Below are positions 1-64,000 of a stretch of 64,000 nt of DNA, piece after piece. Numbering within the stretch: position 1 is the first letter of the stretch; each line of letters opens with the position of its first letter. The stretch is from NCBI RefSeq assembly GCF_019904175.1, contig NZ_CP061913.1, positions 4,030,001 through 4,094,000 on the forward strand. Direction: 5' to 3'. The notes below the pieces were generated by a model. The model ran no database searches. It saw only the letters and a list, made by a program, of their open reading frames with translations, and was not told where the DNA came from. This DNA comes from Dactylosporangium vinaceum. GTDB taxonomy: Bacteria > Actinomycetota > Actinomycetes > Mycobacteriales > Micromonosporaceae. Position numbers and translations under genes: made by a program.

Positions 1-969
1 CAGGTCTACGGCGGCACGGTCCTGCTCCTGCGGGAGCGCTTCGCCGAGCTGGGCATCGAGACGACCCTGCTGCCGGACGTGAACGACACCGACGCCTGGC
101 GCCGGGCAGTGCGGCCGAGCACGCGGGCCTTCTTCGCCGAGAGCATCGGCAACCCGACAGGCGTCGTGCTGGACATCGAGGCGGTCGCCCGGATCGCGCA
201 CGAGCACGCCCGGGTGCCGCTGATCGTCGACAACACCCTGGCCACGCCGTACCTGCTGCGGCCGCTCGAGCACGGCGCCGACATCGTCGTGCACTCCACG
301 ACGAAGTTCCTGGCCGGGCACGGCACCGCGATCGGCGGGGTCGTCGTCGACGGCGCCACGTTCGACTTCGGGGCCGAGCCCGAACGCTGGCCCGGCTTCC
401 ACACCGCCGATCCCAGCCACGGCGACGTCGGCTACTGGGAGCGCTTCGCCGGCCTCGGCCTGGCCTACGCGCTGCGGCTGCGCACCACCGTGCTGCGCGG
501 CTACGGCCCGGCGCCGTCGCCGTTCAACAGCTTCCTGCTCCTGCAGGGCCTGGAGACGCTGAGCCTGCGGGTCCGCCAGCACGTCGCCAACGCCGAGGCG
601 GTCGCGGCCTACCTCGAGGACCGCCCAGAGGTGACCCGGGTGCACTACGCGGCGCTGCCGTCGAGCCCGTCGGCCACCCTCGCCAAGCGCTACCTGCCCC
701 GTGGCGCCGGGGCGGTCGTCGCGTTCGAGCTGGCCGCGGGCCTGGACGGTGGCCGCCGGTTCGTCGAGGCGGTCCGGCTGTTCAGCCACCTGGCCAACAT
801 CGGCGACGTGCGCAGCCTGATCATCCACCCCGCGTCCACGGTCAGCTCCGGCGCGGGCGAGCAGGCCGGGGTCGCCCCGGGCCTGGTCCGCCTGTCCGTC
901 GGCATCGAGGATGCCCGCGACCTGCTGGCCGACCTGGACCGCGGATTCACAGCGCTCTCCACCTCCTGA
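1..969 (+). CDS. metY: O-acetylhomoserine sulfhydrylase family PLP enzyme, 5' end outside window
   Basis: The reading frame enters from the window edge; 322 residues are visible and roughly the first 108 of a usual ~430 are missing. This is a Cys/Met-metabolism PLP enzyme: the Schiff-base lysine lies in STTKFLAGHG (visible residue 102), and GLETLSLR, SHLANIGD, SLIIHPAST and RLSVGIE are hallmarks of the MetY branch. The family condenses O-acetylhomoserine (or O-acetylserine) with sulfide to homocysteine (or cysteine) in the cytoplasm. It heads a ~10 kb operon of transporter and monooxygenase genes, so I infer that it captures sulfur released by them. There is no Met or Cys in the visible part; where homologues usually have Met and Cys (SLRM..H-C) it reads SLRVRQHV. 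The GTG at 79 is internal, not the start. Confidence 0.88.
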   Translation, partial: QVYGGTVLLLRERFAELGIETTLLPDVNDTDAWRRAVRPSTRAFFAESIGNPTGVVLDIEAVARIAHEHARVPLIVDNTLATPYLLRPLEHGADIVVHSTTKFLAGHGTAIGGVVVDGATFDFGAEPERWPGFHTADPSHGDVGYWERFAGLGLAYALRLRTTVLRGYGPAPSPFNSFLLLQGLETLSLRVRQHVANAEAVAAYLEDRPEVTRVHYAALPSSPSATLAKRYLPRGAGAVVAFELAAGLDGGRRFVEAVRLFSHLANIGDVRSLIIHPASTVSSGAGEQAGVAPGLVRLSVGIEDARDLLADLDRGFTALSTS

Positions 970-980
970 AGGAATCCGAT

Positions 981-2540
981 ATGAGTGACAGCACCGACCC
1001 CACCTTGCAGGACCAGCGCGAGGTCAACGCCGCCTCCCGGCGCCGGCGGACCATCCTGATCGGCGCCGTGACGGCCGTCGTCGTGCTCGGCGCGGCCGGC
1101 CTGACCGCCTGGGCGGCCCGCGGCGGCGACAAGGACGGCGAGGCAGCGGCCACGACCGACACGACGCTCACCGTGGCGCTGCGGCTGTTCCCGGAGAACC
1201 TCGACATCCGCAGCACCGCCGGGGCCGCCCTCGACCAGACGCTCATCGACAACGTCTTCCAGCCCCTCGTCACCAGCGACCCGAAGGGGACGATCCAGCC
1301 CAGTGTCGCCAAGAGCTGGGCGGTGTCACCGGACGCGCTGACCTACACGTTCACGCTGTTGCCGGACCAGAGGTTCAGCAACGGCGACCCGCTCACGGCC
1401 AAGGACGTCGCCTGGTCAATCGGTGAGGTGACGGCCAAGCAGTACAAGGACTACCAGAAACTGGCGAGCGTCGAGTCGGTCACCGCACCCGACGACCAGA
1501 CCGTCGTCATCAAGGTCAAGCAGCCCGACCCGACCCTGCTGTACAACCTCTCCGGCCGGGTCGGCCTCGTGCTCGACCGGAAGGCCACCAACGACCCCAA
1601 GTCCACCGCGATCGGGTCCGGGCCGTTCACGGTCGCCTCGTTCAAGCCCGGCGCCACCCTGACCCTGGCCCGCGACCCCGGCTACCGGGGCGAGAAGGCC
1701 CAGGTCGGCTCGGTCGTGTTCAAGCTGTTCAGCGACACCAACGCGGTCGTCAACGCGGTCCAGGGCGGCACCGTCGACGTGGCCGGCATCGACCCGAACC
1801 TGGTCCCGCAGGTCCGGAGCAACGCGAAGTACGACCTGGTGACCGGATTCGCCTCGGACAAGTACGTGCTGGCCTTCAACAACGCGGCCAAGCCGTTCAC
1901 CGACATCCGGGTCCGCCAGGCGATCCGGACCGCGATCGACCACGACGCGCTCGTCAAGGCGGCCGGCGGCGGCAAGACGCTCTTCGGCCCGATCGTCGAC
2001 TCCGACCCCGGCTTCGAGGACCTTTCCAAGCTGTACCCGCACGACGTCGCGAAGGCCAAGCAGCTGCTCGCCGACGCGGGCTACCCCAACGGGCTGGACC
2101 TGACGGTCGAGCTGGCCTCCCTCTACGGCAACACCATCACCGACCTGCTCACCAGCCAGCTGGCCACGGCCGGCATCCGGCTCACGGTCAAGTCGGTGGA
2201 GTTCGCGGCCTGGCTCAAGGACGTGTACACCAACCACGACTTCCAACTCAGCATCGTCGACCACGCCGAGGCCCGCGACTTCGGCAACTGGGCCAACCCG
2301 AAGTACTACTTCGGCTACAACAACGCCCAGGTCCAGGACCTGTTCAAACAGGCGACCACCGCCACCTCCGAGGCCGGCTACACCTCGCTGCTGCAGCAGG
2401 CGGCCCGGATCGTGGCCCAGGACGCGGCGGCGGACTGGCTCTACAACCCGACGCTGATCACGGCCGTGCGCAAGGGCGTCACCGGCGTGCCGACCGACTC
2501 CACCAACTCCCGGCTCAACCTGACCCGCGCGAAGGCCTGA
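981..2540 (+). CDS. ABC transporter substrate-binding protein, family 5 (peptide/nickel type), membrane-anchored
   Basis: 519 residues. The ATG has AAGGAAT 6 bp upstream. A cytoplasmic tail with RRRR (residues 20-23) is followed by one hydrophobic segment (about 25-46) and then a family 5 solute-binding fold (SBP_bac_5): early VFQPLV, middle GSGPFTVASFKPG, and a VRQAIRTAIDHDAL block. No lipobox cysteine is present, so it is probably tethered by the N-terminal helix. It captures the substrate for the permeases and ATPases encoded next. The ligand is unknown; MetY upstream and four monooxygenases downstream suggest an organosulfur compound. Apart from the initiator there is no Met or Cys in the whole protein. 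Confidence 0.92.
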   Translation: MSDSTDPTLQDQREVNAASRRRRTILIGAVTAVVVLGAAGLTAWAARGGDKDGEAAATTDTTLTVALRLFPENLDIRSTAGAALDQTLIDNVFQPLVTSDPKGTIQPSVAKSWAVSPDALTYTFTLLPDQRFSNGDPLTAKDVAWSIGEVTAKQYKDYQKLASVESVTAPDDQTVVIKVKQPDPTLLYNLSGRVGLVLDRKATNDPKSTAIGSGPFTVASFKPGATLTLARDPGYRGEKAQVGSVVFKLFSDTNAVVNAVQGGTVDVAGIDPNLVPQVRSNAKYDLVTGFASDKYVLAFNNAAKPFTDIRVRQAIRTAIDHDALVKAAGGGKTLFGPIVDSDPGFEDLSKLYPHDVAKAKQLLADAGYPNGLDLTVELASLYGNTITDLLTSQLATAGIRLTVKSVEFAAWLKDVYTNHDFQLSIVDHAEARDFGNWANPKYYFGYNNAQVQDLFKQATTATSEAGYTSLLQQAARIVAQDAAADWLYNPTLITAVRKGVTGVPTDSTNSRLNLTRAKA

Positions 2541-2543
2541 CGC

Positions 2544-3506
2544 ATGGCCCGGTTCCTGCTCCGGCGGCTGGCGCTGCTCGCGCTGGGACTGCTCGTCGCC
2601 AGCCTGGCGATCTTCGTCGTGCTGCGGGTGCTGCCCGGCGACGTCGCGGAGCTCATCGCCGGCACCAACGCCACCCCGGAGCAGGTGGCCGGCATCCGGG
2701 CCGGCCTCGGGCTGGACCGCAGCCTGCCCAGCCAGTACCTCGGCTGGCTGGGCGGGCTGCTCCACCTCGACTTCGGCCGGTCCCTGCTGACCAACCAGAG
2801 CGTCACCGCCGCCCTGGCCGAGCGGGCCGGGGTCACGGTCCCGCTCACCGCCCTGTCCTTCGTGATCGCCGTCACGATCGCCCTCACCCTGGGCGTGTAC
2901 TCGGGACTGCGCCACGACCGCCCGGCCGGGATCGCGATCGGCTTCGTCGCCCAGGCGCTGGCCGCGGTGCCGGCGCTGTGGCTCGGCCTGCTGCTCGTCG
3001 TGCTCTTCGGCGCGGGCGTCGGGCTCGTGGGAGTACTGCCGAGCAATGGTTTTCCCGACGACGGGTGGCACGAGCCCGGGCCGGCGGTGGCCGCGCTGGT
3101 GCTGCCGGCGGTGACCATCGGGCTCATCGAAGGTGTCGCGCTGCTGCGGTTCGTGCGCTCGGCCGTCCTCGACGCGCTCGGCCAGGACTACGTCCGCGCG
3201 GCCGCGGCCCGCGGGCTGACCCGCACCCAGGCCCTCCTGCGCCACGGCCTGCCCAACGTCGGGCTGTCGCTGCTGTCGGTGTCGGCGCTGCAGATTGCCG
3301 CGCTGGTCACCGGGGCCGTCGTCATCGAGTCGCTGTTCAACCTGCCCGGCGTCGGGCGGATGCTCGTCGGCGACGTCGGCAGCCGCGACCTGACGAAGGT
3401 CCAGGGCGAAGTGCTGTTCATGACCGGGATCGTCCTGGTCATCGGCACCCTTGTCGACATCGCCCACCGGCTCGTCGACCCCCGGCAGCGAGTGGAGGCG
3501 CCATGA
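2544..3506 (+). CDS. ABC transporter permease, DppB type
   Basis: 320 residues, starting at an ATG 4 bp after the previous stop. Starts ARFLLRRLALLALG as DppB/OppB proteins do, has about six membrane helices, and carries the EAA cytoplasmic loop (DYVRAAAARGL, then HGLPN) that docks on the ATPase. C-terminal FNLPGVGRMLVGDV and VDPRQR are typical. It forms the membrane channel with the DppC-type partner whose ATG overlaps its stop codon. Only two internal Met and no Cys. Confidence 0.93.
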   Translation: MARFLLRRLALLALGLLVASLAIFVVLRVLPGDVAELIAGTNATPEQVAGIRAGLGLDRSLPSQYLGWLGGLLHLDFGRSLLTNQSVTAALAERAGVTVPLTALSFVIAVTIALTLGVYSGLRHDRPAGIAIGFVAQALAAVPALWLGLLLVVLFGAGVGLVGVLPSNGFPDDGWHEPGPAVAALVLPAVTIGLIEGVALLRFVRSAVLDALGQDYVRAAAARGLTRTQALLRHGLPNVGLSLLSVSALQIAALVTGAVVIESLFNLPGVGRMLVGDVGSRDLTKVQGEVLFMTGIVLVIGTLVDIAHRLVDPRQRVEAP

Positions 3507-4342
3507 GAGAGCTCCTGCGCCACCCGGCCGGGCTGTTCGGCACCGTCGTCGTCGGGCTGCTGCCGGCCGCGGCGCTGCTGTCGCTGTTCTGGACGCCGTA
3601 TCCGCTGCTGCGCCAGGACGTCGCCGAGCGCTGGCTCGGCCCCGACGCCCGGCACTGGCTCGGCACCGACGAGATCGGCCGGGACACACTCAGCTGGCTG
3701 CTGGCCGGCAGCCGCACCACCGTCTTCGTGGCGTTCTGGGCCACCCTCATCGCGGCCGGGCTCGGCCTGGCCCTGGCCGCACTGACCGCGCTCGGCCCGC
3801 GCCGGGTCGCCGAGCCCGTCATCGTCCTCGTCGACCTGCTCATCGCGTTCCCGGTGCTGCTCATCGCCATGCTCTTGGCGGCGGCGTTCGGCGGGTCGCT
3901 GTGGATCGTCGTGACCGCCGTCGGCGTCGGCGTCGGGATGAACCTGGCCCGGGTCCTGCGCCCGGAGATCCGCCGGGTCATCGCCGCCGACTACGTCGTG
4001 GCCGCCCGGGCCGGCGGCGTCGGGCCCGGCGGCATCCTGGCCCGGCACGTCGTGCCCAACGTGGCCCCGGTCGCGATCGTCCAGCTGTCCTACGTCGCGG
4101 CCGTCGCGATCCTGGCCGAGGCCGGGCTGTCCTACCTCGGCTACGGCGCACCGGCCGGCTCGCCCTCGTGGGGCCGCAGCCTCGCCGACTCGCAGCACTA
4201 CATCGCGGTGCAGCCGGCGTCCGTGCTCTGGCCCGGCCTGGCCATCGCCGTCACCGTCCTGGCGATCACCCTGCTCGGCGACGCGCTGCGCGACGCGCTC
4301 GACCCGCGGCTGCGGCGGGGGAGGCGGGCCCGTGAGTCTTGA
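3503..4342 (+). CDS. ABC transporter permease, DppC type
   Basis: 279 residues. The start is the ATG of an ATGA overlap with the upstream permease stop, preceded by GGAGG. Has the DppC signature HWLGTDEIGRDTLSWLL after the first membrane helix, an EAA loop near DYVVAARAGG, and the late GLSYLGYGAPAGSPSWG block. About six membrane segments. Second half of the import channel of this operon; translation is coupled on both sides. Two internal Met, no Cys. Confidence 0.93.
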   Translation: MRELLRHPAGLFGTVVVGLLPAAALLSLFWTPYPLLRQDVAERWLGPDARHWLGTDEIGRDTLSWLLAGSRTTVFVAFWATLIAAGLGLALAALTALGPRRVAEPVIVLVDLLIAFPVLLIAMLLAAAFGGSLWIVVTAVGVGVGMNLARVLRPEIRRVIAADYVVAARAGGVGPGGILARHVVPNVAPVAIVQLSYVAAVAILAEAGLSYLGYGAPAGSPSWGRSLADSQHYIAVQPASVLWPGLAIAVTVLAITLLGDALRDALDPRLRRGRRARES

Positions 4343-5117
4343 GATCGAGGACCTGCGCATCGAGCTCGGCGGCCGGGCCGTCGTCGACGGCGTCGGGCTC
4401 AGCCTCGGCGACGGCGACCGGCTCGGACTGATCGGCGAGTCCGGCTCCGGCAAGTCCCTGACCGCCCTCGCCGTGCTGGGCCTGCTGCCGCGGGGCAGTA
4501 CCGTCACCGGCAGCATCCGCCTCGACGGCCGGGAACTCGTCGGCCGCGGCGACGCCGAGCTGGCCCGGCTGCGCGGCAAACGCGTCGGCATGGTGTTCCA
4601 GGAGCCGGCGACCGCGCTGAACCCGGTGCGCCGGGTCGGCGCGCAGATCGGCGAGTCGCTGCGCATCCACTACGGGTTCTCCAAGCGCCAGGCCCACGAG
4701 CGGGCCGTCCGCCTGGCCGAGCGGGTCCAGCTGCCCGACCCGGAGCAGATCGTCCAGCGGTACCCGCACGAGCTGTCCGGCGGCCAGCGCCAGCGCGTCG
4801 CCATCGCCGCCGCCATCGCCACCGGACCCCGCCTGATCATCGCCGACGAGCCGACCACCGCGCTCGACGTGACCGTCCAGGCCGGCATCCTCGACCTGTT
4901 CGACGAGGAGGTCGCCGAATCCGGCGCGGCGCTGCTGTTCATCACCCACGACCTGGCCGTCCTGGCCCGGATCGTCACCCGGGCCGTGGTCCTCACCGCG
5001 GGACAGGTCGCCGAGACCGGCACCGTCACCGGCCTGCTGGCCGCGCCCACCCACCCCGTCACCGCCGCCCTCGCCGCCGCGGCCTACCAGACCAGCTTCG
5101 TCGCGAGCGGCCCGTGA
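4332..5117 (+). CDS. ABC transporter ATPase, DppD type
   Basis: 261 residues; the GTG start overlaps the permease by 11 bp. Walker A GESGSGKS (about residues 36-43), Q-loop VFQEPATALNP, signature LSGGQRQRV, Walker B LIIADEPTTALDV and H-loop FITHD are all intact. It is shorter than usual DppD (~320) because the C-terminal oligopeptide-transporter extension with its cysteines is absent. It pairs with the next ATPase to energise the importer. One internal Met, no Cys. Confidence 0.93.
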   Translation: MSLEIEDLRIELGGRAVVDGVGLSLGDGDRLGLIGESGSGKSLTALAVLGLLPRGSTVTGSIRLDGRELVGRGDAELARLRGKRVGMVFQEPATALNPVRRVGAQIGESLRIHYGFSKRQAHERAVRLAERVQLPDPEQIVQRYPHELSGGQRQRVAIAAAIATGPRLIIADEPTTALDVTVQAGILDLFDEEVAESGAALLFITHDLAVLARIVTRAVVLTAGQVAETGTVTGLLAAPTHPVTAALAAAAYQTSFVASGP

Positions 5118-5896
5118 GCACCCCGCTGCTGTCCGCCCGCGGCCTGTCCCGCGACTACCGCCTGCCCGGCGGCGCGCTCAAGCACGCCCTGGCCGACGTC
5201 GACCTCGACGTGGCCGCCGGCGAGATCCTCGCCGTCATCGGCGAGTCCGGCTCCGGCAAGTCCACCCTCGCCCGGCTCCTGCTCGACCTGGACCGGCCCA
5301 CCCGCGGCCGGGTCGAGTTCCAGGGCCGGCCGATCAGCACGGACCGGCGCGCACTGCGGGCCGGCACCGGCATCGTCCTGCAGGACCCCTACGCCTCCCT
5401 CGACCCGCGGATGCGGGTCCGCACCACCGTCGCCGAGCCGCTGCGGGCCCTGCGCGTGCCCGGCGACCACCGCCGCCTGGTCGCCGAGGTCCTCGAGCGA
5501 GTCGGCCTGCGCCCGGAGCACGCCGAGTGCTACCCGCACGAGCTCTCCGGCGGCCAACGCCAGCGGGTCGCGATCGCCCGGGCCGTCGTCCACCGGCCCC
5601 GGCTCCTCGTCGGCGACGAGCCCACGAGCGCGCTCGACGTCACCGTCCGGGCCGCGATCGTCGCACTGCTGCGCGAACTCAACGCCACCCTCGGCCTGGC
5701 CGTCGTCCTCGTCTCCCACGACCTCGGCCTGGTCCAGCACCTCGCCGCCCGGGTCGTCGTCATGCACGACGGGCGGATCGTCGAGTCCGGACCGACCGCC
5801 TCGGTGCTCGCCGACCCCCAGCACACCCACACCCGCGCCCTCGTCGCCGCGGTGCCGCGCCTGCCTGCTAGGAGTACCGATGCCGCCGCCCTTTAA
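5114..5896 (+). CDS. ABC transporter ATPase, DppF type
   Basis: 260 residues, GTG start in a GTGA overlap with the preceding ATPase. Walker A GESGSGKST, Q-loop VLQDPYASLDPRMRV (the DppF-type sequence), signature LSGGQRQRV, Walker B LLVGDEPTSALDV, H-loop VSHDL. The C-terminal cysteine-containing extension is missing, as in its partner. Its last 17 bp overlap the start of the first LLM gene, so transporter and monooxygenase genes are one transcript. One Cys (HAECYPHEL) and two internal Met. Confidence 0.93.
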   Translation: MSTPLLSARGLSRDYRLPGGALKHALADVDLDVAAGEILAVIGESGSGKSTLARLLLDLDRPTRGRVEFQGRPISTDRRALRAGTGIVLQDPYASLDPRMRVRTTVAEPLRALRVPGDHRRLVAEVLERVGLRPEHAECYPHELSGGQRQRVAIARAVVHRPRLLVGDEPTSALDVTVRAAIVALLRELNATLGLAVVLVSHDLGLVQHLAARVVVMHDGRIVESGPTASVLADPQHTHTRALVAAVPRLPARSTDAAAL

Positions 5897-6869
5897 ACTG
5901 GGCTTCCTCACGCACGTCCACGGCTACGGCAAGCCCGCGACGCAGGTCTACGCCGAGCTGCTCGACACCATCGCCGCCGCCGAGGACCTCGGCTACGACG
6001 GCGTCTTCCTGGCCCAGCACCACTTCCGGCACGACGGCGCCCGCCTGCCCTCCCCGCTGGTCCTGCTCGCGGCCGCGGCCCGGCGCACCAGCCGGATCGA
6101 GCTCGGCACCGCCGTCGTCACCCTGCCCCTGGAGGACCCGCTGCGCCTCGCCGAGGACGCCGCCGTGCTCGACGGGCTCAGCGGCGGCCGGGTCCAGCTC
6201 GGCCTCGGCACCGGCGGCGCCAACGCGGCCACCTACCCCGCCTTCGGGTTCGCGAACGAGACCCTCGACGAGCGCTACGACTCCGGCCTGGCCGTCGTGC
6301 ACGGGGCGCTGGCCGGCGCACCCATCGGCGAGTCCGGCCTCGTCCTGCACCCGCCGGCGCCCGGCCTGCGCGAGCGGGTCTGGCAGTCGACGTCCCGGCC
6401 GGACAAGGCGGCCCGCATCGCCGCCGCCGGCGACGGGCTGCTGCTCGGCACGTTCATCCACAGGCCCGAGGCCGAGCAGCTCCCGCTCATCGAGGCATAC
6501 CGGGCCGCCTGGGCCGGCCCCGGCGCCCCGCGCATCGGCGCCACCCGGGCCGTCTTCCCCGGCGCGTCACGGGCCGCGGCCCTGGCCGACCTCGGCCGCG
6601 GCCTCAAGCTGTTCCGGGAGCAGGTCCGGCCGTTCGCCGACCTGTCCGGATACGACGACGAGCAGCTCGCCGAGCGGATCAACGTCCACTACGGCACCCC
6701 GGCCGACATCGTCGACAGCCTGCGCCGCGACCCGGCCCTGCTCGGTCACGCCGGCTACTTCTTCCCCGTCGTGCAGCACGAGGCGTCAAGCGCCGCCGAC
6801 GACATCCGCCGCCTCGAGATCATCGCCACGCAGATCGCCCCCGAGCTCGGCTGGAGGCCCGCACCGTGA
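5880..6869 (+). CDS. LLM flavin-dependent monooxygenase (KPN_01858-like)
   Basis: 329 residues, ATG at 5880 after GGAG. A TIM-barrel luciferase-like protein with AQHHFRHDGARLPSP, RIELGTAVVTLPLEDP, LAEDAAVLDGLSGGR and LHPPAPGLRERVWQ, the pattern of the FMN-dependent LLM subfamily usually encoded beside peptide-type ABC transporters. It probably uses reduced flavin and O2 in the cytoplasm to oxidise the imported compound, perhaps at a C-S bond; the substrate is not readable. It is a paralogue of the proteins at 6866 and 24065. No internal Met and no Cys. Confidence 0.9.
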   Translation: MPPPFKLGFLTHVHGYGKPATQVYAELLDTIAAAEDLGYDGVFLAQHHFRHDGARLPSPLVLLAAAARRTSRIELGTAVVTLPLEDPLRLAEDAAVLDGLSGGRVQLGLGTGGANAATYPAFGFANETLDERYDSGLAVVHGALAGAPIGESGLVLHPPAPGLRERVWQSTSRPDKAARIAAAGDGLLLGTFIHRPEAEQLPLIEAYRAAWAGPGAPRIGATRAVFPGASRAAALADLGRGLKLFREQVRPFADLSGYDDEQLAERINVHYGTPADIVDSLRRDPALLGHAGYFFPVVQHEASSAADDIRRLEIIATQIAPELGWRPAP

Positions 6870-7834
6870 GCTTCGGATTCCAGACGCACGTCCACGGCCA
6901 CGCCCCGGCCCGGGAGCTACTGCCCGGCCTCGTCGACCTGTTCGTCGCGGCCGAGGAGCTCGGCTTCACCTCCGGCTGGCTGGCCCAGCACCATCTCGGC
7001 AACGACGCCGGCCGGCTGCCCTCGCCACTCGTGCTCCTGGCCGCCGCGGCCGAGGCGACCAGGAGCATCCGGCTCGGCACCAGCGTCGTCGTGCTGCCCC
7101 TGGAGCACCCGATCCGCCTCGCCGAGGATGCCGCCGTCCTCGACACCCTCGCCGGTGGCCGCCTCGAGCTCGGTCTGGGCGTCGGCGGCCCGTCGGCGCC
7201 GGAATTCGCCGCGTTCGGCCGCGACGCCGGCCGGCGCCACGAGCTCTACACCGAGCACCGCGACCGCCTCCTGCACCTCCTCGGCGGCGGCGACATCGCC
7301 GCCGGGCTGCGGGCCGGCCCGGACGCACCCGGGCTGCGCGCCCGGATCTGGGAGTCACCGTCCACGCCCGAGCGGGCGGCCGCGGTCGCCGCGGCCGGGC
7401 ACGGGCTGCTGGTCGGCATCGGCCCCGGCGCCGTGCAGCGGGCCCTGGCCGACGCCTACCGCGCCGCCGGCGGCACCCGGGTCGCGGCGTTCCGCGGCGG
7501 CTTCCCGGCCCTCGACGCCGGCGGCGACCGGGAGAGCCAGGCCGCGCTGCTGTGGCCGGACGTGCGCGGATTCGCCGACGGGCCCCTGTCGCGGCAGTAC
7601 CTCGGCGAGCACCCGGGTCCCCACGACGTCCTCGCCGCCCTGAACGTCCACTACGGCAGCGGCGCCGAGGTGGCCGCCTCGGTGCGGGCCGACCCGCTGC
7701 TGCCCGTCGCCGCCGACTTCGTCTTCGCCGTCCAGGCCGCCAGCACGAGCATCGGCACCGCCCTGCGCACCCTGGAACGCCTGGCCACCGATGTCGTCCC
7801 CGAACTCGCCGGAGCGCTGCATGCCACGCCCTGA
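6866..7834 (+). CDS. LLM flavin-dependent monooxygenase (KPN_01858-like)
   Basis: 322 residues, GTG start in a GTGA overlap with the previous gene. Same subfamily as its neighbour (AQHHLGNDAGRLPSP, SIRLGTSVVVLPLEHP, LAEDAAVLDTLAGGR, PDAPGLRARIWESPS). Adjacent paralogues may form a heterodimer, as LuxA/LuxB do, or act on different substrates; the sequence does not decide. No internal Met and no Cys. Confidence 0.9.
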   Translation: MSFGFQTHVHGHAPARELLPGLVDLFVAAEELGFTSGWLAQHHLGNDAGRLPSPLVLLAAAAEATRSIRLGTSVVVLPLEHPIRLAEDAAVLDTLAGGRLELGLGVGGPSAPEFAAFGRDAGRRHELYTEHRDRLLHLLGGGDIAAGLRAGPDAPGLRARIWESPSTPERAAAVAAAGHGLLVGIGPGAVQRALADAYRAAGGTRVAAFRGGFPALDAGGDRESQAALLWPDVRGFADGPLSRQYLGEHPGPHDVLAALNVHYGSGAEVAASVRADPLLPVAADFVFAVQAASTSIGTALRTLERLATDVVPELAGALHATP

Positions 7835-9128
7835 CCACCTGCAGTTCGGCGCACTCGTCCACGGTTCCGGCGGGCACATCGCCGGCTGGCGGCACCCCCG
7901 GGCCAACCCCGACGGCGAGCTCGACATCGACTTCCACGTCCGCCTCGCGCGCCTCCTCGAAGACGCCGGGTTCACGGCCCTGTTCGTCGCCGACGTCGTC
8001 GCCGTCTGGGGCCACCAGCTCGACTCGCTGCACCGCACCACCCGTGCCGACTACCTCGAGCCGATCACCCTCCTGGCCGCCCTGGCCCCGCAGACCTCCC
8101 GGATCGGCCTCGTCGCCACCGCCACCACCAGCTACAACGAGCCATACAACCTGGCGCGCAAGTTCGCCTCCCTCGACCACATCTCCGGCGGCCGGGCCGG
8201 CTGGAACGTCGTTACCAGCGTCGTGCCCCTGGAGGCGGCCAACTTCGGCCGGGCCGAACACTTCGGCCACGCCGAGCGCTACGCCCGCGCCGCCGAGTTC
8301 GTCGACGTCGTCAAGGGCCTGTGGGACTCCAACGCCGACGGCGCACTCATCCGCGACAAGGCCTCCGGGGTGTACATCGACCCGGCCCGGCGGTTTCACC
8401 TCGACCACCGCGGCGAGCACTTCACCGTCGCCGGCCCGCTCAACCTGGCCCGCCCGCCGCAGGGGCACCCGGTGCTGTTCCAGGCCGGCGCGTCCCCGAC
8501 CGGCCGGGCCTTCGCCGCCCGGGTCGGCGAGGTCATCTTCACCGCACCCGTCAGCGTCGCCGAAGCCGTCGACTACCGCACCCGCCTCGACGCCGACGTC
8601 ACCGCGGCCGGCCGCGACCCCGGCGACGTGCGCGTCTGGCCCATCCTCACCCCGATCGTCGCCGACACCGACGCCGAGGCCGCCGAAATCCTCGCCGAGC
8701 TCGGCTCCCTCATCCATGACGACGTCCTGCGCCGCCTCGTCCAGGACAACTTCGGCGACGAGGACTTCAGCGACCTCGACCTCGACGAGCCGCTGCCCGA
8801 CTTCGGCACCGCCACCAACCGCTCGCAGAGCCGCCGGGCCGGCCTGCTCGCCCTCGCCCGCGGGGAGCAGCTCACCCTGCGGCAGCTCGCACTGCGCTTC
8901 TCGGCCCGGGCCGACACCGTCGGCGCCGCCACCACCGTCGCCGACCGGATCGCCGCCGTGTGGGCGACCGGCGCCGTCGACGGCTTCAACGTCTCCTTCC
9001 CCTACCTGCCCGAGCAGGCCGAAAGGTTCACCGCCGAGGTCCTGCCGATCCTGGCCGACCGCGGCCTGTTCCGCCCGCCGACCGGCACCACACTGCGCGA
9101 ACAGCTGGGACTGGAGCGAGCCGCATGA
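7821..9128 (+). CDS. LLM monooxygenase of the NtaA/SnaA/DszA family
   Basis: 435 residues. I use the ATG at 7821 (MPRPDHLQFG), which aligns with family N-termini; it overlaps the upstream gene by 14 bp. Family motifs: TSYNEPYNLARKFASLDH, SGGRAGWNVVTS, GLWDSNADGAL, HRGEHFTVAGPLN, RPPQGHPVLFQAG and a DGFNVSFPYLP block near the end. Relatives (DszA, NtaA, CmoJ/YtnJ) are FMNH2-dependent and cleave C-S or C-N bonds, so an organosulfur substrate fits the operon. No internal Met, no Cys. Confidence 0.92.
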   Translation: MPRPDHLQFGALVHGSGGHIAGWRHPRANPDGELDIDFHVRLARLLEDAGFTALFVADVVAVWGHQLDSLHRTTRADYLEPITLLAALAPQTSRIGLVATATTSYNEPYNLARKFASLDHISGGRAGWNVVTSVVPLEAANFGRAEHFGHAERYARAAEFVDVVKGLWDSNADGALIRDKASGVYIDPARRFHLDHRGEHFTVAGPLNLARPPQGHPVLFQAGASPTGRAFAARVGEVIFTAPVSVAEAVDYRTRLDADVTAAGRDPGDVRVWPILTPIVADTDAEAAEILAELGSLIHDDVLRRLVQDNFGDEDFSDLDLDEPLPDFGTATNRSQSRRAGLLALARGEQLTLRQLALRFSARADTVGAATTVADRIAAVWATGAVDGFNVSFPYLPEQAERFTAEVLPILADRGLFRPPTGTTLREQLGLERAA

Positions 9129-10441
9129 CGACCCGGCAGCTGCACCTCAACGGGTTCCTGAAGGCCGCGGGGGAATACCACGCCGGCTGGCGGGTGCCCG
9201 GCAACCCGCCCGACGCCGGCGTCAACTTCCCGTTCCTGGCCGAACAGGTGCGCCGGCTCGAGGCGGCGACCTTCGACTCCGTGTTCCTGCCCGACCTGCT
9301 CGGCGTCCCGGACGACCCGCCCGCCGTGACCGAACGGGTCGCCTGGTCCAACGACACCCTGGAACCGACCACCGTCCTGGCCGCGCTGAGCACGATCACC
9401 AGCCGCATCGGCCTCGTCGCCACGGCGTCGACGTCCTACAACCAGCCGTACACCGTCGCCCGGGTCTTCGCCTCGCTCGACCACCTGTCCAAGGGCCGGG
9501 CCGGCTGGAACGTCGTCACCTCGCTCAACGACGCCGAGGCCCGCAACTTCGGGCTCAGCGCGCACCTGGGCCACGCCGAGCGGTACCGGCGGGCCGAGGA
9601 GTTCTTCGACGTCGTCGCCGGGCTGTGGGACTCCTTCGACGACGGCGCCGTGCGGGCCGACCGGGTCGCCGGCCGCTTCTTCGACCCCGCCGGACTGCAC
9701 CGGCTCGACCACCACGGCGAGTTCTTCGACGTCGCCGGGCCGCTGAACATCCGCCGCCCGCCGCAGGGCCGCCCGGTCATCGCCCAGGCCGGCTCGTCCG
9801 GCCCCGGCCGCACCCTCGCCGCCCGGATCGCCGACGTCGTGTTCACCCGGGCCCTGCCCCTAGCCGACGCCCAGGCCTATTACGCCAGCGTCAAACAGCA
9901 GGCGTCCGCGTTCGGCCGGGCCCCGCTCGTCCTGCCCGAACTGGCCACGGTCGTCGCACCCACCCGGGCCGAGGCCGAGGACCGCTTCGCCGCCGTCCGC
10001 GACCTGCTCGACCCGCGGGTCGCGCTCGCCGACGTGCAGTACTGGGCCGGCGTCGACCTCACGGGCCTGCCCCTGAGCGCGCCGCTGCCGCCCCTCGCGG
10101 AAGGCAACCGCAGCACCGGCGCCCAGGCCGAGATCTACGCTCAGGCGGCCCGGGACAACCTCACGATCGGCGACCTCGTCCAGATCGTCACCGACGGCGA
10201 CGGCGCGATCATCGGCACCCCGGCCGACGTCGCCGACCACATCGAGGAGTACTTCACCCAGGACGCCGCGGACGGCTTCAACGTCTCGTTCCCGTGGCAG
10301 CCCGCCACCCTGGTCGACTTCACCGAGCTCGTCGTCCCGGAGCTGCGCCGCCGCGGCCTGTTCCGCACCGAGTACACCGGCGCCACCCTCCGCGACCACC
10401 TCGGCCTGCCCCGCCCGCCGTCCCGCTACGCGCCGGACTGA
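9125..10441 (+). CDS. LLM monooxygenase of the NtaA/SnaA/DszA family
   Basis: 438 residues, start in an ATGA overlap with the previous gene. Motifs: LHLNGFL at the N-terminus, STSYNQPYTVARVFASLDH, KGRAGWNVVTS, GLWDSFDDGAV, HHGEFFDVAGPLN, RRPPQGRPVIAQAG, DGFNVSFPWQP, and the terminal FRTEYTGATLRDHLGL. Second DszA-type enzyme in tandem; likely FMNH2-dependent. No flavin reductase is encoded nearby. Last gene of operon 1. No internal Met, no Cys. Confidence 0.92.
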   Translation: MTTRQLHLNGFLKAAGEYHAGWRVPGNPPDAGVNFPFLAEQVRRLEAATFDSVFLPDLLGVPDDPPAVTERVAWSNDTLEPTTVLAALSTITSRIGLVATASTSYNQPYTVARVFASLDHLSKGRAGWNVVTSLNDAEARNFGLSAHLGHAERYRRAEEFFDVVAGLWDSFDDGAVRADRVAGRFFDPAGLHRLDHHGEFFDVAGPLNIRRPPQGRPVIAQAGSSGPGRTLAARIADVVFTRALPLADAQAYYASVKQQASAFGRAPLVLPELATVVAPTRAEAEDRFAAVRDLLDPRVALADVQYWAGVDLTGLPLSAPLPPLAEGNRSTGAQAEIYAQAARDNLTIGDLVQIVTDGDGAIIGTPADVADHIEEYFTQDAADGFNVSFPWQPATLVDFTELVVPELRRRGLFRTEYTGATLRDHLGLPRPPSRYAPD

Positions 10442-10477
10442 TCTGCACTGTGGTTGCCGACGCCGGTGACGTGGCCG

Positions 10478-10498
10478 GGCGATCGGCAGCTGATCGCC
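10478..10498. terminator. Weak hairpin between convergent operons
   Basis: GGCGATC and GATCGCC, a 7-bp stem with a 7-nt loop, in the 107-bp gap between the end of operon 1 and the end of metI. There is no T-run. It may limit read-through; the assignment is weak. Confidence 0.3.
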
Positions 10499-10548
10499 GG
10501 GATGGACGGCGTCGAGTAGAACCTGTACCAGTACGACATCCAGGGTTG

Positions 10549-11208
10549 TCAGCGACGCAAGGCGCGGCGGGCGAGGAAGTTGCCGAGGAACTGGCCCGCC
10601 TGCACGATCACGATGATGGTCGCGACGGTGATGTAGACGACCGGCCAATTGTACCGCTGGGAGCCGTACGTCACCGCGAAGTCGCCGAGGCCGCCCCCGC
10701 CGAACAGTCCGGCCTGCGCGGACATGTCGACGACGCCGACGAAGATGAACGTGTAGCCGAGAATCACCGGTCCGAGGGCCTCCGGGACGACGACCGTGAG
10801 CAGGATGCTGATCGGCCGGGCGCCCGCGGCCCGGGCCGCCTCGATGACGCCGGGCTCCACGGCCAGGAGATTCTGCTCGACGATCCGGCTGACCGCGAAG
10901 GCGGCCGCCAGCGACAGTGCGAACGTCACCGCGTCGGTGCCGATCGTCGTGCCGATCGCGACGAGCATGAGCGGCTGGATCGCGGTGAGGAAGATGACGA
11001 ACGGGATCGGCCGGACCACGTTGACCAGGATGTTGACCGCGATGAACACCGCCCGGTTGGCCAGCAGGCTGCCCGGGCGGGTCGCGTAGAGCACCAGCCC
11101 GAGGCCGAGGCCGAGCAGGCCGCCGACCACGACCGAGATGATGACGATGTAGAATGTCTGCCCGATCGCCGCGCGGAAAACCGGCAGGTTGGCGATGAAC
11201 TCATCCAT
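10549..11208 (-). CDS. metI: Methionine ABC transporter permease
   Basis: 219 residues from the ATG at 11208 (MDEFIANLPVF), which has GGTGGAG upstream and overlaps metN by 8 bp; 217 is the usual MetI length. About five membrane helices, the MetI motif RPIPFVIFLTA, and an EAA loop around VIEAARAAGARP. MetI forms the channel of the MetNIQ importer for methionine and methionine derivatives. Two internal Met, no Cys. Confidence 0.95.
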   Translation of the reverse strand: MDEFIANLPVFRAAIGQTFYIVIISVVVGGLLGLGLGLVLYATRPGSLLANRAVFIAVNILVNVVRPIPFVIFLTAIQPLMLVAIGTTIGTDAVTFALSLAAAFAVSRIVEQNLLAVEPGVIEAARAAGARPISILLTVVVPEALGPVILGYTFIFVGVVDMSAQAGLFGGGGLGDFAVTYGSQRYNWPVVYITVATIIVIVQAGQFLGNFLARRALRR

Positions 11209-12229
11209 GGGTCTCCACCTCGACACCGTCGGCGGCCAGGGCGGCGAGGGCCGCGTCGACCGCCGCCGCCGGGCCGGTCAGCTCGAACGTGAGGCTGCCG
11301 ACGGCCCGGTCCTGCAGCTCGCTGATGCCGCCGTAGACGACGGCGGCGGCCACGCCGTGCTCGAGGAACGCCGCGGCCAGGGCGGTCTGGGCGACGGTAC
11401 CCTCGCGAATGGCGATGGTGACCAGACGGCCGGAGTGCCGGCGGCGCAACCGTTCCAGGGTCTCCGCGGACGGCCGGTCCCGCAGCGCTCCCCGGACAAA
11501 ATCGGCGGCGGCGGTACTCTGCGGACGCGCGAACACGTCGTAGACGCTCCCGGTCTCCACGACCCGGCCGCCGTCCATGACCGCGACCCGGTCGGCGACG
11601 GCCCGGATCACGTCCAGCTCGTGCGTGATCAGCATGATCGTGACGCCCAGCTCCCGATTCACCCGCCCCAGCAGCGCCAGTACCTCGGCCGTCGTACGCG
11701 GGTCGAGCGCGCTTGTCGCCTCGTCCGCCAGCAGCAGCGCCGGCTCGGTGGCGAGGGCCCGGGCGATGCCGACCCGCTGCTTCTGCCCGCCCGAGAGCTG
11801 CTCTGGATGGTCGTGGGCGCGGTCCAGCAACCCCACGAAGTCCAGCAGGCGGGCCACCCGCCGGTCCCGCTCGGCCCGCTCGACGCCGGCCACCTTCAGC
11901 GGGTAGGCGACGTTGCCGGCCACGGTGCGGGACCGGAACAGGTTGAACTGCTGGAAGATCATGCCGATGTCGCGCCGGACCCCGCGCCGCTGCGCCTCGG
12001 GCAGCGCGCCGATCTCCCGGCCACCGACGAACACCCGGCCGTCCGTCGGCGTCTCCAAACCGTTGACGAGCCGGATCAGCGTGCTCTTGCCGGCCCCGGA
12101 CTGGCCGATGACGCCGAACACCTCGCCCCGCTCGACCTCGAGGCTGACGTCGTCGACGGCGACCACCCGGGGACCTTGACGCCCCCGGGTGAACGCCTTG
12201 GTGACGTGCTCGAACCTGACGTGCGGCAC
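11201..12229 (-). CDS. metN: Methionine ABC transporter ATP-binding protein
   Basis: 342 residues, GTG start one base after the metQ stop codon. Walker A GQSGAGKST, Q-loop MIFQQFNLF, signature LSGGQKQRV, Walker B LLLADEATSALD, H-loop ITHEL. A C-terminal NIL domain (about 265-342), which in MetN proteins binds methionine and shuts the transporter off, is present. Standard MetN length and layout. Three internal Met, no Cys. Confidence 0.95.
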   Translation of the reverse strand: MPHVRFEHVTKAFTRGRQGPRVVAVDDVSLEVERGEVFGVIGQSGAGKSTLIRLVNGLETPTDGRVFVGGREIGALPEAQRRGVRRDIGMIFQQFNLFRSRTVAGNVAYPLKVAGVERAERDRRVARLLDFVGLLDRAHDHPEQLSGGQKQRVGIARALATEPALLLADEATSALDPRTTAEVLALLGRVNRELGVTIMLITHELDVIRAVADRVAVMDGGRVVETGSVYDVFARPQSTAAADFVRGALRDRPSAETLERLRRRHSGRLVTIAIREGTVAQTALAAAFLEHGVAAAVVYGGISELQDRAVGSLTFELTGPAAAVDAALAALAADGVEVETHG

Positions 12230-12230
12230 G

Positions 12231-13169
12231 CTACTTCTTGCCCGCCGCGACGGCCTGGTCCTGCACGGTCTTGAGCAGCGACTGCAGCTCGGCCGGGGCG
12301 ACCTGGCGGAAGACCGCGGTGCCGCCGTTGGACTGCTGCACGCCCTGCTCGACCGCCGGGTCGTGGTAGAGCTCGGCCAGCTTCAGGTAGGTCGGGTCGG
12401 CCTTGTCGGCGGCGCGGACGACGAAGATGTTGACGTACGGCGCGGCGCTCGCGCTGGCCGGGTCGTCCTGGAACACCGCGGCCGTCTTCGGCAGCCCGGC
12501 ACTGGTGGCGTAGTTGTTGTTGACGATGGCCGCGGCGACCGAGCCGCTCTTGAGCGCGCCGGCGGTCTGCGACGCGTCGAGGGTCACCACGTCGACCTTC
12601 TTGGTGGCGATGTCGGCCGTGCTGGAGAACGCGGTGCCGCCGTTCTTCAGCGTGACCAGTCCGGCCGCCTGCAGCACGAGCAGGCCGCGGGCCTGGTTGA
12701 TGGCGTCGTTGGGGACGGCGACCTTCGCGCCGGCCGGGATCGCGGCCGGGGTCGTGTAGTTGAGGGAGTACAGCGGCAGCGGGTACACCGCGGTCGCGCC
12801 GATCGGCTGGAGGTCGTCGTGCGCGGTGGCGTTGTAGTTGGCGAGGTACTGCACGTGCTGGAACTCGTTGAGCTCCAGCTGCTTCTCCTTCAGCGCCGGG
12901 TTGGGCTGGCTGTAGTCGTTGAAGTTGACGAACGCCACGGTGACGTTGAGCCGCTGCTTGGCGAGGTCGGCGTAGGTCTTCCAGTACGGCTGGGCCGCGT
13001 CGGTGACGCCGATGCGCACGGTCCTGCCGCCGGCCGATCCACCGTCGCCGTCGTCGCCGCCGCGGGTCACGGCCACCACGACGACGGCGGCCACGACCAC
13101 GACGGCGGCAATGGCGGCGATCCAGGGCCAGAGGCTGCGCTTGCGCGCGGGCAACTGCGGTTCAGACAT
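12231..13169 (-). CDS. metQ: Methionine-type substrate-binding protein (NLPA family), membrane-anchored
   Basis: 312 residues from the ATG at 13169; a TTG six codons upstream is possible but less likely. NLPA-family features: VRIGVTDAAQPYWKTY, then NEFQHVQYL, VPNDAINQARGL and VNNNYA. Usual MetQ proteins are lipoproteins; this one has no cysteine at all and instead a single hydrophobic helix (about residues 13-35) after a PARKR stretch. No Met beyond the initiator, striking for a binding protein of a methionine-type transporter. Ligand could be methionine, its sulfoxide or another sulfur compound. A candidate operator lies 11 bp upstream. Confidence 0.92.
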   Translation of the reverse strand: MSEPQLPARKRSLWPWIAAIAAVVVVAAVVVVAVTRGGDDGDGGSAGGRTVRIGVTDAAQPYWKTYADLAKQRLNVTVAFVNFNDYSQPNPALKEKQLELNEFQHVQYLANYNATAHDDLQPIGATAVYPLPLYSLNYTTPAAIPAGAKVAVPNDAINQARGLLVLQAAGLVTLKNGGTAFSSTADIATKKVDVVTLDASQTAGALKSGSVAAAIVNNNYATSAGLPKTAAVFQDDPASASAAPYVNIFVVRAADKADPTYLKLAELYHDPAVEQGVQQSNGGTAVFRQVAPAELQSLLKTVQDQAVAAGKK

Positions 13170-13179
13170 GTCCCGGACC

Positions 13180-13204
13180 TTAACCAACTAAACCGGTCGG
13201 GTAA
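13180..13204. promoter_or_regulatory. Candidate sulfur-regulon operator, site A (metQ)
   Basis: Arms TTAACCAAC and GTCGGGTAA around the spacer TAAACCG; 7 of 9 arm positions are complementary. It lies 11 bp before the metQ ATG. Same 9-7-9 layout as the other sites listed. Confidence 0.55.
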
Positions 13205-13341
13205 ATGTGTTGTACGTCTACTCCGCGGGCCGCGGCCCACTGTTGGACTGCCCTCAGACGTAGAGCTCCCAGCCGGGTGCCCTGCTGCATGAAGGGCATC
13301 ATGCCGGTCGACGTCGCGGCAGTGGTGCTGCTCGGTCGTCC
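13188..13341. other. Intergenic region between metQ and the acyl-CoA-dehydrogenase gene
   Basis: 154 bp holding operator site A. On the minus strand an open frame 13302-13180 could encode a 40-residue peptide (MMPFMQQGTRLG at its start); its stop falls in the operator. It has no convincing ribosome binding site and may be chance or a remnant. I see no SAM riboswitch or T-box features. Confidence 0.3.
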
Positions 13342-14382
13342 TCATCGAGGGTCCGATCGGTCGGCGAGGCGGGCGAGCTGGGTCCGGCGCACGTCGGCGC
13401 TCTGGCCCTGGACGAGCGCGAACAGGGCGGAGCGGGCGTGCAGCTGGGCGGTGTCGTCGCCGGCGAGGCCGCGCCCGGCCCGGGCGACGAGCAGGGCCTG
13501 GGTGAGCGTCGTGAGCGCCTCGCCGACGGCGGCCTTGGTGGCGAGCCGCTCTTGGAGGCGGTGGGTGCCGCCGCCGGCCGCGGCGGCCTCGTCGGCCAGG
13601 CCGTAGGCGGTGCGCCGGAGCGCGGCCACCCGCGGCTGCCAGGCGGCGGCGACGGCCCGCACGGGCGGGTCGAGGGTCTCGTCGAGCTCCCGCAGCACGG
13701 TCGCGGCCAGCCCGAAGTGGTGGCCGCGGGCGTCGCTGGCGGTCGCCAGGTCGTCGAACCGGGTCTGCTCGAGACTCTGCCGGGTGAGCACGTGCTCGTC
13801 GGGGACGAAGACGTCGTCGAGGCTGACGCGTTCGGTGCGGCTGCCGGCGACGGCGGCGAGGTGCAGCGGGGCGGTGACGCGGGTGCGCTGCCCGACCTCC
13901 ACGAGGGCGGTCACGACCGTTTCGCTCGCCGGTTCGACGGCGGCGACGGTCAGGGCCGGGCTGAGGCCCCAGCCGCTGACCCAGGAGATGGTGCCGCTGA
14001 AGGTCCAGCCGCCGCCGGTCCGGGTGGCCGCAATGTACCGCCGCGGGTAGCTGCGCACGTCGCTGACGCCGGCGCCGAGCAGGATCTCGCCGGCCCGGGC
14101 CTGCCGGGCGAGGTCCGGCAGGGGCCCGCCCGCCGTGGTCAGGCGCTGGGCCAGGGCGGCGTGCTGGGCCCAGACCAGCCAGGTGTTGAAGCACGCCCCG
14201 GCCAGCAGCTCGTGGACCCGGCGGTCGGCGTCGCGGCCGAGGCTGCGGTGGGTGAGCAGGCCCACGGCGCGCAGGTCCGCGATCTGCTCGGCCGTGACGC
14301 CCTCGCGGTCGGTGCGCAGTGCGGCCGGGCGCAGCATGCGCTCGGCGTGGTCGTGCACGGCGCGCACGAACTCGTCGGTCAT
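13342..14382 (-). CDS. Acyl-CoA-dehydrogenase-fold flavoprotein
   Basis: 346 residues, slightly short for the family (~380-400). N-terminal helical domain, a middle beta domain (GGGWTFSGTISWVSGWG, then VSLDDVFVPDEHVL) and a C-terminal helical bundle. In sulfur-scavenging clusters this fold often serves as an FMNH2- or FAD-dependent monooxygenase (DszC, SfnC) rather than a dehydrogenase; that role is inferred here from context. Divergent from operon 3 across a 108-bp region with operator site B. One Cys and one internal Met. Confidence 0.85.
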   Translation of the reverse strand: MTDEFVRAVHDHAERMLRPAALRTDREGVTAEQIADLRAVGLLTHRSLGRDADRRVHELLAGACFNTWLVWAQHAALAQRLTTAGGPLPDLARQARAGEILLGAGVSDVRSYPRRYIAATRTGGGWTFSGTISWVSGWGLSPALTVAAVEPASETVVTALVEVGQRTRVTAPLHLAAVAGSRTERVSLDDVFVPDEHVLTRQSLEQTRFDDLATASDARGHHFGLAATVLRELDETLDPPVRAVAAAWQPRVAALRRTAYGLADEAAAAGGGTHRLQERLATKAAVGEALTTLTQALLVARAGRGLAGDDTAQLHARSALFALVQGQSADVRRTQLARLADRSDPR

Positions 14383-14401
14383 GGGCCTCCCTCCAGTCGT
14401 A

Positions 14402-14426
14402 ATAACATATTAACCCGATAGGTTGA
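14402..14426. promoter_or_regulatory. Candidate sulfur-regulon operator, site B (divergent)
   Basis: Arms ATAACATAT and ATAGGTTGA around the spacer TAACCCG, in an A/T-rich island between divergent genes. It lies 20 bp from the flavoprotein start (14382) and 65 bp from the binding-protein start (14491), so it could control both operons. Confidence 0.6.
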
Positions 14427-14490
14427 ATAGATTATTAACTGCGTCGATCTAATGTGACCTACCTGCCGGCGGCACGCGAGGAGCGCCCAC

Positions 14491-16212
14491 ATGTCAGATC
14501 TGCGCAGCGCCATCGAGAACGCCCGCCCGCCGCGGCGATGGTGGCCCTGGGTGTCCGCCGGCGTCGCCGTGCTGCTCGTCGCGGCCGGCATCGGGATCGC
14601 CGTGTCGCGCACGCACCGCGCGGCGGCCGACGCCGGAGCCGGGGCCGGGGCGCCGGTCCGCGGCGGCACACTGCAGTTCGCCCTCATCGACTACCAGCGC
14701 AGCCCCGATCCGCAGTGGGGCACCAACTACGCCGAGTCGCTCATCGGCAACAACATCACCGACAAGCTGACCTGGCAGGACCCCAAGACCGGCGAGATCA
14801 CACCGTGGCTGGCGCAGTCGTGGCAGTACAACCAGGATCTCACCGAATTCACGTTCCACCTCCGCCGCGACGTCACGTTCAGCGACGGCGCCCGGTTCGA
14901 CGCGGCCGCGGTGAAGGCGAACCTGGACCAGTACGTGCACGGCGACAAGGCGCTCGGCATCTCGCCCAACGGCGCCACCCTGCTCCCCGGCTACCTCGAG
15001 ACGCTGACGCCCGACGACTTCACCGCCGTCGTGCGCTTCGCCAAGCCTCTCGCGAGCTTCCTGCAGGCCTCCGCATTCACCGCCAACGCGCAGCCGGGCT
15101 TCCTGTCCCCGGCGACGCTCAAGCTGAGCGCGAAGGAGCGCACCGACCCGAAGAAGGTGATCGGCACCGGACCGTTCGTCTACGAGTCGTGGCAGGAGCA
15201 GGTGCGGACGGTCATGGTACGGCGAGCCGGATACAACTGGTCGCCCCCGGCCCTCGGGCACCGGGGCGAGGCCTACCTCGACCGCGTCGTGTTCAACACG
15301 ATCCCGGAGGCCAGCGTCCGCACCGGCTCCCTGACCTCGGGGACGATCGACGCCACCCTGGACGTCGGCACGACCGACGAGAAGCCGCTCGCCTCCCAGG
15401 GGTACAAAATCATCTCTCGGGGTGTCTCCGGCACCGCCATCTTCTTCAACTTCAACTCCCAGCTCTTCCCGACCAACGACATCGCCGTGCGCCGCGCCAT
15501 CCAGGCCGGCTGGGATCGCGAGGCCATCAGGCGCACGGTCCTCACCGACTCCTACTCCGTCGCCACCTCGGTCCTCGCGCCGTCGGTGCCGGGCTACGCC
15601 GACTACAGCGGCACGATCCTGAAGTACGACCCGGCCAAGGCGAAGGGGCTCCTCGACGCGGCCGGCTGGACGCCCGGCCCGGACGGCATCCGGGTCAAGG
15701 ACGGCAAGCGGCTCGAGGTCAAACTGCTCGGCATCAACAACCTCGTCGCCAACAAGCCGGCCTACGAGTCGGTCCAGCAGGACCTCAAGAAGATCGGCAT
15801 CGACCTGCAGCTCACCGTCGTGCCGATCCCCGACTACACCGCCGGGCAGGCCAAGGCCAAGACCGACTGGAACATCACCGCGGCCAACCGCTCGCGCAAC
15901 GACCCGGCCGTGCTCAACCTGCAGTACGGCCCGGCGCTGGGCAACGGCGCCTACGTGACCGCCGACTCCACCGGCGTCGACCTGGCCGAGGTGACCGAGA
16001 CCCTGGGCCGCCTCGAGCTCACCCTCGACCCGCAGACCCGCCGGCAGTACGCCAAGGCCGCCCAGGACCTGCTCCTGGACAAGTACGCGCTGGTGAACCC
16101 CGTCTACAACCCCTCACAGGTGATCGCCCACGCGCCCTACGTGCACGGGATCGTGTTCGACGCCCAGTCCCGCAACCACTTCGTGGACGCCTGGAAGAGC
16201 AACGGGAAGTAG
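14491..16212 (+). CDS. ABC transporter substrate-binding protein, family 5, membrane-anchored
   Basis: 573 residues, ATG preceded by GAGGAG. Short cytoplasmic tail with PPRRWW, one hydrophobic helix (about 20-38), then an extracytoplasmic family 5 fold: RGGTLQFALID, LTEFTFHLRRDVTFSDG, VIGTGPFVYESW, and an AVRRAIQAGWDREAI block. No lipobox. Binds the ligand for the permeases and fused ATPase that follow. A single internal Met and no Cys in 573 residues. Starts operon 3, divergent from operon 2. Confidence 0.93.
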   Translation: MSDLRSAIENARPPRRWWPWVSAGVAVLLVAAGIGIAVSRTHRAAADAGAGAGAPVRGGTLQFALIDYQRSPDPQWGTNYAESLIGNNITDKLTWQDPKTGEITPWLAQSWQYNQDLTEFTFHLRRDVTFSDGARFDAAAVKANLDQYVHGDKALGISPNGATLLPGYLETLTPDDFTAVVRFAKPLASFLQASAFTANAQPGFLSPATLKLSAKERTDPKKVIGTGPFVYESWQEQVRTVMVRRAGYNWSPPALGHRGEAYLDRVVFNTIPEASVRTGSLTSGTIDATLDVGTTDEKPLASQGYKIISRGVSGTAIFFNFNSQLFPTNDIAVRRAIQAGWDREAIRRTVLTDSYSVATSVLAPSVPGYADYSGTILKYDPAKAKGLLDAAGWTPGPDGIRVKDGKRLEVKLLGINNLVANKPAYESVQQDLKKIGIDLQLTVVPIPDYTAGQAKAKTDWNITAANRSRNDPAVLNLQYGPALGNGAYVTADSTGVDLAEVTETLGRLELTLDPQTRRQYAKAAQDLLLDKYALVNPVYNPSQVIAHAPYVHGIVFDAQSRNHFVDAWKSNGK

Positions 16213-16214
16213 CC

Positions 16215-17183
16215 GTGGGAGCCGCCGTCGTGCTGCGCTATGCGGCACTGAAGCTGAGCCGGGCCGCGTTCGTCGTCTGGGCTGCGTTCACCGTGTCCTT
16301 CGTCCTGCTGTTCGTCCTGCCGGCCGACCCCGTCGACCTGCTCTTCGACCCGGCCGAGGTCAACACCGTCCCGCCCGAGGTGCGCCGGCAGGTGGCCGAC
16401 AACTACGGCTTCAACCAGCCGGTCGTGGTGCAGTACCTGGACCGGCTCGGCCACGCGCTGCGCGGCGATTTCGGCGAGTCCGTGCAGTCCGGCCGCCCGG
16501 TCACCGCCGCCATTCTCGACATGCTGCCCAGCACCCTGGCCCTGGCCACCGGCGCCCTCGCGCTGGCGCTGCTCATCGCCTTCGCGGTCGCGTTCCTGGC
16601 CACCGCCACCCGCCGGCCCTGGCTGCGCGAGCTGCTCCAGGCGGTGCCGTCGGGCGCCGTCTCGGTGCCGGTGTTCCTCTCCGGCATCCTGCTGCTGCAG
16701 CTCTTCTCGTTCCGGCTCGGCTGGTTCCCGGCCTTCGGCGACGACGGCGCCCGCAGCCTGGTCCTGCCGCTGATCACCCTGGCCGTCCCGGTGTCCGGGC
16801 CGATCGCCCAGCTGCTCGGGCGCAGCTTCGCCACCGAGTTCGGCTCCGCCTACGTGGTCACCAGCTGGGCCAAGGGTGCCACCCGGGCCCGCGTCATCGT
16901 CGGTGACGTGCTGCGCAACGCCAGCCTGCCCGCCCTGACCATCGCCGGGGTCACGTTCGGCAACCTCATCGCCGGTGCCGTCATCACCGAGACCGTCTTC
17001 GCCCGCAAGGGCATCGGCCGGATGACCCAGACCGCCATCAACACGCTCGACGTCCCGCTTGTGCAGGGCATCGTCGTGCTGGTCGCGCTCACCTTCGCGA
17101 CGATCAACCTGATCGTCGACCTGATCTATCCGCTGCTGGACCCGCGGCTGCGGGCCACCCTTGCCGCCGCGGCCCGGGCGTGA
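16215..17183 (+). CDS. ABC transporter permease, DppB type
   Basis: 322 residues from a GTG two bases after the upstream stop; the next start, TAT-GCG region, would cut the first helix. DppB features: first helix, periplasmic loop with LRGDFGESVQSGRPV, an EAA-type loop (YVVTSWAKGATR, then VLRNASLP), and C-terminal FARKGIGRMTQ and LDPRLR. About six membrane helices. Two internal Met, no Cys. Confidence 0.92.
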   Translation: MGAAVVLRYAALKLSRAAFVVWAAFTVSFVLLFVLPADPVDLLFDPAEVNTVPPEVRRQVADNYGFNQPVVVQYLDRLGHALRGDFGESVQSGRPVTAAILDMLPSTLALATGALALALLIAFAVAFLATATRRPWLRELLQAVPSGAVSVPVFLSGILLLQLFSFRLGWFPAFGDDGARSLVLPLITLAVPVSGPIAQLLGRSFATEFGSAYVVTSWAKGATRARVIVGDVLRNASLPALTIAGVTFGNLIAGAVITETVFARKGIGRMTQTAINTLDVPLVQGIVVLVALTFATINLIVDLIYPLLDPRLRATLAAAARA

Positions 17184-18013
17184 GCAGGACCGTGGTGCCC
17201 GCCGCGCTGGCCACCCTCGTCCGCAGCCCCGGCCTGGTCCTGGCCTGGCTCATCGTGCTCGTGGCCCTGGGCTGGGCCGTGGTGCCGCACCTGTTCACCG
17301 GCTACAGCCCGATCGAGGGCGACACCGCGGCCAGTTTCCTCCCGCCCGGCCCCGAGCACTGGTTCGGCACCGACCGGCTCGGCCGCGACCTGTTCGCCCG
17401 CAGCGTGTACGGCGCCCGGACCACGCTTACCGCGACCCTGCTCGCCGTGCTCATCGCGTTCGGCATCGGGACTGCCGTCGGCCTGCTCTCCGGCTTCGCC
17501 GGTGGCCTTGTCGACACCGCCGTCATGCGCGTGATCGACGTGTCCCTGGCCATCCCCAGTCTGCTGCTGGCGATGGTCGTGGTGTCCGTCCTCGGCTACT
17601 CCACCGACAACATCGCCTTGGCCGTCGGCGTGTCCGCGATCGCCTCGTTCGCCCGGGTGATGCGGGCCGAGGTGCTCACGGTCGTGCACCAGGACTACGT
17701 CCGGGCGGCCTACGGCGTCGGCGTACGCCGCCTCGGCGTGCTGCTGCGCCATGTCGTGCCCAACTCGCTCGGCTCGGTGGTCGCGCTGGCCGCCCTGGAG
17801 GTCGGCTCGGCCGTGCTGGCCGTGGCCGCCCTCGGCTTCCTCGGTTATGGCGCGCCGCCGCCCGAGCCCGAGTGGGGTCTGCTGGTCGCCGAGGGCCGCG
17901 ACTACGTCGCCATCTACCCGTGGGCCTCGATCCTGCCCGGCACGGCCCTCGCGATCGTCGTCATCGCCACCCACCGCATCAGTACCGCGCTGCGAAAGGA
18001 TCGCCGCCGATGA
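17180..18013 (+). CDS. ABC transporter permease, DppC type
   Basis: 277 residues, GTG in a GTGA overlap with the DppB-type gene. HWFGTDRLGRDLFARSV follows the first helix; EAA loop near DYVRAAYGVGVRR and HVVPNS; late block GFLGYGAPPPEPEWGLL. Membrane channel partner of the preceding gene. Three internal Met, no Cys. Confidence 0.93.
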   Translation: MSRTVVPAALATLVRSPGLVLAWLIVLVALGWAVVPHLFTGYSPIEGDTAASFLPPGPEHWFGTDRLGRDLFARSVYGARTTLTATLLAVLIAFGIGTAVGLLSGFAGGLVDTAVMRVIDVSLAIPSLLLAMVVVSVLGYSTDNIALAVGVSAIASFARVMRAEVLTVVHQDYVRAAYGVGVRRLGVLLRHVVPNSLGSVVALAALEVGSAVLAVAALGFLGYGAPPPEPEWGLLVAEGRDYVAIYPWASILPGTALAIVVIATHRISTALRKDRRR

Positions 18014-19665
18014 GCGCCGCCGCCGACCCGCTGCTGCACATCACCGGCCTGGCGGTGGACTACCGCGCCGGGCACCGCTCGTGGCACTCGGCCGTCGACG
18101 GTGTCGACCTGCGGGTCGAGCCGGGCGAGTTCGTGTCCCTGGTCGGCGAGTCCGGCTCCGGCAAGACGACCCTCGTCCAGGGTGCGCTCGGCCTGCTGCC
18201 GGCCGCGGCCCGCATCCGCGCCGGCACCATCGCCTATTCCGGCGTCGACGTCACCGGCTGGAACGACCGCCGGATGGCCCTCGTGCGCGGCAACTACGTC
18301 GGCTTCATCCCCCAGGACCCCGGCACCGCGCTCAACCCGGTCAAGAAGATCGGCCGGCAGGTCGTCGAGGCGGTCCGATTCAACCAGCGGGCCGGCGAGC
18401 CCGGGGACGCGGCGCACCTGCGGGACACGGCACTGCACAACCTGCGCACCGCCGGGCTCACGAACGCCGAGCGGGTGTTCCAGCAGTACCCCCACGAACT
18501 CAGCGGCGGCATGAAGCAGCGGGCGCTGATCGCGATCGCGCTCGCCGGTCGTCCGAAGATCATCCTCGCCGACGAGCCGACAAGCGCGCTCGACGTCACC
18601 GTCCAGCGGGTCATCCTCGACCACCTCGCGGACCTGCGGGCCGAACTCGGCATCGGCATCCTGCTCGTCACCCACGACCTCGGCGTCGCGCTGGACCGCT
18701 CCGACCGCATCCTGGTCATGCGGGCCGGGCGCATCGTCGAGGAGGGCCCGCCTGCCCGGATCCTCGAGCACGCGGCCGACGACTACACCCGCCGGCTCAT
18801 CGACGCCGCGCCGGCCCGGCACCGCGGCCGTCTCGAGCCGGCCGGCGGCGCCCGACGCACTCCGGCGGACGTGTCCCCGGTGCTGCTGGCCCGGGGGCTG
18901 AGCAAGACCTACCGCCTGCGCGGCGGCGGCGAGGTCAAGGCGCTCGACCACGTGGACCTGGAGGTGCGGGAGGGTACGACCCACGCGATCGTCGGCGAGT
19001 CCGGGGCGGGCAAGTCGACCCTCGCGAGCATCCTCGCCGGATTCACCGCAGCCGACGCCGGCACCGTCCACGCCGGCGAGCGGGCGCTCACCGGACTGTC
19101 CCGTGGCCGGCTCCGCGAACTGCGCCGCGACCTGCAGTTCGTGTTCCAGAACCCGTACACCTCCCTCGACCCGCGCTTCACCGTCGCCCGGATCATCGCC
19201 GAGCCGCTGCGCGCGTTCGGGCTGGCGACCGGCCGGGCCGAGCGCACGGCGCGGGTGGCGGCGCTGCTGCACGCCGTCGCCCTCGACGACGACTACGCCG
19301 ACCGGCGGCCCAGCCAGCTCTCCGGCGGTCAGCGCCAGCGCGTGGCGATCGCCCGGGCCCTGGCCCTGAGCCCGCGGATCCTGGTCCTCGACGAGCCGGT
19401 CAGCGCCCTCGACGTGTCGGTCCAGGAGCAGATCCTGCGGCTGCTCGTCGACCTGCAGACCGAACTCGGGCTCAGCTACGTGTTCGTCACCCACGACCTG
19501 GGCGTCGTGCGGCTGATCGCTGACGACGTCACGGTCATGCGCGACGGCGCGGTCGTCGAGCACGGCCCGGTCGAGCGGGTGTTCCAGGCGCCGCGGCACG
19601 AGTACACCCAGGCCCTGCTGGCCGCGATCCCCGGCGCGGGACTCGCCCGCGTCGGCGCACCGTGA
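18010..19665 (+). CDS. ABC transporter ATPase with two fused nucleotide-binding domains (DppD-DppF type)
   Basis: 551 residues, ATG in an ATGA overlap. First ATPase domain about 8-265 (Walker [10 protein letters not shown], signature LSGGMKQRA, Walker B IILADEPTSALDV), second about 290-550 (Walker A GESGAGKST, signature LSGGQRQRV, Walker [13 protein letters not shown]). Both have Q- and H-loops, so both sites look active. The family's Cys-containing C-terminal extensions are missing in both halves; the protein has four internal Met and no Cys. Powers the transporter of operon 3. Confidence 0.93.
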   Translation: MSAAADPLLHITGLAVDYRAGHRSWHSAVDGVDLRVEPGEFVSLVGESGSGKTTLVQGALGLLPAAARIRAGTIAYSGVDVTGWNDRRMALVRGNYVGFIPQDPGTALNPVKKIGRQVVEAVRFNQRAGEPGDAAHLRDTALHNLRTAGLTNAERVFQQYPHELSGGMKQRALIAIALAGRPKIILADEPTSALDVTVQRVILDHLADLRAELGIGILLVTHDLGVALDRSDRILVMRAGRIVEEGPPARILEHAADDYTRRLIDAAPARHRGRLEPAGGARRTPADVSPVLLARGLSKTYRLRGGGEVKALDHVDLEVREGTTHAIVGESGAGKSTLASILAGFTAADAGTVHAGERALTGLSRGRLRELRRDLQFVFQNPYTSLDPRFTVARIIAEPLRAFGLATGRAERTARVAALLHAVALDDDYADRRPSQLSGGQRQRVAIARALALSPRILVLDEPVSALDVSVQEQILRLLVDLQTELGLSYVFVTHDLGVVRLIADDVTVMRDGAVVEHGPVERVFQAPRHEYTQALLAAIPGAGLARVGAP

Positions 19666-19674
19666 GGAGCCACC

Positions 19675-20868
19675 ATGCCGCGACAGCTGCACATCAACGT
19701 CAACATCCTCAACGCCGGCGTCTTCGGCGGCTCGTGGCGCTACCCCGGCACCGACCCGCTCGCCGCCTACACGATCGAGCACTACACGGCGATCGCCCAC
19801 ACCGCCGAACGGGCCAAGCTCGACGCGGTGTTCCTGGCCGACACCCCGGCCCTGGACCCGTCGGTGCGCCACCGCCCCGGCAACAACCTGGAGCCCACCA
19901 CCGTCCTGGCCCGCATCGCCGCCCAGACCGAGCGGATCGGCCTCATCGGCACCCTGTCCACGACCTACAACGACCCGGCCGAACTGGCCCGCCGCCTCGG
20001 TGACCTGGACTACGTCAGCGGCGGCCGGTTCGGCTGGAACGTCGTGACGACCGCCGGGCCGGTCGCCGCCCGCAACTTCGGGCTCACCGGCGAACCGGAC
20101 CACGCGCACCGGTACCGCCTGGCCGCCGACGTCACCGAGCAGGTCGTGGCGGCCTGGGCGGCCCGCACCGCACTCGTGTCACCCCAGGGCCGCCCGGTCG
20201 TCGTGCAGGCCGGCGGCTCCAGCGACGGGCGCCGGCTCGCGGCCCGGGTCGGCGAGGTCATCTTCTCCGCCGACCAGGACCTCGACCACGCCCGGGCATT
20301 CCGCGCCGAGATCCGGGCCACCGCGGCCGCGTTCGGGCGCCGGCCCGAGGAGGTCGTGGTCCTGCCCGGCCTGTCGACAGTCGTCGGGAGCACCGAGGCC
20401 GAGGCCAAGGCACGCCGCGACCAGCTCGACGAGCTCCTGCCCGCCGCCTACGCCCGCGGCCGCCTGGCCGGGCAACTCGGGTTCTCCCTCGACGCGCTGC
20501 GCGACGACGAGCCGATCCCGGCCGAGCTGCTCGTCGACCCCGACGCGGCCGGCGGCTCGCAGACCTTCTACCGTGTCGTCAAGGCCATCATCGACACCGA
20601 GCGGCCGAGCCTCGGCGAGCTGCTGCGCAAGCTCTCCGGCGGCGGCGGGCACCGCATCGTCACCGGCACCCCCGAGCAGATCGCCGACGACATCGAACAC
20701 TGGTTCCGAGCCGGCGCCGCCGACGGGTTCAACGTGATGCCCGACGTCCTGCCGTCCGGCTTCACCGACTTCGCCGAGCAGGTCGTCCCCGAGCTGCAGC
20801 GCCGCGGCCTGTTCCGCACCGACTACGCCGGCACCACGCTGCGCGCACACCTGGGACTTGTCGCATGA
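19675..20868 (+). CDS. LLM monooxygenase of the NtaA/SnaA/DszA family, shortened
   Basis: 397 residues, ATG after GAGGAG. Starts LHINVNILNAG; has STTYNDPAELARRLGDLD, SGGRFGWNVVTT and the terminal FRTDYAGTTLRAHLGL. Compared with relatives (~435-450), the segment running from LWDS..D through the GPLN strand is missing: VTEQVVAAW passes straight to SPQGRPVVVQAGG. The barrel core before and after is intact, so it may still be active with a more open pocket. One internal Met, no Cys. Confidence 0.88.
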   Translation: MPRQLHINVNILNAGVFGGSWRYPGTDPLAAYTIEHYTAIAHTAERAKLDAVFLADTPALDPSVRHRPGNNLEPTTVLARIAAQTERIGLIGTLSTTYNDPAELARRLGDLDYVSGGRFGWNVVTTAGPVAARNFGLTGEPDHAHRYRLAADVTEQVVAAWAARTALVSPQGRPVVVQAGGSSDGRRLAARVGEVIFSADQDLDHARAFRAEIRATAAAFGRRPEEVVVLPGLSTVVGSTEAEAKARRDQLDELLPAAYARGRLAGQLGFSLDALRDDEPIPAELLVDPDAAGGSQTFYRVVKAIIDTERPSLGELLRKLSGGGGHRIVTGTPEQIADDIEHWFRAGAADGFNVMPDVLPSGFTDFAEQVVPELQRRGLFRTDYAGTTLRAHLGLVA

Positions 20869-21686
20869 GCCTCCCCGTGCTCCTCAGGATCGCCGTGGGG
20901 CCGCACGCGGTGCCGCTGCGCGATGCCCTCGCCGTCGCCGCGGCCGCCGAGGCCGCGGGCGTCGCGGCCATCCGGATCGCCGACACCGCGGCGGCGGGCC
21001 CGGCGCTCGACCCCACGATCGTCGCCGCGTACCTCGCCGGGGTGCACGGCGACATCGGATACATCCCCGAGCTGCCCATCACCGGCAACGCCCCCTACAA
21101 CGCGGCCCGGCGAATCCTCGCCATCGACCGGGCCACCGGCGGCCGCGCCGGCGTCGCCCTGCTGCCCGGCCCCGGCTGGGCCGAGTACGCCCGCGTCCTC
21201 ACCCGGCTCTGGGCGTCGTTCCCGCGGGCGGCGCTGATCGGCGACCAGGAGCGCGGGATCGTCGCCGACGACGCGCGCATCACCCCGATCGACCACGACG
21301 GCGAGTACTACCGGGTCGCGGGCCCGCTGGACGGCCCGTCGTCGGCGCAGGGCCGCCCGCTGCTCGTCGCCGACCTCGGCGAGGTCGACGCGTCGACACT
21401 GGCCGAGGCGGCCGACCTGGTCGTCGTCCACGCGGGCGCGGTACCCGGCTCGGTGCCGGGCCTGGACCGGCCTGGCGTCGCGGTGTTCGGCCGCGTCACC
21501 GCACCGGCCGACCCGGACTGGCTCCTCGACTGGGCGGCCGGGCACCGCCTCGCCGGTCTCGAGCTGGCACCGCCTGGTGGCACCGACGCCGTCCTGACCG
21601 TGCTGCGCGACCTCGTGCCGTCGCTCGTCGCCACCGGCCCGCAGCGGCATGACAGTCTCCGTGCAGCGGTGGGAGCGCCGGCATGA
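20865..21686 (+). CDS. Divergent, compact LLM-fold protein
   Basis: 273 residues, start in an ATGA overlap. Recognisable as LLM by ITGNAPYNAARRILAIDRATGGRAGVALL (compare YNxPYxxAR..ASLDHxSxGRAGWN) and by DGEYYRVAGPLDGPSSAQGRP, the equivalent of the HGEYF..GPLN..PPQGRP strand. The N-terminal and C-terminal parts are much reduced. It could be a partner subunit of the 19675 protein, which lacks the very strand that this protein keeps, or an independent small enzyme. No internal Met, no Cys. Confidence 0.75.
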   Translation: MSLPVLLRIAVGPHAVPLRDALAVAAAAEAAGVAAIRIADTAAAGPALDPTIVAAYLAGVHGDIGYIPELPITGNAPYNAARRILAIDRATGGRAGVALLPGPGWAEYARVLTRLWASFPRAALIGDQERGIVADDARITPIDHDGEYYRVAGPLDGPSSAQGRPLLVADLGEVDASTLAEAADLVVVHAGAVPGSVPGLDRPGVAVFGRVTAPADPDWLLDWAAGHRLAGLELAPPGGTDAVLTVLRDLVPSLVATGPQRHDSLRAAVGAPA

Positions 21687-22864
21687 GCAACGAACGCGTA
21701 GACGGCATCCGGGCCGCCGTCGAGCCCGTCCTCGACCGGCTCCGCAAGAGTGCGGCCGAGCGCGAGCGAGACCGGGTCCACCCGTACGACGACGTGCGGG
21801 CCCTGGCCCAGGAGCGGATCACGCTGATCGGCATCGCGGTCGAGGACGGCGGCGCCGGCGGCACGGTGCGCGACGTCGCCGACCTGATCATCGCCGTCGC
21901 CCGGGCCGACTCGAACGTGGCCCAGGCACTGCGCAGCACCTTCCTCAGCGCCAACCAGGTGGCGAGCCACCCCGATCTGCCGGGCCGGGCCGTGATCCTG
22001 CGCCGGCTGCGCAACGGCGACCTGTTCGCGGGCACCGCCAACGAGCGCTCCGGCGGCCCCGGCGGCGTCGCCAACACCAGGATCCGCCGCGACGGCGACG
22101 GCTGGGTGGTCAACGGGGAGAAGTACTACTCGACCGGCGGGCTCTACGCGTCCTGGTTCACCGGCACGGCCACGGCTGAGGACGGGCGAGTCCTGAGCTT
22201 CACCGTCCCCGTCGACCGGCCAGGCGTGCACCGGCTCGACGACTTCGACGCCGTCGGCCAGCGGCTGACCGCCAGCGGCACCACCCGGCTGGTTGACGTG
22301 CGGCTCGTCGGCGACGAGGTCGTGGCCCGCGACAATGTCCGCCGCGACACCCCGTGGCCCGGCTCGTTCGCTCAGCTGTACCTGGCCGCGGTGCAGGCCG
22401 GGATCGCGGCCGCGGCTCTGGACGACGCGGCCTGGTTCGTCCGCGAGCGGGCCCGGCCGATCAAGCACAGCACCGCGGCCCGCTCCGCCGACGACCCCTA
22501 CGTGCGCCAGACCGTCGGCGATATCGCCGCCCGGGCCCACGCCGCCCGGTCCGTGGTCCTGCTGGCGGCCGAGGCGCTGCACGAGATCCGCGGCCTCAGC
22601 GGGGCCCGCGGGCGGGCGGCTGCGGCGGCGGCCGCGGTCACCGTCGCCCAGACCGGGGTGATCGCCATCGAGTCCGCGCTGCGCGCCGCCGAGCTGCTCT
22701 TCGACGTCGGCGGCGCCTCGATCACCGACCGGGGTCTCGGCCTCGACCGGCACTGGCGCAATGCCCGCACCGCCGCCAACCACAATCCGCGGCAGTGGAA
22801 GGCGGCCGCCGCCGGCGCGTTCCACCTGACCGGCGAGGACCCACCGACCACCGGCCTGTTCTGA
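21683..22864 (+). CDS. DszC/SfnC-like flavin monooxygenase of the acyl-CoA dehydrogenase fold
   Basis: 393 residues, ATG in an ATGA overlap. Three-domain acyl-CoA dehydrogenase fold: N-terminal helices, beta domain (FAGTANERSGGPGG, DGWVVNGEKYYSTG), C-terminal bundle. The end LGLDRHWRNARTAANHNP is typical of the DszC/SfnC/SfnB branch, which oxygenates dibenzothiophene, dimethyl sulfone and similar compounds with reduced flavin. Placed among LLM genes, it may supply the S-oxidised substrate for C-S cleavage. No internal Met, no Cys. Confidence 0.9.
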   Translation: MSNERVDGIRAAVEPVLDRLRKSAAERERDRVHPYDDVRALAQERITLIGIAVEDGGAGGTVRDVADLIIAVARADSNVAQALRSTFLSANQVASHPDLPGRAVILRRLRNGDLFAGTANERSGGPGGVANTRIRRDGDGWVVNGEKYYSTGGLYASWFTGTATAEDGRVLSFTVPVDRPGVHRLDDFDAVGQRLTASGTTRLVDVRLVGDEVVARDNVRRDTPWPGSFAQLYLAAVQAGIAAAALDDAAWFVRERARPIKHSTAARSADDPYVRQTVGDIAARAHAARSVVLLAAEALHEIRGLSGARGRAAAAAAAVTVAQTGVIAIESALRAAELLFDVGGASITDRGLGLDRHWRNARTAANHNPRQWKAAAAGAFHLTGEDPPTTGLF

Positions 22865-22875
22865 GGAGATGACCC

Positions 22876-23061
22876 GTGACCACAACTCCCTACCGCGTGC
22901 TGGACGGCACCGGCGTGCTGATCAGCCCGCTCACGCCCGGCGCGATGAGCTTCGGCCGCCGGCCGGAGCAGGGCGAGCACCCGGCGGTCGACACCGTCAT
23001 CAGCGGCCCGCGCACGTCGCTGCCGCCGGCCGCCCTGCGCCGCGGCAAGGAGGAGCGATGA
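22876..23061 (+). pseudogene. Internally deleted aldo/keto reductase minigene
   Basis: A 61-residue frame (GTG after GAGGAG). Residues 6-27, YRVL(D)GTGVLISPLTPGAMSFG, match the N-terminal strand of aldo/keto reductases; the last ~20 residues (VDTVIS..., LPPAALRR) resemble the C-terminal tail of the same family. The whole barrel and the catalytic Asp-Tyr-Lys-His residues between them are missing. The frame and start signals remain intact and its stop overlaps the next ATG, so it may survive only as a translational coupler. Confidence 0.55.
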
Positions 23062-24068
23062 CCCACACCGCCGCGGAGGACCGTGACAAGCGGCTGGAGT
23101 ACCGCCGGGCCGGGCAGTCCGGCCTCGACCTGCCGGCGATCTCGTTCGGGCTGTGGCAGCGGTTCGGCACCGACCACCCCTACGCGACCCAGCGCGAGAT
23201 CCTGCTGCGCGCATTCGACCTCGGCATCACCCACTTCGACAACGCCGACCGCTACGGGCCGCCGCACCGGGCCGCGCAGGAGGTGTTCGGCCGGGTGCTC
23301 AAGGAGGACCTGGCGCGCCACCGCGACGAGCTGATCCTGTCCACGAAGGCCGGCAACCCGATCGGCGCGAGCCCGTACCTCACCGGCGGCTCCCGCAAGT
23401 CGCTGCTCACCTCCCTCGAGCACAGCCTGCGCGACCTCGGCACCGACCACGTCGACATCTTCTACAGCCACAGCGCCGACCTGAGCACGCCGCTGGAGGA
23501 GACCGTCGGCGCGCTCGTCAGCGCCGTCCAGCAGGGCAAGGCCCTCTACGTGGGCATCTCGAACTACGCGCCGGAGCGGGCCCACGACGCGGCCGTGCTG
23601 CTGCGCCAGGCCGGGGTGCCGCTGCTCGTGCACCAGCCGCGGTACTCCGTCTTCGACCGCACCCCGGAGCGCAACGGCCTGCTCAAACTGGCCGCCGAGG
23701 ACGGCTTCGGCCTGGTCGTCTACTCGCCGCTGGCCCAGGGCCTGCTCACCGGCCGCTACCTCGACGGCATCCCGGCCGGCGCCCGGGCGGGCAACAGCCC
23801 GTTCCTGTCGACCGACGTCATCGACGACACCTACCGGCAGCGGGCCGCCGCCCTCAACGACATCGCCGCCGCGCGCGGCCAGTCGCTGGCCCAGCTGGCG
23901 CTGCAGTGGGTGCTGCGGCAGCCGGAGGTGACCTCGGCCATCGTCGGGGCCAGCTCCACCGCCCAGCTGGAGCACAATGTGCGGGCCCTGACATTCCCGC
24001 CGCTGAGCGAGGCCGAGCTGGCCCGGATCGACGAGCACGGCGTGCACGGCACCGGCCTGCGGCTATGA
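23058..24068 (+). CDS. Aldo/keto reductase, YghZ/Gpr-like
   Basis: 336 residues, ATG at 23058 after AAGGAGGAG. NADPH-dependent aldo/keto reductase barrel: [20 protein letters not shown] holds the catalytic Asp and Tyr, LILSTKAG the Lys, and [10 protein letters not shown] the His position. [15 protein letters not shown] and the C-terminal [15 protein letters not shown] cofactor site match E. coli YghZ. It may reduce an aldehyde or ketone left after monooxygenase cleavage (inference). No internal Met, no Cys. Confidence 0.92.
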
Positions 24069-25150
24069 CCGGCCCGTTGCGCCTCGGCTTCCTGCTGCAC
24101 CTCGACGACGACCAGCCGCCGGCCCAGGCCTACCGGCAGGCGATCGAGCTGTTCGTCGCGGCCGAGCAGCTCGGCTACGACTCCGGCTGGGTCATCCAGC
24201 GCCACTTCCGGCAGGGCAACGAGCACGTCAGCGCACCCCTCGTCGTGCTGGCCGCCATCGCCGAGCACACCACCCGGATCCGCCTCGGCACCGGTGTGCT
24301 GGTGCTCCCCCTCGAGGATCCGCTCAAGGTCGCCGAGGACGCGGCGACTCTTGACGCGCTCAGCGGCGGCCGGCTCGAGCTGGGTGTCGGCTCCGGCCCG
24401 TTCCCGACCGCCTGGGCCGCGTTCGGCCGGGACATCGCCGACCGGCACCGGCTCTTCGACGACGCCGTGGCCCGGCTGCATGCGGTCCTGGAAGGCGCGG
24501 CCCTCAACGACGCCGGCGAGCGGTTGCACCCGCCGGGCGCCGGGCTGCAGGGCCGGGTGTGGCAGGCGACCACCGGCGATCCGGCCCTGGCCCGGGCGGC
24601 CGCCGCGGCCGCCGCCCGGGCCGGTGACGGCCTGCAGCTGTCGCGGGCCACGGCCTGGCGCGACACGACCGTCGCCGCCGCGCAGCGCGCCCAGGCCGAG
24701 TGGATCGACGCCTACCTCGCCGCCTGGGGCCAACCCGACCGGCCGCCGCGGGTGCAGGTGTCGCGGGCGGTGTACCCGCACCGGGACCGGGCCGCGGCGG
24801 TCGACCTGGTGACCCCGGGCGTCCGCCGCTGGCAGCGCTGGCTGCCGGCCCAGCGTAACGTCGCCGGGCTCGGCGTCGAGGAGTTCCTGGCCGCCGACCG
24901 GGCCCTGGTCGGCCCGGCCGAGCACATCGCAGCGGAGCTGGCCGGGGATCCGGCCCTGGCGCAATGCACCGACCTGCTGGTGAGCTTCGTGCCGGGCGTG
25001 CCGGACTACGCCGAGCACGTCCGGCTGCTGACCGCGACCGCGCAGGAGCTGGCGCCGCTGCTGGGCTGGAAGCCACTCCTGGCGGGCGGCCCGGCGGCCT
25101 CGGGCCGGCGCCGAGCCGCAGCCGACGGTGAGCCGGGCTCGAGGGCGTAG
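24065..25150 (+). CDS. LLM flavin-dependent monooxygenase (KPN_01858-like)
   Basis: 361 residues, ATG in an ATGA overlap with the reductase gene. Shares [53 protein letters not shown] (in parts) and [18 protein letters not shown] with the proteins at 5880 and 6866. Probably FMNH2-dependent; substrate unknown. The C-terminal ~25 residues ([14 protein letters not shown]) are low-complexity. Last gene of operon 3. One Cys, no internal Met. Confidence 0.9.
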
Positions 25151-25324
25151 CACACGAGCCGCTTGTCCCGTTCGTCGGCCGCCTCCCCGTTCGACGCGCC
25201 GCCGCTCGATCTGGGCTTCGAACGGCTGAGCGGGCGCGCTATGCCGCTGATTGCGCGCAGTCCTTCGTTCGATCGTGACGCTTCCGGGCCTCGTGCGCCG
25301 GTGGAGCGGCGGCGCCGCGTTGCG

Positions 25325-26797
25325 CTATCTGTGGGCGGTCTGGGCCGGTGCGTGGTGCTCCTCCGGGGTGCCGCGCAGGGCCCGGCTGAAGGACAGCAGG
25401 CCGGCGGCGAGGACGAGTCCGAAGCAGATCAACAGACCGTGCCGCACTCCCACGGCGGAGACGGTCCGCAGGTCGCCGCCGAGGGCGACCCCGGTGACCA
25501 GCGCGATGCAGAACGTCGCCGACAGCCGCTGCGTCAGCTGCAGGAAGGCGGCCGCGACGCCGTGATGGGTCGGCGGCGCGAAGCTCAGGGTGATCGCCCG
25601 CAGTGGTGGCTCGAGGACCGCGGCGGCGCTGCCGAGCAGCAGCTCGGCCGCGATGACCGTGGCGATGAGGGTGGCGCCGCCGACGCTGGCGCTGACCGTG
25701 GCCAGGACGGCCGTGGCGCCGGCCTGGATGACGAGGGCTATCGGCAGGGTGCGCACGCCGAAACGAGCGTAGACCCGGGAGCTGGCCGACGAGGCGGCGA
25801 TCCGGGCGAGTGCGCCGGGGATCTGGACGGCCGCGACGACCAGCGGGCTCCAGCCGCGCCCCTGCAGCAGGTAGACCGTCAGCACCGTGGAGTGAGCCAG
25901 CAGGCCGCCGAACCAGAGCAGGGCGATGAGGTTGCCGGTCACGAAGCCGGGCGACGCCATGAGTTGCGGGACGAACAGGGGCGTCCGCCCACGGGCGGCG
26001 TAGCGGCGCTCCCAGGCGACGGTCCCCACCGCCAGGGCGGCGCACACGGCGACGACGGCCCAGAGCCGCCCGCCGCCGATGCCGGGGTCGATCACAGGCC
26101 AGGTGACCAGCACGACGAACGCACCGACCAGGACGATCGCGGGCAGGTCGAGACTGATCCGGTGCTCCGCGGGCGACCGGCGCGGGACGAACCGGGCCGT
26201 GAGCAGCAGGACGGCCAGGACGAACGGCAGGTTCAGCGCGAGCACCGCCCGCCAGGCGAGGTGGTCGGGGAGCACGTGCAGCGCCAGCGCGACGCCGAGC
26301 GGCCCCACGACGGCAGCGGCCGCGCCCGCGCCGGTATAGGCCGCGAGGGCGCGGACCCGGCGCAGCCCACTGAACCGGTCCTGGATGATGCCGAGCACCT
26401 GAGCGCTGATCAGTCCCGCGCCCAGGCCCTGCACTGCGCGGCCGGTAACTGCCCACCAGATGCCGGGTGCGGCGCAGGCGGCGAGTGCGCCGACCGCGAA
26501 CACGACGAGCCCGGCGATGAACAGGGTCCGCCGGCCGTGCGCGTCGCCGAGCCGCCCCCCAGGCACCAGGCCGAGCCCGAACGTCAGCGAGTAGATGGAC
26601 AGGAACCACTGCACGCCGCTGGTCGGCGCATCGAGCGTGGTGCCGAGCAGCGGTACGGCGTAGGTGACGACCACCGAGTCGAGCAGTGTCGCGAATCCGG
26701 CGCCGGCGCAGCAGACCAGCAGCCCGAGGTCCGCCCGCGACAGCCGCGGCGGCGCGGCGGGCGGCTCGGTGACGGTCACGAGACGCAGCCTATGCAC
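25325..26797 (-). CDS. MFS transporter, 14-helix drug-exporter type
   Basis: 490 residues from a GTG at 26797 (another GTG at 26779 is possible; neither has a clear ribosome binding site). About 14 membrane helices; loop 2-3 motif PGGRLGDAHGRRTLF and the GRAVQGLGAGLISAQ motif of the DHA2 family, which exports drugs by proton antiport. Substrate unknown. Convergent with operon 3 across 174 bp without a recognisable gene. Contains several Cys (for example VCCAGAG, LAACAAP), unlike the surrounding operons. Confidence 0.88.
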   Translation of the reverse strand: MHRLRLVTVTEPPAAPPRLSRADLGLLVCCAGAGFATLLDSVVVTYAVPLLGTTLDAPTSGVQWFLSIYSLTFGLGLVPGGRLGDAHGRRTLFIAGLVVFAVGALAACAAPGIWWAVTGRAVQGLGAGLISAQVLGIIQDRFSGLRRVRALAAYTGAGAAAAVVGPLGVALALHVLPDHLAWRAVLALNLPFVLAVLLLTARFVPRRSPAEHRISLDLPAIVLVGAFVVLVTWPVIDPGIGGGRLWAVVAVCAALAVGTVAWERRYAARGRTPLFVPQLMASPGFVTGNLIALLWFGGLLAHSTVLTVYLLQGRGWSPLVVAAVQIPGALARIAASSASSRVYARFGVRTLPIALVIQAGATAVLATVSASVGGATLIATVIAAELLLGSAAAVLEPPLRAITLSFAPPTHHGVAAAFLQLTQRLSATFCIALVTGVALGGDLRTVSAVGVRHGLLICFGLVLAAGLLSFSRALRGTPEEHHAPAQTAHR

Positions 26798-26926
26798 CGC
26801 GGCAAATTGGCGTCAAAGCCGATGGTTCGAGTAGTAATTTAGGTCGCGATCGGTCGACAGGATGCTACTTCGAGTGGGACGATCGCGCGATGCAAGCTGT
26901 TTCAAATCGTGGGATGAGGGAGCAGC

Positions 26927-27382
26927 GTGGTCGTACACATCGAGAGTGTCGACTGGGATGACGTGACCGCAGTGTCACTGCGGGCGGCGATGGCCGCGGA
27001 GATGCAGCTGCGCTACCCGGACCGGTTCAACGACCGCAACGGCGTGGACGCGGACACCGTCGTGTATACGGGCGTCGCCTACACCGCCGACCGGGAGCCG
27101 GTCGGCCATGCGGCGCTGCGCCGCCTCGGTGCTGACCTCGAGCTCAAACGCATGTACATCGTCCCCTCGCACCGCGGCACCGGAGTTTCGGTTGCCCTGC
27201 TCGTTGCCGTGGAGCAGGCCGCGGCGCGACTCGGCGGACAGCGGCTCCTGTTGCAGACCGGCGACCGGCAGCCCGACGCGGTCCGCCTCTACGAGAAGAC
27301 CGGCTTCACCCGCATCCCCATCTTCCCGCCCTACGAGACGCAGACCTACTCGTTGTGTTTCCAGAAAATCCTCCAGCGCTGA
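26927..27382 (+). CDS. GNAT family N-acetyltransferase
   Basis: 151 residues, GTG with GAGGGAG upstream. Acetyl-CoA binding motif A is present: KRMYIVPSHRGTGVSVALL, followed by RLYEKTGFTRI (motif B). Acceptor unknown. Transcribed divergently from the MFS gene over a 129-bp gap. Normal Met/Cys content (for example AAMAAEMQL, SLCFQK). Confidence 0.85.
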   Translation: MVVHIESVDWDDVTAVSLRAAMAAEMQLRYPDRFNDRNGVDADTVVYTGVAYTADREPVGHAALRRLGADLELKRMYIVPSHRGTGVSVALLVAVEQAAARLGGQRLLLQTGDRQPDAVRLYEKTGFTRIPIFPPYETQTYSLCFQKILQR

Positions 27383-27386
27383 GAGC

Positions 27387-27404
27387 GCCGGCCCGCAGGC
27401 CGGC
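27387..27404. terminator. Hairpin between convergent genes
   Basis: GCCGGCC and GGCCGGC with a 4-nt loop, in the 52 bp between the GNAT gene and the convergent membrane-protein gene. No T-run. Confidence 0.4.
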
Positions 27405-27434
27405 CGCCGGATCGTCACCGGTCCGGCCGGAACC

Positions 27435-28445
27435 TCATCCGCCTGCGTCGTTGCGGAGCACGGCGTTGAAGGCGGAGTCGAGCTGGTCGTCCTCCGGAGG
27501 GAGGTCGATCTCGACGATGTCGGAGCCGGGGTCGGTGAAGACGTATCGTTCAGCGCACTCGCGGGGTGGTGGGCCGCTGTCGGCCCTCAGCGTGGCGACG
27601 TGCCGGGCGGTCCGCGCCTCGCGGACGTCGTACTCGAAGTGGGCGGTGTAGTACTCCACGGTGCCGCCGTAGTAGTTGCAGTACGTCGCGGGCTTCGGGT
27701 CGAGGCGGCCGGTGACGTGGCCGCAGGCGACCAGCTGGGCGGCGTCGCCGGGGCCGACGACGTGGGCGACGAAGGTGCTGTGGACGACCGCGATCGGGTG
27801 GGGGCCGGCGCCGTGGTATGCGGGTGCGCCGCGGAACGGGGCGCCGCCGGTGCACAGGCGGGCCAGGTCGAAGACGCTGCGGGGCTGCTCGCCGCGGACG
27901 ATTTCGACGACCGTCGGCACGGCGCCGAACCACACCGGGGGGCCGCAGAACAGCAGGATCGCCGCCGCGGCGGTGGCGGCGGTCACGATCCGGCGGCGGC
28001 GGCTGGCCGCGATAGGCACGCCGCGTTCGAACGAGCGCAGCAGGTCGCGCCGGCCCATGACGGGTGGGATGACGTGACCGTGCGCCCGGCCGTCGGGGTC
28101 GTCCCAGGTGACCCGCCGGGCGCTGACGCGTTTCACGGCGCTCCACGCGATGGCGTCGGTCACGTCGTCACACTGTGGTGACCAGACGAGGACGCCCTGC
28201 TCGGCGACCAGGTAGCGGTCGAGCCGGGTCGCGGCTCGCCACCAGGGCCGGGCGACGACCAAGCCCGCCACGCAGCCGATGGCGAACAGGATGCCCGGCA
28301 GCCAGCGGGAGTCGCCCAGGGGAGACGCAGCGACCGGCAGTGCCACGAACAGCACGATGCCCGCACCGCCGAACAGGCCCCCCATGCACGCCGCGCCGGG
28401 ATAGCGCCGATGCACGCGCACGACATTGCCGAAGCGGCTGGGCAT
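27435..28445 (-). CDS. Hypothetical membrane protein
   Basis: 336 residues; I do not recognise a family. Two hydrophobic segments near the N-terminus (about 21-41 and 49-65), a charged cytoplasmic stretch with WSAVKRVSARRV (a PH-like arrangement is possible), a third helix (about 151-172), then an extracytoplasmic domain of ~165 residues with several cysteines (RLCTGG, VACGHV, TYCNYYGG, RECAER) that could form disulfides. The high Cys content contrasts with the flanking operons. Probably an unrelated resident gene. Confidence 0.7.
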   Translation of the reverse strand: MPSRFGNVVRVHRRYPGAACMGGLFGGAGIVLFVALPVAASPLGDSRWLPGILFAIGCVAGLVVARPWWRAATRLDRYLVAEQGVLVWSPQCDDVTDAIAWSAVKRVSARRVTWDDPDGRAHGHVIPPVMGRRDLLRSFERGVPIAASRRRRIVTAATAAAAILLFCGPPVWFGAVPTVVEIVRGEQPRSVFDLARLCTGGAPFRGAPAYHGAGPHPIAVVHSTFVAHVVGPGDAAQLVACGHVTGRLDPKPATYCNYYGGTVEYYTAHFEYDVREARTARHVATLRADSGPPPRECAERYVFTDPGSDIVEIDLPPEDDQLDSAFNAVLRNDAGG

Positions 28446-28494
28446 GCCTCGAGGATATCGACAGCCGTGCCCGGCGGCGCCCCGGCGAGGGCAT

Positions 28495-28519
28495 AAATCC
28501 TATCGAAAAATCATAGAAT
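28495..28519. promoter_or_regulatory. Possible half-operator, site I
   Basis: AAATCCTAT is a perfect left arm of the recurring motif, but the right arm (ATAGAAT) is displaced by 2 bp. It lies 50 bp upstream of the membrane-protein gene. May be chance. Confidence 0.25.
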
Positions 28520-28547
28520 GGCCGCCCAGTCCGGGTCGCAGACGACG

Positions 28548-28580
28548 ACCTGAGCGGGTCGCCACCCTACCCGCTCAGGT
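28548..28580 (-). terminator. Hairpin terminator of operon 4
   Basis: ACCTGAGCGGGT and ACCCGCTCAGGT form a perfect 12-bp stem with a 9-nt loop; one arm overlaps the last codons of the GNAT gene. No T-run, as is common in actinobacteria. Confidence 0.7.
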
Positions 28581-29064
28581 CGAGACCGAACGCGAGGAGG
28601 CGGCGTCCGTCCACGATCCGGGTCTCGCGGTCACGCAGCCGACGGAAGCCGAGCGCGGCGTAGAGGCGGTGGGCGGCCACCATCTCCGGGCCGCTGTTCA
28701 TCACCACCCGGGCCGCGCGGCGCTGCCGGCCCAGGTCAATGACATGCCCGACGAGGAGCCGGCCGATGCCGAGCCGGCGGGCCGCCGGCGCGACCGCGAG
28801 GAGGCGGAAGTCGAGCTCGCCGGCGACCGCGAGGCCGCCGATGTGCCGGCCCGGGCGCGGGGTGGCGACGGTGCCGAGCAGGGCGCCGGTCGGGTCGACG
28901 GCGACCCACACCTCGTGCTCGGCGGCCCGGCCGGCCACGTCGCGGATGTTCGCGCGGTAGTCGGCGGTGAGCTCGTAGTCGTGGCCGTAGGCGGCCTCGC
29001 TCAGGGCCGAGGCCGCCTCGTACTCCGCCGGATCGACCAGCCGGACGCTTACCTCAGGCGCCAT
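28567..29064 (-). CDS. GNAT family N-acetyltransferase
   Basis: 165 residues from the ATG at 29064 (MAPEVSVRLVD), overlapping the aminotransferase by 11 bp; the longer frame upstream is a shadow. Motif A: LDFRLLAVAPAARRLGIGRLLV; motif B: HRLYAALGFRRL. Acceptor unknown. As the last gene of a transporter-LLM-hydrolase-aminotransferase operon it may acetylate an amine or amino acid from the imported compound (inference). Two internal Met, no Cys. Confidence 0.87.
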   Translation of the reverse strand: MAPEVSVRLVDPAEYEAASALSEAAYGHDYELTADYRANIRDVAGRAAEHEVWVAVDPTGALLGTVATPRPGRHIGGLAVAGELDFRLLAVAPAARRLGIGRLLVGHVIDLGRQRRAARVVMNSGPEMVAAHRLYAALGFRRLRDRETRIVDGRRLLAFGLDLSG

Positions 29065-30232
29065 GGAACGCCTGGGCCAGGCGGCGCGCGGCCTCACGGA
29101 GCTCATCGGGGGTGCGATCGCCGAACGCGAAGCGCAGGTGCCGGGCCGACTCCTGCTGCGGGCTCGCGGCGAAGTGCGCACCCTGCTGGTAGACGACGCC
29201 CGCGGCGGCCGCCCGCTCGTACAGCGCGGCCGCGTCGAGGCTGTCGTCGCGCAGCCGCGGCCACAGGAACAGGCCGCCCTCCGGGACCTGGGTGCCGAAC
29301 GCCCCCGGGAGCTCCTCGTGCAGCGCGTCGACCAGGACCTGGGCCCGCTCGCGGTACAGATCGTTGGCCGCCTTCACCACCCCGTCGAACCAGCCGTCCT
29401 GCGTGACCAGGTTCTCGACGATCGTCTGGGTGACGGTCGGGCTGTGCGAGTCGCCGCGGTTGCGCAGCCGGACCACCGGGTCGACGAGGTGCTCGGGCAG
29501 GACCAGCCAGCCGAGCCGCCAGCCCGGGCCGAGGGTCTTCGTGAACGTGTTGACGTGGATGGCCCGGTCGGAGTCGTTGAACACGGCGTGGCCCTGATCC
29601 TCGCCGGCGAAGCGGAGCTCGCGGTACGGATTGTCGGCGATGACGTAGAAGCCGTACCGCTCGGCCAGCTCGACCAGGGCCCGGCGCTTGTCCGCGGGCA
29701 GCGTGACCTGCGACGGGTTGTGGAAGTCGGGGACGGTGTAGGCGGCCGCGATCCGCTCCCCGGCGGCCAGCCGCGCGGCCAGGTACTCCACGTCGAAGCC
29801 GTCGCCGACCACCGGGACCGGCAGCGTCGCCGTGGTGGAGACCTCGAGGGCGCGCAGGAACAGCGGGAACACCGGGTCGTCGACGGCGACGGTGGCGCCG
29901 CGCTCGACGACCGTGAGCACGGCCAGTGACAGGCCGTGCATGCCGCCGTTGGTGATGACGATGCGGCGCGGGTCGACGCCCTCGCGGGCCGCGATCCACG
30001 AGCGCAGGGCCGCGAAGCCGGGGGTCTGGGAGTACTGCAGGCCGGCCACGGCCGCGGGCCGGTCCTCCCACAGCGCGGCCGAAGCCCGGCCGAAGTCCTC
30101 GACGGGCAGAGCCTCCGGCGCCGGTATCCCACCCAGGAGACGGATCGCTCCGGGCGGGGCGGCGACGAGGCTGGCGTCGCCGAAGCCCTTGGGCACGCTG
30201 AGCCCGCGGGACAGCACGGTGATATCGGTCAT
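29054..30232 (-). CDS. PLP-dependent aminotransferase, class I/II (LysN/Aro8-like)
   Basis: 392 residues, ATG in an ATGA overlap with the hydrolase stop. Fold type I aminotransferase: ITNGGMHGLSLAV at the phosphate-binding turn, PDFHNPSQVTL, IADNPYRELRF (PLP-ring Asp and Tyr), the Schiff-base Lys in NTFTKTLGPGWRLGW, and the late HLRFAFG arginine. There is no MocR-type DNA-binding domain. The family includes 2-aminoadipate and aromatic aminotransferases and some C-S lyases; the substrate is unknown. One internal Met, no Cys. Confidence 0.9.
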   Translation of the reverse strand: MTDITVLSRGLSVPKGFGDASLVAAPPGAIRLLGGIPAPEALPVEDFGRASAALWEDRPAAVAGLQYSQTPGFAALRSWIAAREGVDPRRIVITNGGMHGLSLAVLTVVERGATVAVDDPVFPLFLRALEVSTTATLPVPVVGDGFDVEYLAARLAAGERIAAAYTVPDFHNPSQVTLPADKRRALVELAERYGFYVIADNPYRELRFAGEDQGHAVFNDSDRAIHVNTFTKTLGPGWRLGWLVLPEHLVDPVVRLRNRGDSHSPTVTQTIVENLVTQDGWFDGVVKAANDLYRERAQVLVDALHEELPGAFGTQVPEGGLFLWPRLRDDSLDAAALYERAAAAGVVYQQGAHFAASPQQESARHLRFAFGDRTPDELREAARRLAQAFHGA

Positions 30233-30993
30233 CGGGTTCCCTCGTTCAGGAAGGGGCGGACCCAGCCGGTCACGAGATCGGCCAGGGTGTCCTGATGGTC
30301 GTAGAAGGTGTGGGCGGCGCCTGGGATGACGGCCACCCGGGAGCCCTGCGGGAGCAGGTGGGCGCCGGCGGCGGTGATCGCGCTGAGCCGCCGCTCCTGC
30401 TCGTCGGCGTCGCCGTGCACGACCAGCACCGGCACCTTGACGGCGCCCAGGAGCTCCGCCTGCGTGCCGGTGGTGCCGAGCCGCGGCCGCGCCCGGTTGA
30501 CGGTGACGTGGGTGCGCACCGCCGAACCCTCGATCGGCAGGTGCACGTCCTCGCCACGGTGCCAGGCGGCGAGGCCCTCGTCGCCGAGAAAGGGGTAGGG
30601 GCGGTCGTCGCCGGCGCCGGTCAGGGCGCCGGTGAGGACCAGGGTGACGACGCGGGGCCGCTCCGGCGCGACCCGCAGCGCCACCGCCGAGCCCAGGCTC
30701 TGGCCGTGCAGGACCTGCCGGGAGTACCCCTGCGAATCGAGGTGATCGAGGGCGGCGCGGGCATCGTCCAGCAGTTGCTCGCCATCGACCACGTCGCCGG
30801 GGGAGTCGCCGAACCCGCTGAAGTCGAAGCGCAGCACCGCCAGGCCGAGGGCCGCGTACTCGTCGGCGAGCCGGTCGAACCGGCCCCCGGCCCGCCGGTC
30901 GGACAGGAACCCGTGCAGCAGGACGACGGCGCTGTCGCCCGGGCCCGAGGTGAACGTTGCGGCCAGCCGGCCGTCGAGCTTGCACTCCGTCAT
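30229..30993 (-). CDS. Alpha/beta hydrolase
   Basis: 254 residues, ATG in an ATGA overlap with the LLM stop. Oxyanion motif LLHGFLSDRRAGG, nucleophile elbow LHGQSLGSAVAL (Ser in GQSLG), acid at HGDADEQE, and His in PGAAHTFYDH: a complete Ser-Asp-His triad. Similar to small esterases and acyl-transfer hydrolases. May cleave an ester, thioester or amide in the imported compound (inference). One Cys (residue 4), no internal Met. Confidence 0.88.
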   Translation of the reverse strand: MTECKLDGRLAATFTSGPGDSAVVLLHGFLSDRRAGGRFDRLADEYAALGLAVLRFDFSGFGDSPGDVVDGEQLLDDARAALDHLDSQGYSRQVLHGQSLGSAVALRVAPERPRVVTLVLTGALTGAGDDRPYPFLGDEGLAAWHRGEDVHLPIEGSAVRTHVTVNRARPRLGTTGTQAELLGAVKVPVLVVHGDADEQERRLSAITAAGAHLLPQGSRVAVIPGAAHTFYDHQDTLADLVTGWVRPFLNEGTR

Positions 30994-32306
30994 GCGATGT
31001 CCAGGTGCTCGCGCAGGGTGGTGCCGGTGTAGTCGGTGCGGAAGACGCCGAGGCGCTGCAGGTGTGGGACGACGGCGCGGCCGAAGTCGTCGAACGAGCC
31101 GGGGAAGTGGGTCGGGGTGATGAGGAAGCCGTCGGCGGCGCCGGAGGCGAAGATGTCGGTCAGCTGCTCGGCGATCTCGACACCGGTGCCGACCAGCTGC
31201 GGCGTCAGTTCGCTGGTGGAGAACTCGACCGCGGCCTCGGCGATGGTGACGTTGCCGGCGCGGTTGCCGAGCAGTTCGGTGAGCTGGACGACGGCGCGGC
31301 CCTCGGCCTGGCCCTCGGTCGCGCGTTCCTCCAGGACCTGCAGGTACGGCGCGTCCAGGTCGACGCCACCGAGGTCGAGCCGGGCGAACTGGCTGAAGAA
31401 CTCCACCCCAGCCTCGGGCGTGATCCGGGTCGCCAGGTAGTCGCGGCGGGCCTTGGCGATCTCGGTGGTCTCGCCGACGATCGGCTGGACCGCGGCGAAC
31501 AGCCGGATCTTCTCCGCGTCGCGGCCGAGGGCGCGGGCCTTGGCCTTCAGGTCGTCCTTCTTCGCCCGCAGGTCGGCCGGGGTACGTTCGATGGCGAAGA
31601 TGACGTCGCCCCAGCGGGCCCCGAACTGCCGGCCGCGCGGGGAGTCGCCGGCCTGGATGATGACCGGGTGGGTCTGCGGGCTGGGCGGCAGGTTCAGCGG
31701 GCCCCGCACGCTCAGGTACTTGCCCTGGTAGTCGGGGATGGTGACCTTCGACGTGTCGACGAAGACGCCGGTCTCCTGATCCTGGACCAGCGCGTCGTCG
31801 TCCCACGCCCTCCACAGTGCGGTGACGGCCTCGACGAAGTCGTCGCCGCGGTCGTAGAGCTCGGCCCCGGCCAGCTGCTCGACGTGCGGGAAGTTGGCGT
31901 AGTTGGCCGGACCGTTGGACTGGATGACGTTCCAGGCGACCCGGCCGCCGCTGAGGTGGTCAAGGCTCAGCAGGGTCCGGGCCAGGTTGTACGGCTCGTT
32001 GAAGCTCGTCGACAGCGTGACGCCGACGCCGAGATGGGTGGTGACGGCCGCGATGGTGGCCGCGACCTGGGCCGGGTCGTGCTTGATGGCGTTGGACAGG
32101 CCGTGGCGCTCGAAGCCGTCGCGGAAGCTCACGGTCTCGGGGATGAAGGCCAGGTCGAACTTGGCGGCCTCGAGGGTGCGGGCGACCTGGTGCAGGAAAT
32201 CCCGGCCGAGCCAGTCGCGCGACGAGTACGGGTGCCGCCATGCCCCCGCGTAGTGGCCGCTCGGGAACAGGACATAGCCGCCGAGGAACAGCTGCCGCTC
32301 GCTCAT
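30990..32306 (-). CDS. LLM monooxygenase of the NtaA/SnaA/DszA family
   Basis: 438 residues, ATG in an ATGA overlap with the binding-protein stop. Motifs STSFNEPYNLARTLLSLDH, SGGRVAWNVIQS, ALWRAWDDDAL, YQGKYLSVRGPLNLP, HPVIIQAGDSPRGRQF, and terminal FRTDYTGTTLREHLDI. FMNH2-dependent oxygenation of an imported organosulfur compound is inferred; DszA-type relatives cleave C-S bonds. Only LLM gene of operon 4. No internal Met, no Cys. Confidence 0.92.
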   Translation of the reverse strand: MSERQLFLGGYVLFPSGHYAGAWRHPYSSRDWLGRDFLHQVARTLEAAKFDLAFIPETVSFRDGFERHGLSNAIKHDPAQVAATIAAVTTHLGVGVTLSTSFNEPYNLARTLLSLDHLSGGRVAWNVIQSNGPANYANFPHVEQLAGAELYDRGDDFVEAVTALWRAWDDDALVQDQETGVFVDTSKVTIPDYQGKYLSVRGPLNLPPSPQTHPVIIQAGDSPRGRQFGARWGDVIFAIERTPADLRAKKDDLKAKARALGRDAEKIRLFAAVQPIVGETTEIAKARRDYLATRITPEAGVEFFSQFARLDLGGVDLDAPYLQVLEERATEGQAEGRAVVQLTELLGNRAGNVTIAEAAVEFSTSELTPQLVGTGVEIAEQLTDIFASGAADGFLITPTHFPGSFDDFGRAVVPHLQRLGVFRTDYTGTTLREHLDIA

Positions 32307-33826
32307 GCTCGTCCGACCTCCTGGGCGTACAGATAACGGTTGGGTTTGGGGGTCCAGGTGACGGCCTTGGAGACCTCGGCCGTGAACGGGGACGGGTAGA
32401 GGAAGATGGTGTGGGCGGCGTCGTGGTAGTTCTGGGTGGCCTCGTTGAGGTACTTGGCCTTGGACGCCTCGTCGGTGGCGGTCAGCGCTTTGTCGCCGAG
32501 CGCGTCGAACTCGGGCGCCTTGACGTGGCTTTGGATGTGGTCGCTGCGGAACGGGCCGAAGTTGCCGGTGGTGTCGCCGGGATACTGGCTGCCCCACATG
32601 ATGTAGACGAGGTCGGCGGCTTGGTCGTCGGCGCCGTACTGGCGCTGCAGCCAGGCCGGGAACGGCGTCGTCGTGATCTTCAGCGTGACGCCGATCTTGG
32701 CCCACTGCGCGGCGATGGCCTGCGACGCGGACTCGGCGGAGACGTAGGTGCCGGCCGGGACGTCGAGGTTGATCGTGAAACCGGATCCGAAGCCGGCCGC
32801 GGCGAGCAGCGACTTGGCCTTCTCCGGGTCGTACGGGTACGCCTGCAGTGCCGGGTTCGGCTCGTTGAACGGCGCGTAGAGGACCTGCCCGGGCAGCGGC
32901 TTCACCGAGTCCTTCAGCAGCCCGTGGACGATGGTCTGCTTGTCGGTGGCGTAGTTCAGCGCCTGCCGGACCTGGACGTTGGCCAGGGGCGTGTCCTTCT
33001 TGCGCTCGTTGATGGCGAGGACCAGCGGCTGCGGGCCGACGCCGAGGATGGTGTTGTACGTCTTGGAGTCCTTGAACTGGTCCTGCGAGAGCGGGGCCAG
33101 GTTGAGCACGATGTCCTGCTCACCGGTCTTGAGCGCGGCGATGCGCTGGGCTTCCGAGGCCAGGACGGTGTACTTGACCTTCGCGAACGCCGGCTTCGGC
33201 CCCGCGTAGTTCGGGTTCAGCGACAGCGTGGCCCCGTTCTCCAGGTCGAGGGAGTCGAGCTTGTAGGGGCCGCTGCCGAGGGCCTCGGTGTCGAGCTTGT
33301 GCGACTGGGCGAAGCTCGGCTCGACGATGTAGATGCTCCACAGCCGGCCCGGCAGGTCAAGCGTCGGCTGCGACAGATGGAAGGCCAGCGTGGTGTTGCT
33401 GGTCTTCTCGACGCTCTTGAGGTACTTGCGCAGCGGCGCCCCGGACGTGCCGGCGTACTTCGGGTCGAGCAGTTGCTTGAAGTTCCACACGATGTCCTCG
33501 GCGGTCAGTGCGTTGCCGTCGGAGTACTTCGCGTCGGTGCGGACGGTGAACTCCCAGTTGAGGTTGTCCACGGTCTTCCACGACGTCGCCAGGCCGGGCA
33601 CGACCTTGAAGTCGGGCGAGATCCGGGTGATCGACTCGTAGATGGATCCGATGACGGCGCCCTGGCTGTCGGGGGAGCCGCCCTTGTGCGGGTGGATGTT
33701 CGTCAGCTGCCGCGACAGCGCCAGCCGGAGCGTTTCACCGGCTTGCGGGGCCGCGCCCTCGGCTGCGGTACCCCCGCAGGCACCTAGGACTACAAGACTT
33801 GCTACGGCGAACAACCGGAGCTTCAC
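32303..33826 (-). CDS. ABC transporter substrate-binding lipoprotein, family 5
   Basis: 507 residues; the GTG at 33826 has GGAAGGAAGAG upstream and overlaps the ATPase stop (GTGA). Signal peptide KLRLFAVASLVVLGAC with lipobox LGAC, then an SBP_bac_5 fold (NWEFTVRTDAKYSDG, LGSGPYKLDSL, VRQALNYATDKQTI). Anchored to the membrane by lipid, unlike the binding proteins of operons 1-3. Outside the lipobox it has one Met and no Cys. Confidence 0.93.
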   Translation of the reverse strand: MKLRLFAVASLVVLGACGGTAAEGAAPQAGETLRLALSRQLTNIHPHKGGSPDSQGAVIGSIYESITRISPDFKVVPGLATSWKTVDNLNWEFTVRTDAKYSDGNALTAEDIVWNFKQLLDPKYAGTSGAPLRKYLKSVEKTSNTTLAFHLSQPTLDLPGRLWSIYIVEPSFAQSHKLDTEALGSGPYKLDSLDLENGATLSLNPNYAGPKPAFAKVKYTVLASEAQRIAALKTGEQDIVLNLAPLSQDQFKDSKTYNTILGVGPQPLVLAINERKKDTPLANVQVRQALNYATDKQTIVHGLLKDSVKPLPGQVLYAPFNEPNPALQAYPYDPEKAKSLLAAAGFGSGFTINLDVPAGTYVSAESASQAIAAQWAKIGVTLKITTTPFPAWLQRQYGADDQAADLVYIMWGSQYPGDTTGNFGPFRSDHIQSHVKAPEFDALGDKALTATDEASKAKYLNEATQNYHDAAHTIFLYPSPFTAEVSKAVTWTPKPNRYLYAQEVGRA

Positions 33827-35382
33827 GTTCTCTTCCTTCCGGGAACGGCGTCGAGCAGCGCACGGGTATAGGGGTGGGCGGGCCGTTCGAGGACCTCGTC
33901 GGTCGGGCCGCGCTCGACGACCCGGCCCTCGCGCAGCACGACGACGTCGTCGCACAGGTAGCGCACGACGGCCAGGTCGTGGGAGATGAACAGGTAGGTG
34001 AGGCCGCGCTCGGCCCGCAGCCGCGCGAGAAGCCGCAGAATCCGGGCCTGGACGGACAGGTCGAGGGCCGACACCGGCTCGTCGGCGACGATAAGCGTCG
34101 GCTCGCTCGCGATGGCTCGGGCGATGCCGACGCGCTGGCGCTGCCCACCGGAGAGCTCGGACGGCAGCCGGTCGCGCAACGCCCGGGGCAGCTCGACCTC
34201 GTCGAGCAGCGCGTCGATACGCCCGGGGATCTCGGCTCGGGCGAGGCCGACGTTGAGCTCCAGGGGCTCGCGCAGTGTCTGCGCCACCGTCAGTCGCGGG
34301 TCGAGCGAGCTGTAGGGGTCCTGGAAGATGTACTGCACCTCGCGGCGCCATTGCCGCCCGCCGAACGGGCTGACGGTGCCGCTGTCGGCGCGCTCCAGGC
34401 CGACGATGATCCGGGCCAGCGTGGTCTTGCCCGACCCGGACTCGCCGACGAGGCCGAGCGCCTGTCCGCGGTGGATCGTCAGGTCGACGCCGTCCAGCGC
34501 CGTGTGCCGCCCGAAGACCCGCCGGACGCCGTGCACCTCCAGCCGCGGCGGACCTTCCGGCGCCGCCGGGGCGCGCACCGGGGCCAGCCGGCTGGGCTGG
34601 GCGTCGAGGAGCTGCCGGGTGTACTCGTGCTGCGGTGAGCGCAGCACGTCGGCCGTCGGACCGGATTCGACGATCGCGCCGCCGGCCATCACGTACACGT
34701 CGTCGGTGCGGTCGGCGACGACCCCGATGTCGTGGCTGACCAGCAGCACGGCCAAGCCGAGCTCGGCCCGCAGCTCGTCGATGAGGTCGAGGACCTGCGC
34801 CTGCACGGACACGTCAAGGGCGGTGGTCGGCTCGTCCGCAATCAGCAGCTTCGGCGATCGGGCCAGGGCCATCGCGATGACGACCCGCTGGTTGAGCCCG
34901 CCGGACAGTTCATGCGGAAAAGCCTCGAGCGTCTTGTGTACTTCCTGAACCCCGACGAGTCGCAGCAGCTCCCCGGCCCGGGGCCGGCGCTGCGTGCGGG
35001 GGGTGTCGCGCGGCAGCGCCTCGACGAGCTGCTTGCAGATGCGCAGCCGCGGGTTGAGCGACGGTGTCGGATGCTGGAACACCACCCCGACGTGGGCCGC
35101 GAGATAAGCCCGGGCCTGCCGTTCGGTGAGGTCGCGGACCTCCTGCCCGGCGACGTTGACGCTGCCGCGGGCGACCTGGACGGCGGGCGGCAGCAGACCC
35201 GCGATCGCCATGGCGGTAAGCGTCTTGCCGGAGCCGGACTCGCCGACGAGCCCGACCGCCCGGCCGGCGGCGACCTGCAGGCTCACCCCGTCGACGAGCA
35301 CGGCCGAGTCGTTGTGCAGGCCGACGGTCAGGTCGCGCACGCCCAGGACCGAGACGTCGGTCCGCTCGGTCAGCACGGTCAT
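33823..35382 (-). CDS. ABC transporter ATPase with two fused nucleotide-binding domains
   Basis: 519 residues, ATG overlapping the permease stop. First domain about 10-255 (Walker [10 protein letters not shown], signature LSGGLNQRV, Walker B LLIADEPTTALDV), second about 275-519 (Walker [10 protein letters not shown], signature LSGGQRQRV, Walker [14 protein letters not shown]). The first signature has LN in place of the usual RQ but keeps LSGG and the Arg. C-terminal Cys extensions are absent. Three internal Met, two Cys. Confidence 0.93.
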   Translation of the reverse strand: MTVLTERTDVSVLGVRDLTVGLHNDSAVLVDGVSLQVAAGRAVGLVGESGSGKTLTAMAIAGLLPPAVQVARGSVNVAGQEVRDLTERQARAYLAAHVGVVFQHPTPSLNPRLRICKQLVEALPRDTPRTQRRPRAGELLRLVGVQEVHKTLEAFPHELSGGLNQRVVIAMALARSPKLLIADEPTTALDVSVQAQVLDLIDELRAELGLAVLLVSHDIGVVADRTDDVYVMAGGAIVESGPTADVLRSPQHEYTRQLLDAQPSRLAPVRAPAAPEGPPRLEVHGVRRVFGRHTALDGVDLTIHRGQALGLVGESGSGKTTLARIIVGLERADSGTVSPFGGRQWRREVQYIFQDPYSSLDPRLTVAQTLREPLELNVGLARAEIPGRIDALLDEVELPRALRDRLPSELSGGQRQRVGIARAIASEPTLIVADEPVSALDLSVQARILRLLARLRAERGLTYLFISHDLAVVRYLCDDVVVLREGRVVERGPTDEVLERPAHPYTRALLDAVPGRKRT

Positions 35383-36287
35383 CGGGAGACTCCCGTGCGG
35401 ATCGCGTCGCGGCCGACGAACCGCTCGGCCAGGCCGTCGCCGAGCAGCTGCAGCGCGACGGCCGTGACCACGACGACGAGGCCGGGGACGACGGAGATCA
35501 ACGGCGACGTGGACAGGCTGTCGCGGCCGGCGGCGACCATCTGGCCCCAGTCCGGCTCCGGTGGCTGGACGCCGAGGCCGAGGAAGCCCAGGCTGGCCTC
35601 CAGCAGCAGCGCCGACGAGGCGCTCAGGGTGAGCGCGACGAAGAACAGTGGCAGCACGCTCGGGATCAGGTGCCGCCAGGCGATGGCCCCGGGGCCGGCC
35701 CCGGCGACGCGGGCCGCCTCGACATAGGGCTGCCTGACGACGGCCCGGGTGTGCCCGCGGATGATCCGGAACGTCAGCACCCAGGAGCCGAGGACGAGCA
35801 CGGCGACGATCGGGACGAACGAGTTGCCGATGAACGACAGGACCACGATGGCCAGGACGATGGAGGGGACGGCCAGCTGCACGTCGGCCAGGCGGGCGGT
35901 GAGCCCGTCGACCCAGCCGCCGGCGAGGGACCCGAGCAGGGCCAGGGTGAGCCCGAGCACGGAGGCGACGGTGGCGGCCAGGAAGGTGAGGGCCAGGCCG
36001 GTCCGGCCGCCGAAGACGGTGCGGGCCAGGATGTCCCGGCCGAGGTCGTCGGTGCCGAACGGATGAGCGGCCGACGGGGCCTGCAGGATGGCCGTGAAGT
36101 CCTGCTCCAGGGGGTCGCCGACCAGCAGCGGGGCGAGCACGGTGACGAGCACGACGAGGGCGAGCAGGGCGGCGCCGACCCAGCCGCCGGTGCCGATCGT
36201 GCGGCGGGTGCGGCCGCGGGTGGCCGGGGCGGATTCGGTGATCGTGTGCTCGGCGATGAGCTGTTCGGTGACGTCGACGGAGGTCAT
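35379..36287 (-). CDS. ABC transporter permease, DppC type
   Basis: 302 residues, ATG in an ATGA overlap with the DppB-type gene. A long N-terminal tail with RGRTRR, first helix about 36-55, then HPFGTDDLGRDILARTVFGG; EAA loop YVEAARVAGAGPG with HLIPSVLP; late GFLGLGVQPPEPDWGQM. Channel subunit. One internal Met, no Cys. Confidence 0.93.
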   Translation of the reverse strand: MTSVDVTEQLIAEHTITESAPATRGRTRRTIGTGGWVGAALLALVVLVTVLAPLLVGDPLEQDFTAILQAPSAAHPFGTDDLGRDILARTVFGGRTGLALTFLAATVASVLGLTLALLGSLAGGWVDGLTARLADVQLAVPSIVLAIVVLSFIGNSFVPIVAVLVLGSWVLTFRIIRGHTRAVVRQPYVEAARVAGAGPGAIAWRHLIPSVLPLFFVALTLSASSALLLEASLGFLGLGVQPPEPDWGQMVAAGRDSLSTSPLISVVPGLVVVVTAVALQLLGDGLAERFVGRDAIRTGVSR

Positions 36288-37267
36288 GAGCGCAGCCTCG
36301 GTTCCACGACGGCGGCCAGGATGTCGACCAGCAGGTTGATGAGGACGAATCCGAGCGCGATCACCAGGACGCACACGATGACGAGGGGGTAGTCGCGGTT
36401 CTGGACCGCGTTGATGGACAGCTGGCCGATGCCGGGCCAGTTGAACACCGATTCGGTGACGACGGCCCCACCGAGCAGCACGCCGGCCTGGATGCCGATG
36501 ACGTTGAGGGTGGTGCCGAGCGCGTTGGCGACGACGTGCCGCAAGATGATCACCCGTCGCGGCAGGCCCTTGGCCCGGGCGGTGCGGATGTGCTCGGCCT
36601 GCAGGACGTCGAGCAGGGCGGTGCGGAAGACCCGGGCGATGACCGGCACGAACGCGATGGCCAGCGTCAGCGCCGGCAGCACGATCCCGTCGGCGTCGGC
36701 GCCGTCGGTGACCGCCGGGAACCAGCCGAGCCCGACCGCGAACGCCATCACGAGCAGGATGCCGATGAAGAAGGTGGGTACCGCCTCGAGCCCGACCGCG
36801 GCCGCCAGGGGCCCCCGGCGCAGGAACGACGAGCGCGCCGTAGCCGACACGTAGCCGATCAGCCCGCCCAGCCCGATGCCGAGCACCAACGCGGTCCCCC
36901 CGAGCGCGAAGCTGGCCGGCACCTTGGCCAGGGCGATGCCGAGCGGGTCGGAGCCGTAGCGGATCGATTCGGGGAAGTGGCCGGTGAGTACGTTGCCGAG
37001 GAACTTCGCGTACTGCACCGGCAGCGGCCGGTCGTAGCCCATCAGCGTGGTCAGCCGGTCGATCTCGTCGCGCGGCGCGTTGGGCGGTACGAGCAGGACG
37101 GCCGGATTGCCTGTCGAGTAGAGCGCGAAGAACACCAGCGTGATCGCCCCCCACACGGCGACCAGCCCGGTCAGCAGCCGGCCTCCGAGGTACCGCCAGC
37201 TCACGGGCGGCCGCAGCCGGCGCAGGGCGGCCACCCGGGGCGGCTGTTCGATCGCCGTGACGGACAC
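36284..37267 (-). CDS. ABC transporter permease, DppB type
   Basis: 327 residues from a GTG at 37267, chosen because GGAGG sits 7 bp upstream; an in-frame ATG at 37291 has no ribosome binding site and lies next to the operator-like site. About six helices, LTGHFPESIRYG (compare GDFG.S), EAA loop HIRTARAKGLPRR with HVVANAL, and FNWPGIGQLS near the end. First gene of operon 4. Two internal Met, no Cys. Confidence 0.9.
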   Translation of the reverse strand: MSVTAIEQPPRVAALRRLRPPVSWRYLGGRLLTGLVAVWGAITLVFFALYSTGNPAVLLVPPNAPRDEIDRLTTLMGYDRPLPVQYAKFLGNVLTGHFPESIRYGSDPLGIALAKVPASFALGGTALVLGIGLGGLIGYVSATARSSFLRRGPLAAAVGLEAVPTFFIGILLVMAFAVGLGWFPAVTDGADADGIVLPALTLAIAFVPVIARVFRTALLDVLQAEHIRTARAKGLPRRVIILRHVVANALGTTLNVIGIQAGVLLGGAVVTESVFNWPGIGQLSINAVQNRDYPLVIVCVLVIALGFVLINLLVDILAAVVEPRLRS

Positions 37268-37291
37268 GACACGCACCTCCAGTTTGTCCAT

Positions 37292-37316
37292 TTAAAAGAT
37301 CGAATTAATAGGAATT
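37292..37316. promoter_or_regulatory. Candidate operator half-site F1 (operon 4)
   Basis: Read on the minus strand, AATTCCTAT is a perfect arm; after the 7-bp spacer the other arm (ATCTTTTAA) is only A/T-rich. It ends 25 bp before the chosen start of operon 4. Confidence 0.4.
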
Positions 37317-37372
37317 TGGGCCGAGTTGCGTTCCGCCGTGCATTTGGTGCGTTAGACGCTAGGCGACGCCCA

Positions 37373-37397
37373 TTAACCTATCTTACCGATATGAATA
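37373..37397. promoter_or_regulatory. Candidate operator F2 (operon 4 upstream region)
   Basis: Arms TTAACCTAT and ATATGAATA around the spacer CTTACCG, just after the peptidase E stop codon and about 105 bp upstream of operon 4. With F1 it forms a pair 81 bp apart. The 9-7-9 layout and ACCG-ending spacer match sites A, B and C1. Confidence 0.5.
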
Positions 37398-37405
37398 AGA
37401 GGTTA

Positions 37406-38116
37406 TTACGCGGGCGCAGGTGGGAGGCTGGGGCTGATGGTGGCGTCGTGCGGGTGGAGCCGCCAGCGGCCGTCGGAGACGACGTCGACCTGAGTGTCGT
37501 CGACGCGGACGGCGGTGTCGTCGTCGATGAAGTAGATGGGGAAGTCGGCGCGGGCGGCGATGGCGTCGGCCCAGGCGTCGTCGCGCTCGGGGAAGTCGGG
37601 GGAGTAGAGGTGCGGCTTGAGGTACCAGTCGAAGAGGCCGAACGGTGCCTCGACGGTGGTGGCGCCGAGCAGGTGCAGGTCGGCGGCGTCGCCGATGACC
37701 TCGGCGGCGTGCTCGGTCAGGTGCCGGCTGAAGATCATGGAGCCGGCGCTCAGGCCGACGTAGACGCGGCTCTCCAGGGCCTCCAGGAAGATGCCGGTCA
37801 GGTTGTTGCCGGTGATGCTGCGGGCCAGGTGGTAGTGGTTGCCGCCGCTGACGTAGATGACGTCGGCCTGCAGGAGCCGGTCGCGCACCAGCGTCGGTGG
37901 CAGGCCGTTGAGCTCGAGGACGTCGAACTGCCGCCAGCCCAGTCCGTGCACCCGGGCCAGGTCCTGCAGCACCCAGCTGTGGTCGCCGGGCTCGGCCATG
38001 GACGCGGTCGCGATGTAGACCACGTTCGCCGCCGCGAACGGCCGCCCGACCAGCTCCCCGAGCGCGTCGAGCAGCCTCGCGTTGCGCAGGCCGCCCGATG
38101 TCAGCAACAGTTTCAT
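37406..38116 (-). CDS. Peptidase E-like serine hydrolase (S51 family)
   Basis: 236 residues from the ATG at 38116; a TTG at 38128 is the alternative, and neither has a clear ribosome binding site. S51 features: SGGNHYHLARSI and the nucleophile Ser in VGLSAGSMIFS. The family cleaves Asp-X dipeptides or related small substrates in the cytoplasm. It precedes operon 4 on the same strand but is separated by operator-like sites. Two internal Met, no Cys. Confidence 0.87.
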   Translation of the reverse strand: MKLLLTSGGLRNARLLDALGELVGRPFAAANVVYIATASMAEPGDHSWVLQDLARVHGLGWRQFDVLELNGLPPTLVRDRLLQADVIYVSGGNHYHLARSITGNNLTGIFLEALESRVYVGLSAGSMIFSRHLTEHAAEVIGDAADLHLLGATTVEAPFGLFDWYLKPHLYSPDFPERDDAWADAIAARADFPIYFIDDDTAVRVDDTQVDVVSDGRWRLHPHDATISPSLPPAPA

Positions 38117-38198
38117 CAGCGCAGCCAACCACGCCGGTCAACCCCGTTGCCGGCCGTCCGGCGTGGGTCGGGCCGGGAGGTGTGGCCCGAGTGCGCCT

Positions 38199-38223
38199 AA
38201 TTCCTATCGATCTCGTAGGATAC
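38199..38223. promoter_or_regulatory. Candidate sulfur-regulon operator, site E (M20 gene)
   Basis: Arms AATTCCTAT and GTAGGATAC around the spacer CGATCTC, ending 5 bp before the M20 start codon; a bound protein would cover the ribosome binding region and probably the transcription start. Confidence 0.55.
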
Positions 38224-38227
38224 GGAG

Positions 38228-39532
38228 ATGACGAGGAGCGCTGCGGACGAGGTTGCCGGGCTGGCGAGTGAGCTGATCCGGATCGACACCACGAACACCG
38301 GGGACCCGGCGACGCTCAAGGGGGAGCGGGCCGCGGCCGAGTTCGTGGCGGAGCAGCTGGCCGAGGTGGGGTACGAGCCGCAGTACGTCGAGTCGGGGCC
38401 GGGGCGGGGGAACGTCGTCGTGCGGCTCGAAGGGGCCGATTCGAGCCGGGGCGGGCTGCTCGTGCACGGGCATCTCGATGTCGTGCCGGCCGATCCGGCC
38501 GAGTGGTCCGTGCACCCCTTCTCCGGGGAGATCCGCGACGGCTACGTGTGGGGGCGCGGCGCGATCGACATGAAGCACATGGTGGCCATGAGTGTCGCGG
38601 TCGCCCGGGAGTTCAAGCGGGCGGGCACGGTACCGCCGCGGGATCTGGTCTTTGCGTTTCTGGCCGACGAGGAGGCCGGCGGGTTCAACGGGGCCCGGTG
38701 GCTGGTGCAGCATCGGGCCGATCTCTTCGACGGGGTCACCGAGGCGGTCAGCGAGGTCGGCGGGTTCTCGCTGACGCTCCGCGACGACGTGCGGGCCTAT
38801 CTGGTCGAGACGGCGCAGAAGGGCATCATGTGGCTGCGGCTCAAGGCCCGCGGCACCGCCGGGCACGGGTCGATGGTGCACACCGACAACGCTGTGGCCA
38901 AACTCGCCGCCGCCATCGCCCGGCTCGACGCGCACCGGTTCCCGATCGTGCTCACCGGGGCCACCCGCGAGTTCCTGGAGGGCGTGGCTGAGCTCACCGG
39001 GGTGCCGTTCGACCCCGACGACCCGGAGGCGGCCGTCGCCCGGCTCGGCACCGTGGCCCGGCTCATCGGGGCGACGCTGCGCGACACGGCCAACGTGACC
39101 ATGTTCAACGCCGGGTACAAGACGAACGTGGTGCCGTCGGTGGCCGAGGCGACAGTCGACGGGCGGATGCTGCCGGGGCGGGAGGACGTCTTCGCCAGGA
39201 CCCTGGCCGAGGTGCTGGGGCCGGACGTCGAACTCGACTGGGATCAGCTGCCGCCGGTGGAGACCTCGTTCGACGGGCACCTCGTCGACGCCATGACGGC
39301 GGCGATCGCGGCCGAGGACCCGGGGGCGCGGCTGCTGCCGTACATGCTGTCCGCCGGTACCGATGCCAAGTCGTTCCAGCTGCTCGGCATCCGCAACTTC
39401 GGGTTCGCGCCGCTGAAGCTGCCGGCCGACCTGGACTTCACGGCGCTCTTCCACGGTGTCGACGAGCGGGTGCCGGTCGACGGGCTCGAGTTCGGCACCC
39501 GCGTGCTGACCCGCTTCCTGCTCAGCAGCTGA
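38228..39532 (+). CDS. M20 family metallopeptidase / deacylase (ArgE/DapE/ACY1)
   Basis: 434 residues. Zinc ligands and catalytic residues are recognisable: HGHLDVVP (His and Asp), GRGAIDMK (bridging Asp), FLADEEAGG (general base Glu and metal Glu), and the lid-domain TAGHGSM; the last metal His is in ALFHGVDERVP. Family members remove N-acyl groups from amino acids or cleave dipeptides. The operator-like site just upstream suggests a sulfur role, for example deacetylating an N-acetyl S-modified cysteine as SndA (YtnL) does in Bacillus subtilis (inference). Nine internal Met, so it is not sulfur-poor like its neighbours. Confidence 0.92.
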   Translation: MTRSAADEVAGLASELIRIDTTNTGDPATLKGERAAAEFVAEQLAEVGYEPQYVESGPGRGNVVVRLEGADSSRGGLLVHGHLDVVPADPAEWSVHPFSGEIRDGYVWGRGAIDMKHMVAMSVAVAREFKRAGTVPPRDLVFAFLADEEAGGFNGARWLVQHRADLFDGVTEAVSEVGGFSLTLRDDVRAYLVETAQKGIMWLRLKARGTAGHGSMVHTDNAVAKLAAAIARLDAHRFPIVLTGATREFLEGVAELTGVPFDPDDPEAAVARLGTVARLIGATLRDTANVTMFNAGYKTNVVPSVAEATVDGRMLPGREDVFARTLAEVLGPDVELDWDQLPPVETSFDGHLVDAMTAAIAAEDPGARLLPYMLSAGTDAKSFQLLGIRNFGFAPLKLPADLDFTALFHGVDERVPVDGLEFGTRVLTRFLLSS

Positions 39533-39540
39533 GCCGCGCC

Positions 39541-39573
39541 GCGCCCGGCCGGGCGGTCCAGCCGGCCGGGCGC
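39541..39573 (+). terminator. Hairpin terminator after the M20 gene
   Basis: GCGCCCGGCCGG and CCGGCCGGGCGC form a perfect 12-bp stem with a 9-nt loop, 9 bp after the stop codon. Confidence 0.75.
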
Positions 39574-39620
39574 AGGTCACCGTCCCGTCATATGGGAAGG
39601 ACTCAACGCATCGACCTCCG

Positions 39621-39645
39621 TTTTCCTATTATCCAGATAGGAAAG
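39621..39645. promoter_or_regulatory. Candidate sulfur-regulon operator, site D (operon 5)
   Basis: The clearest copy: arms TTTTCCTAT and ATAGGAAAG (8 of 9 complementary) around the spacer TATCCAG, ending 21 bp before the operon 5 start. Confidence 0.7.
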
Positions 39646-39665
39646 ATCGCTATTGGGGGGTGGGC

Positions 39666-41204
39666 GTGGATCGCCGTCAGGTGCTTGCCGCATTCGCTGG
39701 TGGCGGACTCGCCGCCCTGCTCGGCGCGTGTGGCGTCGGCGAGGAGACCGGGGGCGGTGACCGGCGGGGCGGAACACTGCGAGCCGGTGCGCCGCCGCCG
39801 CCCACCGCCGTGGACCCGGTCACCATGTACGACGGGACCGCGATCGCCATCGTCCAGCTGGTCGCGGAGTACCTCATCTGGCTGGACAAGGACTTCAAGC
39901 TCGTCCCGCGGCTCGCCGAGTCGTGGCAGTCCGCCGACGGTGGGAAGCGCTGGACGTTCAAGCTGCGCCCGGGCGTGACCTTCTCCGACGGCACCCCTCT
40001 CGACGCGCAGACCGTCAAGGCCTCGTTCGACCGGCTGCTCGACCCGGCGAGCAAGTCGGCCGCCCTGTCCGCGTTCGGCACCGTGCTCAAGGCCGGCGGC
40101 GTGAGCGCTCCCGACGCCGGCACTGTCGAGTTCGCACTGCAGCGGCCGTTCGGCGACTTCCCGTACCTCGTCTCGGCCGGCAACTACAACGCGCTCATCC
40201 TCAAACAGGACTACGCCGGGGACTTCACCAAGCACGCGATCGGGACCGGCCCGTTCGTGCTCACCGGCTACAACGCCTCGACCGGGGCCAGCTTCACCCG
40301 CAACGAGAAGTACTGGGACGCCGGCAAGCCGTACCTCGACGGCGTCGAGCTCAAGTTCTACGCCGACGACCAGGCCGACCTGCTCGCGCTGCAGGGCGGC
40401 GACATCGACGTGCAGATCCTCAGCCGGGCCGCCCTGGCCCAGCCCCTTGCCGGTACCGGAGCCGTCGATGTCGACACCGTCAAGGGCACCGGCGTCACGG
40501 TGCTGACCCTGCGCACCGACAAGCCTCCGTTCGACCGCAAAGAGGTCCGCCAGGCCGTCGCCTACGCCCTCGGCCGCCCGGCCATCCTGCAGTCGATCGG
40601 CAGTGGCGTCGGCGACCTCGGCAACGACCACCTCCTGGCCCCCCTGTTCCCGGCCGCCCCGACGGACCTGGCCCAGCGCGCGCAGGACAAGGCCAAGGTG
40701 GCCGCGCTCCTGCAAGGCGCCGAGCTGCGCTTCACGCTGACGTTCGAGCCGCCGGACAAGGACTACGCGGTCACCGTCCAGAACCAGCTCAAGCAGGCCG
40801 GCATCACCGTCGAGCTGGACCAGCGCTCGTCCAAGGACTTCTACGGCGGCGACCAGGCCAAGGACACCCCGTGGCTGTTCACCCAGGCCAACCTGGTCGG
40901 CTGGGCCGGCCGGGCGGTCCCGAGCCAGCTGGTCATCCCGATGGTGAAGTCCGGCGGCGTGTGGAACGGCTCGAAATACGCCAACCCCGAACTGGACGCG
41001 GCCGCCGACGCCTACGACACCGCCACCACCGACGCCGCCCGCAAGGCCGCCGCCGCGACCGTCGCGACGATCCTCCACGAGGACGTGCCGGTCATCATCG
41101 CCTACTGGAGCGGGACGGTGCGGGCCTACCAGGGCAAGAAGTTCAAGGGCGTGCAGGCCCACCCCGCCCAGTACGTCGACTTCAGCTCGGTCACGAGAGC
41201 CTGA
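39666..41204 (+). CDS. ABC transporter substrate-binding lipoprotein, family 5, Tat-type signal
   Basis: 512 residues from the GTG at 39666, placed by the GGGGGGTGG tract just upstream; a GTG at 39660 is the alternative. The signal DRRQVLAAFAGGGLAALLGAC has a twin-arginine motif and lipobox LGAC (shown here only as description: RR at 3-4, Cys near 21-22). Mature part is an SBP_bac_5 fold (RWTFKLRPGVTFSDG, IGTGPFVLTGY, VRQAVAYALGRPAI). Two internal Met, no Cys apart from the lipobox. First gene of operon 5. Confidence 0.92.
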   Translation: MDRRQVLAAFAGGGLAALLGACGVGEETGGGDRRGGTLRAGAPPPPTAVDPVTMYDGTAIAIVQLVAEYLIWLDKDFKLVPRLAESWQSADGGKRWTFKLRPGVTFSDGTPLDAQTVKASFDRLLDPASKSAALSAFGTVLKAGGVSAPDAGTVEFALQRPFGDFPYLVSAGNYNALILKQDYAGDFTKHAIGTGPFVLTGYNASTGASFTRNEKYWDAGKPYLDGVELKFYADDQADLLALQGGDIDVQILSRAALAQPLAGTGAVDVDTVKGTGVTVLTLRTDKPPFDRKEVRQAVAYALGRPAILQSIGSGVGDLGNDHLLAPLFPAAPTDLAQRAQDKAKVAALLQGAELRFTLTFEPPDKDYAVTVQNQLKQAGITVELDQRSSKDFYGGDQAKDTPWLFTQANLVGWAGRAVPSQLVIPMVKSGGVWNGSKYANPELDAAADAYDTATTDAARKAAAATVATILHEDVPVIIAYWSGTVRAYQGKKFKGVQAHPAQYVDFSSVTRA

Positions 41205-41205
41205 C

Positions 41206-42147
41206 GTGCGCCGCCGCCTGGCCGCCGTGCCGCTGACCCTGCTCGGCGTGTCGCTGCTGGTCTTCCTCGCCACCGACGTGCTGCCGGGCGACGTCGGCCG
41301 CACCGTGCTCGGCCGGGAGGCGAGCGCCGAGGCCGTCGCCGCGTACAACCGGCAGCTCGGCCTGGACGATCCGGTCTGGCTGCGGTACATCCACTGGCTC
41401 TGGCACTTCATCACCGGAGACTGGGGCGTCTCCTACACACTGCGGGAGCCGGTCGCGGGCCTCGTCCGCGACCGGCTCGCCGCCTCCCTCACCCTGGCCC
41501 TCTTCGCCTTCGTGCTGCTGGTCCCGGTCGCGGTCGGCGCCGGCCTGGCCGCCGGGGCCCGGCACGACACCTGGCTCGACCGGGTCATCAGCGCCACCGG
41601 CCTGGCCCTCGGGGCCACGCCCGAGTTCGTCACCGGCGTCGTGCTGCTTGTCGTCTTCGCCGTGCAGCTGCACTGGTTCCCGGTCTCGGCCCGGTCCGAG
41701 CCCGGTGACGGCCCCCTGGCCGTGCTGGCCCGGCTGTTCCTGCCGGCCCTGTCGCTGGTCCTGCTGTGCACGGGGTACGTGGCCCGGCACGTGCGGGCCA
41801 GCACCATCGCGGTCGTCGGCGGCGGCTACGTGCGCGCGGCCCGGCTGCGCGGCACGCCCCCGGGCCGCATCCTGACCCGGCACGTGCTGCGCAACGCGAC
41901 AGTCCCGGCCACCAGCGCGCTCGGCGTGCAGCTGCAGTTCCTGCTCGGCGGCCTGGTCGTCGTCGAGCTGCTCTTCAACTACCCGGGCCTCGGCGCGCTG
42001 CTGCTGCAGTCGGCCGTGGACAAGGACGTCCCGACGCTGCAGGCGACGGCGATGGTGCTCGGCCTGGCCTACCTGGCGGTGACGCTGCTGACCGACCTTA
42101 CCTACCGGCTGCTCGACCCCCGGGTCCGGTTCGAGGTGCGGGCGTGA
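41206..42147 (+). CDS. ABC transporter permease, DppB type
   Basis: 313 residues, GTG one base after the upstream stop. MRRRLAAVPLTLLGVSLL start, loop with ITGDWGVSYTLREPV, EAA loop YVRAARLRGTPPGR and HVLRNATVP, C-terminal NYPGLGALLL and LDPRVRF. About six helices. One internal Met, one Cys (LLCTGY). Confidence 0.93.
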   Translation: MRRRLAAVPLTLLGVSLLVFLATDVLPGDVGRTVLGREASAEAVAAYNRQLGLDDPVWLRYIHWLWHFITGDWGVSYTLREPVAGLVRDRLAASLTLALFAFVLLVPVAVGAGLAAGARHDTWLDRVISATGLALGATPEFVTGVVLLVVFAVQLHWFPVSARSEPGDGPLAVLARLFLPALSLVLLCTGYVARHVRASTIAVVGGGYVRAARLRGTPPGRILTRHVLRNATVPATSALGVQLQFLLGGLVVVELLFNYPGLGALLLQSAVDKDVPTLQATAMVLGLAYLAVTLLTDLTYRLLDPRVRFEVRA

Positions 42148-42935
42148 CGGCCCGGCTGGCGGCCCTCGTCATCGTGCTGTGGGCTGTCGTGGCGATACTG
42201 TGGCCGCACCTGACGCCGCACGACCCCGCCCTGCAGGACCCGGCCCTGCGCCTGCGGCCACCCGGCCCCGGGCACTGGCTCGGCACCGACCAGTTCGGTC
42301 GTGACGTGCTGTCCCGGCTCCTCGCCGGCGCCCGTCCGGTCCTGCTCGTCGCCCCGCCGGCGACCGCGATCGGCGTGCTCGCCGGCACGGCCCTGGGCCT
42401 GGCCGCCGGCACCGTGCGCGGCTGGTTCGACGACATCGTCATGCGGGTCCTCGACGCCCTCATGGTGTTCCCGACGGTCATCGCCGCGGTCCTGTTCATC
42501 GCCCTGCTCGGCCGCTCGCCGCTGGTCGTGGTGCTCGTCGTCGGGGCCGCGTTCGTGCCGATCGTCGCCCGCTCGGTGCGGGCCGTGACCCTTGTCGAGC
42601 GGGAGAAGCCCTACGTCGACGCGGCCCGGCTGCGCGGTGAGCCGCCCCGCTCGCTGATGCTGCGCGAGATCCTGCCGAACATCCGCGGTACCGTGCTTGT
42701 CGAGGCCACCTCCCGGCTCGGCGACGCGGTCTTCGCGGCCGCGACCCTGTCGTTCCTGGGGCTGGGCCAGCCGCCGGGCTCGCCCGAGTGGGGCGCCGCG
42801 GTCTCCGACAACCGCGTGTGGCTGCCGGTCGCGCCCTGGACGGTCCTGGCCCCGGCCCTCGCGATCGGCTCCCTGGTCGTCGCGGTCGCCCTGCTCAGCG
42901 ACGCCCTGCGGCATCGGCTCGAGGCGGCGCCGTGA
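42144..42935 (+). CDS. ABC transporter permease, DppC type
   Basis: 263 residues, GTG in a GTGA overlap. GHWLGTDQFGRDVLSRLL after the first helix, EAA loop YVDAARLRGEPPR with EILPNIRG, late SFLGLGQPPGSPEWGAA. Somewhat short at the N-terminus but complete. Three internal Met, no Cys. Confidence 0.93.
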   Translation: MTARLAALVIVLWAVVAILWPHLTPHDPALQDPALRLRPPGPGHWLGTDQFGRDVLSRLLAGARPVLLVAPPATAIGVLAGTALGLAAGTVRGWFDDIVMRVLDALMVFPTVIAAVLFIALLGRSPLVVVLVVGAAFVPIVARSVRAVTLVEREKPYVDAARLRGEPPRSLMLREILPNIRGTVLVEATSRLGDAVFAAATLSFLGLGQPPGSPEWGAAVSDNRVWLPVAPWTVLAPALAIGSLVVAVALLSDALRHRLEAAP

Positions 42936-44809
42936 CCGCGATGCTGCACGTCGAAGGCCTCTCGGCCGCTTATGGGGCAGCAGGTGTACTGCACGACGTC
43001 GCCCTCACCGTGGAGCCGGGCGAGACCTTCGGCCTCGTCGGCGAATCCGGCTGCGGCAAGTCCACGCTCGGCTACCTCCTCGGCGGGCACCTGCAGCCCG
43101 GCGGCCGCCACACCGGCGGGCGGATCGTCGTCGACGGCACCGACGTGCTCGCCCTGGCCCCGGCCGCCCTGCGCCGCTGGCGCCGCGAAACCGTCGCCTT
43201 CGTCCACCAGGACGGCGCCGGCGCCCTCGACCCCACCATGCGGGCCGGCGCCCAGGTCGCCGAGGTCCTCCGGCTGCGCGGCGCCGGCCGCCGGGAAGCC
43301 GCCGCCGAGGCGTCCGCCCTGCTGGAGCGGGTCGGGCTCCCGCCCGGCGCCGCCCGCCGCTATCCCCACCAGCTCTCCGGCGGCCAGCGCCAGCGGGTCA
43401 TGATCGCCGCCGTCCTCGCCGCCCGGCCCCGCCTGCTCGTCCTCGACGAGCCGACCACCGGCCTCGACGCGGCCGTCCAGGCCGACGTCCTGGACCTGCT
43501 CACCCGCCTGCGCGCCAACCTCGATGCGGCGGCCGTGCTCATCAGCCACGACCTCGACCTCGTCGGGCGGCACTGCGACCGCATCGGCGTGCTCTACGCC
43601 GGCCGCCTGGTCGAGACCGGCCCGGCCGCCGCGGTCCTGGCCGACCCCGAGCACCCGTACACCGCCGGGCTGCTCGACAGCGCCCCGCGCCTCGGCGAGC
43701 CCCGCGCCACCCGCCGCCTGACCCCGATCCCCGGTCGGCCGCCACTGCCGGGCGAGACCGGCCACGGCTGCGTCTTCGCGCCGCGCTGCCCGGTGGCCAC
43801 CGCCGACTGCACGGCGAGCGAGCCGGTCCTGACCGGCTCCGTGGCCTGCTTCCACCCCCGCACCGCACCCCGGAGCCGGGCCCCCGGCGAGCCGTCTCCC
43901 GCGCCGGGCCCGCCGCTGCTGGAGGTCCGGGGCCTGACCCGCCGGCACGGGGCGGCCGTGGTGCTGGACCACGTCGACCTCACCATCCGGGCCGGCGAGG
44001 TGCTGGGCCTGGTCGGGGAGTCCGGCAGCGGCAAGACCACCCTGGCCCGGGCCATCGCCGGGCTGCACGCCGACGGCTCCGGCGACCTGCGCCTCGACGG
44101 CGCCGACCTGCCGCCCCGGCTGGAGCGCCGCGACCAGGCCGTGCGCCGCCGAATCCAGATGGTCTTCCAGGACCCGGAGACCACGCTGAACCCGGCCCAG
44201 ACCGTCCGGCAGATCCTCGAACGGGCCCGCCGGACCCTCGGCGGCGACGCGGACGTGCACACCCTCGCGGCCCGGGCCCGGATCGACGCCGAACTGCTGC
44301 CGCGCCGGCCCGATCGGCTCTCCGGCGGCCAGCGGCAGCGGGTCGCGATCGCCCGCAGCTTCGCCGGCCGGCCCGCGCTGGTGATCTGCGACGAGCCCGT
44401 CTCCGCGCTCGACGTGAGCGTGCAGGCGGCCGTGCTGGAGGTGTTGGCCGCGGAGCGGGCCGCGGCCGGCACCTCCTACCTGTTCATCTCCCACGACCTG
44501 GCCGTCGTCGGCTACCTGGCCGACCGCGTCGCGGTGCTCTACCGCGGCGCCCTGGTCGAGCAGGGCCCGGCCGGGGCCGTGCTGGCCGGCCCGCACCACC
44601 CCTACACCGCGGTCCTCGTCGGCGCCGCCCGCCCCGCCCCGCCCGCGCCCGCCCCGCCCGCCGGCTGCCGCTTCTTCGGGGCCTGCCCGCAGCGCATCGC
44701 CGGCGTCTGCGACACCACCACACCACCCGCCGCCGACCTCGGGTCCGGGCACACCGTCCGGTGCCACCTGGAGCCGGCCGCGCTGCCATCGATTGGAGTC
44801 CGCACATGA
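42932..44809 (+). CDS. ABC transporter ATPase with two fused nucleotide-binding domains, Cys-rich tails retained
   Basis: 625 residues, GTG in a GTGA overlap. First domain about 4-300 (Walker [32 protein letters not shown]), second about 325-600 (Walker [32 protein letters not shown]). Each domain ends with the oligopeptide-transporter C-terminal region: [15 protein letters not shown] and [16 protein letters not shown]. About a dozen Cys and several Met, in contrast to the fused ATPases of operons 3 and 4, which lack these tails. Confidence 0.92.
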
Positions 44810-45450
44810 CCGTGCCCACCCGGGCCGTCGAGAACGAGTTCGCCGACCTGCGCGCCCGCTCGGACCCGCCACCGACAGTCATCCGCCGCTGGGTGAACGT
44901 CACCTCCGGCGGCCACATCAGCGCCGTCGTCTGGGGTGCCGGCCCCCCGGAGATCGTCCTGCTGCACGACCGCGGCGCCGACGCCCGCGCCTTCGACCGG
45001 CTCCTGGCCACCGTGGACCGCCCGGCGGCCGCGCTGGACCTGCCAGGTCACGGCCGGTCCAGCGGCACCGCCCAGGAGCCCCCCGCGGCCAGCCGGCTGG
45101 CCCGGCCGATCGTCGAGGCGATCGGCTCCTTCGCGCCGCGGCACCGCCTCGTCCTCGCACACGGGCTCGGCGCCCGGGTGGCCCTGCACGCCGCCACCCG
45201 CAACCCGGCCGCGATCGCCCGGCTCGTGCTCGTCGACACCCTGCCCGGCGCCGCCCCCGAGGACGAGCCGCTGTGGGAGCGGCTCGCGGTCCTGCGCCAG
45301 CCGCCGCTGCTGGTCCGCAGCCACGACGGCCCGCTGTCCGACGCCGACGTCCAGCACTTCGCCCTGGCCACCCCGGCCGGGTCGGTCACGACCGTCGCCG
45401 GCACCGACCCGGCCACGCTCGCCGACATCATCGACACCGCCCTGCACTGA
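44806..45450 (+). CDS. Alpha/beta hydrolase-fold protein with degenerate active site
   Basis: 214 residues, ATG in an ATGA overlap. The fold is clear (GPPEIVLLHDRGADARAFDRL, DLPGHGRSSG, an elbow followed by VALHAA). The nucleophile elbow reads AHGLGA where the family has GHSLGG, so the serine is glycine; the usual His position near the end reads AGTDPATL; the oxyanion HG is HD. Probably not a hydrolase; it could be a binding or scaffolding partner of the oxygenase downstream, or use another chemistry. No internal Met, no Cys. Confidence 0.82.
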   Translation: MTVPTRAVENEFADLRARSDPPPTVIRRWVNVTSGGHISAVVWGAGPPEIVLLHDRGADARAFDRLLATVDRPAAALDLPGHGRSSGTAQEPPAASRLARPIVEAIGSFAPRHRLVLAHGLGARVALHAATRNPAAIARLVLVDTLPGAAPEDEPLWERLAVLRQPPLLVRSHDGPLSDADVQHFALATPAGSVTTVAGTDPATLADIIDTALH

Positions 45451-45461
45451 GGAGGACCGCC

Positions 45462-46478
45462 ATGACCACCGACCTCGCGACAGTACCCGTCATCGACCTC
45501 GACGCCGCCGACACGTCAGCGGACGAGCTCGCCCGCCTGCGGGCCGCCGGCGAGCAGCTGGGCATCATCCAGGTCGTTAACCACGGCGTGCCGGCCGCGG
45601 TGATCGAGGACTTCAGCCGTGCCGTCGGCCGCATCCTCGCCCTGCCCCGGGCCGAGAAGGAGCTCCTGGCCAGCCCGACCGCGCACCCGTACCGCGGCTG
45701 GCGGCAGTGGCCCGACGACTACGGGCGGCTCGAGCTGGAGCGGTTCAGCTTCGGCCAGTACGACGACCCGGCGAGCGCGGCCGCGGCCGGTGTGCCCGCC
45801 GAGTACCTGGACATCTTCGCCCACGCCAACGTCTGGCCCGCGCAGGAGCCGCAGCTGCGCGCCGCGGCCCGCGCCTACCACGACGCCTACGTCGGCGTCG
45901 CCCGCCGGGTCCTGGGCCTCTATGCGCGGGCGCTCGGGGTGGACCCGTTCCCGCTCACGCAGCCGGAGTACACGACGTTCGTCGTCAACGACTACCCCAC
46001 GTGGACGCACCCCGAGCCCGGAGCCGACGACGAGAAGCTGCTGCTGTTGGAGCACGCCGACGACTCGGTGCTCACGGTGCTGCACCAGGAGGGCGACTAC
46101 GCCGGCCTGCAGGGCCAGCGGCCCGACGGCTCCTGGGTGCCGGTGCCGATCGTGCCCGGCGCGCTGCAGGTGTTCTCCGGCTCGCTGCTGACCAACTGGA
46201 CAAACGGGCGGCTGCGGCCGGGCCGGCACCGGGTCGTCGCCGGCGGCACCGTCACCCGCCGCTCGGCCGCCGTGTTCGTCCACCCGAGCCTCGGCTCCGT
46301 CGTCGAGCCGCTGCCCGCGTTCGTCGGCGGCGGCGAGCCCGAGTTCGACCCGTACGACGTCGGGCGGACCGCGCTCACGGCGGTGGAGGAGTACCTTCAG
46401 GTGTTCGGGCGGCCCGAGCAGGTGGCCGCGTGGCAGGCGGGGCGGCCATACGTGGCCGCCGTGGAGGAGCCGGCATGA
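45462..46478 (+). CDS. Fe(II)/2-oxoglutarate-type oxygenase, isopenicillin N synthase family
   Basis: 338 residues, ATG after GGAGGA. N-terminal family motif VPVIDLD and QVVNHGVP; the iron triad is H-A-D in LLEHADDSVLTVLHQ and the distal His in PGRHRVV; the 2-oxoglutarate-binding Arg and Ser are in TRRSAAVF. It oxidises a small molecule with O2, Fe(II) and probably 2-oxoglutarate. TauD-like enzymes use similar chemistry on sulfonates but belong to another branch, so this may be a different route to C-S oxidation (inference). No internal Met, no Cys. Confidence 0.9.
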   Translation: MTTDLATVPVIDLDAADTSADELARLRAAGEQLGIIQVVNHGVPAAVIEDFSRAVGRILALPRAEKELLASPTAHPYRGWRQWPDDYGRLELERFSFGQYDDPASAAAAGVPAEYLDIFAHANVWPAQEPQLRAAARAYHDAYVGVARRVLGLYARALGVDPFPLTQPEYTTFVVNDYPTWTHPEPGADDEKLLLLEHADDSVLTVLHQEGDYAGLQGQRPDGSWVPVPIVPGALQVFSGSLLTNWTNGRLRPGRHRVVAGGTVTRRSAAVFVHPSLGSVVEPLPAFVGGGEPEFDPYDVGRTALTAVEEYLQVFGRPEQVAAWQAGRPYVAAVEEPA

Positions 46479-47131
46479 CAGCACTCGTGATCGAGGCCAG
46501 CGAGCGGTGGGTCCGCGGCCGCCAGGGCGACGCGACGGTGGTGGACACCCGGCGGCCGCTGCTGGTGTGGGAGGCCGGCAAGCCGGTGCCGCGGTACGTC
46601 TTCGCGGAGAGCGACGTGCGTACCGAGCTGCTGCCGGCCGACGTGGTGTGGCGCTACGACGACCCGCGGCTGGCCGGGCACGTCGCGGTCGAATGGTCGG
46701 CGGCCCGCTGGTTCGAGGAGGAGGAAGAGATCTTCATCCACCCGCGGGACCCGCACAAACGGGTCGACGCGATACCCAGCAGCCGCCACGTCGTCGTCGA
46801 GATCGAGGGCGTGCCGGTGGCCGAGACGCGCGCGCCGGTGCTGGTGTTCGAGACGGGCCTGCCGATCCGCTACTACATCCCGCCGGGCGACGTGCATCGC
46901 GACCTGTTCGACCCCAGCGACCTGCGCACGGGCTGCCCGTACAAGGGGACGGCCGGGTACCTGTCGCTGCGCGCGCCGCGAGCGGAGAACATCGCCTGGT
47001 ACTACGCCGAGCCGCTGCCGGCCGTCGGCCCGATCAGGGACCACATCGCGTTCTACAACGAGTTCGTGGACCACGTCGTCGACGGGGAGCGGCTCGAACG
47101 CCCCGTCACGCCGTTCAGTCGCGCTCACTGA
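46475..47131 (+). CDS. DUF427 domain protein
   Basis: 218 residues, ATG in an ATGA overlap with the oxygenase. Two DUF427-like halves can be seen: VWEAGKPVPRYVFAESDV and later VFETGLPIRYYIPPGDV, followed by CPYKGTAGYLSLRA and IAWYYAEPLPAVGPI, the most conserved segment of the family. Biochemical function of DUF427 is unknown to me. Last gene of operon 5; one Cys (in CPYKG), no internal Met. Confidence 0.88.
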   Translation: MTALVIEASERWVRGRQGDATVVDTRRPLLVWEAGKPVPRYVFAESDVRTELLPADVVWRYDDPRLAGHVAVEWSAARWFEEEEEIFIHPRDPHKRVDAIPSSRHVVVEIEGVPVAETRAPVLVFETGLPIRYYIPPGDVHRDLFDPSDLRTGCPYKGTAGYLSLRAPRAENIAWYYAEPLPAVGPIRDHIAFYNEFVDHVVDGERLERPVTPFSRAH

Positions 47132-47215
47132 GACCGTCCGCCTCGGCGAGGTCGCGCAGTCTGGTCAGCACGCCGGACCAGTAGGCCTCATAGCGGCGCA
47201 GCCACGGGACCCGTC
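47115..47215 (-). pseudogene. Possible C-terminal gene remnant
   Basis: A minus-strand frame ending at 47115 reads PWLRRYEAYWSGVLTRL followed by RDLAEADG and a stop. It resembles the C-terminal helix of SRPBCC-type proteins; no N-terminal part is found upstream. The end overlaps the DUF427 gene by 17 bp. Tentative. Confidence 0.3.
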
Positions 47216-47605
47216 GGTGGGAGCAACGGGTCCGCCGCGTTGATCCCGGCAGCGACCGCAGCGCGGGCCGGTCGGAGAATGATCCCGGCTCGTCACAGTC
47301 TCGTAACGGGACTCCGGCATGCTCAAGATGCAGCCGGATCCGCACGGCTGCGGGAGCGTTATTCGCCGGACGAATGTGGCCGATCCGCGGTGATCGCCTG
47401 TTGGGCAGGGGTGTTCCAGCAGGCCAGCCGTGAAGGTCCGCGACTGTGGACCGAGTCGCCTTCGCCGAGATGCGGGTGCCGAGGTGGCGGCCTCGGCACC
47501 CGCACAAGCCTCGCTGATTGATGGTTTCCGGTCCGGGGATGCACACCCGGTCAGTGACAGTGCGTGACCGGGCCACAGGCCGGCGTCTCTCGAATCCGGC
47601 TCGGG
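47216..47605. other. Non-coding region between operon 5 and the kinase gene
   Basis: I see no gene here. GGACCCGT (47207-47214) and ACGGGTCC (47226-47233) form a short hairpin that could end operon 5, and a strong hairpin lies at 47472-47503. The rest shows no motif that I recognise. Confidence 0.5.
47472..47503. terminator. Strong hairpin downstream of the kinase gene
   Basis: GCGGGTGCCGAGG and CCTCGGCACCCGC form a perfect 13-bp stem with a 6-nt loop, about 100 bp beyond the kinase stop; likely a terminator for the kinase and perhaps for operon 5. Confidence 0.6.
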
Positions 47606-49072
47606 TCAGCGGCGGACCGGTGCCCGCTGCCATGTTCGGGAGACCCACGCGGAGGACATGGCGGTCCAGATGATCAGCGCCCACCACAGCGGCGGCTCCC
47701 ACCATCGGGAGGGCCAGTGGTTCGGGGCGCCACCGGCCACGACGTAGGCCACGGCGACCGCGAGGATGAGCAGCCCGAGGGCGACGGCGGCGGAGGCCTG
47801 CACCGGTGCCCGTACGGCGACCAGGACCGGCCAGCCCGCGGCGAGGGCGATCATCGCCCACAGCAGTGGCGTCGCCCGGCCGCCGTGGGCGTCGCGCGCC
47901 ATCCACGTCGTCACGGTTACCAGGCCGATGAGGAGCGGCAGGTGCAGCACAGTAGTGGCCACGACTTTACCCCGCGACAGAGGCAGCAGGGAGCTCTGCC
48001 ACGAGACGATGGCGGGTTCGACTGGTTCGGCCTGGGCGCGGCGTTGCCGTTGCACCGGCGTCCGGCTCGCGCCGGGGAAGACGGTGTCTTCGCGACGGGT
48101 GGGCGACGTCGCCGGCGGTGACTGCCGCGTCGCCGCGGGGGACGGCAGCGATCGTGTGGCCTTGTCGTGCTTGGCGGACGACATGGCCGGTTGCGTGGCG
48201 GCCGGCCACGTCGGCCCCGGCCCAGCGATCAGGTCACCGTCGCGGTCGGTATCCAAACGGTCGGTGAGGGTGCGCAGGGCGGTGGCGAGGTCGGCGGCGC
48301 TCCCGTACCGGTCCCGCGGATCGGTCGCCATCGCCCTGCGCAGCACCGTTGTCAGCGCCTGCGGCACCCCGGCGATGTCCGGGAGGGGCTTGCTGTGGGC
48401 GGCTATCACGTCGGCCAGGCTCCAGCGATGCGCCGGGAGGCGGGCCGGGCCGCCGTTGAGCAGCGTATACAGGGTCGCGCCGAGGGACCACACGTCGGTG
48501 GCGCGGGTCGGGTCGGCACCGTTGAGCAGCTCCGGCGCCGCGTAGACCGGGGTAAGTGGGCCGCGGGTCGCGGAGAAGCCGCCGTCGGTGTCGAGGATGA
48601 CGGCGATGCCGAAGTCGGCGAGTTTCGGCTCGCCGTCGGCGGTCAGCAGGATGTTGCCGGGTTTGATGTCGCGGTGCAGCACGCCCGCCGAGTGCGCCGC
48701 GTGCAGGGCTGTGGCGATCCGGGCGCCGATGTCGGCGACCCGGCCGGGATCGAGCGGTCCCTGTCGGTGCAGCACGTTGTCGAGGGAACCCTCCGCGCAG
48801 TTCTCCATGACGATGTACGGCCGCCCGCCCGGCAGGAGCCCGGTGGTGTAGATGTGCACGACGTTGCGGTGCCCGCTGACCGCTGCGGCGGCTTGGACCT
48901 CCCGGTCGAAGCGTCGCCTGTCGGCGGCGGTGTGCAGCGGCCGTTCGTACACCTTCACGACCACGACCCGGTCGCCCACGGCCTCCTGCCGGGCGCGATA
49001 GACCGACGCCTGCCCGCCCGCGCCGACCCGCGCCAGGTCCCGAAATCCGGGCACCTCGAATCCGACCGCCAT
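47606..49072 (-). CDS. Serine/threonine protein kinase with membrane-spanning C-terminus
   Basis: 488 residues. PknB-type kinase domain about 9-275: glycine loop VGAGGQASVYRA, VAIK-like Lys in VVVVKVYE, catalytic HRDIKPGNIL, DFGIA magnesium loop, and APELLNG. A Pro/Ser/Arg-rich linker (about 285-355) leads to four hydrophobic segments (about 370-480). There is no extracellular PASTA sensor. Substrates unknown. Normal Met and Cys content, and no operator-like site; it appears unrelated to the sulfur operons. Confidence 0.92.
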   Translation of the reverse strand: MAVGFEVPGFRDLARVGAGGQASVYRARQEAVGDRVVVVKVYERPLHTAADRRRFDREVQAAAAVSGHRNVVHIYTTGLLPGGRPYIVMENCAEGSLDNVLHRQGPLDPGRVADIGARIATALHAAHSAGVLHRDIKPGNILLTADGEPKLADFGIAVILDTDGGFSATRGPLTPVYAAPELLNGADPTRATDVWSLGATLYTLLNGGPARLPAHRWSLADVIAAHSKPLPDIAGVPQALTTVLRRAMATDPRDRYGSAADLATALRTLTDRLDTDRDGDLIAGPGPTWPAATQPAMSSAKHDKATRSLPSPAATRQSPPATSPTRREDTVFPGASRTPVQRQRRAQAEPVEPAIVSWQSSLLPLSRGKVVATTVLHLPLLIGLVTVTTWMARDAHGGRATPLLWAMIALAAGWPVLVAVRAPVQASAAVALGLLILAVAVAYVVAGGAPNHWPSRWWEPPLWWALIIWTAMSSAWVSRTWQRAPVRR

Positions 49073-49199
49073 GTGATCACCCTAGGTCCCGAGCCGAGGT
49101 CCGGCCAGGCCACAGAGGCGGCGACGCCGCCCCCGCCGCGGCGAGGGCCCGGGTCGAGGCGATCGGCGACACGCTGCGCCGGCTCCTCGACCGGGCTTT

Positions 49200-49305
49200 G
49201 GAGACGGTGATGTTCTGGAAGGCCGCGGTGCCCGCGTAGGCATTGCCGCCCAGGTAGCCGTCGGTGTACGCGGTGTCGGTGGCGTCGATGACCCTGGCGC
49301 GAGCA
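49200..49305 (-). pseudogene. Remnant of a glycoside hydrolase C-terminal domain
   Basis: A minus-strand segment reads VIDATDTAYTDGYLGGNAY then AGTAAFQNITVS, which resembles the C-terminal beta-sandwich of GH32-type enzymes. No catalytic part exists nearby and the frame loses similarity on both sides. Confidence 0.45.
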
Positions 49306-49317
49306 GAACAAGGAGCT

Positions 49318-49367
49318 AGCGGATAGTTCATCCGCTCGCGCTACGGTTAGCGGATACATCATCCGCT
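49318..49367. promoter_or_regulatory. Two copies of a 19-bp palindrome (TetR-type operator)
   Basis: AGCGGATAGTTCATCCGCT (49318-49336) and AGCGGATACATCATCCGCT (49349-49367): both have perfect 7-bp arms AGCGGAT/ATCCGCT and a 5-bp core, with centres 31 bp apart (about three helical turns). They end 18 bp before the esterase start. This is the form of TetR-family operators. No regulator gene is adjacent. Confidence 0.75.
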
Positions 49368-49384
49368 GACTCGAGGAGCAACCC

Positions 49385-50323
49385 GTGCCCAGCTGGCAGA
49401 GCCGTGCCATCGCCGCGGCCATGACCGTCGCCCGCCTACGCAACCGCCAGTTCGACCCGGCTCGCTTCGCCTCGCCGGCGGCGCCCGACCCGGCGAAGTA
49501 CGCCCCACCGTCCGGAGTGCGGCGGCGCGTCACCGTCGAGGAGTCCCGCTTCCTCAACTGGCCGGTCTACACCGTCGTCCCACCCCGGCCGGTCGACGGG
49601 CACATCCTCTACCTGCACGGCGGCGCGCACGCGGCCGAGATTCAGCCTGCGCACTGGTCCTTCGTCGCCACCCTGGCCGTCCAGACCGGGCGCACCGTCA
49701 CCGTCCCGATCTACCCCCTCGTCCCGGCGGCCACCCACCGCGACGTCCAGCCGGTGCTGCGCTCGCTCTACCAGACGCTCGCGGACCGCACCGAGGCCGG
49801 CGCGGCGGGCGCGCTCGCGGTGATGGGCGACTCTGCGGGCGCCGGCCTCGCTCTCACCCTGGTCGCCCAGCTGCCGGCCGGGGTGGCCCGCCCTCGGGAC
49901 CTGGTGCTGCTGTCGCCGTACCTCGACGTGACCCTGTCCAATCCGCAGATCCCGGCGTTCGCCCCGCGCGACCCGCTGCTGCGGGCGGACCACCTGCGCG
50001 AGCTGGGGCGCCGCTACGCCGGCGGCGACGATCCGGCCCAACCCGCCGTCAGCCCGATCAACGGCCCCCTGGACCGCCTGGGGACCGTCACCGTCTTCAC
50101 CGGCACCCGCGACCTGCTCCACCCGGACGCCCTGCGCTTCCGCGACCTCGCCGCGGCTGCACCCGGCACCACCGTGCTCCTGCACCAGGCCCAGGACATG
50201 GTCCACGACTGGATGTTGCTGCCGATCCCCGAGGCCAGACAGGTCGTGTCCCGGCTGGCGGCGGTCTTGACGCCGCCGACCACTGATCAGACACTCCATT
50301 CGACCGGAACCCTCCCTTCCTGA
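49385..50323 (+). CDS. Alpha/beta hydrolase, hormone-sensitive-lipase type esterase
   Basis: 312 residues, GTG after GAGGAG. HSL family: oxyanion motif LYLHGGAH, nucleophile GDSAGAGLALT, acid in TRDLLHPD, His in AQDMVHDWML. Probably hydrolyses short acyl esters; mycobacterial and actinobacterial relatives act on acetylated or lipid substrates. The paired TetR-type palindromes directly upstream predict ligand-controlled expression. Not obviously part of the sulfur operons. Confidence 0.9.
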   Translation: MPSWQSRAIAAAMTVARLRNRQFDPARFASPAAPDPAKYAPPSGVRRRVTVEESRFLNWPVYTVVPPRPVDGHILYLHGGAHAAEIQPAHWSFVATLAVQTGRTVTVPIYPLVPAATHRDVQPVLRSLYQTLADRTEAGAAGALAVMGDSAGAGLALTLVAQLPAGVARPRDLVLLSPYLDVTLSNPQIPAFAPRDPLLRADHLRELGRRYAGGDDPAQPAVSPINGPLDRLGTVTVFTGTRDLLHPDALRFRDLAAAAPGTTVLLHQAQDMVHDWMLLPIPEARQVVSRLAAVLTPPTTDQTLHSTGTLPS

Positions 50324-50485
50324 CGACCCGCACGTCAGCCTCGTAGGTGCCGCCCACCGGGTGCCACGGGCCGGCCGGGTCGGTACGCGGGCCGGGGCCG
50401 TTCACCTCGCCGTTCACCTCGATCGCCGTGACGGGCGTACGGCCGCGCCCAGAGCGCGGGCGGCGTCCTGCCGGGCCGCGACCGA
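50324..50485. other. Non-coding stretch downstream of the esterase
   Basis: About 160 bp between the esterase stop and the oxidoreductase remnant. A minus-strand frame is open, but I recognise no family in it; probably further gene debris. Confidence 0.4.
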
Positions 50486-50726
50486 TCAAACGGCGTGCAG
50501 GCGGCCGCTGTCCAGGTGGAACAGCACCGGCGTCTCGAACCGCGGGCCGGGCCGGCGCCACTCGGCCTCGCGGCAGCCGGAAGATGCGTGAGGCGCCGTT
50601 GGTGTGGCCGGCGGCGAATCGCTCCAGCAGCACGACGCAGACTCCACGGCGGGCGAGCTGCCAGGCCGCGGCGGAGCCCATCGCCCCGCCACCCACGACC
50701 ACCACGTCGACGTCATTGACGGTCAC
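50486..50726 (-). pseudogene. N-terminal fragment of an FAD-dependent (SolA/DadA-type) oxidoreductase
   Basis: Starts at a GTG in a GTGA overlap with the GNAT stop. Encodes DVDVVVVGGGAMGSAAAWQL, a GxGxxG FAD-binding motif, then LLERFAAGHTNGASRIFRL as in sarcosine-oxidase-like enzymes. After that the similarity jumps to another frame (REAEWRRPGPRFETPVLF) that ends at 50486. About 300 residues of a normal enzyme are missing. The translational coupling suggests it was once the second gene of the GNAT transcript. Confidence 0.6.
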
Positions 50727-51430
50727 GGGCGGACCTTGCGCGACGCCGGGTCGGCGGCCGGTGCCGGGGTACGGTAGGTGGCGAACGTCGTCTCGCGGCG
50801 CACACGGAAGCCCAGGGCGCGGTAGAGGCGGATGGCGTCGGTGTTGCTCGCGGCCGCGTGGAGCAGGACCTGGTCGCCGCGGGAGCGGATGTTGTATGCG
50901 ACAGCCCGCACGAGCCGCGCCGCCAGTCCCTGGCCCCGGTGGGCCGGGTCGGTGCAGACCGCGCTGATCTCCGTCCAGCCCGGTGGGTGCAGCCGCTCGC
51001 CCGCCATGGCGACGAGCCGCCCGTCGCGCCGCAGGCCCAGGTAGGTGCCGAGCTCGAAGGTGCGCGCCCGCCACGGGCCCGGCTTGGTGCGGTCCACGAG
51101 GTCGCGCATCTCCTCGGCGTCGTCGGCGGTGAGGACGGCGGCCTCCGCGTCGGGCCGGGCGTCGACACCGTCGTCGACCATCTGCACGCCGGTGCCCTGG
51201 GAAACCGGCTCCCAGTCCGCCGGAGGTGCGACGGCGGCGCCGGTGACGGGAACCTCGACGCCCGGGCCGACAAGCGCGGCGAGGTCGGACCAGACGCCGT
51301 CGTCGCGCAGGTCGGGCAGGCCGACGAAGACCGACACGTCGGGCCGGTAGCGGCGGGCCGATCCGTGCGCCTCGGCGAAGCGGGCGTGCGGGCCGTTGAG
51401 GGAGTGCCAGGCGGGGTTGTCGAGGATCAT
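50723..51430 (-). CDS. GNAT family N-acetyltransferase (FR47-like)
   Basis: 235 residues, ATG at 51430. The N-terminal half is variable; the C-terminal GNAT core has ISAVCTDPAHRGQGLAARLV (motif A) and RLYRALGFRVRRE (motif B). Divergent from the amino-acid-type ABC transporter, with operator-like sites between them, so both are probably co-regulated. By analogy with SnaA (YtmI) of B. subtilis it could acetylate an S-modified cysteine (inference). Three internal Met, one Cys. Confidence 0.87.
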   Translation of the reverse strand: MILDNPAWHSLNGPHARFAEAHGSARRYRPDVSVFVGLPDLRDDGVWSDLAALVGPGVEVPVTGAAVAPPADWEPVSQGTGVQMVDDGVDARPDAEAAVLTADDAEEMRDLVDRTKPGPWRARTFELGTYLGLRRDGRLVAMAGERLHPPGWTEISAVCTDPAHRGQGLAARLVRAVAYNIRSRGDQVLLHAAASNTDAIRLYRALGFRVRRETTFATYRTPAPAADPASRKVRP

Positions 51431-51442
51431 CGGGAAGCCCTT

Positions 51443-51467
51443 AATTGCTATCTAACCGATCGGGATT
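51443..51467. promoter_or_regulatory. Candidate sulfur-regulon operator, site C1 (GNAT side)
   Basis: Arms AATTGCTAT and ATCGGGATT around the spacer CTAACCG; 13 bp from the GNAT start codon. Confidence 0.5.
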
Positions 51468-51483
51468 GACAACTTACTCCGGC

Positions 51484-51508
51484 ATTTCCTATCTTGCAAA
51501 TAGGGAAT
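51484..51508. promoter_or_regulatory. Candidate sulfur-regulon operator, site C2 (transporter side)
   Basis: Arms ATTTCCTAT and ATAGGGAAT (8 of 9 complementary) around the spacer CTTGCAA; the symmetry extends outward to GGC and GCC, giving 12-bp arms with one mismatch. It is 43 bp before the permease start and 41 bp from site C1 centre to centre. Confidence 0.7.
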
Positions 51509-51550
51509 GCCGATCCGGGCGCACCCACCGTCCACGATGGAGCCACTCGC

Positions 51551-52534
51551 ATGAGCGAGCCCGCAACCCTGCAAGCCCGACCGGCCCCACCGCCGCCGGC
51601 GTTCGACCCGCGCATCGCGCACCGCCCGGTGACCCCACGCCCACGCCCGCTGCGCTGGATCGTCAGCGCGATCGTGCTGGTCGTGCTGGCCCAGTTCGTG
51701 TCGGGCATCTTCACCAACAGCCGCTACGAGTGGTTCAAGTTCTGGCCGTACTTCACGCGCCAGTCGGTCCTCGACGGCGTCGTCGTGACCCTTGAGGTGG
51801 TCGGCCTCAGCGCCGTGTTCGGCCTCCTCGTGGGCGTGGTCGTCGCGCTCGGCCGGCTGTCGTCGAACCCGCTGATCGGCGGCCTGGCCTGGGCCTACGT
51901 GTGGTTCTTCCGGGCCCTGCCGCTGCCGTTGCTGCTCATCATCACCTTCAACTTCTCGTACTTCTATCCGCGGCTGGGTGTCGGCATCCCGTGGGGGCCG
52001 GTCTTCGCCGACGTACGCACCGCGAGCCTCACCCCGCTTGCCATCGGCGTCATCGCACTGAGCCTCAACGAGGCCGCCTACGCCGCCGAGGTCATCCGCG
52101 GCGGCATCCTGGCCGTCGAGCCCGGCCAGATCGAGGCCGCCGACGCGCTCGGCCTGTCCCGGGCGCGGCAACTGCGCCGGGTCATCCTGCCGCAGGCGCT
52201 GCGCTCGATCGTGCCGGCCTACGGCAACCAGCTCATCGGCCTGATCAAGGCCAGCTCCCTGGTGTACTACGTCTCGCTGCTCGACGTGTTCGGCGCGGTG
52301 TTCGTGCTCGAGTCGCGCCACCCCGAGTCGCTTGTGCCGATCCTCATCGTCGGCGCCGCCTGGTATCTGCTGCTGACCGCGGTGCTGTCGATCCTGCAGT
52401 TCTACGTCGAGCGCTTCTACGCCCGGGGCAGCAGCCGTGCGCTGCCGCCGACGCCGGTGCAGCGGCTGCGACGCCTCACCGTCGACTCGTGGGGCCGTCT
52501 CGCCGGCGTCCGGCTGACCCGGAGGGGCTACTGA
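51551..52534 (+). CDS. Amino acid ABC transporter permease (polar amino acid type)
   Basis: 327 residues from the ATG at 51551 (MSEPATLQARP), which has ATGGAG 8 bp upstream; an earlier ATG at 51494 lies in operator C2. HisM/GlnP-type permease: VVVTLEVVGLSAVFGLL, FFRALPLPLLL, NEAAYAAEVIRGGI with EAADALGLSRARQ (EAA loop), LPQALRSIVPAYGNQLI. About five helices. Cystine and modified-cysteine importers belong to this family. No internal Met or Cys, remarkable for a membrane protein. Confidence 0.92.
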   Translation: MSEPATLQARPAPPPPAFDPRIAHRPVTPRPRPLRWIVSAIVLVVLAQFVSGIFTNSRYEWFKFWPYFTRQSVLDGVVVTLEVVGLSAVFGLLVGVVVALGRLSSNPLIGGLAWAYVWFFRALPLPLLLIITFNFSYFYPRLGVGIPWGPVFADVRTASLTPLAIGVIALSLNEAAYAAEVIRGGILAVEPGQIEAADALGLSRARQLRRVILPQALRSIVPAYGNQLIGLIKASSLVYYVSLLDVFGAVFVLESRHPESLVPILIVGAAWYLLLTAVLSILQFYVERFYARGSSRALPPTPVQRLRRLTVDSWGRLAGVRLTRRGY

Positions 52535-53295
52535 TGAGCGCCGCACTGGAGATCCGCAATGTGCACAAGTCGTTCGGCCCGCGTGAAGTGCTCAAGGGCG
52601 TCGACCTGACGATCGGCTCCGGCGGCGTCGTGGCCGTCCTCGGACCGTCCGGCTCGGGCAAGTCGACGCTGCTGCGCGCCATCAACCACCTCGAGAGTCC
52701 GGACCTGGGCTACGTCGCCCTGCACGGTGAGCTCATCGGCGTCGAGGTCCGCGGCGAGCGCCTGCACGAGCTGCCGCCGCGAGCGGTGCGCCGGCAGCGG
52801 ACCCGCATCGGGTTCGTCGCGCAGAGCTTCAACCTCTTCGCCAACCTCACCGCGCGGGACAACGTCGCCGAGCCGCTCGTCGCGCACCGGCGACTCGACC
52901 GGGCCGCCGCCCGCGAGCGGGCCGTCGAGCTGCTGGCCAAGGTCGGCCTCGGCGACCGCGGCGACGCCTACCCGCGCCACCTCTCCGGCGGTCAGCAGCA
53001 GCGGGTCGCCATCGCCCGGGCCTTGGCCCTCGAGCCCGACCTGGTGCTCTTCGACGAACCGACCTCCGCCCTGGACCCGGAGCTCGTCGGCGAGGTCCTC
53101 TCGGTCATCCGGCAGCTCGCCGACAGCGGCGCCACGATGGTCATCGTCACCCATGAGATCGGCTTCGCCCGCGAGGTCGCCGACGACGTCGTGTTCATCG
53201 ACGGCGGCGTGATCGTCGAGCAGGGGCCGCCGTCGCAGGTGCTCGACAACCCCCGACAGACCCGCACCCGCGAGTTCCTCGCCCGGGTGCTGTGA
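52534..53295 (+). CDS. Amino acid ABC transporter ATP-binding protein
   Basis: 253 residues; the ATG shares its A with the permease stop. Walker A GPSGSGKST, Q-loop VAQSFNLFANLT, signature LSGGQQQRV, Walker B LVLFDEPTSALDPE, H-loop VTHEI. GlnQ/HisP type. Usual relatives have NxL with Met residues around the Q-loop; here only one internal Met (TMVIVTHE) and no Cys. Confidence 0.94.
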   Translation: MSAALEIRNVHKSFGPREVLKGVDLTIGSGGVVAVLGPSGSGKSTLLRAINHLESPDLGYVALHGELIGVEVRGERLHELPPRAVRRQRTRIGFVAQSFNLFANLTARDNVAEPLVAHRRLDRAAARERAVELLAKVGLGDRGDAYPRHLSGGQQQRVAIARALALEPDLVLFDEPTSALDPELVGEVLSVIRQLADSGATMVIVTHEIGFAREVADDVVFIDGGVIVEQGPPSQVLDNPRQTRTREFLARVL

Positions 53296-53312
53296 TAACG
53301 CAAGGAGATTCC

Positions 53313-54308
53313 ATGAGACGACGACCTCTTGCGACCGCGGCACTGGCCGTCGCGCTGCTCGGCGGGCTCGCCGCCTGCGGCGACGACGACCAGGCCAAGG
53401 CCGACACCGCCCCGGCCGGCACCGTGACCATCGGCGCCCAAGCCGGCGGCATCGCCAAGCCGACCGAGCTCAAGGTCGACAAGCAGCAGGCCATCGCCGA
53501 CCTCGTGCCGGAGGCGATCAAGAGCGACGGCAAGCTCACCATCGGCCTCGGTGCGCTGCCGACCGGCTTCCCGCCGCTGGCCTTCGTCGGCGACGACGAC
53601 AAGACCTTCACCGGCGCCGAGCCCGACCTCGGCCGCCTCGTCGCCGCCGTGCTGGGCCTCAAGCCGGAGTTCAACAACGACACCTGGGACAACCTGTTCG
53701 TCGGCCTCGACTCGGGCAAGAACGAGGTCGGCTTCAGCAACATCACCGACACCGAGCAGCGCAAGGAGAAGTACGACTTCGCCTCCTATCGCCAGGACAA
53801 CCTCGGCTTCGCCGTGAAGGCCGGCAACTCCTGGAACTTCGACAAGAACTACCAGAATCTGGCCGGGCTGAAGGTGGCCGTCGGCGCGGGCACCAACCAG
53901 GAGAAGATCCTCGTCGCCTGGCAGGAAAAGCTCAAGGCCGAGGGCAAGACCCTGGACATCAAGTACTTCGCCGACACGCCCAGCACCTTCAAGGCCATCG
54001 TCTCGGGCCAGATCGACGGGTACTTCGGGCCGAACCCCGGCATCGCGTACCAGATCAGCAAGACGAAGGGCACCGCCGACGAGGTCCGCAACGCCGGCGT
54101 CTACTCCGGCGCGGGTGCGAGCATGCAGGGCCTGATCGCGGCGACCACCAAGAAGGACAACGGCTTGGTCAAGGCGCTCGCGGCGGCGATCGACTACCTG
54201 ATCCGGACCGGTCAGTACAAGCAGTGGCTGGCCGCCTACAACCTCGACACCGAGGCCGTGGACCGCTCGGCCGTCAACCCGCCCGGCCTGCCCAAGTCCA
54301 ACGCCTGA
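53313..54308 (+). CDS. Amino acid ABC transporter substrate-binding lipoprotein (family 3)
   Basis: 331 residues from the ATG at 53313 (MRRRPLATA), with AAGGAG upstream; the frame is open from 53292. Signal peptide with lipobox LAAC. Family 3 fold: KLTIGLGALPTGFPPLAFV, a DLGRLVAAVLGLKPEF block, VGFSNITDTEQRKEKYDF, and LAGLKVAVGAGTNQEK. Captures an amino-acid-like ligand; context suggests cystine or an S-modified cysteine. One internal Met and only the lipobox Cys. Confidence 0.93.
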   Translation: MRRRPLATAALAVALLGGLAACGDDDQAKADTAPAGTVTIGAQAGGIAKPTELKVDKQQAIADLVPEAIKSDGKLTIGLGALPTGFPPLAFVGDDDKTFTGAEPDLGRLVAAVLGLKPEFNNDTWDNLFVGLDSGKNEVGFSNITDTEQRKEKYDFASYRQDNLGFAVKAGNSWNFDKNYQNLAGLKVAVGAGTNQEKILVAWQEKLKAEGKTLDIKYFADTPSTFKAIVSGQIDGYFGPNPGIAYQISKTKGTADEVRNAGVYSGAGASMQGLIAATTKKDNGLVKALAAAIDYLIRTGQYKQWLAAYNLDTEAVDRSAVNPPGLPKSNA

Positions 54309-54322
54309 CCCGCACGATGACG

Positions 54323-54351
54323 AACGGCCCGGTGCTCTGCACCGGGCCGTT
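54323..54351. terminator. Strong hairpin terminator after the amino acid transporter
   Basis: AACGGCCCGGTGC and GCACCGGGCCGTT form a perfect 13-bp stem with a TCT loop, followed by TGTGTGTG. It lies 15 bp after the stop codon, before the convergent LLM gene. Confidence 0.85.
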
Positions 54352-54524
54352 GTGTGTGCGGGGTTCAGGCGGCGCGCGGCAAGCGGCTGCCCGAGCTGCG
54401 GTGGAAGACCCGCGGCGCGCTGCCGCGGCCGGTGCCGACCGACCCGGCCGGCGCCGGGGCCGCCGGGCCGCTGCACACGGTGGTGTCGTTCACGCCGGGA
54501 AGTGGGCGGCGAGCATGACCTGCC

Positions 54525-55451
54525 TCATGCCCCGGTCGTCGCGTAGCGGCTGGCCGGCCGGTCCAGGCCGAGGTGCCCGCGAAGTGTGGTGTGCGTGTAC
54601 TCGTGCCGGAACGCCCCGCGCTCGCGCAGGATCGGCAGCAGCTCGTCGACGATCGCGGTGAGATCGACCGGTAGCTCGGCCGGGTGCAGCCGGAAGCCGT
54701 CGACGCCGGCGCGCTCGTCGAGCAGCCGGTCGGCGATCTCCAGCGGGGTCTCGGCGGCGAAGGAAACGGCGACGTCGGCGAAGACCTTCGCCCCGGTGCC
54801 GGCCGGACGGGGCGCGCCGGCCGGCACGAAGACCAGATCGGCCGCCACGGCCGGCCCGGAGGCGAGGGCGGCGACAAGCGGGCGGCCCTGCGGTGGCCGG
54901 GGCGTGGTCGACGGGCCGCGGACGCTGGAGTGCCGGCCCGTGAAGCCGATGTCGTGCCGCTTGTCCAAGTTGACGAATCGGCCGGTCGAGTCGTCGCGGA
55001 TCGCCGTGTTGTCATCCCAGCTGTCCCACAGCCGCCGGACCGTCTCGACGTGGTCGGCGGCCACCTCCGGCGAGCCTGCGGTTGCGGCGAGCCAGCCGGC
55101 CCGGCCGTGGCTGAGGTAGTCCAGCGTGGCCAGCTGGGTCGAGATGTGGAACGGCTCGGTGGTCGCGACCCCGACGACCGGCACGAGGCCGATGCCCGTC
55201 GTCACCGGCGCGATGCGTGCGGCGATGAGCAGGGCCGCCAGCCGGCCCTGGACCCGGTCGGCGTGGCCGGTGACGGTGCCGCCGTCCGCGATCGTGACGA
55301 AGTCCAACCGGCCCCGCTCGGCCTCCCGCACGAGCGACAGCCAGTACGCCGGCGTGAACAGCGTGGACGGGCGGGCATCCGCTCGGCGCCAGACGTCCGG
55401 ATCGGACACGGCGTCGTCCAGCGCGACGGCGAGATGCAGCTTGGCGCTCAT
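54525..55451 (-). CDS. LLM monooxygenase of the NtaA/SnaA/DszA family, shortened
   Basis: 308 residues from the ATG at 55451, in an ATGA overlap with the upstream gene. Starts LHLAVALDDA; keeps YLSHGRAGWLAAT, RRLWDSWDDNTAI, FTGRHSSVRGPSTT, RPPQGRPLVAALASG, DGFRLHPAELP and terminal FRHEYTHTTLRGHLGL. Relative to the ~440-residue family about 130 residues between the QGRP strand and the C-terminal helices are absent. No internal Met, no Cys. Confidence 0.88.
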   Translation of the reverse strand: MSAKLHLAVALDDAVSDPDVWRRADARPSTLFTPAYWLSLVREAERGRLDFVTIADGGTVTGHADRVQGRLAALLIAARIAPVTTGIGLVPVVGVATTEPFHISTQLATLDYLSHGRAGWLAATAGSPEVAADHVETVRRLWDSWDDNTAIRDDSTGRFVNLDKRHDIGFTGRHSSVRGPSTTPRPPQGRPLVAALASGPAVAADLVFVPAGAPRPAGTGAKVFADVAVSFAAETPLEIADRLLDERAGVDGFRLHPAELPVDLTAIVDELLPILRERGAFRHEYTHTTLRGHLGLDRPASRYATTGA

Positions 55452-56188
55452 ACCGCGAACACCTCGGTGGTGGCGTGGAACGCGGGGATGGTGTAGAGGT
55501 GGCGCGCGTAGGCCTGCAGGTTCGGCCACCCCGCCAGGCCGCCGTGGCGGATGAGTGCCACGTAGAGCCGGATGTCGGCCTCCGTCACGGTCTCGCCGAC
55601 CAGGTAGGCCCGGTCGGCCAGCCGCTCGTCGAATTCGGCCAGCCGGGGCGCGAGTGCCACGCCCGGGGCCAGCCAGCCGGTCAGGGCCTCGATCTCGTCG
55701 CGCAGCCGGTCCGGATAGGTTTCGACGACCGGGGTCGCCACGTCGCGGAAGCGGGTCGCGAAGTCGATGCCGATGGTGCGGTAGTCGTTACTCAGCACGG
55801 TGCGGGTCGCCCGGTCCCACAGCGTCGGCACCGAGATGTGACCGTCGAATCCGGGCTCGGTCTGCTCGTAGGCCTGGCGCAGCAGCGTGAAGCCGTTGAC
55901 CGGGTCAGGGCCGTAGCGCTCGCGGAAGGCCCAGCCGCGACCGTCGCGAGCGTTGTCCACATAGGACACACTTACCGCGTCGTGCAGTCCGGCCAGCTCG
56001 AGGGCCAGGGTGGCGCGGTGGGACCACGGGCAGAACCAGCCCGCGTAGAGGTGGTAACGACCGGCGACGCCGTGCTCGATGCGCCCGGTGAACCGATACA
56101 GGGGATCGGGGTTGGGGATGCGGTATTCGCCGTACGCGTCGGTGTCGACGGGGCTGGCGAGCCGGCTGGAGCGCGGCAGAGTCGTCAT
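55448..56188 (-). CDS. Glutathionyl-hydroquinone-reductase-like thiol transferase (ECM4/YqjG type), short
   Basis: 246 residues from the ATG at 56188 with GGAGGT upstream. Thioredoxin-fold N-terminal half with the catalytic Cys in GWFCPWSHRATLALEL and the cis-Pro motif ISVPTLWD; a C-terminal GST helical domain (VGETVTEADIRLYVAL). Family enzymes reductively remove a thiol adduct (glutathione or, in actinobacteria, presumably mycothiol) from quinones. At 246 residues it lacks ~75 of the usual length, partly the H-site segment after the RLY helix. The catalytic Cys is the only Cys and there is no internal Met. Confidence 0.88.
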   Translation of the reverse strand: MTTLPRSSRLASPVDTDAYGEYRIPNPDPLYRFTGRIEHGVAGRYHLYAGWFCPWSHRATLALELAGLHDAVSVSYVDNARDGRGWAFRERYGPDPVNGFTLLRQAYEQTEPGFDGHISVPTLWDRATRTVLSNDYRTIGIDFATRFRDVATPVVETYPDRLRDEIEALTGWLAPGVALAPRLAEFDERLADRAYLVGETVTEADIRLYVALIRHGGLAGWPNLQAYARHLYTIPAFHATTEVFAV

Positions 56189-56213
56189 GGGACCTCCGGA
56201 CCTCAATGCCTCG

Positions 56214-56238
56214 TAATCCTACTTGCCAAATATGGTTT
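56214..56238. promoter_or_regulatory. Candidate sulfur-regulon operator, site G (divergent)
   Basis: Arms TAATCCTAC and ATATGGTTT around the spacer TTGCCAA, 26 bp from the thiol-transferase start and ~125 bp from the fusion gene at 56364. Confidence 0.5.
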
Positions 56239-56363
56239 AAGCTAGGGGCCGTGACGCCGGCCCCGCTCGCCACCTGCGCAGGCGGACCGCCCACCTGGGC
56301 GGTCGAGACCGAGCCGATCACTGAGATCGTCTACTATCATGTCAGTCGGAAAAGTGGGGTTGC

Positions 56364-58910
56364 GTGAGCGAAGTCGATGTAGCCATCGTCGGCGGCGGTG
56401 CCGCGGGCGCGCTGACGCTTGCCCACCTCGCCCATCTGGCCGGGGGCCGGCTCCGGATCGCCCTCATCGACCACGGCCCGGGCGACTTCGGCAGCGGCAC
56501 GGCCTACCGCACCAACGACCGCGCGCATCTGCTCAACGTCCGCGCCGCCGCGATGAGCGCCTGGCCCGACCGGCCCGGCCACTTCACCGACTGGCTGACC
56601 GCGCACGGTCACGACCAGGTGACCGGCGAGGACTTCGTGCCGCGGGCCGCGTTCGGCGCCTACCTCGCCGCCCTCACCCGCGAGGCGGCCGGCGCCGATC
56701 GGCCCGGTGGCGACGTGCGCCTGATCCAGGGCCGGGCCAACGGCGTGCACCGCGGCCCCGGCGGCTGGACGATCACCCTCGAGGGCACCGCCCCGGTCCA
56801 CGCGGCCGAGGTCGTGCTGGCGATCGGCATCGAGCCGCCCGCGCAGGCCTGGGTGCCCCGCCGGCTGCGCGGCCGGCCCCGGTTCGTCGCCGATCCCTGG
56901 CGGCCGGGCGCGCTGGACGGCGTCGGGCCGGACGACCCGGTCCTCATCGTCGGCACCGGGCTCACCGCCGTCGACGTGGCCGTGACGCTGTCGGCCCGCA
57001 CCCGGCGACCGATCACCGCCACGTCCCGTAACGGCCTGCTGCCCGCGGCGCACACGCGCGAGGTCCGCGCACCGATGCCGCTGGACGGCGCCGCAGTGCC
57101 GGCCGGCATCCGGGCGCTGCGCCACCTCGTGCACGACCGGGTCCGCGCGTCGATCGCGGCGACCGGTGACTGGCGGCCCGCCATCGACGGACTGCGGCCG
57201 CACACCCAGGCGATCTGGGCCGCGCTGCCGGAGGCCGACCGGCGCGAGTTCCTGCGGCGCGACCTGCGCCGCTGGGACAACGCCCGGCACCGCATGGCCC
57301 CCGCGGTCGCCGCCACGATCACCGGCCTGCGGTCCGAGGGCCGCCTGGTGATCGCCGCCGAGCACCCGTCCGTCGCCATCGCGATCGCCGAGCCCGGCAG
57401 CTGGATCGTCAACACCACCGGCCCCGACCCGGACCTGGCCGGCTCGACCAACCCGATCATCCAGCAGCTCTTCGCAGCTGGGCTCGTCACCGCGGGCCCG
57501 CTCGGGATGGGCTGGGCCACCACCGGTGACGGGCAGCTGCGCGACGCCTACGGCGAGCCGGTGCCGGGCCTGTGGACGCTCGGCAGCACCCGCCGCGGCC
57601 AGCTGCTGGAGACCACGGCCGTGCCCGAGATCCGGGCCCAGGCCGCGGCGCTGGCCGCGCGGCTGGCGGGTCGGCCGGCCGCTGCGGGCGGAGCGCGGAG
57701 CCCGCGGGTCCGCCGGGACCAGTACGGCCTGCCGGTCCTCGCCTCGGCCCGGGCCGCCGAGCACTTCGACGACGCGGTCCGCCGGGTCCTGCGGGTGCAG
57801 CAGGGCGCCGGCGCCGCGCTGGATGCGGCGACCGGCGAGGACCCGTCGTTCGCCCTCGCGCACGCTGTCCGCGCGCTGCTGGCCGTGGAGGGGGTCATCG
57901 ACGGCGACGCCCCGGCCGCGCTGGCCGACGCCGAGCGAGCCGCGCGGGCGCGCACCGACGCCCGGACCGGGAGCCTGCTGCGTGCCGTGGCCGCCCGGGT
58001 CCGGGCGAACGATCCGGCCGGGCTGCTGCGGCACATCGACGACTTCCCACGCGACGCGCTGGTCGTCAACGCCTGCGTGCCGACGATCGCGTTCGGCGGG
58101 GCGACCCAGGTGCCGCAGCACGCGTGGGCGGTCGTCGAGCGGCTCGCCCCGGTCTACGGCGAGGACTGGTGGTACCTGGGGCTGCTGGCCTTCGTGCGGC
58201 AGGAGCAGCACCGCTGGCCGCAGAGCGCCGAGCTCGCCGAGCGGTCCCTCGCCGCCGACCCGGCCGGCGGCCACGCGGCTCACGCGCGCAGCCACGTGTA
58301 CTACGAGACCGGCGAGCACCGCGCCGGCCTCGCCTGGCTGGACGGGTGGATCGACGGCCCAGGTGCCGCCGCGTTTCAGGGCGCGCACTTCTCGTGGCAT
58401 GCGGCCCTGCACGAGCTGGCCCTCGAACGCTGGACCGACGTGTCCGCCCGGCTGCGCGGCCCGCTGTCGCCCCGCTCGGTCGGCGGCGTGCGGGCCCTGG
58501 TGGACTCCGCGTCGCTGCTCTGGCGCTGCCGTGTCCTCGGCGCCCCGCCCCAGCCGCTCGCGATCGACGAGGTGCTGGGCGTCGTGCCGAAAGAGCTGCT
58601 GGCCGAGCCGCAGACCGCGTTCATCGGCCTGCACGCCGCCCTCGCGCTGGCCGCCGCCGACGACCTCGGCGGCCTCGACGCGCTGGCCCGGCACGCCGCG
58701 ACCCGCACCGAGCCGGCCTTCGACCTCGTCGCGGCGCTCGTGCGGGCGCTGCGTGCCTACCTGGCCGGCGACTACGACCGCACTGTCGAACTCATCTCCC
58801 GCCGGACCGGGGAGTGGGTCCGGCTCGGTGGCAGTGACGCCCAGCGGGAGGTCATCGACGACACCCTGCTGAGCGCCTTGCAGCGTTCGCAGCGGTCCCG
58901 CATCGGCTGA
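56364..58910 (+). CDS. FAD/NAD(P)-binding oxidoreductase fused to a TPR (TTC38-like) domain
   Basis: 848 residues, GTG start. Residues ~1-435: an FAD/NAD(P)-binding domain of the SidA/hydroxyacylglutathione-like 'FAD-NAD(P)-binding' type, with VDVAIVGGGAAGALTLAHL, VLAIGIEPPAQ, a second nucleotide motif LIVGTGLTAVDVAVTL, and LWTLGSTRRGQLLETTAVPE. Residues ~445-848: alpha-helical repeats like tetratricopeptide protein 38 (VQQGAGAALDAATGEDPSFALAHA, ARSHVYYETGEHRAGLAWLD, FSWHAALHELALERW). I would expect these as two genes; here they are one frame. Function unknown; a flavin-dependent oxidation is likely. Four internal Met, two Cys. Confidence 0.85.
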   Translation: MSEVDVAIVGGGAAGALTLAHLAHLAGGRLRIALIDHGPGDFGSGTAYRTNDRAHLLNVRAAAMSAWPDRPGHFTDWLTAHGHDQVTGEDFVPRAAFGAYLAALTREAAGADRPGGDVRLIQGRANGVHRGPGGWTITLEGTAPVHAAEVVLAIGIEPPAQAWVPRRLRGRPRFVADPWRPGALDGVGPDDPVLIVGTGLTAVDVAVTLSARTRRPITATSRNGLLPAAHTREVRAPMPLDGAAVPAGIRALRHLVHDRVRASIAATGDWRPAIDGLRPHTQAIWAALPEADRREFLRRDLRRWDNARHRMAPAVAATITGLRSEGRLVIAAEHPSVAIAIAEPGSWIVNTTGPDPDLAGSTNPIIQQLFAAGLVTAGPLGMGWATTGDGQLRDAYGEPVPGLWTLGSTRRGQLLETTAVPEIRAQAAALAARLAGRPAAAGGARSPRVRRDQYGLPVLASARAAEHFDDAVRRVLRVQQGAGAALDAATGEDPSFALAHAVRALLAVEGVIDGDAPAALADAERAARARTDARTGSLLRAVAARVRANDPAGLLRHIDDFPRDALVVNACVPTIAFGGATQVPQHAWAVVERLAPVYGEDWWYLGLLAFVRQEQHRWPQSAELAERSLAADPAGGHAAHARSHVYYETGEHRAGLAWLDGWIDGPGAAAFQGAHFSWHAALHELALERWTDVSARLRGPLSPRSVGGVRALVDSASLLWRCRVLGAPPQPLAIDEVLGVVPKELLAEPQTAFIGLHAALALAAADDLGGLDALARHAATRTEPAFDLVAALVRALRAYLAGDYDRTVELISRRTGEWVRLGGSDAQREVIDDTLLSALQRSQRSRIG

Positions 58911-58994
58911 ACCGGAGGCGGCCAGCGAGACGATGTCAGGGGCACTATAGTCAGCTGGTCCTTACCGATCATGCCGCCGGACCTGAAGGTTGCC

Positions 58995-59639
58995 ATGCCG
59001 ACGCTGCCACTGTCCCCCGATGAGCTCCTGACCACGACCCGATCCGTCCGTCGACGGCTGGACCTGTCGCGTCCTGTGCCGCTACAGCTGGTCCGGGAGT
59101 GCCTGGAGATCGCGCTCCAGGCGCCGTCGGGCTCCAACGCACAACAATGGCACTGGATCGTGGTGACCGATCCCGAGCAGCGCCGGGCGATCGGCGCCGT
59201 CTACCGGCGCGCGTTCACGGCCTACGCGCAGGCGGGTGGCACGAATCCGGACCGCTACGCCACGGATCCCGCCCGGCAAGCGGTACAGCGCCGGGTCGGG
59301 GCCAGCGCGGCCTGGCTGGGCGAGCACATGGGTGAGGTGCCGGTCCAGGTCATCGCCTGCCGCCGGGTGACCGCGCTGCCGGCGGGCAACCAGGCCGACA
59401 TCTGGGGATCCCTGCTGCCGGCGGCCTGGAGCTACATGCTGGCCGCCCGGGCCCGCCGCCTCGGCACCGCGTGGACCACCCTCCACCTCGATCATGAGGC
59501 CGAGGTGGCACAGCTGCTCGGCATCCCGGCCGACGTCCGCCAGGGAGTGCTGATCCCTACGGCCTACTACACCGGCGAGACCTTCAAGCCGGCACCCCGC
59601 GAGCCGCTCGACAACGTCCTGCACATCGACCGCTGGTAG
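58995..59639 (+). CDS. Nitroreductase family protein
   Basis: 214 residues from the ATG at 58995, placed by AAGG 5 bp upstream; an ATG at 58971 would add 8 residues but has no ribosome binding site. FMN-binding nitroreductase fold: TTRSVRRRLDLSRPV, LQAPSGSNAQQWHWIVVTD, and ARARRLGTAWTTLHL with LGIPADVRQGVLIPTAY. Typically reduces nitro groups or quinones, and some members reduce flavins. Whether it supplies FMNH2 to the LLM enzymes is open. Ordinary Met and Cys content. Confidence 0.9.
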   Translation: MPTLPLSPDELLTTTRSVRRRLDLSRPVPLQLVRECLEIALQAPSGSNAQQWHWIVVTDPEQRRAIGAVYRRAFTAYAQAGGTNPDRYATDPARQAVQRRVGASAAWLGEHMGEVPVQVIACRRVTALPAGNQADIWGSLLPAAWSYMLAARARRLGTAWTTLHLDHEAEVAQLLGIPADVRQGVLIPTAYYTGETFKPAPREPLDNVLHIDRW

Positions 59640-59640
59640 C

Positions 59641-59673
59641 GCACGGCGGCGCCCGTCCGGGTCGCCGCCGTGC
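59641..59673. terminator. Bidirectional hairpin terminator
   Basis: GCACGGCGGCG and CGCCGCCGTGC form a perfect 11-bp stem with an 11-nt loop, in the 41-bp gap between the convergent nitroreductase and binding-protein genes. Confidence 0.75.
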
Positions 59674-59680
59674 GGGCGGG

Positions 59681-61336
59681 TCAGCCGATGAAGCCGACGT
59701 CCACGTACTGCCGTTCGCTGCGCAGCCCGAACGCGCCGAAGTTGGCCAGGTTCGGGCGCACGGCCGAGATCTGGGGCGTCTGGAACAGTGGCACGGAGTG
59801 GCCCGCCTTCCACAACAGCCCGTCGGCCTGGTTGAGCAGCTCCACGGCCTTGGCCCGGTCGGTCTCGGCGCCGGCCTGGTCGATCAGCTTGTCGATGTCG
59901 GGGCTGCCGACGCCGCCGTAGTTCTGCTCGCCGTTGCTGCGGTACACGGGGTAGAGCAGTGACGGGAAGACGTTGTCGACCTGGCGGAACGAGGCCAGGT
60001 CGAAGGCGCCGACGTTGACGTACTTGGCGAAGTAGTCGTTGGCCGGCACCTTGCGCAGCTCGACGGCGATGCCGGTCTGGGCCAGCTGGTTCTGCACCAG
60101 CTGGGGCAGGTCGGTACTGCCCTGGCTGTTGACGACGTAGCTGAGCTTCAGCGGGGCGCCGTCCTTGCTCCGCGCACCGTCGGCACCCGCCTTCCAGCCG
60201 GCCTCGTCGAGCAGGCGCTTGGCCCGGTCGAGGTCGAAACGGCCGTAGTCGCCGCTGTTGTCGCGGTAGCCGTCCTGGCTGGGCATGAAGAAGTGGCTGC
60301 CCAAGGTGTTGACCTTGAACGGTAGACCGGAGGACTGGGCCGCGGCCACGGCCCGGCGGTCGACGGCGTTCTGGATGGCCTGCCGGACCCGCTCGTCGCT
60401 CAGCGGGCCGTTGTGCCCGATCGTCAGCTGGGTCTCGTCCCAGCGGCCGCCGGTGCGGATGACGGTGTCCGGGGCGCCGGCGAGGCGCTGGTAGGCCTCG
60501 GCCTGGCGGCCGGGGGCCTGGTCGATCTCGTTGTTGAGGTACGCCTCGGTGATCGCGGTGCTGTCCAGCGCCCGGTACACGATCGAGTCGAGGATCGGCC
60601 GGGTGCCCCAGTACCGCTCGTTCGGCACGACCGTGATGGTCTGGCTGGTCTTGTCGGCCGTGCCGATCTTCCAGGGGCCGCCCCAGACGGGGATCTTCTC
60701 GATCCAGCCGGTGTTGAACTCCTCGGGCGTGTCCAGCGCGCTGCCCGGCAGCAGCGGGTCGAACAGCGACTGCCAGTCGGCGTAGCGGGTCTTGAACGTC
60801 ACCTTGGCCGTGCGGTCGTCGGCGCCGCGCTCGACGCTCGCGATGGCGTCGTAGCCGGTGGTCCCGGAGACCTGGAACCGCGCGTCGCTGCCGTTGCGGG
60901 TCTTCCACTCGGTCTCGAAGTCCCGCCAGGTGATCGGCGCGCCGTCGGACCAGGTGGCCTTGGGGTTCAGCCGGTACGTCACGACCTGCGTCCCGGTCGA
61001 GGTGACGTCCGCCGAGACGAGGACGTCGGGGTTGAGCACCGGCACGCCGTTGTCGTCGGCGAAGAAGAGTTTCGGCTCGGTCAGGGTCATGATCGAGGAG
61101 GCGTCGCCCTGCAGGCCGTCGACCTGCCCGATGTTGTACTGCGTGATCCACTGCTGGATCGACAGTCGGAGCGTGCCGCCCTTGCGCAGGCTCTCCCGTG
61201 GCTTGGGGTTGATGTCGGCGCTGCCGGTTTTCGGCGCCGCGCCCTGATCCGCCGGTGTGCTGCCGCCGTCACAGCCGGCGACCAGCACGGACGCGGCCAG
61301 CAGCAGTCCCAGTGCCGGCGCCATGGAGCTCCGCAT
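59681..61336 (-). CDS. ABC transporter substrate-binding lipoprotein, family 5
   Basis: 551 residues, ATG with AAGGAGG upstream. Signal peptide and lipobox LVAGC, then an SBP_bac_5 fold (VVTYRLNPKATWSDG, WGGPWKIGTADK, VRQAIQNAVDRRAV, RAKRLLDEAGWK). Divergent from the permease genes at 61430 and 62415, with which it presumably forms one importer. Two Met after the signal peptide and only the lipobox Cys. Confidence 0.93.
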   Translation of the reverse strand: MRSSMAPALGLLLAASVLVAGCDGGSTPADQGAAPKTGSADINPKPRESLRKGGTLRLSIQQWITQYNIGQVDGLQGDASSIMTLTEPKLFFADDNGVPVLNPDVLVSADVTSTGTQVVTYRLNPKATWSDGAPITWRDFETEWKTRNGSDARFQVSGTTGYDAIASVERGADDRTAKVTFKTRYADWQSLFDPLLPGSALDTPEEFNTGWIEKIPVWGGPWKIGTADKTSQTITVVPNERYWGTRPILDSIVYRALDSTAITEAYLNNEIDQAPGRQAEAYQRLAGAPDTVIRTGGRWDETQLTIGHNGPLSDERVRQAIQNAVDRRAVAAAQSSGLPFKVNTLGSHFFMPSQDGYRDNSGDYGRFDLDRAKRLLDEAGWKAGADGARSKDGAPLKLSYVVNSQGSTDLPQLVQNQLAQTGIAVELRKVPANDYFAKYVNVGAFDLASFRQVDNVFPSLLYPVYRSNGEQNYGGVGSPDIDKLIDQAGAETDRAKAVELLNQADGLLWKAGHSVPLFQTPQISAVRPNLANFGAFGLRSERQYVDVGFIG

Positions 61337-61351
61337 CGAACCCCGCCTCCT

Positions 61352-61376
61352 TAACCATATTTCGCAGATCGTCTAT
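61352..61376. promoter_or_regulatory. Possible operator half-site H (divergent)
   Basis: TAACCATAT followed after 7 bp by ATCGTCTAT; only the left arm matches well. It lies in the A/T-rich divergent promoter region, 16 bp from the binding-protein start and 54 bp from the permease start. Confidence 0.35.
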
Positions 61377-61429
61377 ATATACATCTTCTGGTACGTTCAT
61401 CGATACGATATCCGTCAATGGGAGGTTCT

Positions 61430-62422
61430 GTGGTCGCCTTCCTGGCCCGCCGCCTCGCCTACTACCTGGTGCTGCTGGTCACGGCGGCCGCCCTGTCGTA
61501 CGGGCTGGCGGCGACCGCGCTGTCTCCCCGGGCCTACTTCCAGGCCCGACAGGTCCCGCCGCCGCCGGCCCAGATCGACCGGCAGCTGCGGGCCATCGGA
61601 CTGGACCCGCAGGAGCCGGTCACGACCCGGTTCACCGGCTGGGCCGGTCGGGCCCTCCACGGCGATCTGGGGCTGAGCATCACCGGCTCGTCGGTCAACG
61701 CCGAGTTCGGCCGGCGGATCGGGGTGAGCCTGCGGCTGCTGCTGGTGGGCACGACGCTGGGCATCGCGGCCGGGATCGCGACTGGCGTGTGGGGCGCGGT
61801 GCGGCAGTACCGCCTCTCCGACCGGACTTTCACCGTCGTGGCGTTCCTGCTGCTGTCCACGCCCACGTTCCTCATCGCGCTGCTGCTGAAGATCGCCGCG
61901 CTGGCCGGCAACCGGGCCGCCGGGCGTCAGGTCATCGCGTTCACCGGGGAGTCGACCCCGGGCCTGACCGGCTCGATGCTGGACCATGTCGCCGACCGGG
62001 CCGGGCACCTGCTGCTGCCGACGCTGTCCATCGGGCTGGTGACCCTCGCCACGTACAGCCGCTACCAGCGCAACGTCATGCTCGACGTGCTCGGCGCCGA
62101 CTACCTGCGCACCGCGACGGCCAAGGGCCTCTCTCGCCGCACGGTGCTGGTCAAGCACGGGCTGCGGACCGCCCTCATCCCGATGTCGACATTCTTCGCG
62201 TTCGGCTTCCTCGGCGTGCTCACCGGCGCCACGTTCACCGAGAAGATCTTCGGCTGGCACGGCATGGGGGAGTGGTTCATCGACTCGGTGAACAACAACG
62301 ACGTCAACGCCGTCGTGGCGGTCAACCTCTTCGCCGCCGTCACCGTCCTGCTGGCCGGCCTGCTCGCCGACGTCCTGCACGCGCTGCTGGACCCGCGCGT
62401 CCGGCTGGGCCGCCGTGGCTGA
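61430..62422 (+). CDS. ABC transporter permease, DppB type
   Basis: 330 residues from the GTG at 61430, which follows GGAGGT; an ATG at 61418 would place that ribosome binding site inside the gene. MVAFLARRLAYYLVLL start, HGDLGLSITGSSV loop, EAA loop YLRTATAKGLSRR with HGLRTALIP, and FGWHGMGEWF near the end. About six helices. Four internal Met, no Cys. Confidence 0.9.
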   Translation: MVAFLARRLAYYLVLLVTAAALSYGLAATALSPRAYFQARQVPPPPAQIDRQLRAIGLDPQEPVTTRFTGWAGRALHGDLGLSITGSSVNAEFGRRIGVSLRLLLVGTTLGIAAGIATGVWGAVRQYRLSDRTFTVVAFLLLSTPTFLIALLLKIAALAGNRAAGRQVIAFTGESTPGLTGSMLDHVADRAGHLLLPTLSIGLVTLATYSRYQRNVMLDVLGADYLRTATAKGLSRRTVLVKHGLRTALIPMSTFFAFGFLGVLTGATFTEKIFGWHGMGEWFIDSVNNNDVNAVVAVNLFAAVTVLLAGLLADVLHALLDPRVRLGRRG

Positions 62423-64000
62423 CCCGATCGTCGCCGAGGTCGCCGAGGTCGCCGAGGCCGCGCAGGCCACGCCGACCCGCCTGCGGGTGGTGGCCGGGCG
62501 GCTGCGCCGGGACCGCGCCGCGCTGGCCGGCCTGGCCGTCATCGCCGTGCTGTTCGCGCTCGCCTTCGCCGGGCCCAACCTGACCCGATGGTCCTACCGC
62601 GACATCGACTACACGGCCCTGCGCGCGGCCCCGTCGGCGGCGCACTGGTGGGGGACCAACGCCATCGGACAGGACGTCTTCGCCCAGGCCGTCCGCGGCC
62701 TGCAGAAGTCACTGCTGATCGGGCTGGCGGTGGCGGCCGTCGCCACCGCCCTGGCCGCGCTCGTCGGCGCGGTCGCCGGCTACGTCGGCGGCTGGACCGA
62801 GCGCGCCATCGTGCTCGTCGTCGACCTGCTGCTGGTTTTTCCGTCGTTCCTCGTCATCGCCATCGTATCGCCGCGGCTGCGCGCCGGCGGCTGGGTCGCG
62901 TTCGTCGGGCTACTGGCGGTCTTCGGCTGGATGATCTCGGCCCGGGTGGTGCGGGCGCTGGCCATCTCGCTCAAGCAGCTGCCCTATGTGCAGGCGGCCC
63001 GCTTCATGGGCGTGTCCGCGCCGCGGATCATCGTGCGGCACGTGCTGCCCGGCACCGCGTCCTTCCTCATCATCGACGCCACCCTGGCGGTCGGCGCGGC
63101 CGTGATGACCGAGACGTCGCTGTCCTACTTCGGCTTCGGCATCCAGCCGCCCGACGTCTCGCTGGGCACGCTCATCGCGGCCGGCACCGCCTCCGCCGTG
63201 ACCTGGCCCTGGATGTTCTTCTTCCCGGCCGGGCTGCTGGTGCTCTTCGTGCTCGCCGTCAACCTCGTCGGCGACGGCCTGCGCGACGCCGTCGACCCGC
63301 GCTCCGGCCCCTCCCGCCCCCGCCGGCCGCGGCTGGTGCCGGCCGCCGCCGACGAGGCCGTGCTGGCGATCCGCGGACTGCGGGTGCGCTTCGGCGACGG
63401 CCCGGCCGTGGTCGACGGCGTCGACCTCACCGTCGGGCCCGGCCAGGTGCTCGGCATCGTCGGCGAGTCCGGTTCGGGCAAGTCCGTCACCGCCCTGGCC
63501 GCGCTCGGGCTGCTGCCGGCCGACGCCGAGGTCACCGGCAGCATCGTGCTCGACGGCACCCAGGTCGTCGGGGCCACCCCGCGGCAGCTGCGGCGGCTGC
63601 GCGGCAACGTCGCGGCCATCGTGTTCCAGGACTCGCTCGCGGCCCTCACCCCCGTCTACCGCATCGGCGACCAGTTGGCCGAGGCTGTTCGGGCGCACCG
63701 GAAGGTCTCCAGGGCCGATGCCGCTCGGCGCGCCGTCGAGCTGCTACGCCTGGTCGGCATACCCTCGCCGCAGCTGCGCGCCCGCGCCTTCCCCGACGAG
63801 CTGTCCGGCGGCATGCGCCAGCGGGTGATGATCGCGATGGCGATGGCCAACGACCCCGCCGTCATCATCGCCGACGAGCCCACCACCGCCCTCGACGTGA
63901 CGGTGCAGGCCCAGGTGCTGCAGGTGCTGCAGAAGGCGCAGGCCGCGACCGGGGCCGCGCTCGTGCTGGTCAGCCACGACCTCGGCGTCGTGGCCGGGCT
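62415..64000 (+). CDS. ABC transporter DppC-type permease fused to a DppD-type ATPase, 3' end outside window
   Basis: GTG start at 62415, overlapping the DppB-type gene by 8 bp; the frame stays open to the window end (528 codons seen). Permease part about 1-300: HWWGTNAIGQDVFAQAV, EAA loop YVQAARFMGVSAPR with HVLPGT, and SYFGFGIQPPDVSLG. After a Pro/Arg-rich linker the ATPase part starts near residue 315: Walker A GESGSGKSV (about 350-358), Q-loop VFQDSLAALTP, signature LSGGMRQRV, Walker B VIIADEPTTALDV, H-loop VSHDL. Permease-ATPase fusions are known in actinobacteria. Confidence 0.9.
   Translation, partial: MADPIVAEVAEVAEAAQATPTRLRVVAGRLRRDRAALAGLAVIAVLFALAFAGPNLTRWSYRDIDYTALRAAPSAAHWWGTNAIGQDVFAQAVRGLQKSLLIGLAVAAVATALAALVGAVAGYVGGWTERAIVLVVDLLLVFPSFLVIAIVSPRLRAGGWVAFVGLLAVFGWMISARVVRALAISLKQLPYVQAARFMGVSAPRIIVRHVLPGTASFLIIDATLAVGAAVMTETSLSYFGFGIQPPDVSLGTLIAAGTASAVTWPWMFFFPAGLLVLFVLAVNLVGDGLRDAVDPRSGPSRPRRPRLVPAAADEAVLAIRGLRVRFGDGPAVVDGVDLTVGPGQVLGIVGESGSGKSVTALAALGLLPADAEVTGSIVLDGTQVVGATPRQLRRLRGNVAAIVFQDSLAALTPVYRIGDQLAEAVRAHRKVSRADAARRAVELLRLVGIPSPQLRARAFPDELSGGMRQRVMIAMAMANDPAVIIADEPTTALDVTVQAQVLQVLQKAQAATGAALVLVSHDLGVVAG

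Follow-up and report, generated by a model that had tools for sequence, protein, structure and literature searches.

The studied gene of Dactylosporangium vinaceum encodes, in one uninterrupted frame of 848 codons, an FAD/NAD(P)-binding flavoprotein joined to a TPR superhelix that carries a near-invariant, histidine-rich residue signature. We read the product as a putative self-contained two-module redox enzyme, in which the flavoprotein half would work together with a histidine-lined groove of the TPR half, and assign to this reading a probability of roughly 40%. It is preferred because the signature has long been tied to a flavoprotein of the NAD(P)H type whose motifs are intact. The gene lies within a window of 64,000 nt (the whole stretch of DNA that was analysed), in a host genome represented by a single contig of 11.96 Mb, and is composed of the following parts.

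56364..58910, +: gene of the fusion, 848 aa, with an FAD/NAD(P)-binding half and a TPR-fold half (architecture found again at 26 places in 25 further genomes)
56364..57668, +: N-half, residues 1-435, PF13454 NAD_binding_9 (E 5.4e-36)
57639..57728, +: Ala/Gly/Arg-rich linker, residues 426-455, sequence QAAALAARLAGRPAAAGGARSPRVRRDQYG
57684..58907, +: C-half, residues 441-848, TPR superhelix (profile, model, and fold comparison)

The gene starts with GTG, in a reading frame open from position 56325. The GC content at the three codon positions is coding-like in the N-half (0.78/0.59/0.95), the linker (0.94/0.71/0.91), and the C-half (0.82/0.54/0.95), and thus the gene is free of any sign of a frameshift or a chimaeric join. 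The single 848-codon frame and the location of the join in an Ala/Gly/Arg-rich linker, both observed in the initial annotation, are confirmed, and the interpretation offered there is partly supported. The D. vinaceum protein stops sooner than most of its aligned relatives (alignment A5).

The N-half belongs to the PF13454 family, which it matches with 124.3 bits against a gathering cut-off of 21.8, and a match to the same family was found in all 26 aligned N-halves. The 27th fused gene (L114), where the first FAD motif is located just upstream in another frame, was excluded from this alignment. Both dinucleotide-binding motifs are intact.

56391..56408, +: motif 1, GGGAAG, residues 10-15, predicted FAD site (G10, G12, and G15 invariant in 26 N-halves)
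56952..56966, +: motif 2, GTGLT, residues 197-201, predicted NAD(P)H site (G197, G199, L200, and T201 invariant in 26 N-halves)

D204, S221, and R222 are likewise invariant in the 26 aligned rows, and the FAD/NAD(P)-binding half with two nucleotide-binding motifs proposed from the letters of the DNA holds in both respects. The N-half profile additionally matches mycothione reductase (5.9e-6), thioredoxin-reductase-like proteins, and several flavin monooxygenases, all of them weakly and over parts of the N-half only. These flavoproteins are of the two-Rossmann type and use NAD(P)H. The likeness of the N-half to flavin monooxygenases and to thioredoxin-reductase-like ferredoxin-NADP reductases, which are two-Rossmann flavoproteins as well, covers only parts of it and sets neither its class nor its reaction. 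Class B flavin monooxygenases have the fingerprint FxGxxxHxxxW/F. A disulfide reductase of the mycothione or thioredoxin reductase kind, which requires a redox-active cysteine pair, was rejected because residues 1-440 of the D. vinaceum protein include no cysteine. The single-sequence model of the N-half was uninformative (pLDDT 38.9).

The D. vinaceum C-half taken alone has no match in Pfam or NCBIfam at an E-value of 0.01. Its relatives match several TPR families (TPR_19 in 10 of 19), the C-half family profile matches designed consensus TPR proteins (1.3e-13), and the C-half model, built from 11 sequences and of middling confidence (pLDDT 73.5, pTM 0.75), is a TPR superhelix. The repeated helix pairs characteristic of this fold are thus supported by the profile, the model, and the matches of the relatives, which bears out the earlier description of about 400 residues as TPR-type helical repeats. 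The best rows in the structural comparison of the model are Rap superhelices (Z 18.6 to 16.1, ranks 1-7), and NprR scores Z 14.7. The Rap match is not outstanding, since scores of up to Z 15.7 were obtained with the same model for unrelated TPR proteins (APC/C subunits). The C-half thus shares its predicted superhelix shape with the Rap/NprR receptors (Z up to 18.6), but identity in the best rows is 5-9%, and the receptors have no flavoprotein; as far as the model goes, these matches indicate shape, not function. A solved structure of this protein family was not among the profile matches of either half.

Where the initial annotation falls short is the distribution of the fusion, which proved to be widespread in actinobacteria. 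At least 26 of the 296 genomes of the class, D. vinaceum included, carry it, and these fall into seven GTDB families (labelled f1, f10, f15, f19, f20, f28, and f30). The class survey detected the C-half in 50 of 296 genomes, at 55 places, of which 54 are outside the D. vinaceum genome. Among the 43 places examined there, 26 (in 25 genomes) contain the fused gene, 16 contain a C-half alone, and in one (region L138) gene calling found neither; the remaining 11 were left unopened, and with L138 they make the fusion counts lower bounds. A one-off fusion or an assembly chimaera is ruled out by these 26 fused places. Within the GTDB family of D. vinaceum, the protein was matched in 73 of 150 genomes, mostly by the N-half alone; the C-half was detected in five of the 150, D. 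vinaceum among them, and D. vinaceum is the only one in which both halves were seen in one frame. The phylum-wide search, which was less sensitive (4 candidates scored per genome), gave a match in 12 of 396 genomes, the E-value being no better than about 1e-4 in six of them. Scans of viral sequences gave nothing of use. Two Streptomyces plasmids also carry the fusion, one of them being the same as a contig of genome G260 (equal length, identical protein core). The architecture is already present in RefSeq under a generic name: in WP_327257990.1 and WP_329417872.1 both halves match within one protein (96% of the query covered at 42.5% identity and 85% at 45.7%, respectively), and the name given to the Streptomyces plasmid proteins, "FAD/NAD(P)-binding protein", covers the N-half only. 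In the literature on TTC38, StaR, X-22162, and PF13454, with subscription journals mostly outside and therefore as weak evidence of absence, we found neither the fusion nor the histidine signature described, in agreement with the earlier remark that such a fusion has no described function.

Phylogenetic reconstruction places the fused N-halves, that of D. vinaceum included, in one clade (18 rows, support 100/98). Stand-alone PF13454 flavoproteins (about 420-490 aa) share the N-half, its motifs, and its length with the fusion but lack the TPR half, and the 29 N-only proteins compared, all from the family of D. vinaceum, lie outside the fused clade; being drawn from that family alone, this sample leaves the wider root outside its reach. 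Eight near-identical fused rows, L114, and four N-only proteins with shortened gene calls were omitted from the tree. Since the fused N-halves form one clade, the two halves appear to have been together for a long time, and the fusion is, judging by the tree, old. With both halves in one frame and its N-half within the clade, the D. vinaceum protein is a member of a fused PF13454-TPR family. A recent local fusion in Dactylosporangium was rejected, as its N-half groups with the fused N-halves and not with the N-only proteins of its own family. The C-half tree requires two changes of the fused label. By its drawn root, a possible reading is one fusion followed by loss of the N-half in six proteins of family f28, whose genes are located between uvrA- and uvrC-type genes (names read from protein starts). 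The D. vinaceum row is long-branched in both trees, and its exact position is therefore unsure.

Genomes with the two halves as neighbouring separate genes, which the initial annotation proposed to look for, were not found: a C-type gene occurs in none of 33 N-only loci, and an N-type gene in none of 13 C-only loci. The regions around lone C-halves in Dactylosporangium contain no separate N-half neighbour either, and no C-type gene was present in the regions fetched for those matches of the family survey that extend beyond residue 440 across a stop (G075, G055, and G115 among them). Three of the proteobacterial lone relatives have genes for FAD oxidoreductases and amine oxidases nearby, but these do not match the N-half profile. 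A further contig scan yielded ten loci, each with a lone C-half and with the N-half absent from the flanks.

Lone C-half relatives are often found in transport settings. In three Dactylosporangium genomes they form part of an ABC operon of the oligopeptide type, and in one of the three LLM genes are found upstream. An MFS transporter gene adjoins six of the ten lone relatives opened on plasmids, being directly downstream in five and adjacent on the opposite strand in one; it was not seen in the other four. Three of the MFS-linked relatives are also near (within about 8 kb) genes of the AhpD/carboxymuconolactone-decarboxylase type, cupin or ChrR genes, and genes for FAD or amine oxidoreductases. 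Several lone relatives adjoin helix-turn-helix regulators and transporters, and a general operon of regulator, TPR protein, and MFS transporter is only partly borne out. On one plasmid, an IS element separates the lone relative from the regulator gene.

The C-half is characterized by twelve signature residues, H640, H644, H675, W678, H679, D714, L719, R721, H757, G822, S824, and Q827.

58281..58295, +: H640-xxx-H644, one A helix (58/58 distinct proteins)
58386..58400, +: H675-xx-W678-H679, next A helix (58/58)
58503..58526, +: D714 ... L719-x-R721, next A helix (58/58)
58632..58634, +: H757, next A helix (57/58)
58827..58844, +: G822-x-S824-xx-Q827, start of last helix (58/58)

All twelve are shared without change by 57 of the 58 distinct proteins aligned, which come from actinobacteria and proteobacteria; in the single exception (L145), F replaces H757 (H317 in C-half numbering). 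The 58 proteins comprise a 44-row alignment and further relatives, including lone ones from proteobacterial plasmids (the lone proteins added are from Burkholderia, Sphingobium, Tardibacter, Methylobacterium, Paraburkholderia, Skermanella, and Verminephrobacter). In C-half numbering, the invariant columns of the 44 rows are H200, H204, H235, W238, H239, D274, L279, R281, G382, S384, and Q387, and H317 is conserved in 98% of the rows. Four more lone relatives that were left unaligned (L168-L171) all contain the HxxxH, HxxWH, and GGSxxQ strings, and three of them D....L.R.

From C-half residue 160 onward, ten polar residues are conserved in at least 95% of the 44 rows. Nine of these are located on A helices (109 residues) and none on B helices (70 residues), the tenth being S824, just before the last helix; at a looser threshold of 80%, three conserved polar residues occur on B helices too. 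The helices were taken from the C-half model, and the A/B split is our own assignment by alternation. Since the signature residues are placed on A helices, which line the inner face of TPR superhelices, the set should line one groove of the modeled superhelix. The signature resembles an active site or a metal site: HxxxH and HxxWH, carried by adjacent helices, together with the aspartate and a fifth histidine, are plausible sets of metal ligands. We infer from the alignment that a signature so constant, polar, and histidine-rich is better explained by a catalytic site than by a docking face, because it is this constant in proteins with very different partners; a plain TPR adaptor would not need it. 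The C-only relatives lacking the flavoprotein keep the signature as well, and hence the groove can work without it, which counts against the two-module reading.

Under the two-module reading, the N-half with its two dinucleotide-binding domains would bind FAD and take electrons from NAD(P)H. The C-half groove, with five histidines, the aspartate, the arginine, and the GGSxxQ turn, would form a catalytic site that is quite likely metal-binding. The fusion would keep both sites together, the flavin oxidizing or reducing one small-molecule substrate that the groove converts; alternatively, the flavin may feed electrons to the groove site. For D. vinaceum, our best guess is an organosulfur substrate, because the gene is situated in a region of organosulfur scavenging. 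The immediate neighbourhood includes the following features.

54525..55451, -: LLM flavin monooxygenase gene, NtaA/DmoA-like (PF00296 1.3e-14; TIGR03860 1.5e-52, under its cut-off)
55448..56188, -: GST-like gene, divergent from the fused gene (PF13409 8.9e-7; start by gene caller)
56217..56235, +: weak palindrome resembling an operator, close to the start of the GST-like gene (3 mismatches)
56332..56350, +: second weak palindrome of this type, ends 14 bases before the fused gene (3 mismatches)
58971..59639, +: nitroreductase-family gene downstream of the fused gene (PF00881 1.9e-22)

The window is rich in organosulfur-type genes, namely LLM monooxygenases, ABC transporters (oligopeptide-type and amino-acid-type), and acyl-CoA-dehydrogenase-like genes, several gene names having been read from protein starts. 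With up to 3 mismatches, the palindrome TCCTAT-N7-ATAGGA occurs nine times in the window against 2.18 expected, and none of 100 shuffles reaches nine; this count is partly circular, because the pattern was derived from the same intergenic stretches. Other fused regions present a different picture from that of D. vinaceum. LLM genes are found in 5 of 26 fused regions vs. 8 of 34 N-half-only regions, and SBP5-type genes in 2 of 26 vs. none of 34, whereas cysteine dioxygenase is near none of the 26 fused genes. Because of contig ends, several of the fused regions do not extend as far as the N-only ones, which lowered the chance of a neighbour showing up in them. No conserved neighbour that would name a substrate was seen among the 26 fused regions. 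N-only relatives show some sulfur lean: of 33 loci, 4 have an adjacent cysteine dioxygenase gene and 7 have an LLM gene no more than five genes away (34 regions became 33 between the counts, as L056 has no called N gene); one cysteine dioxygenase, one LLM protein, and one rhodanese beside N-only relatives were confirmed by Pfam. The sulfur neighbours mentioned in the initial annotation are thus borne out in D. vinaceum itself, by the GST-like/LLM pair and the weak operator-like sites, but not in the 26 other fused regions. A sulfur function for the whole fused family is unsupported, there being no excess of sulfur genes over the N-only loci.

That the sulfur setting is accidental, the gene having no part in sulfur supply, comes close to an even chance; this possibility is compatible with any of the other explanations and is judged apart from them. 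It is favoured by the lack of a sulfur-gene excess around the 26 other fused genes and by the occurrence of the fusion in D. vinaceum only among the 150 family genomes. The operator-like sites at the fused-gene promoter, weak and partly circular as they are, argue against it, as does the sulfur lean of the N-only relatives. The two Streptomyces plasmids differ in this respect: the fused gene of NZ_CP108489 is about 6 kb from cysC/cysD, which also speaks against an accidental setting, whereas that of NZ_CP109001, unlike the D. vinaceum gene, has no sulfur-scavenging neighbours within 8 kb.

The other explanations concern the role of the C-half. It might be a TPR scaffold of the usual kind, by which the flavoprotein is docked to a partner and whose conserved residues bind a peptide or that partner. 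The fold is supported by sequence and by structure prediction, and most known TPR domains are docking surfaces. Such surfaces, however, usually drift with the partner, whereas here twelve residues, five of them histidines, are fixed in 57 of 58 proteins from two phyla with very different neighbours, and we regard a mere scaffold as improbable. A sensor of small ligands or peptides, similar to the Rap/NprR receptors and switching the flavoprotein on, would agree with the ranking of the Rap superhelices and NprR in the structural comparison and with the helix-turn-helix regulators and transporters beside several lone relatives. Yet a common TPR superhelix says nothing on function, and in receptor families the residues that contact the ligand are usually variable, unlike the signature; a sensor is accordingly just as hard to credit as a scaffold. 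Least probable is that the N-half alone acts as a flavin monooxygenase and the C-half just shapes the dimer or the substrate pocket: the profile does match several flavin monooxygenases, N-only relatives are common in the family (most of the 73 matched among 150 genomes), and some adjoin LLM monooxygenase or cysteine dioxygenase genes, but the signature is also retained by lone C-halves that have no N-type gene in their vicinity, and its constancy is therefore not owed to serving the flavoprotein.

The putative redox enzyme with its histidine-lined groove may bear on a wider family. The C-half may be TTC38/StaR-like (cd05804), and human TTC38 would then be its eukaryotic relative. TTC38/StaR-like proteins are of TPR type and similar in length to the C-half, and they are not known to be fused to a flavoprotein. 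No family-specific Pfam or NCBIfam model for this kinship was among the matches of the C-half and its relatives. Panobinostat is a hydroxamate. Two studies describe human TTC38 as a target of panobinostat (PMC6885700, PMC9118197), a third associates rare damaging TTC38 variants with raised levels of the urine metabolite X-22162 (PMC7878905), and the locus also appears in PMC5780481. If the kinship holds, the binding of panobinostat and the rise of the metabolite would fit an enzyme with a hydroxamate-binding site.

A bolder and rather doubtful proposal is that the TTC38/StaR-like "TPR" family constitutes an unrecognised class of metalloenzymes that are built on a TPR superhelix and have a groove centre of five histidines and one aspartate. 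The actinobacterial fusion would be a self-sufficient form, supplied with electrons by its own NAD(P)H-flavin module, and would reveal the function of human TTC38. More generally, TPR domains are filed as docking surfaces, and a superhelix of this kind whose groove is histidine-rich and nearly invariant, and which has long accompanied an NAD(P)H flavoprotein, would be an enzyme hidden under a scaffold name. The fusion offers a first clue to the chemistry of the C-half (redox, with NAD(P)H) and a compact protein for tests. Should the kinship hold, orphan human TTC38 would become approachable through a bacterial relative, and other histidine-rich "repeat" proteins may likewise be unrecognised enzymes.

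Relatives of the TPR-fold C-terminal half of the fused gene that carry the near-invariant histidine signature without the flavoprotein half were observed in several settings. In six regions of one GTDB family, f28 (L132, L133, L135, L136, L137, and L146), uvrA-like and uvrC-like genes flank such a lone C-half relative at the locus center, and these six proteins are apparently remnants left after the loss of the flavoprotein half. In three Dactylosporangium genomes, the gene is enclosed in an oligopeptide-type ABC operon, of which a DUF1684 gene is a further member (coordinates local to each region):

L047, 9042-10343, lone C-half relative in ABC operon
L048, 8934-10235, lone C-half relative in ABC operon
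L049, 8872-10197, lone C-half relative in ABC operon

A divergent subgroup of signature-bearing proteins, approximately 400 aa long, occurs in Streptomyces, Micromonospora, and Verminephrobacter (L098, L100, L102, L103, L104, L105, and L106). ATP-grasp and methyltransferase genes flank its member in Micromonospora L050 (same protein as L105), a setting resembling a biosynthetic cluster. Five proteobacterial plasmids (L162-L166, around 9000-12000) share a small unit formed by a helix-turn-helix regulator, a histidine-signature TPR protein, and an MFS transporter; the regulator is separated from the rest by an IS element in L165. For the fused relative in L114 (6900-7431), the first FAD motif lies in another frame than the remainder; either the sequence contains an error here or the gene is disrupted.

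Stand-alone PF13454 proteins are adjoined by cysteine dioxygenase at L034 (8673-11196), L046, L064, and L033, and in three of these four regions also by rhodanese, hinting at a part in cysteine sulfur use.

Intergenic copies of the palindrome TCCTAT-N7-ATAGGA in the window include one perfect copy (39624) and two with one mismatch:

37376-37394, intergenic copy
38202-38220, intergenic copy
39624-39642, intergenic copy, perfect
51487-51505, intergenic copy

The palindrome is a candidate operator for this region. With names given mostly by eye from gene calls, the window (1-64000) contains approximately nine LLM-type genes, several oligopeptide-type ABC operons, and MetNIQ-like and cystine-like transporters. 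Most of its length resembles a single large organosulfur-scavenging region.
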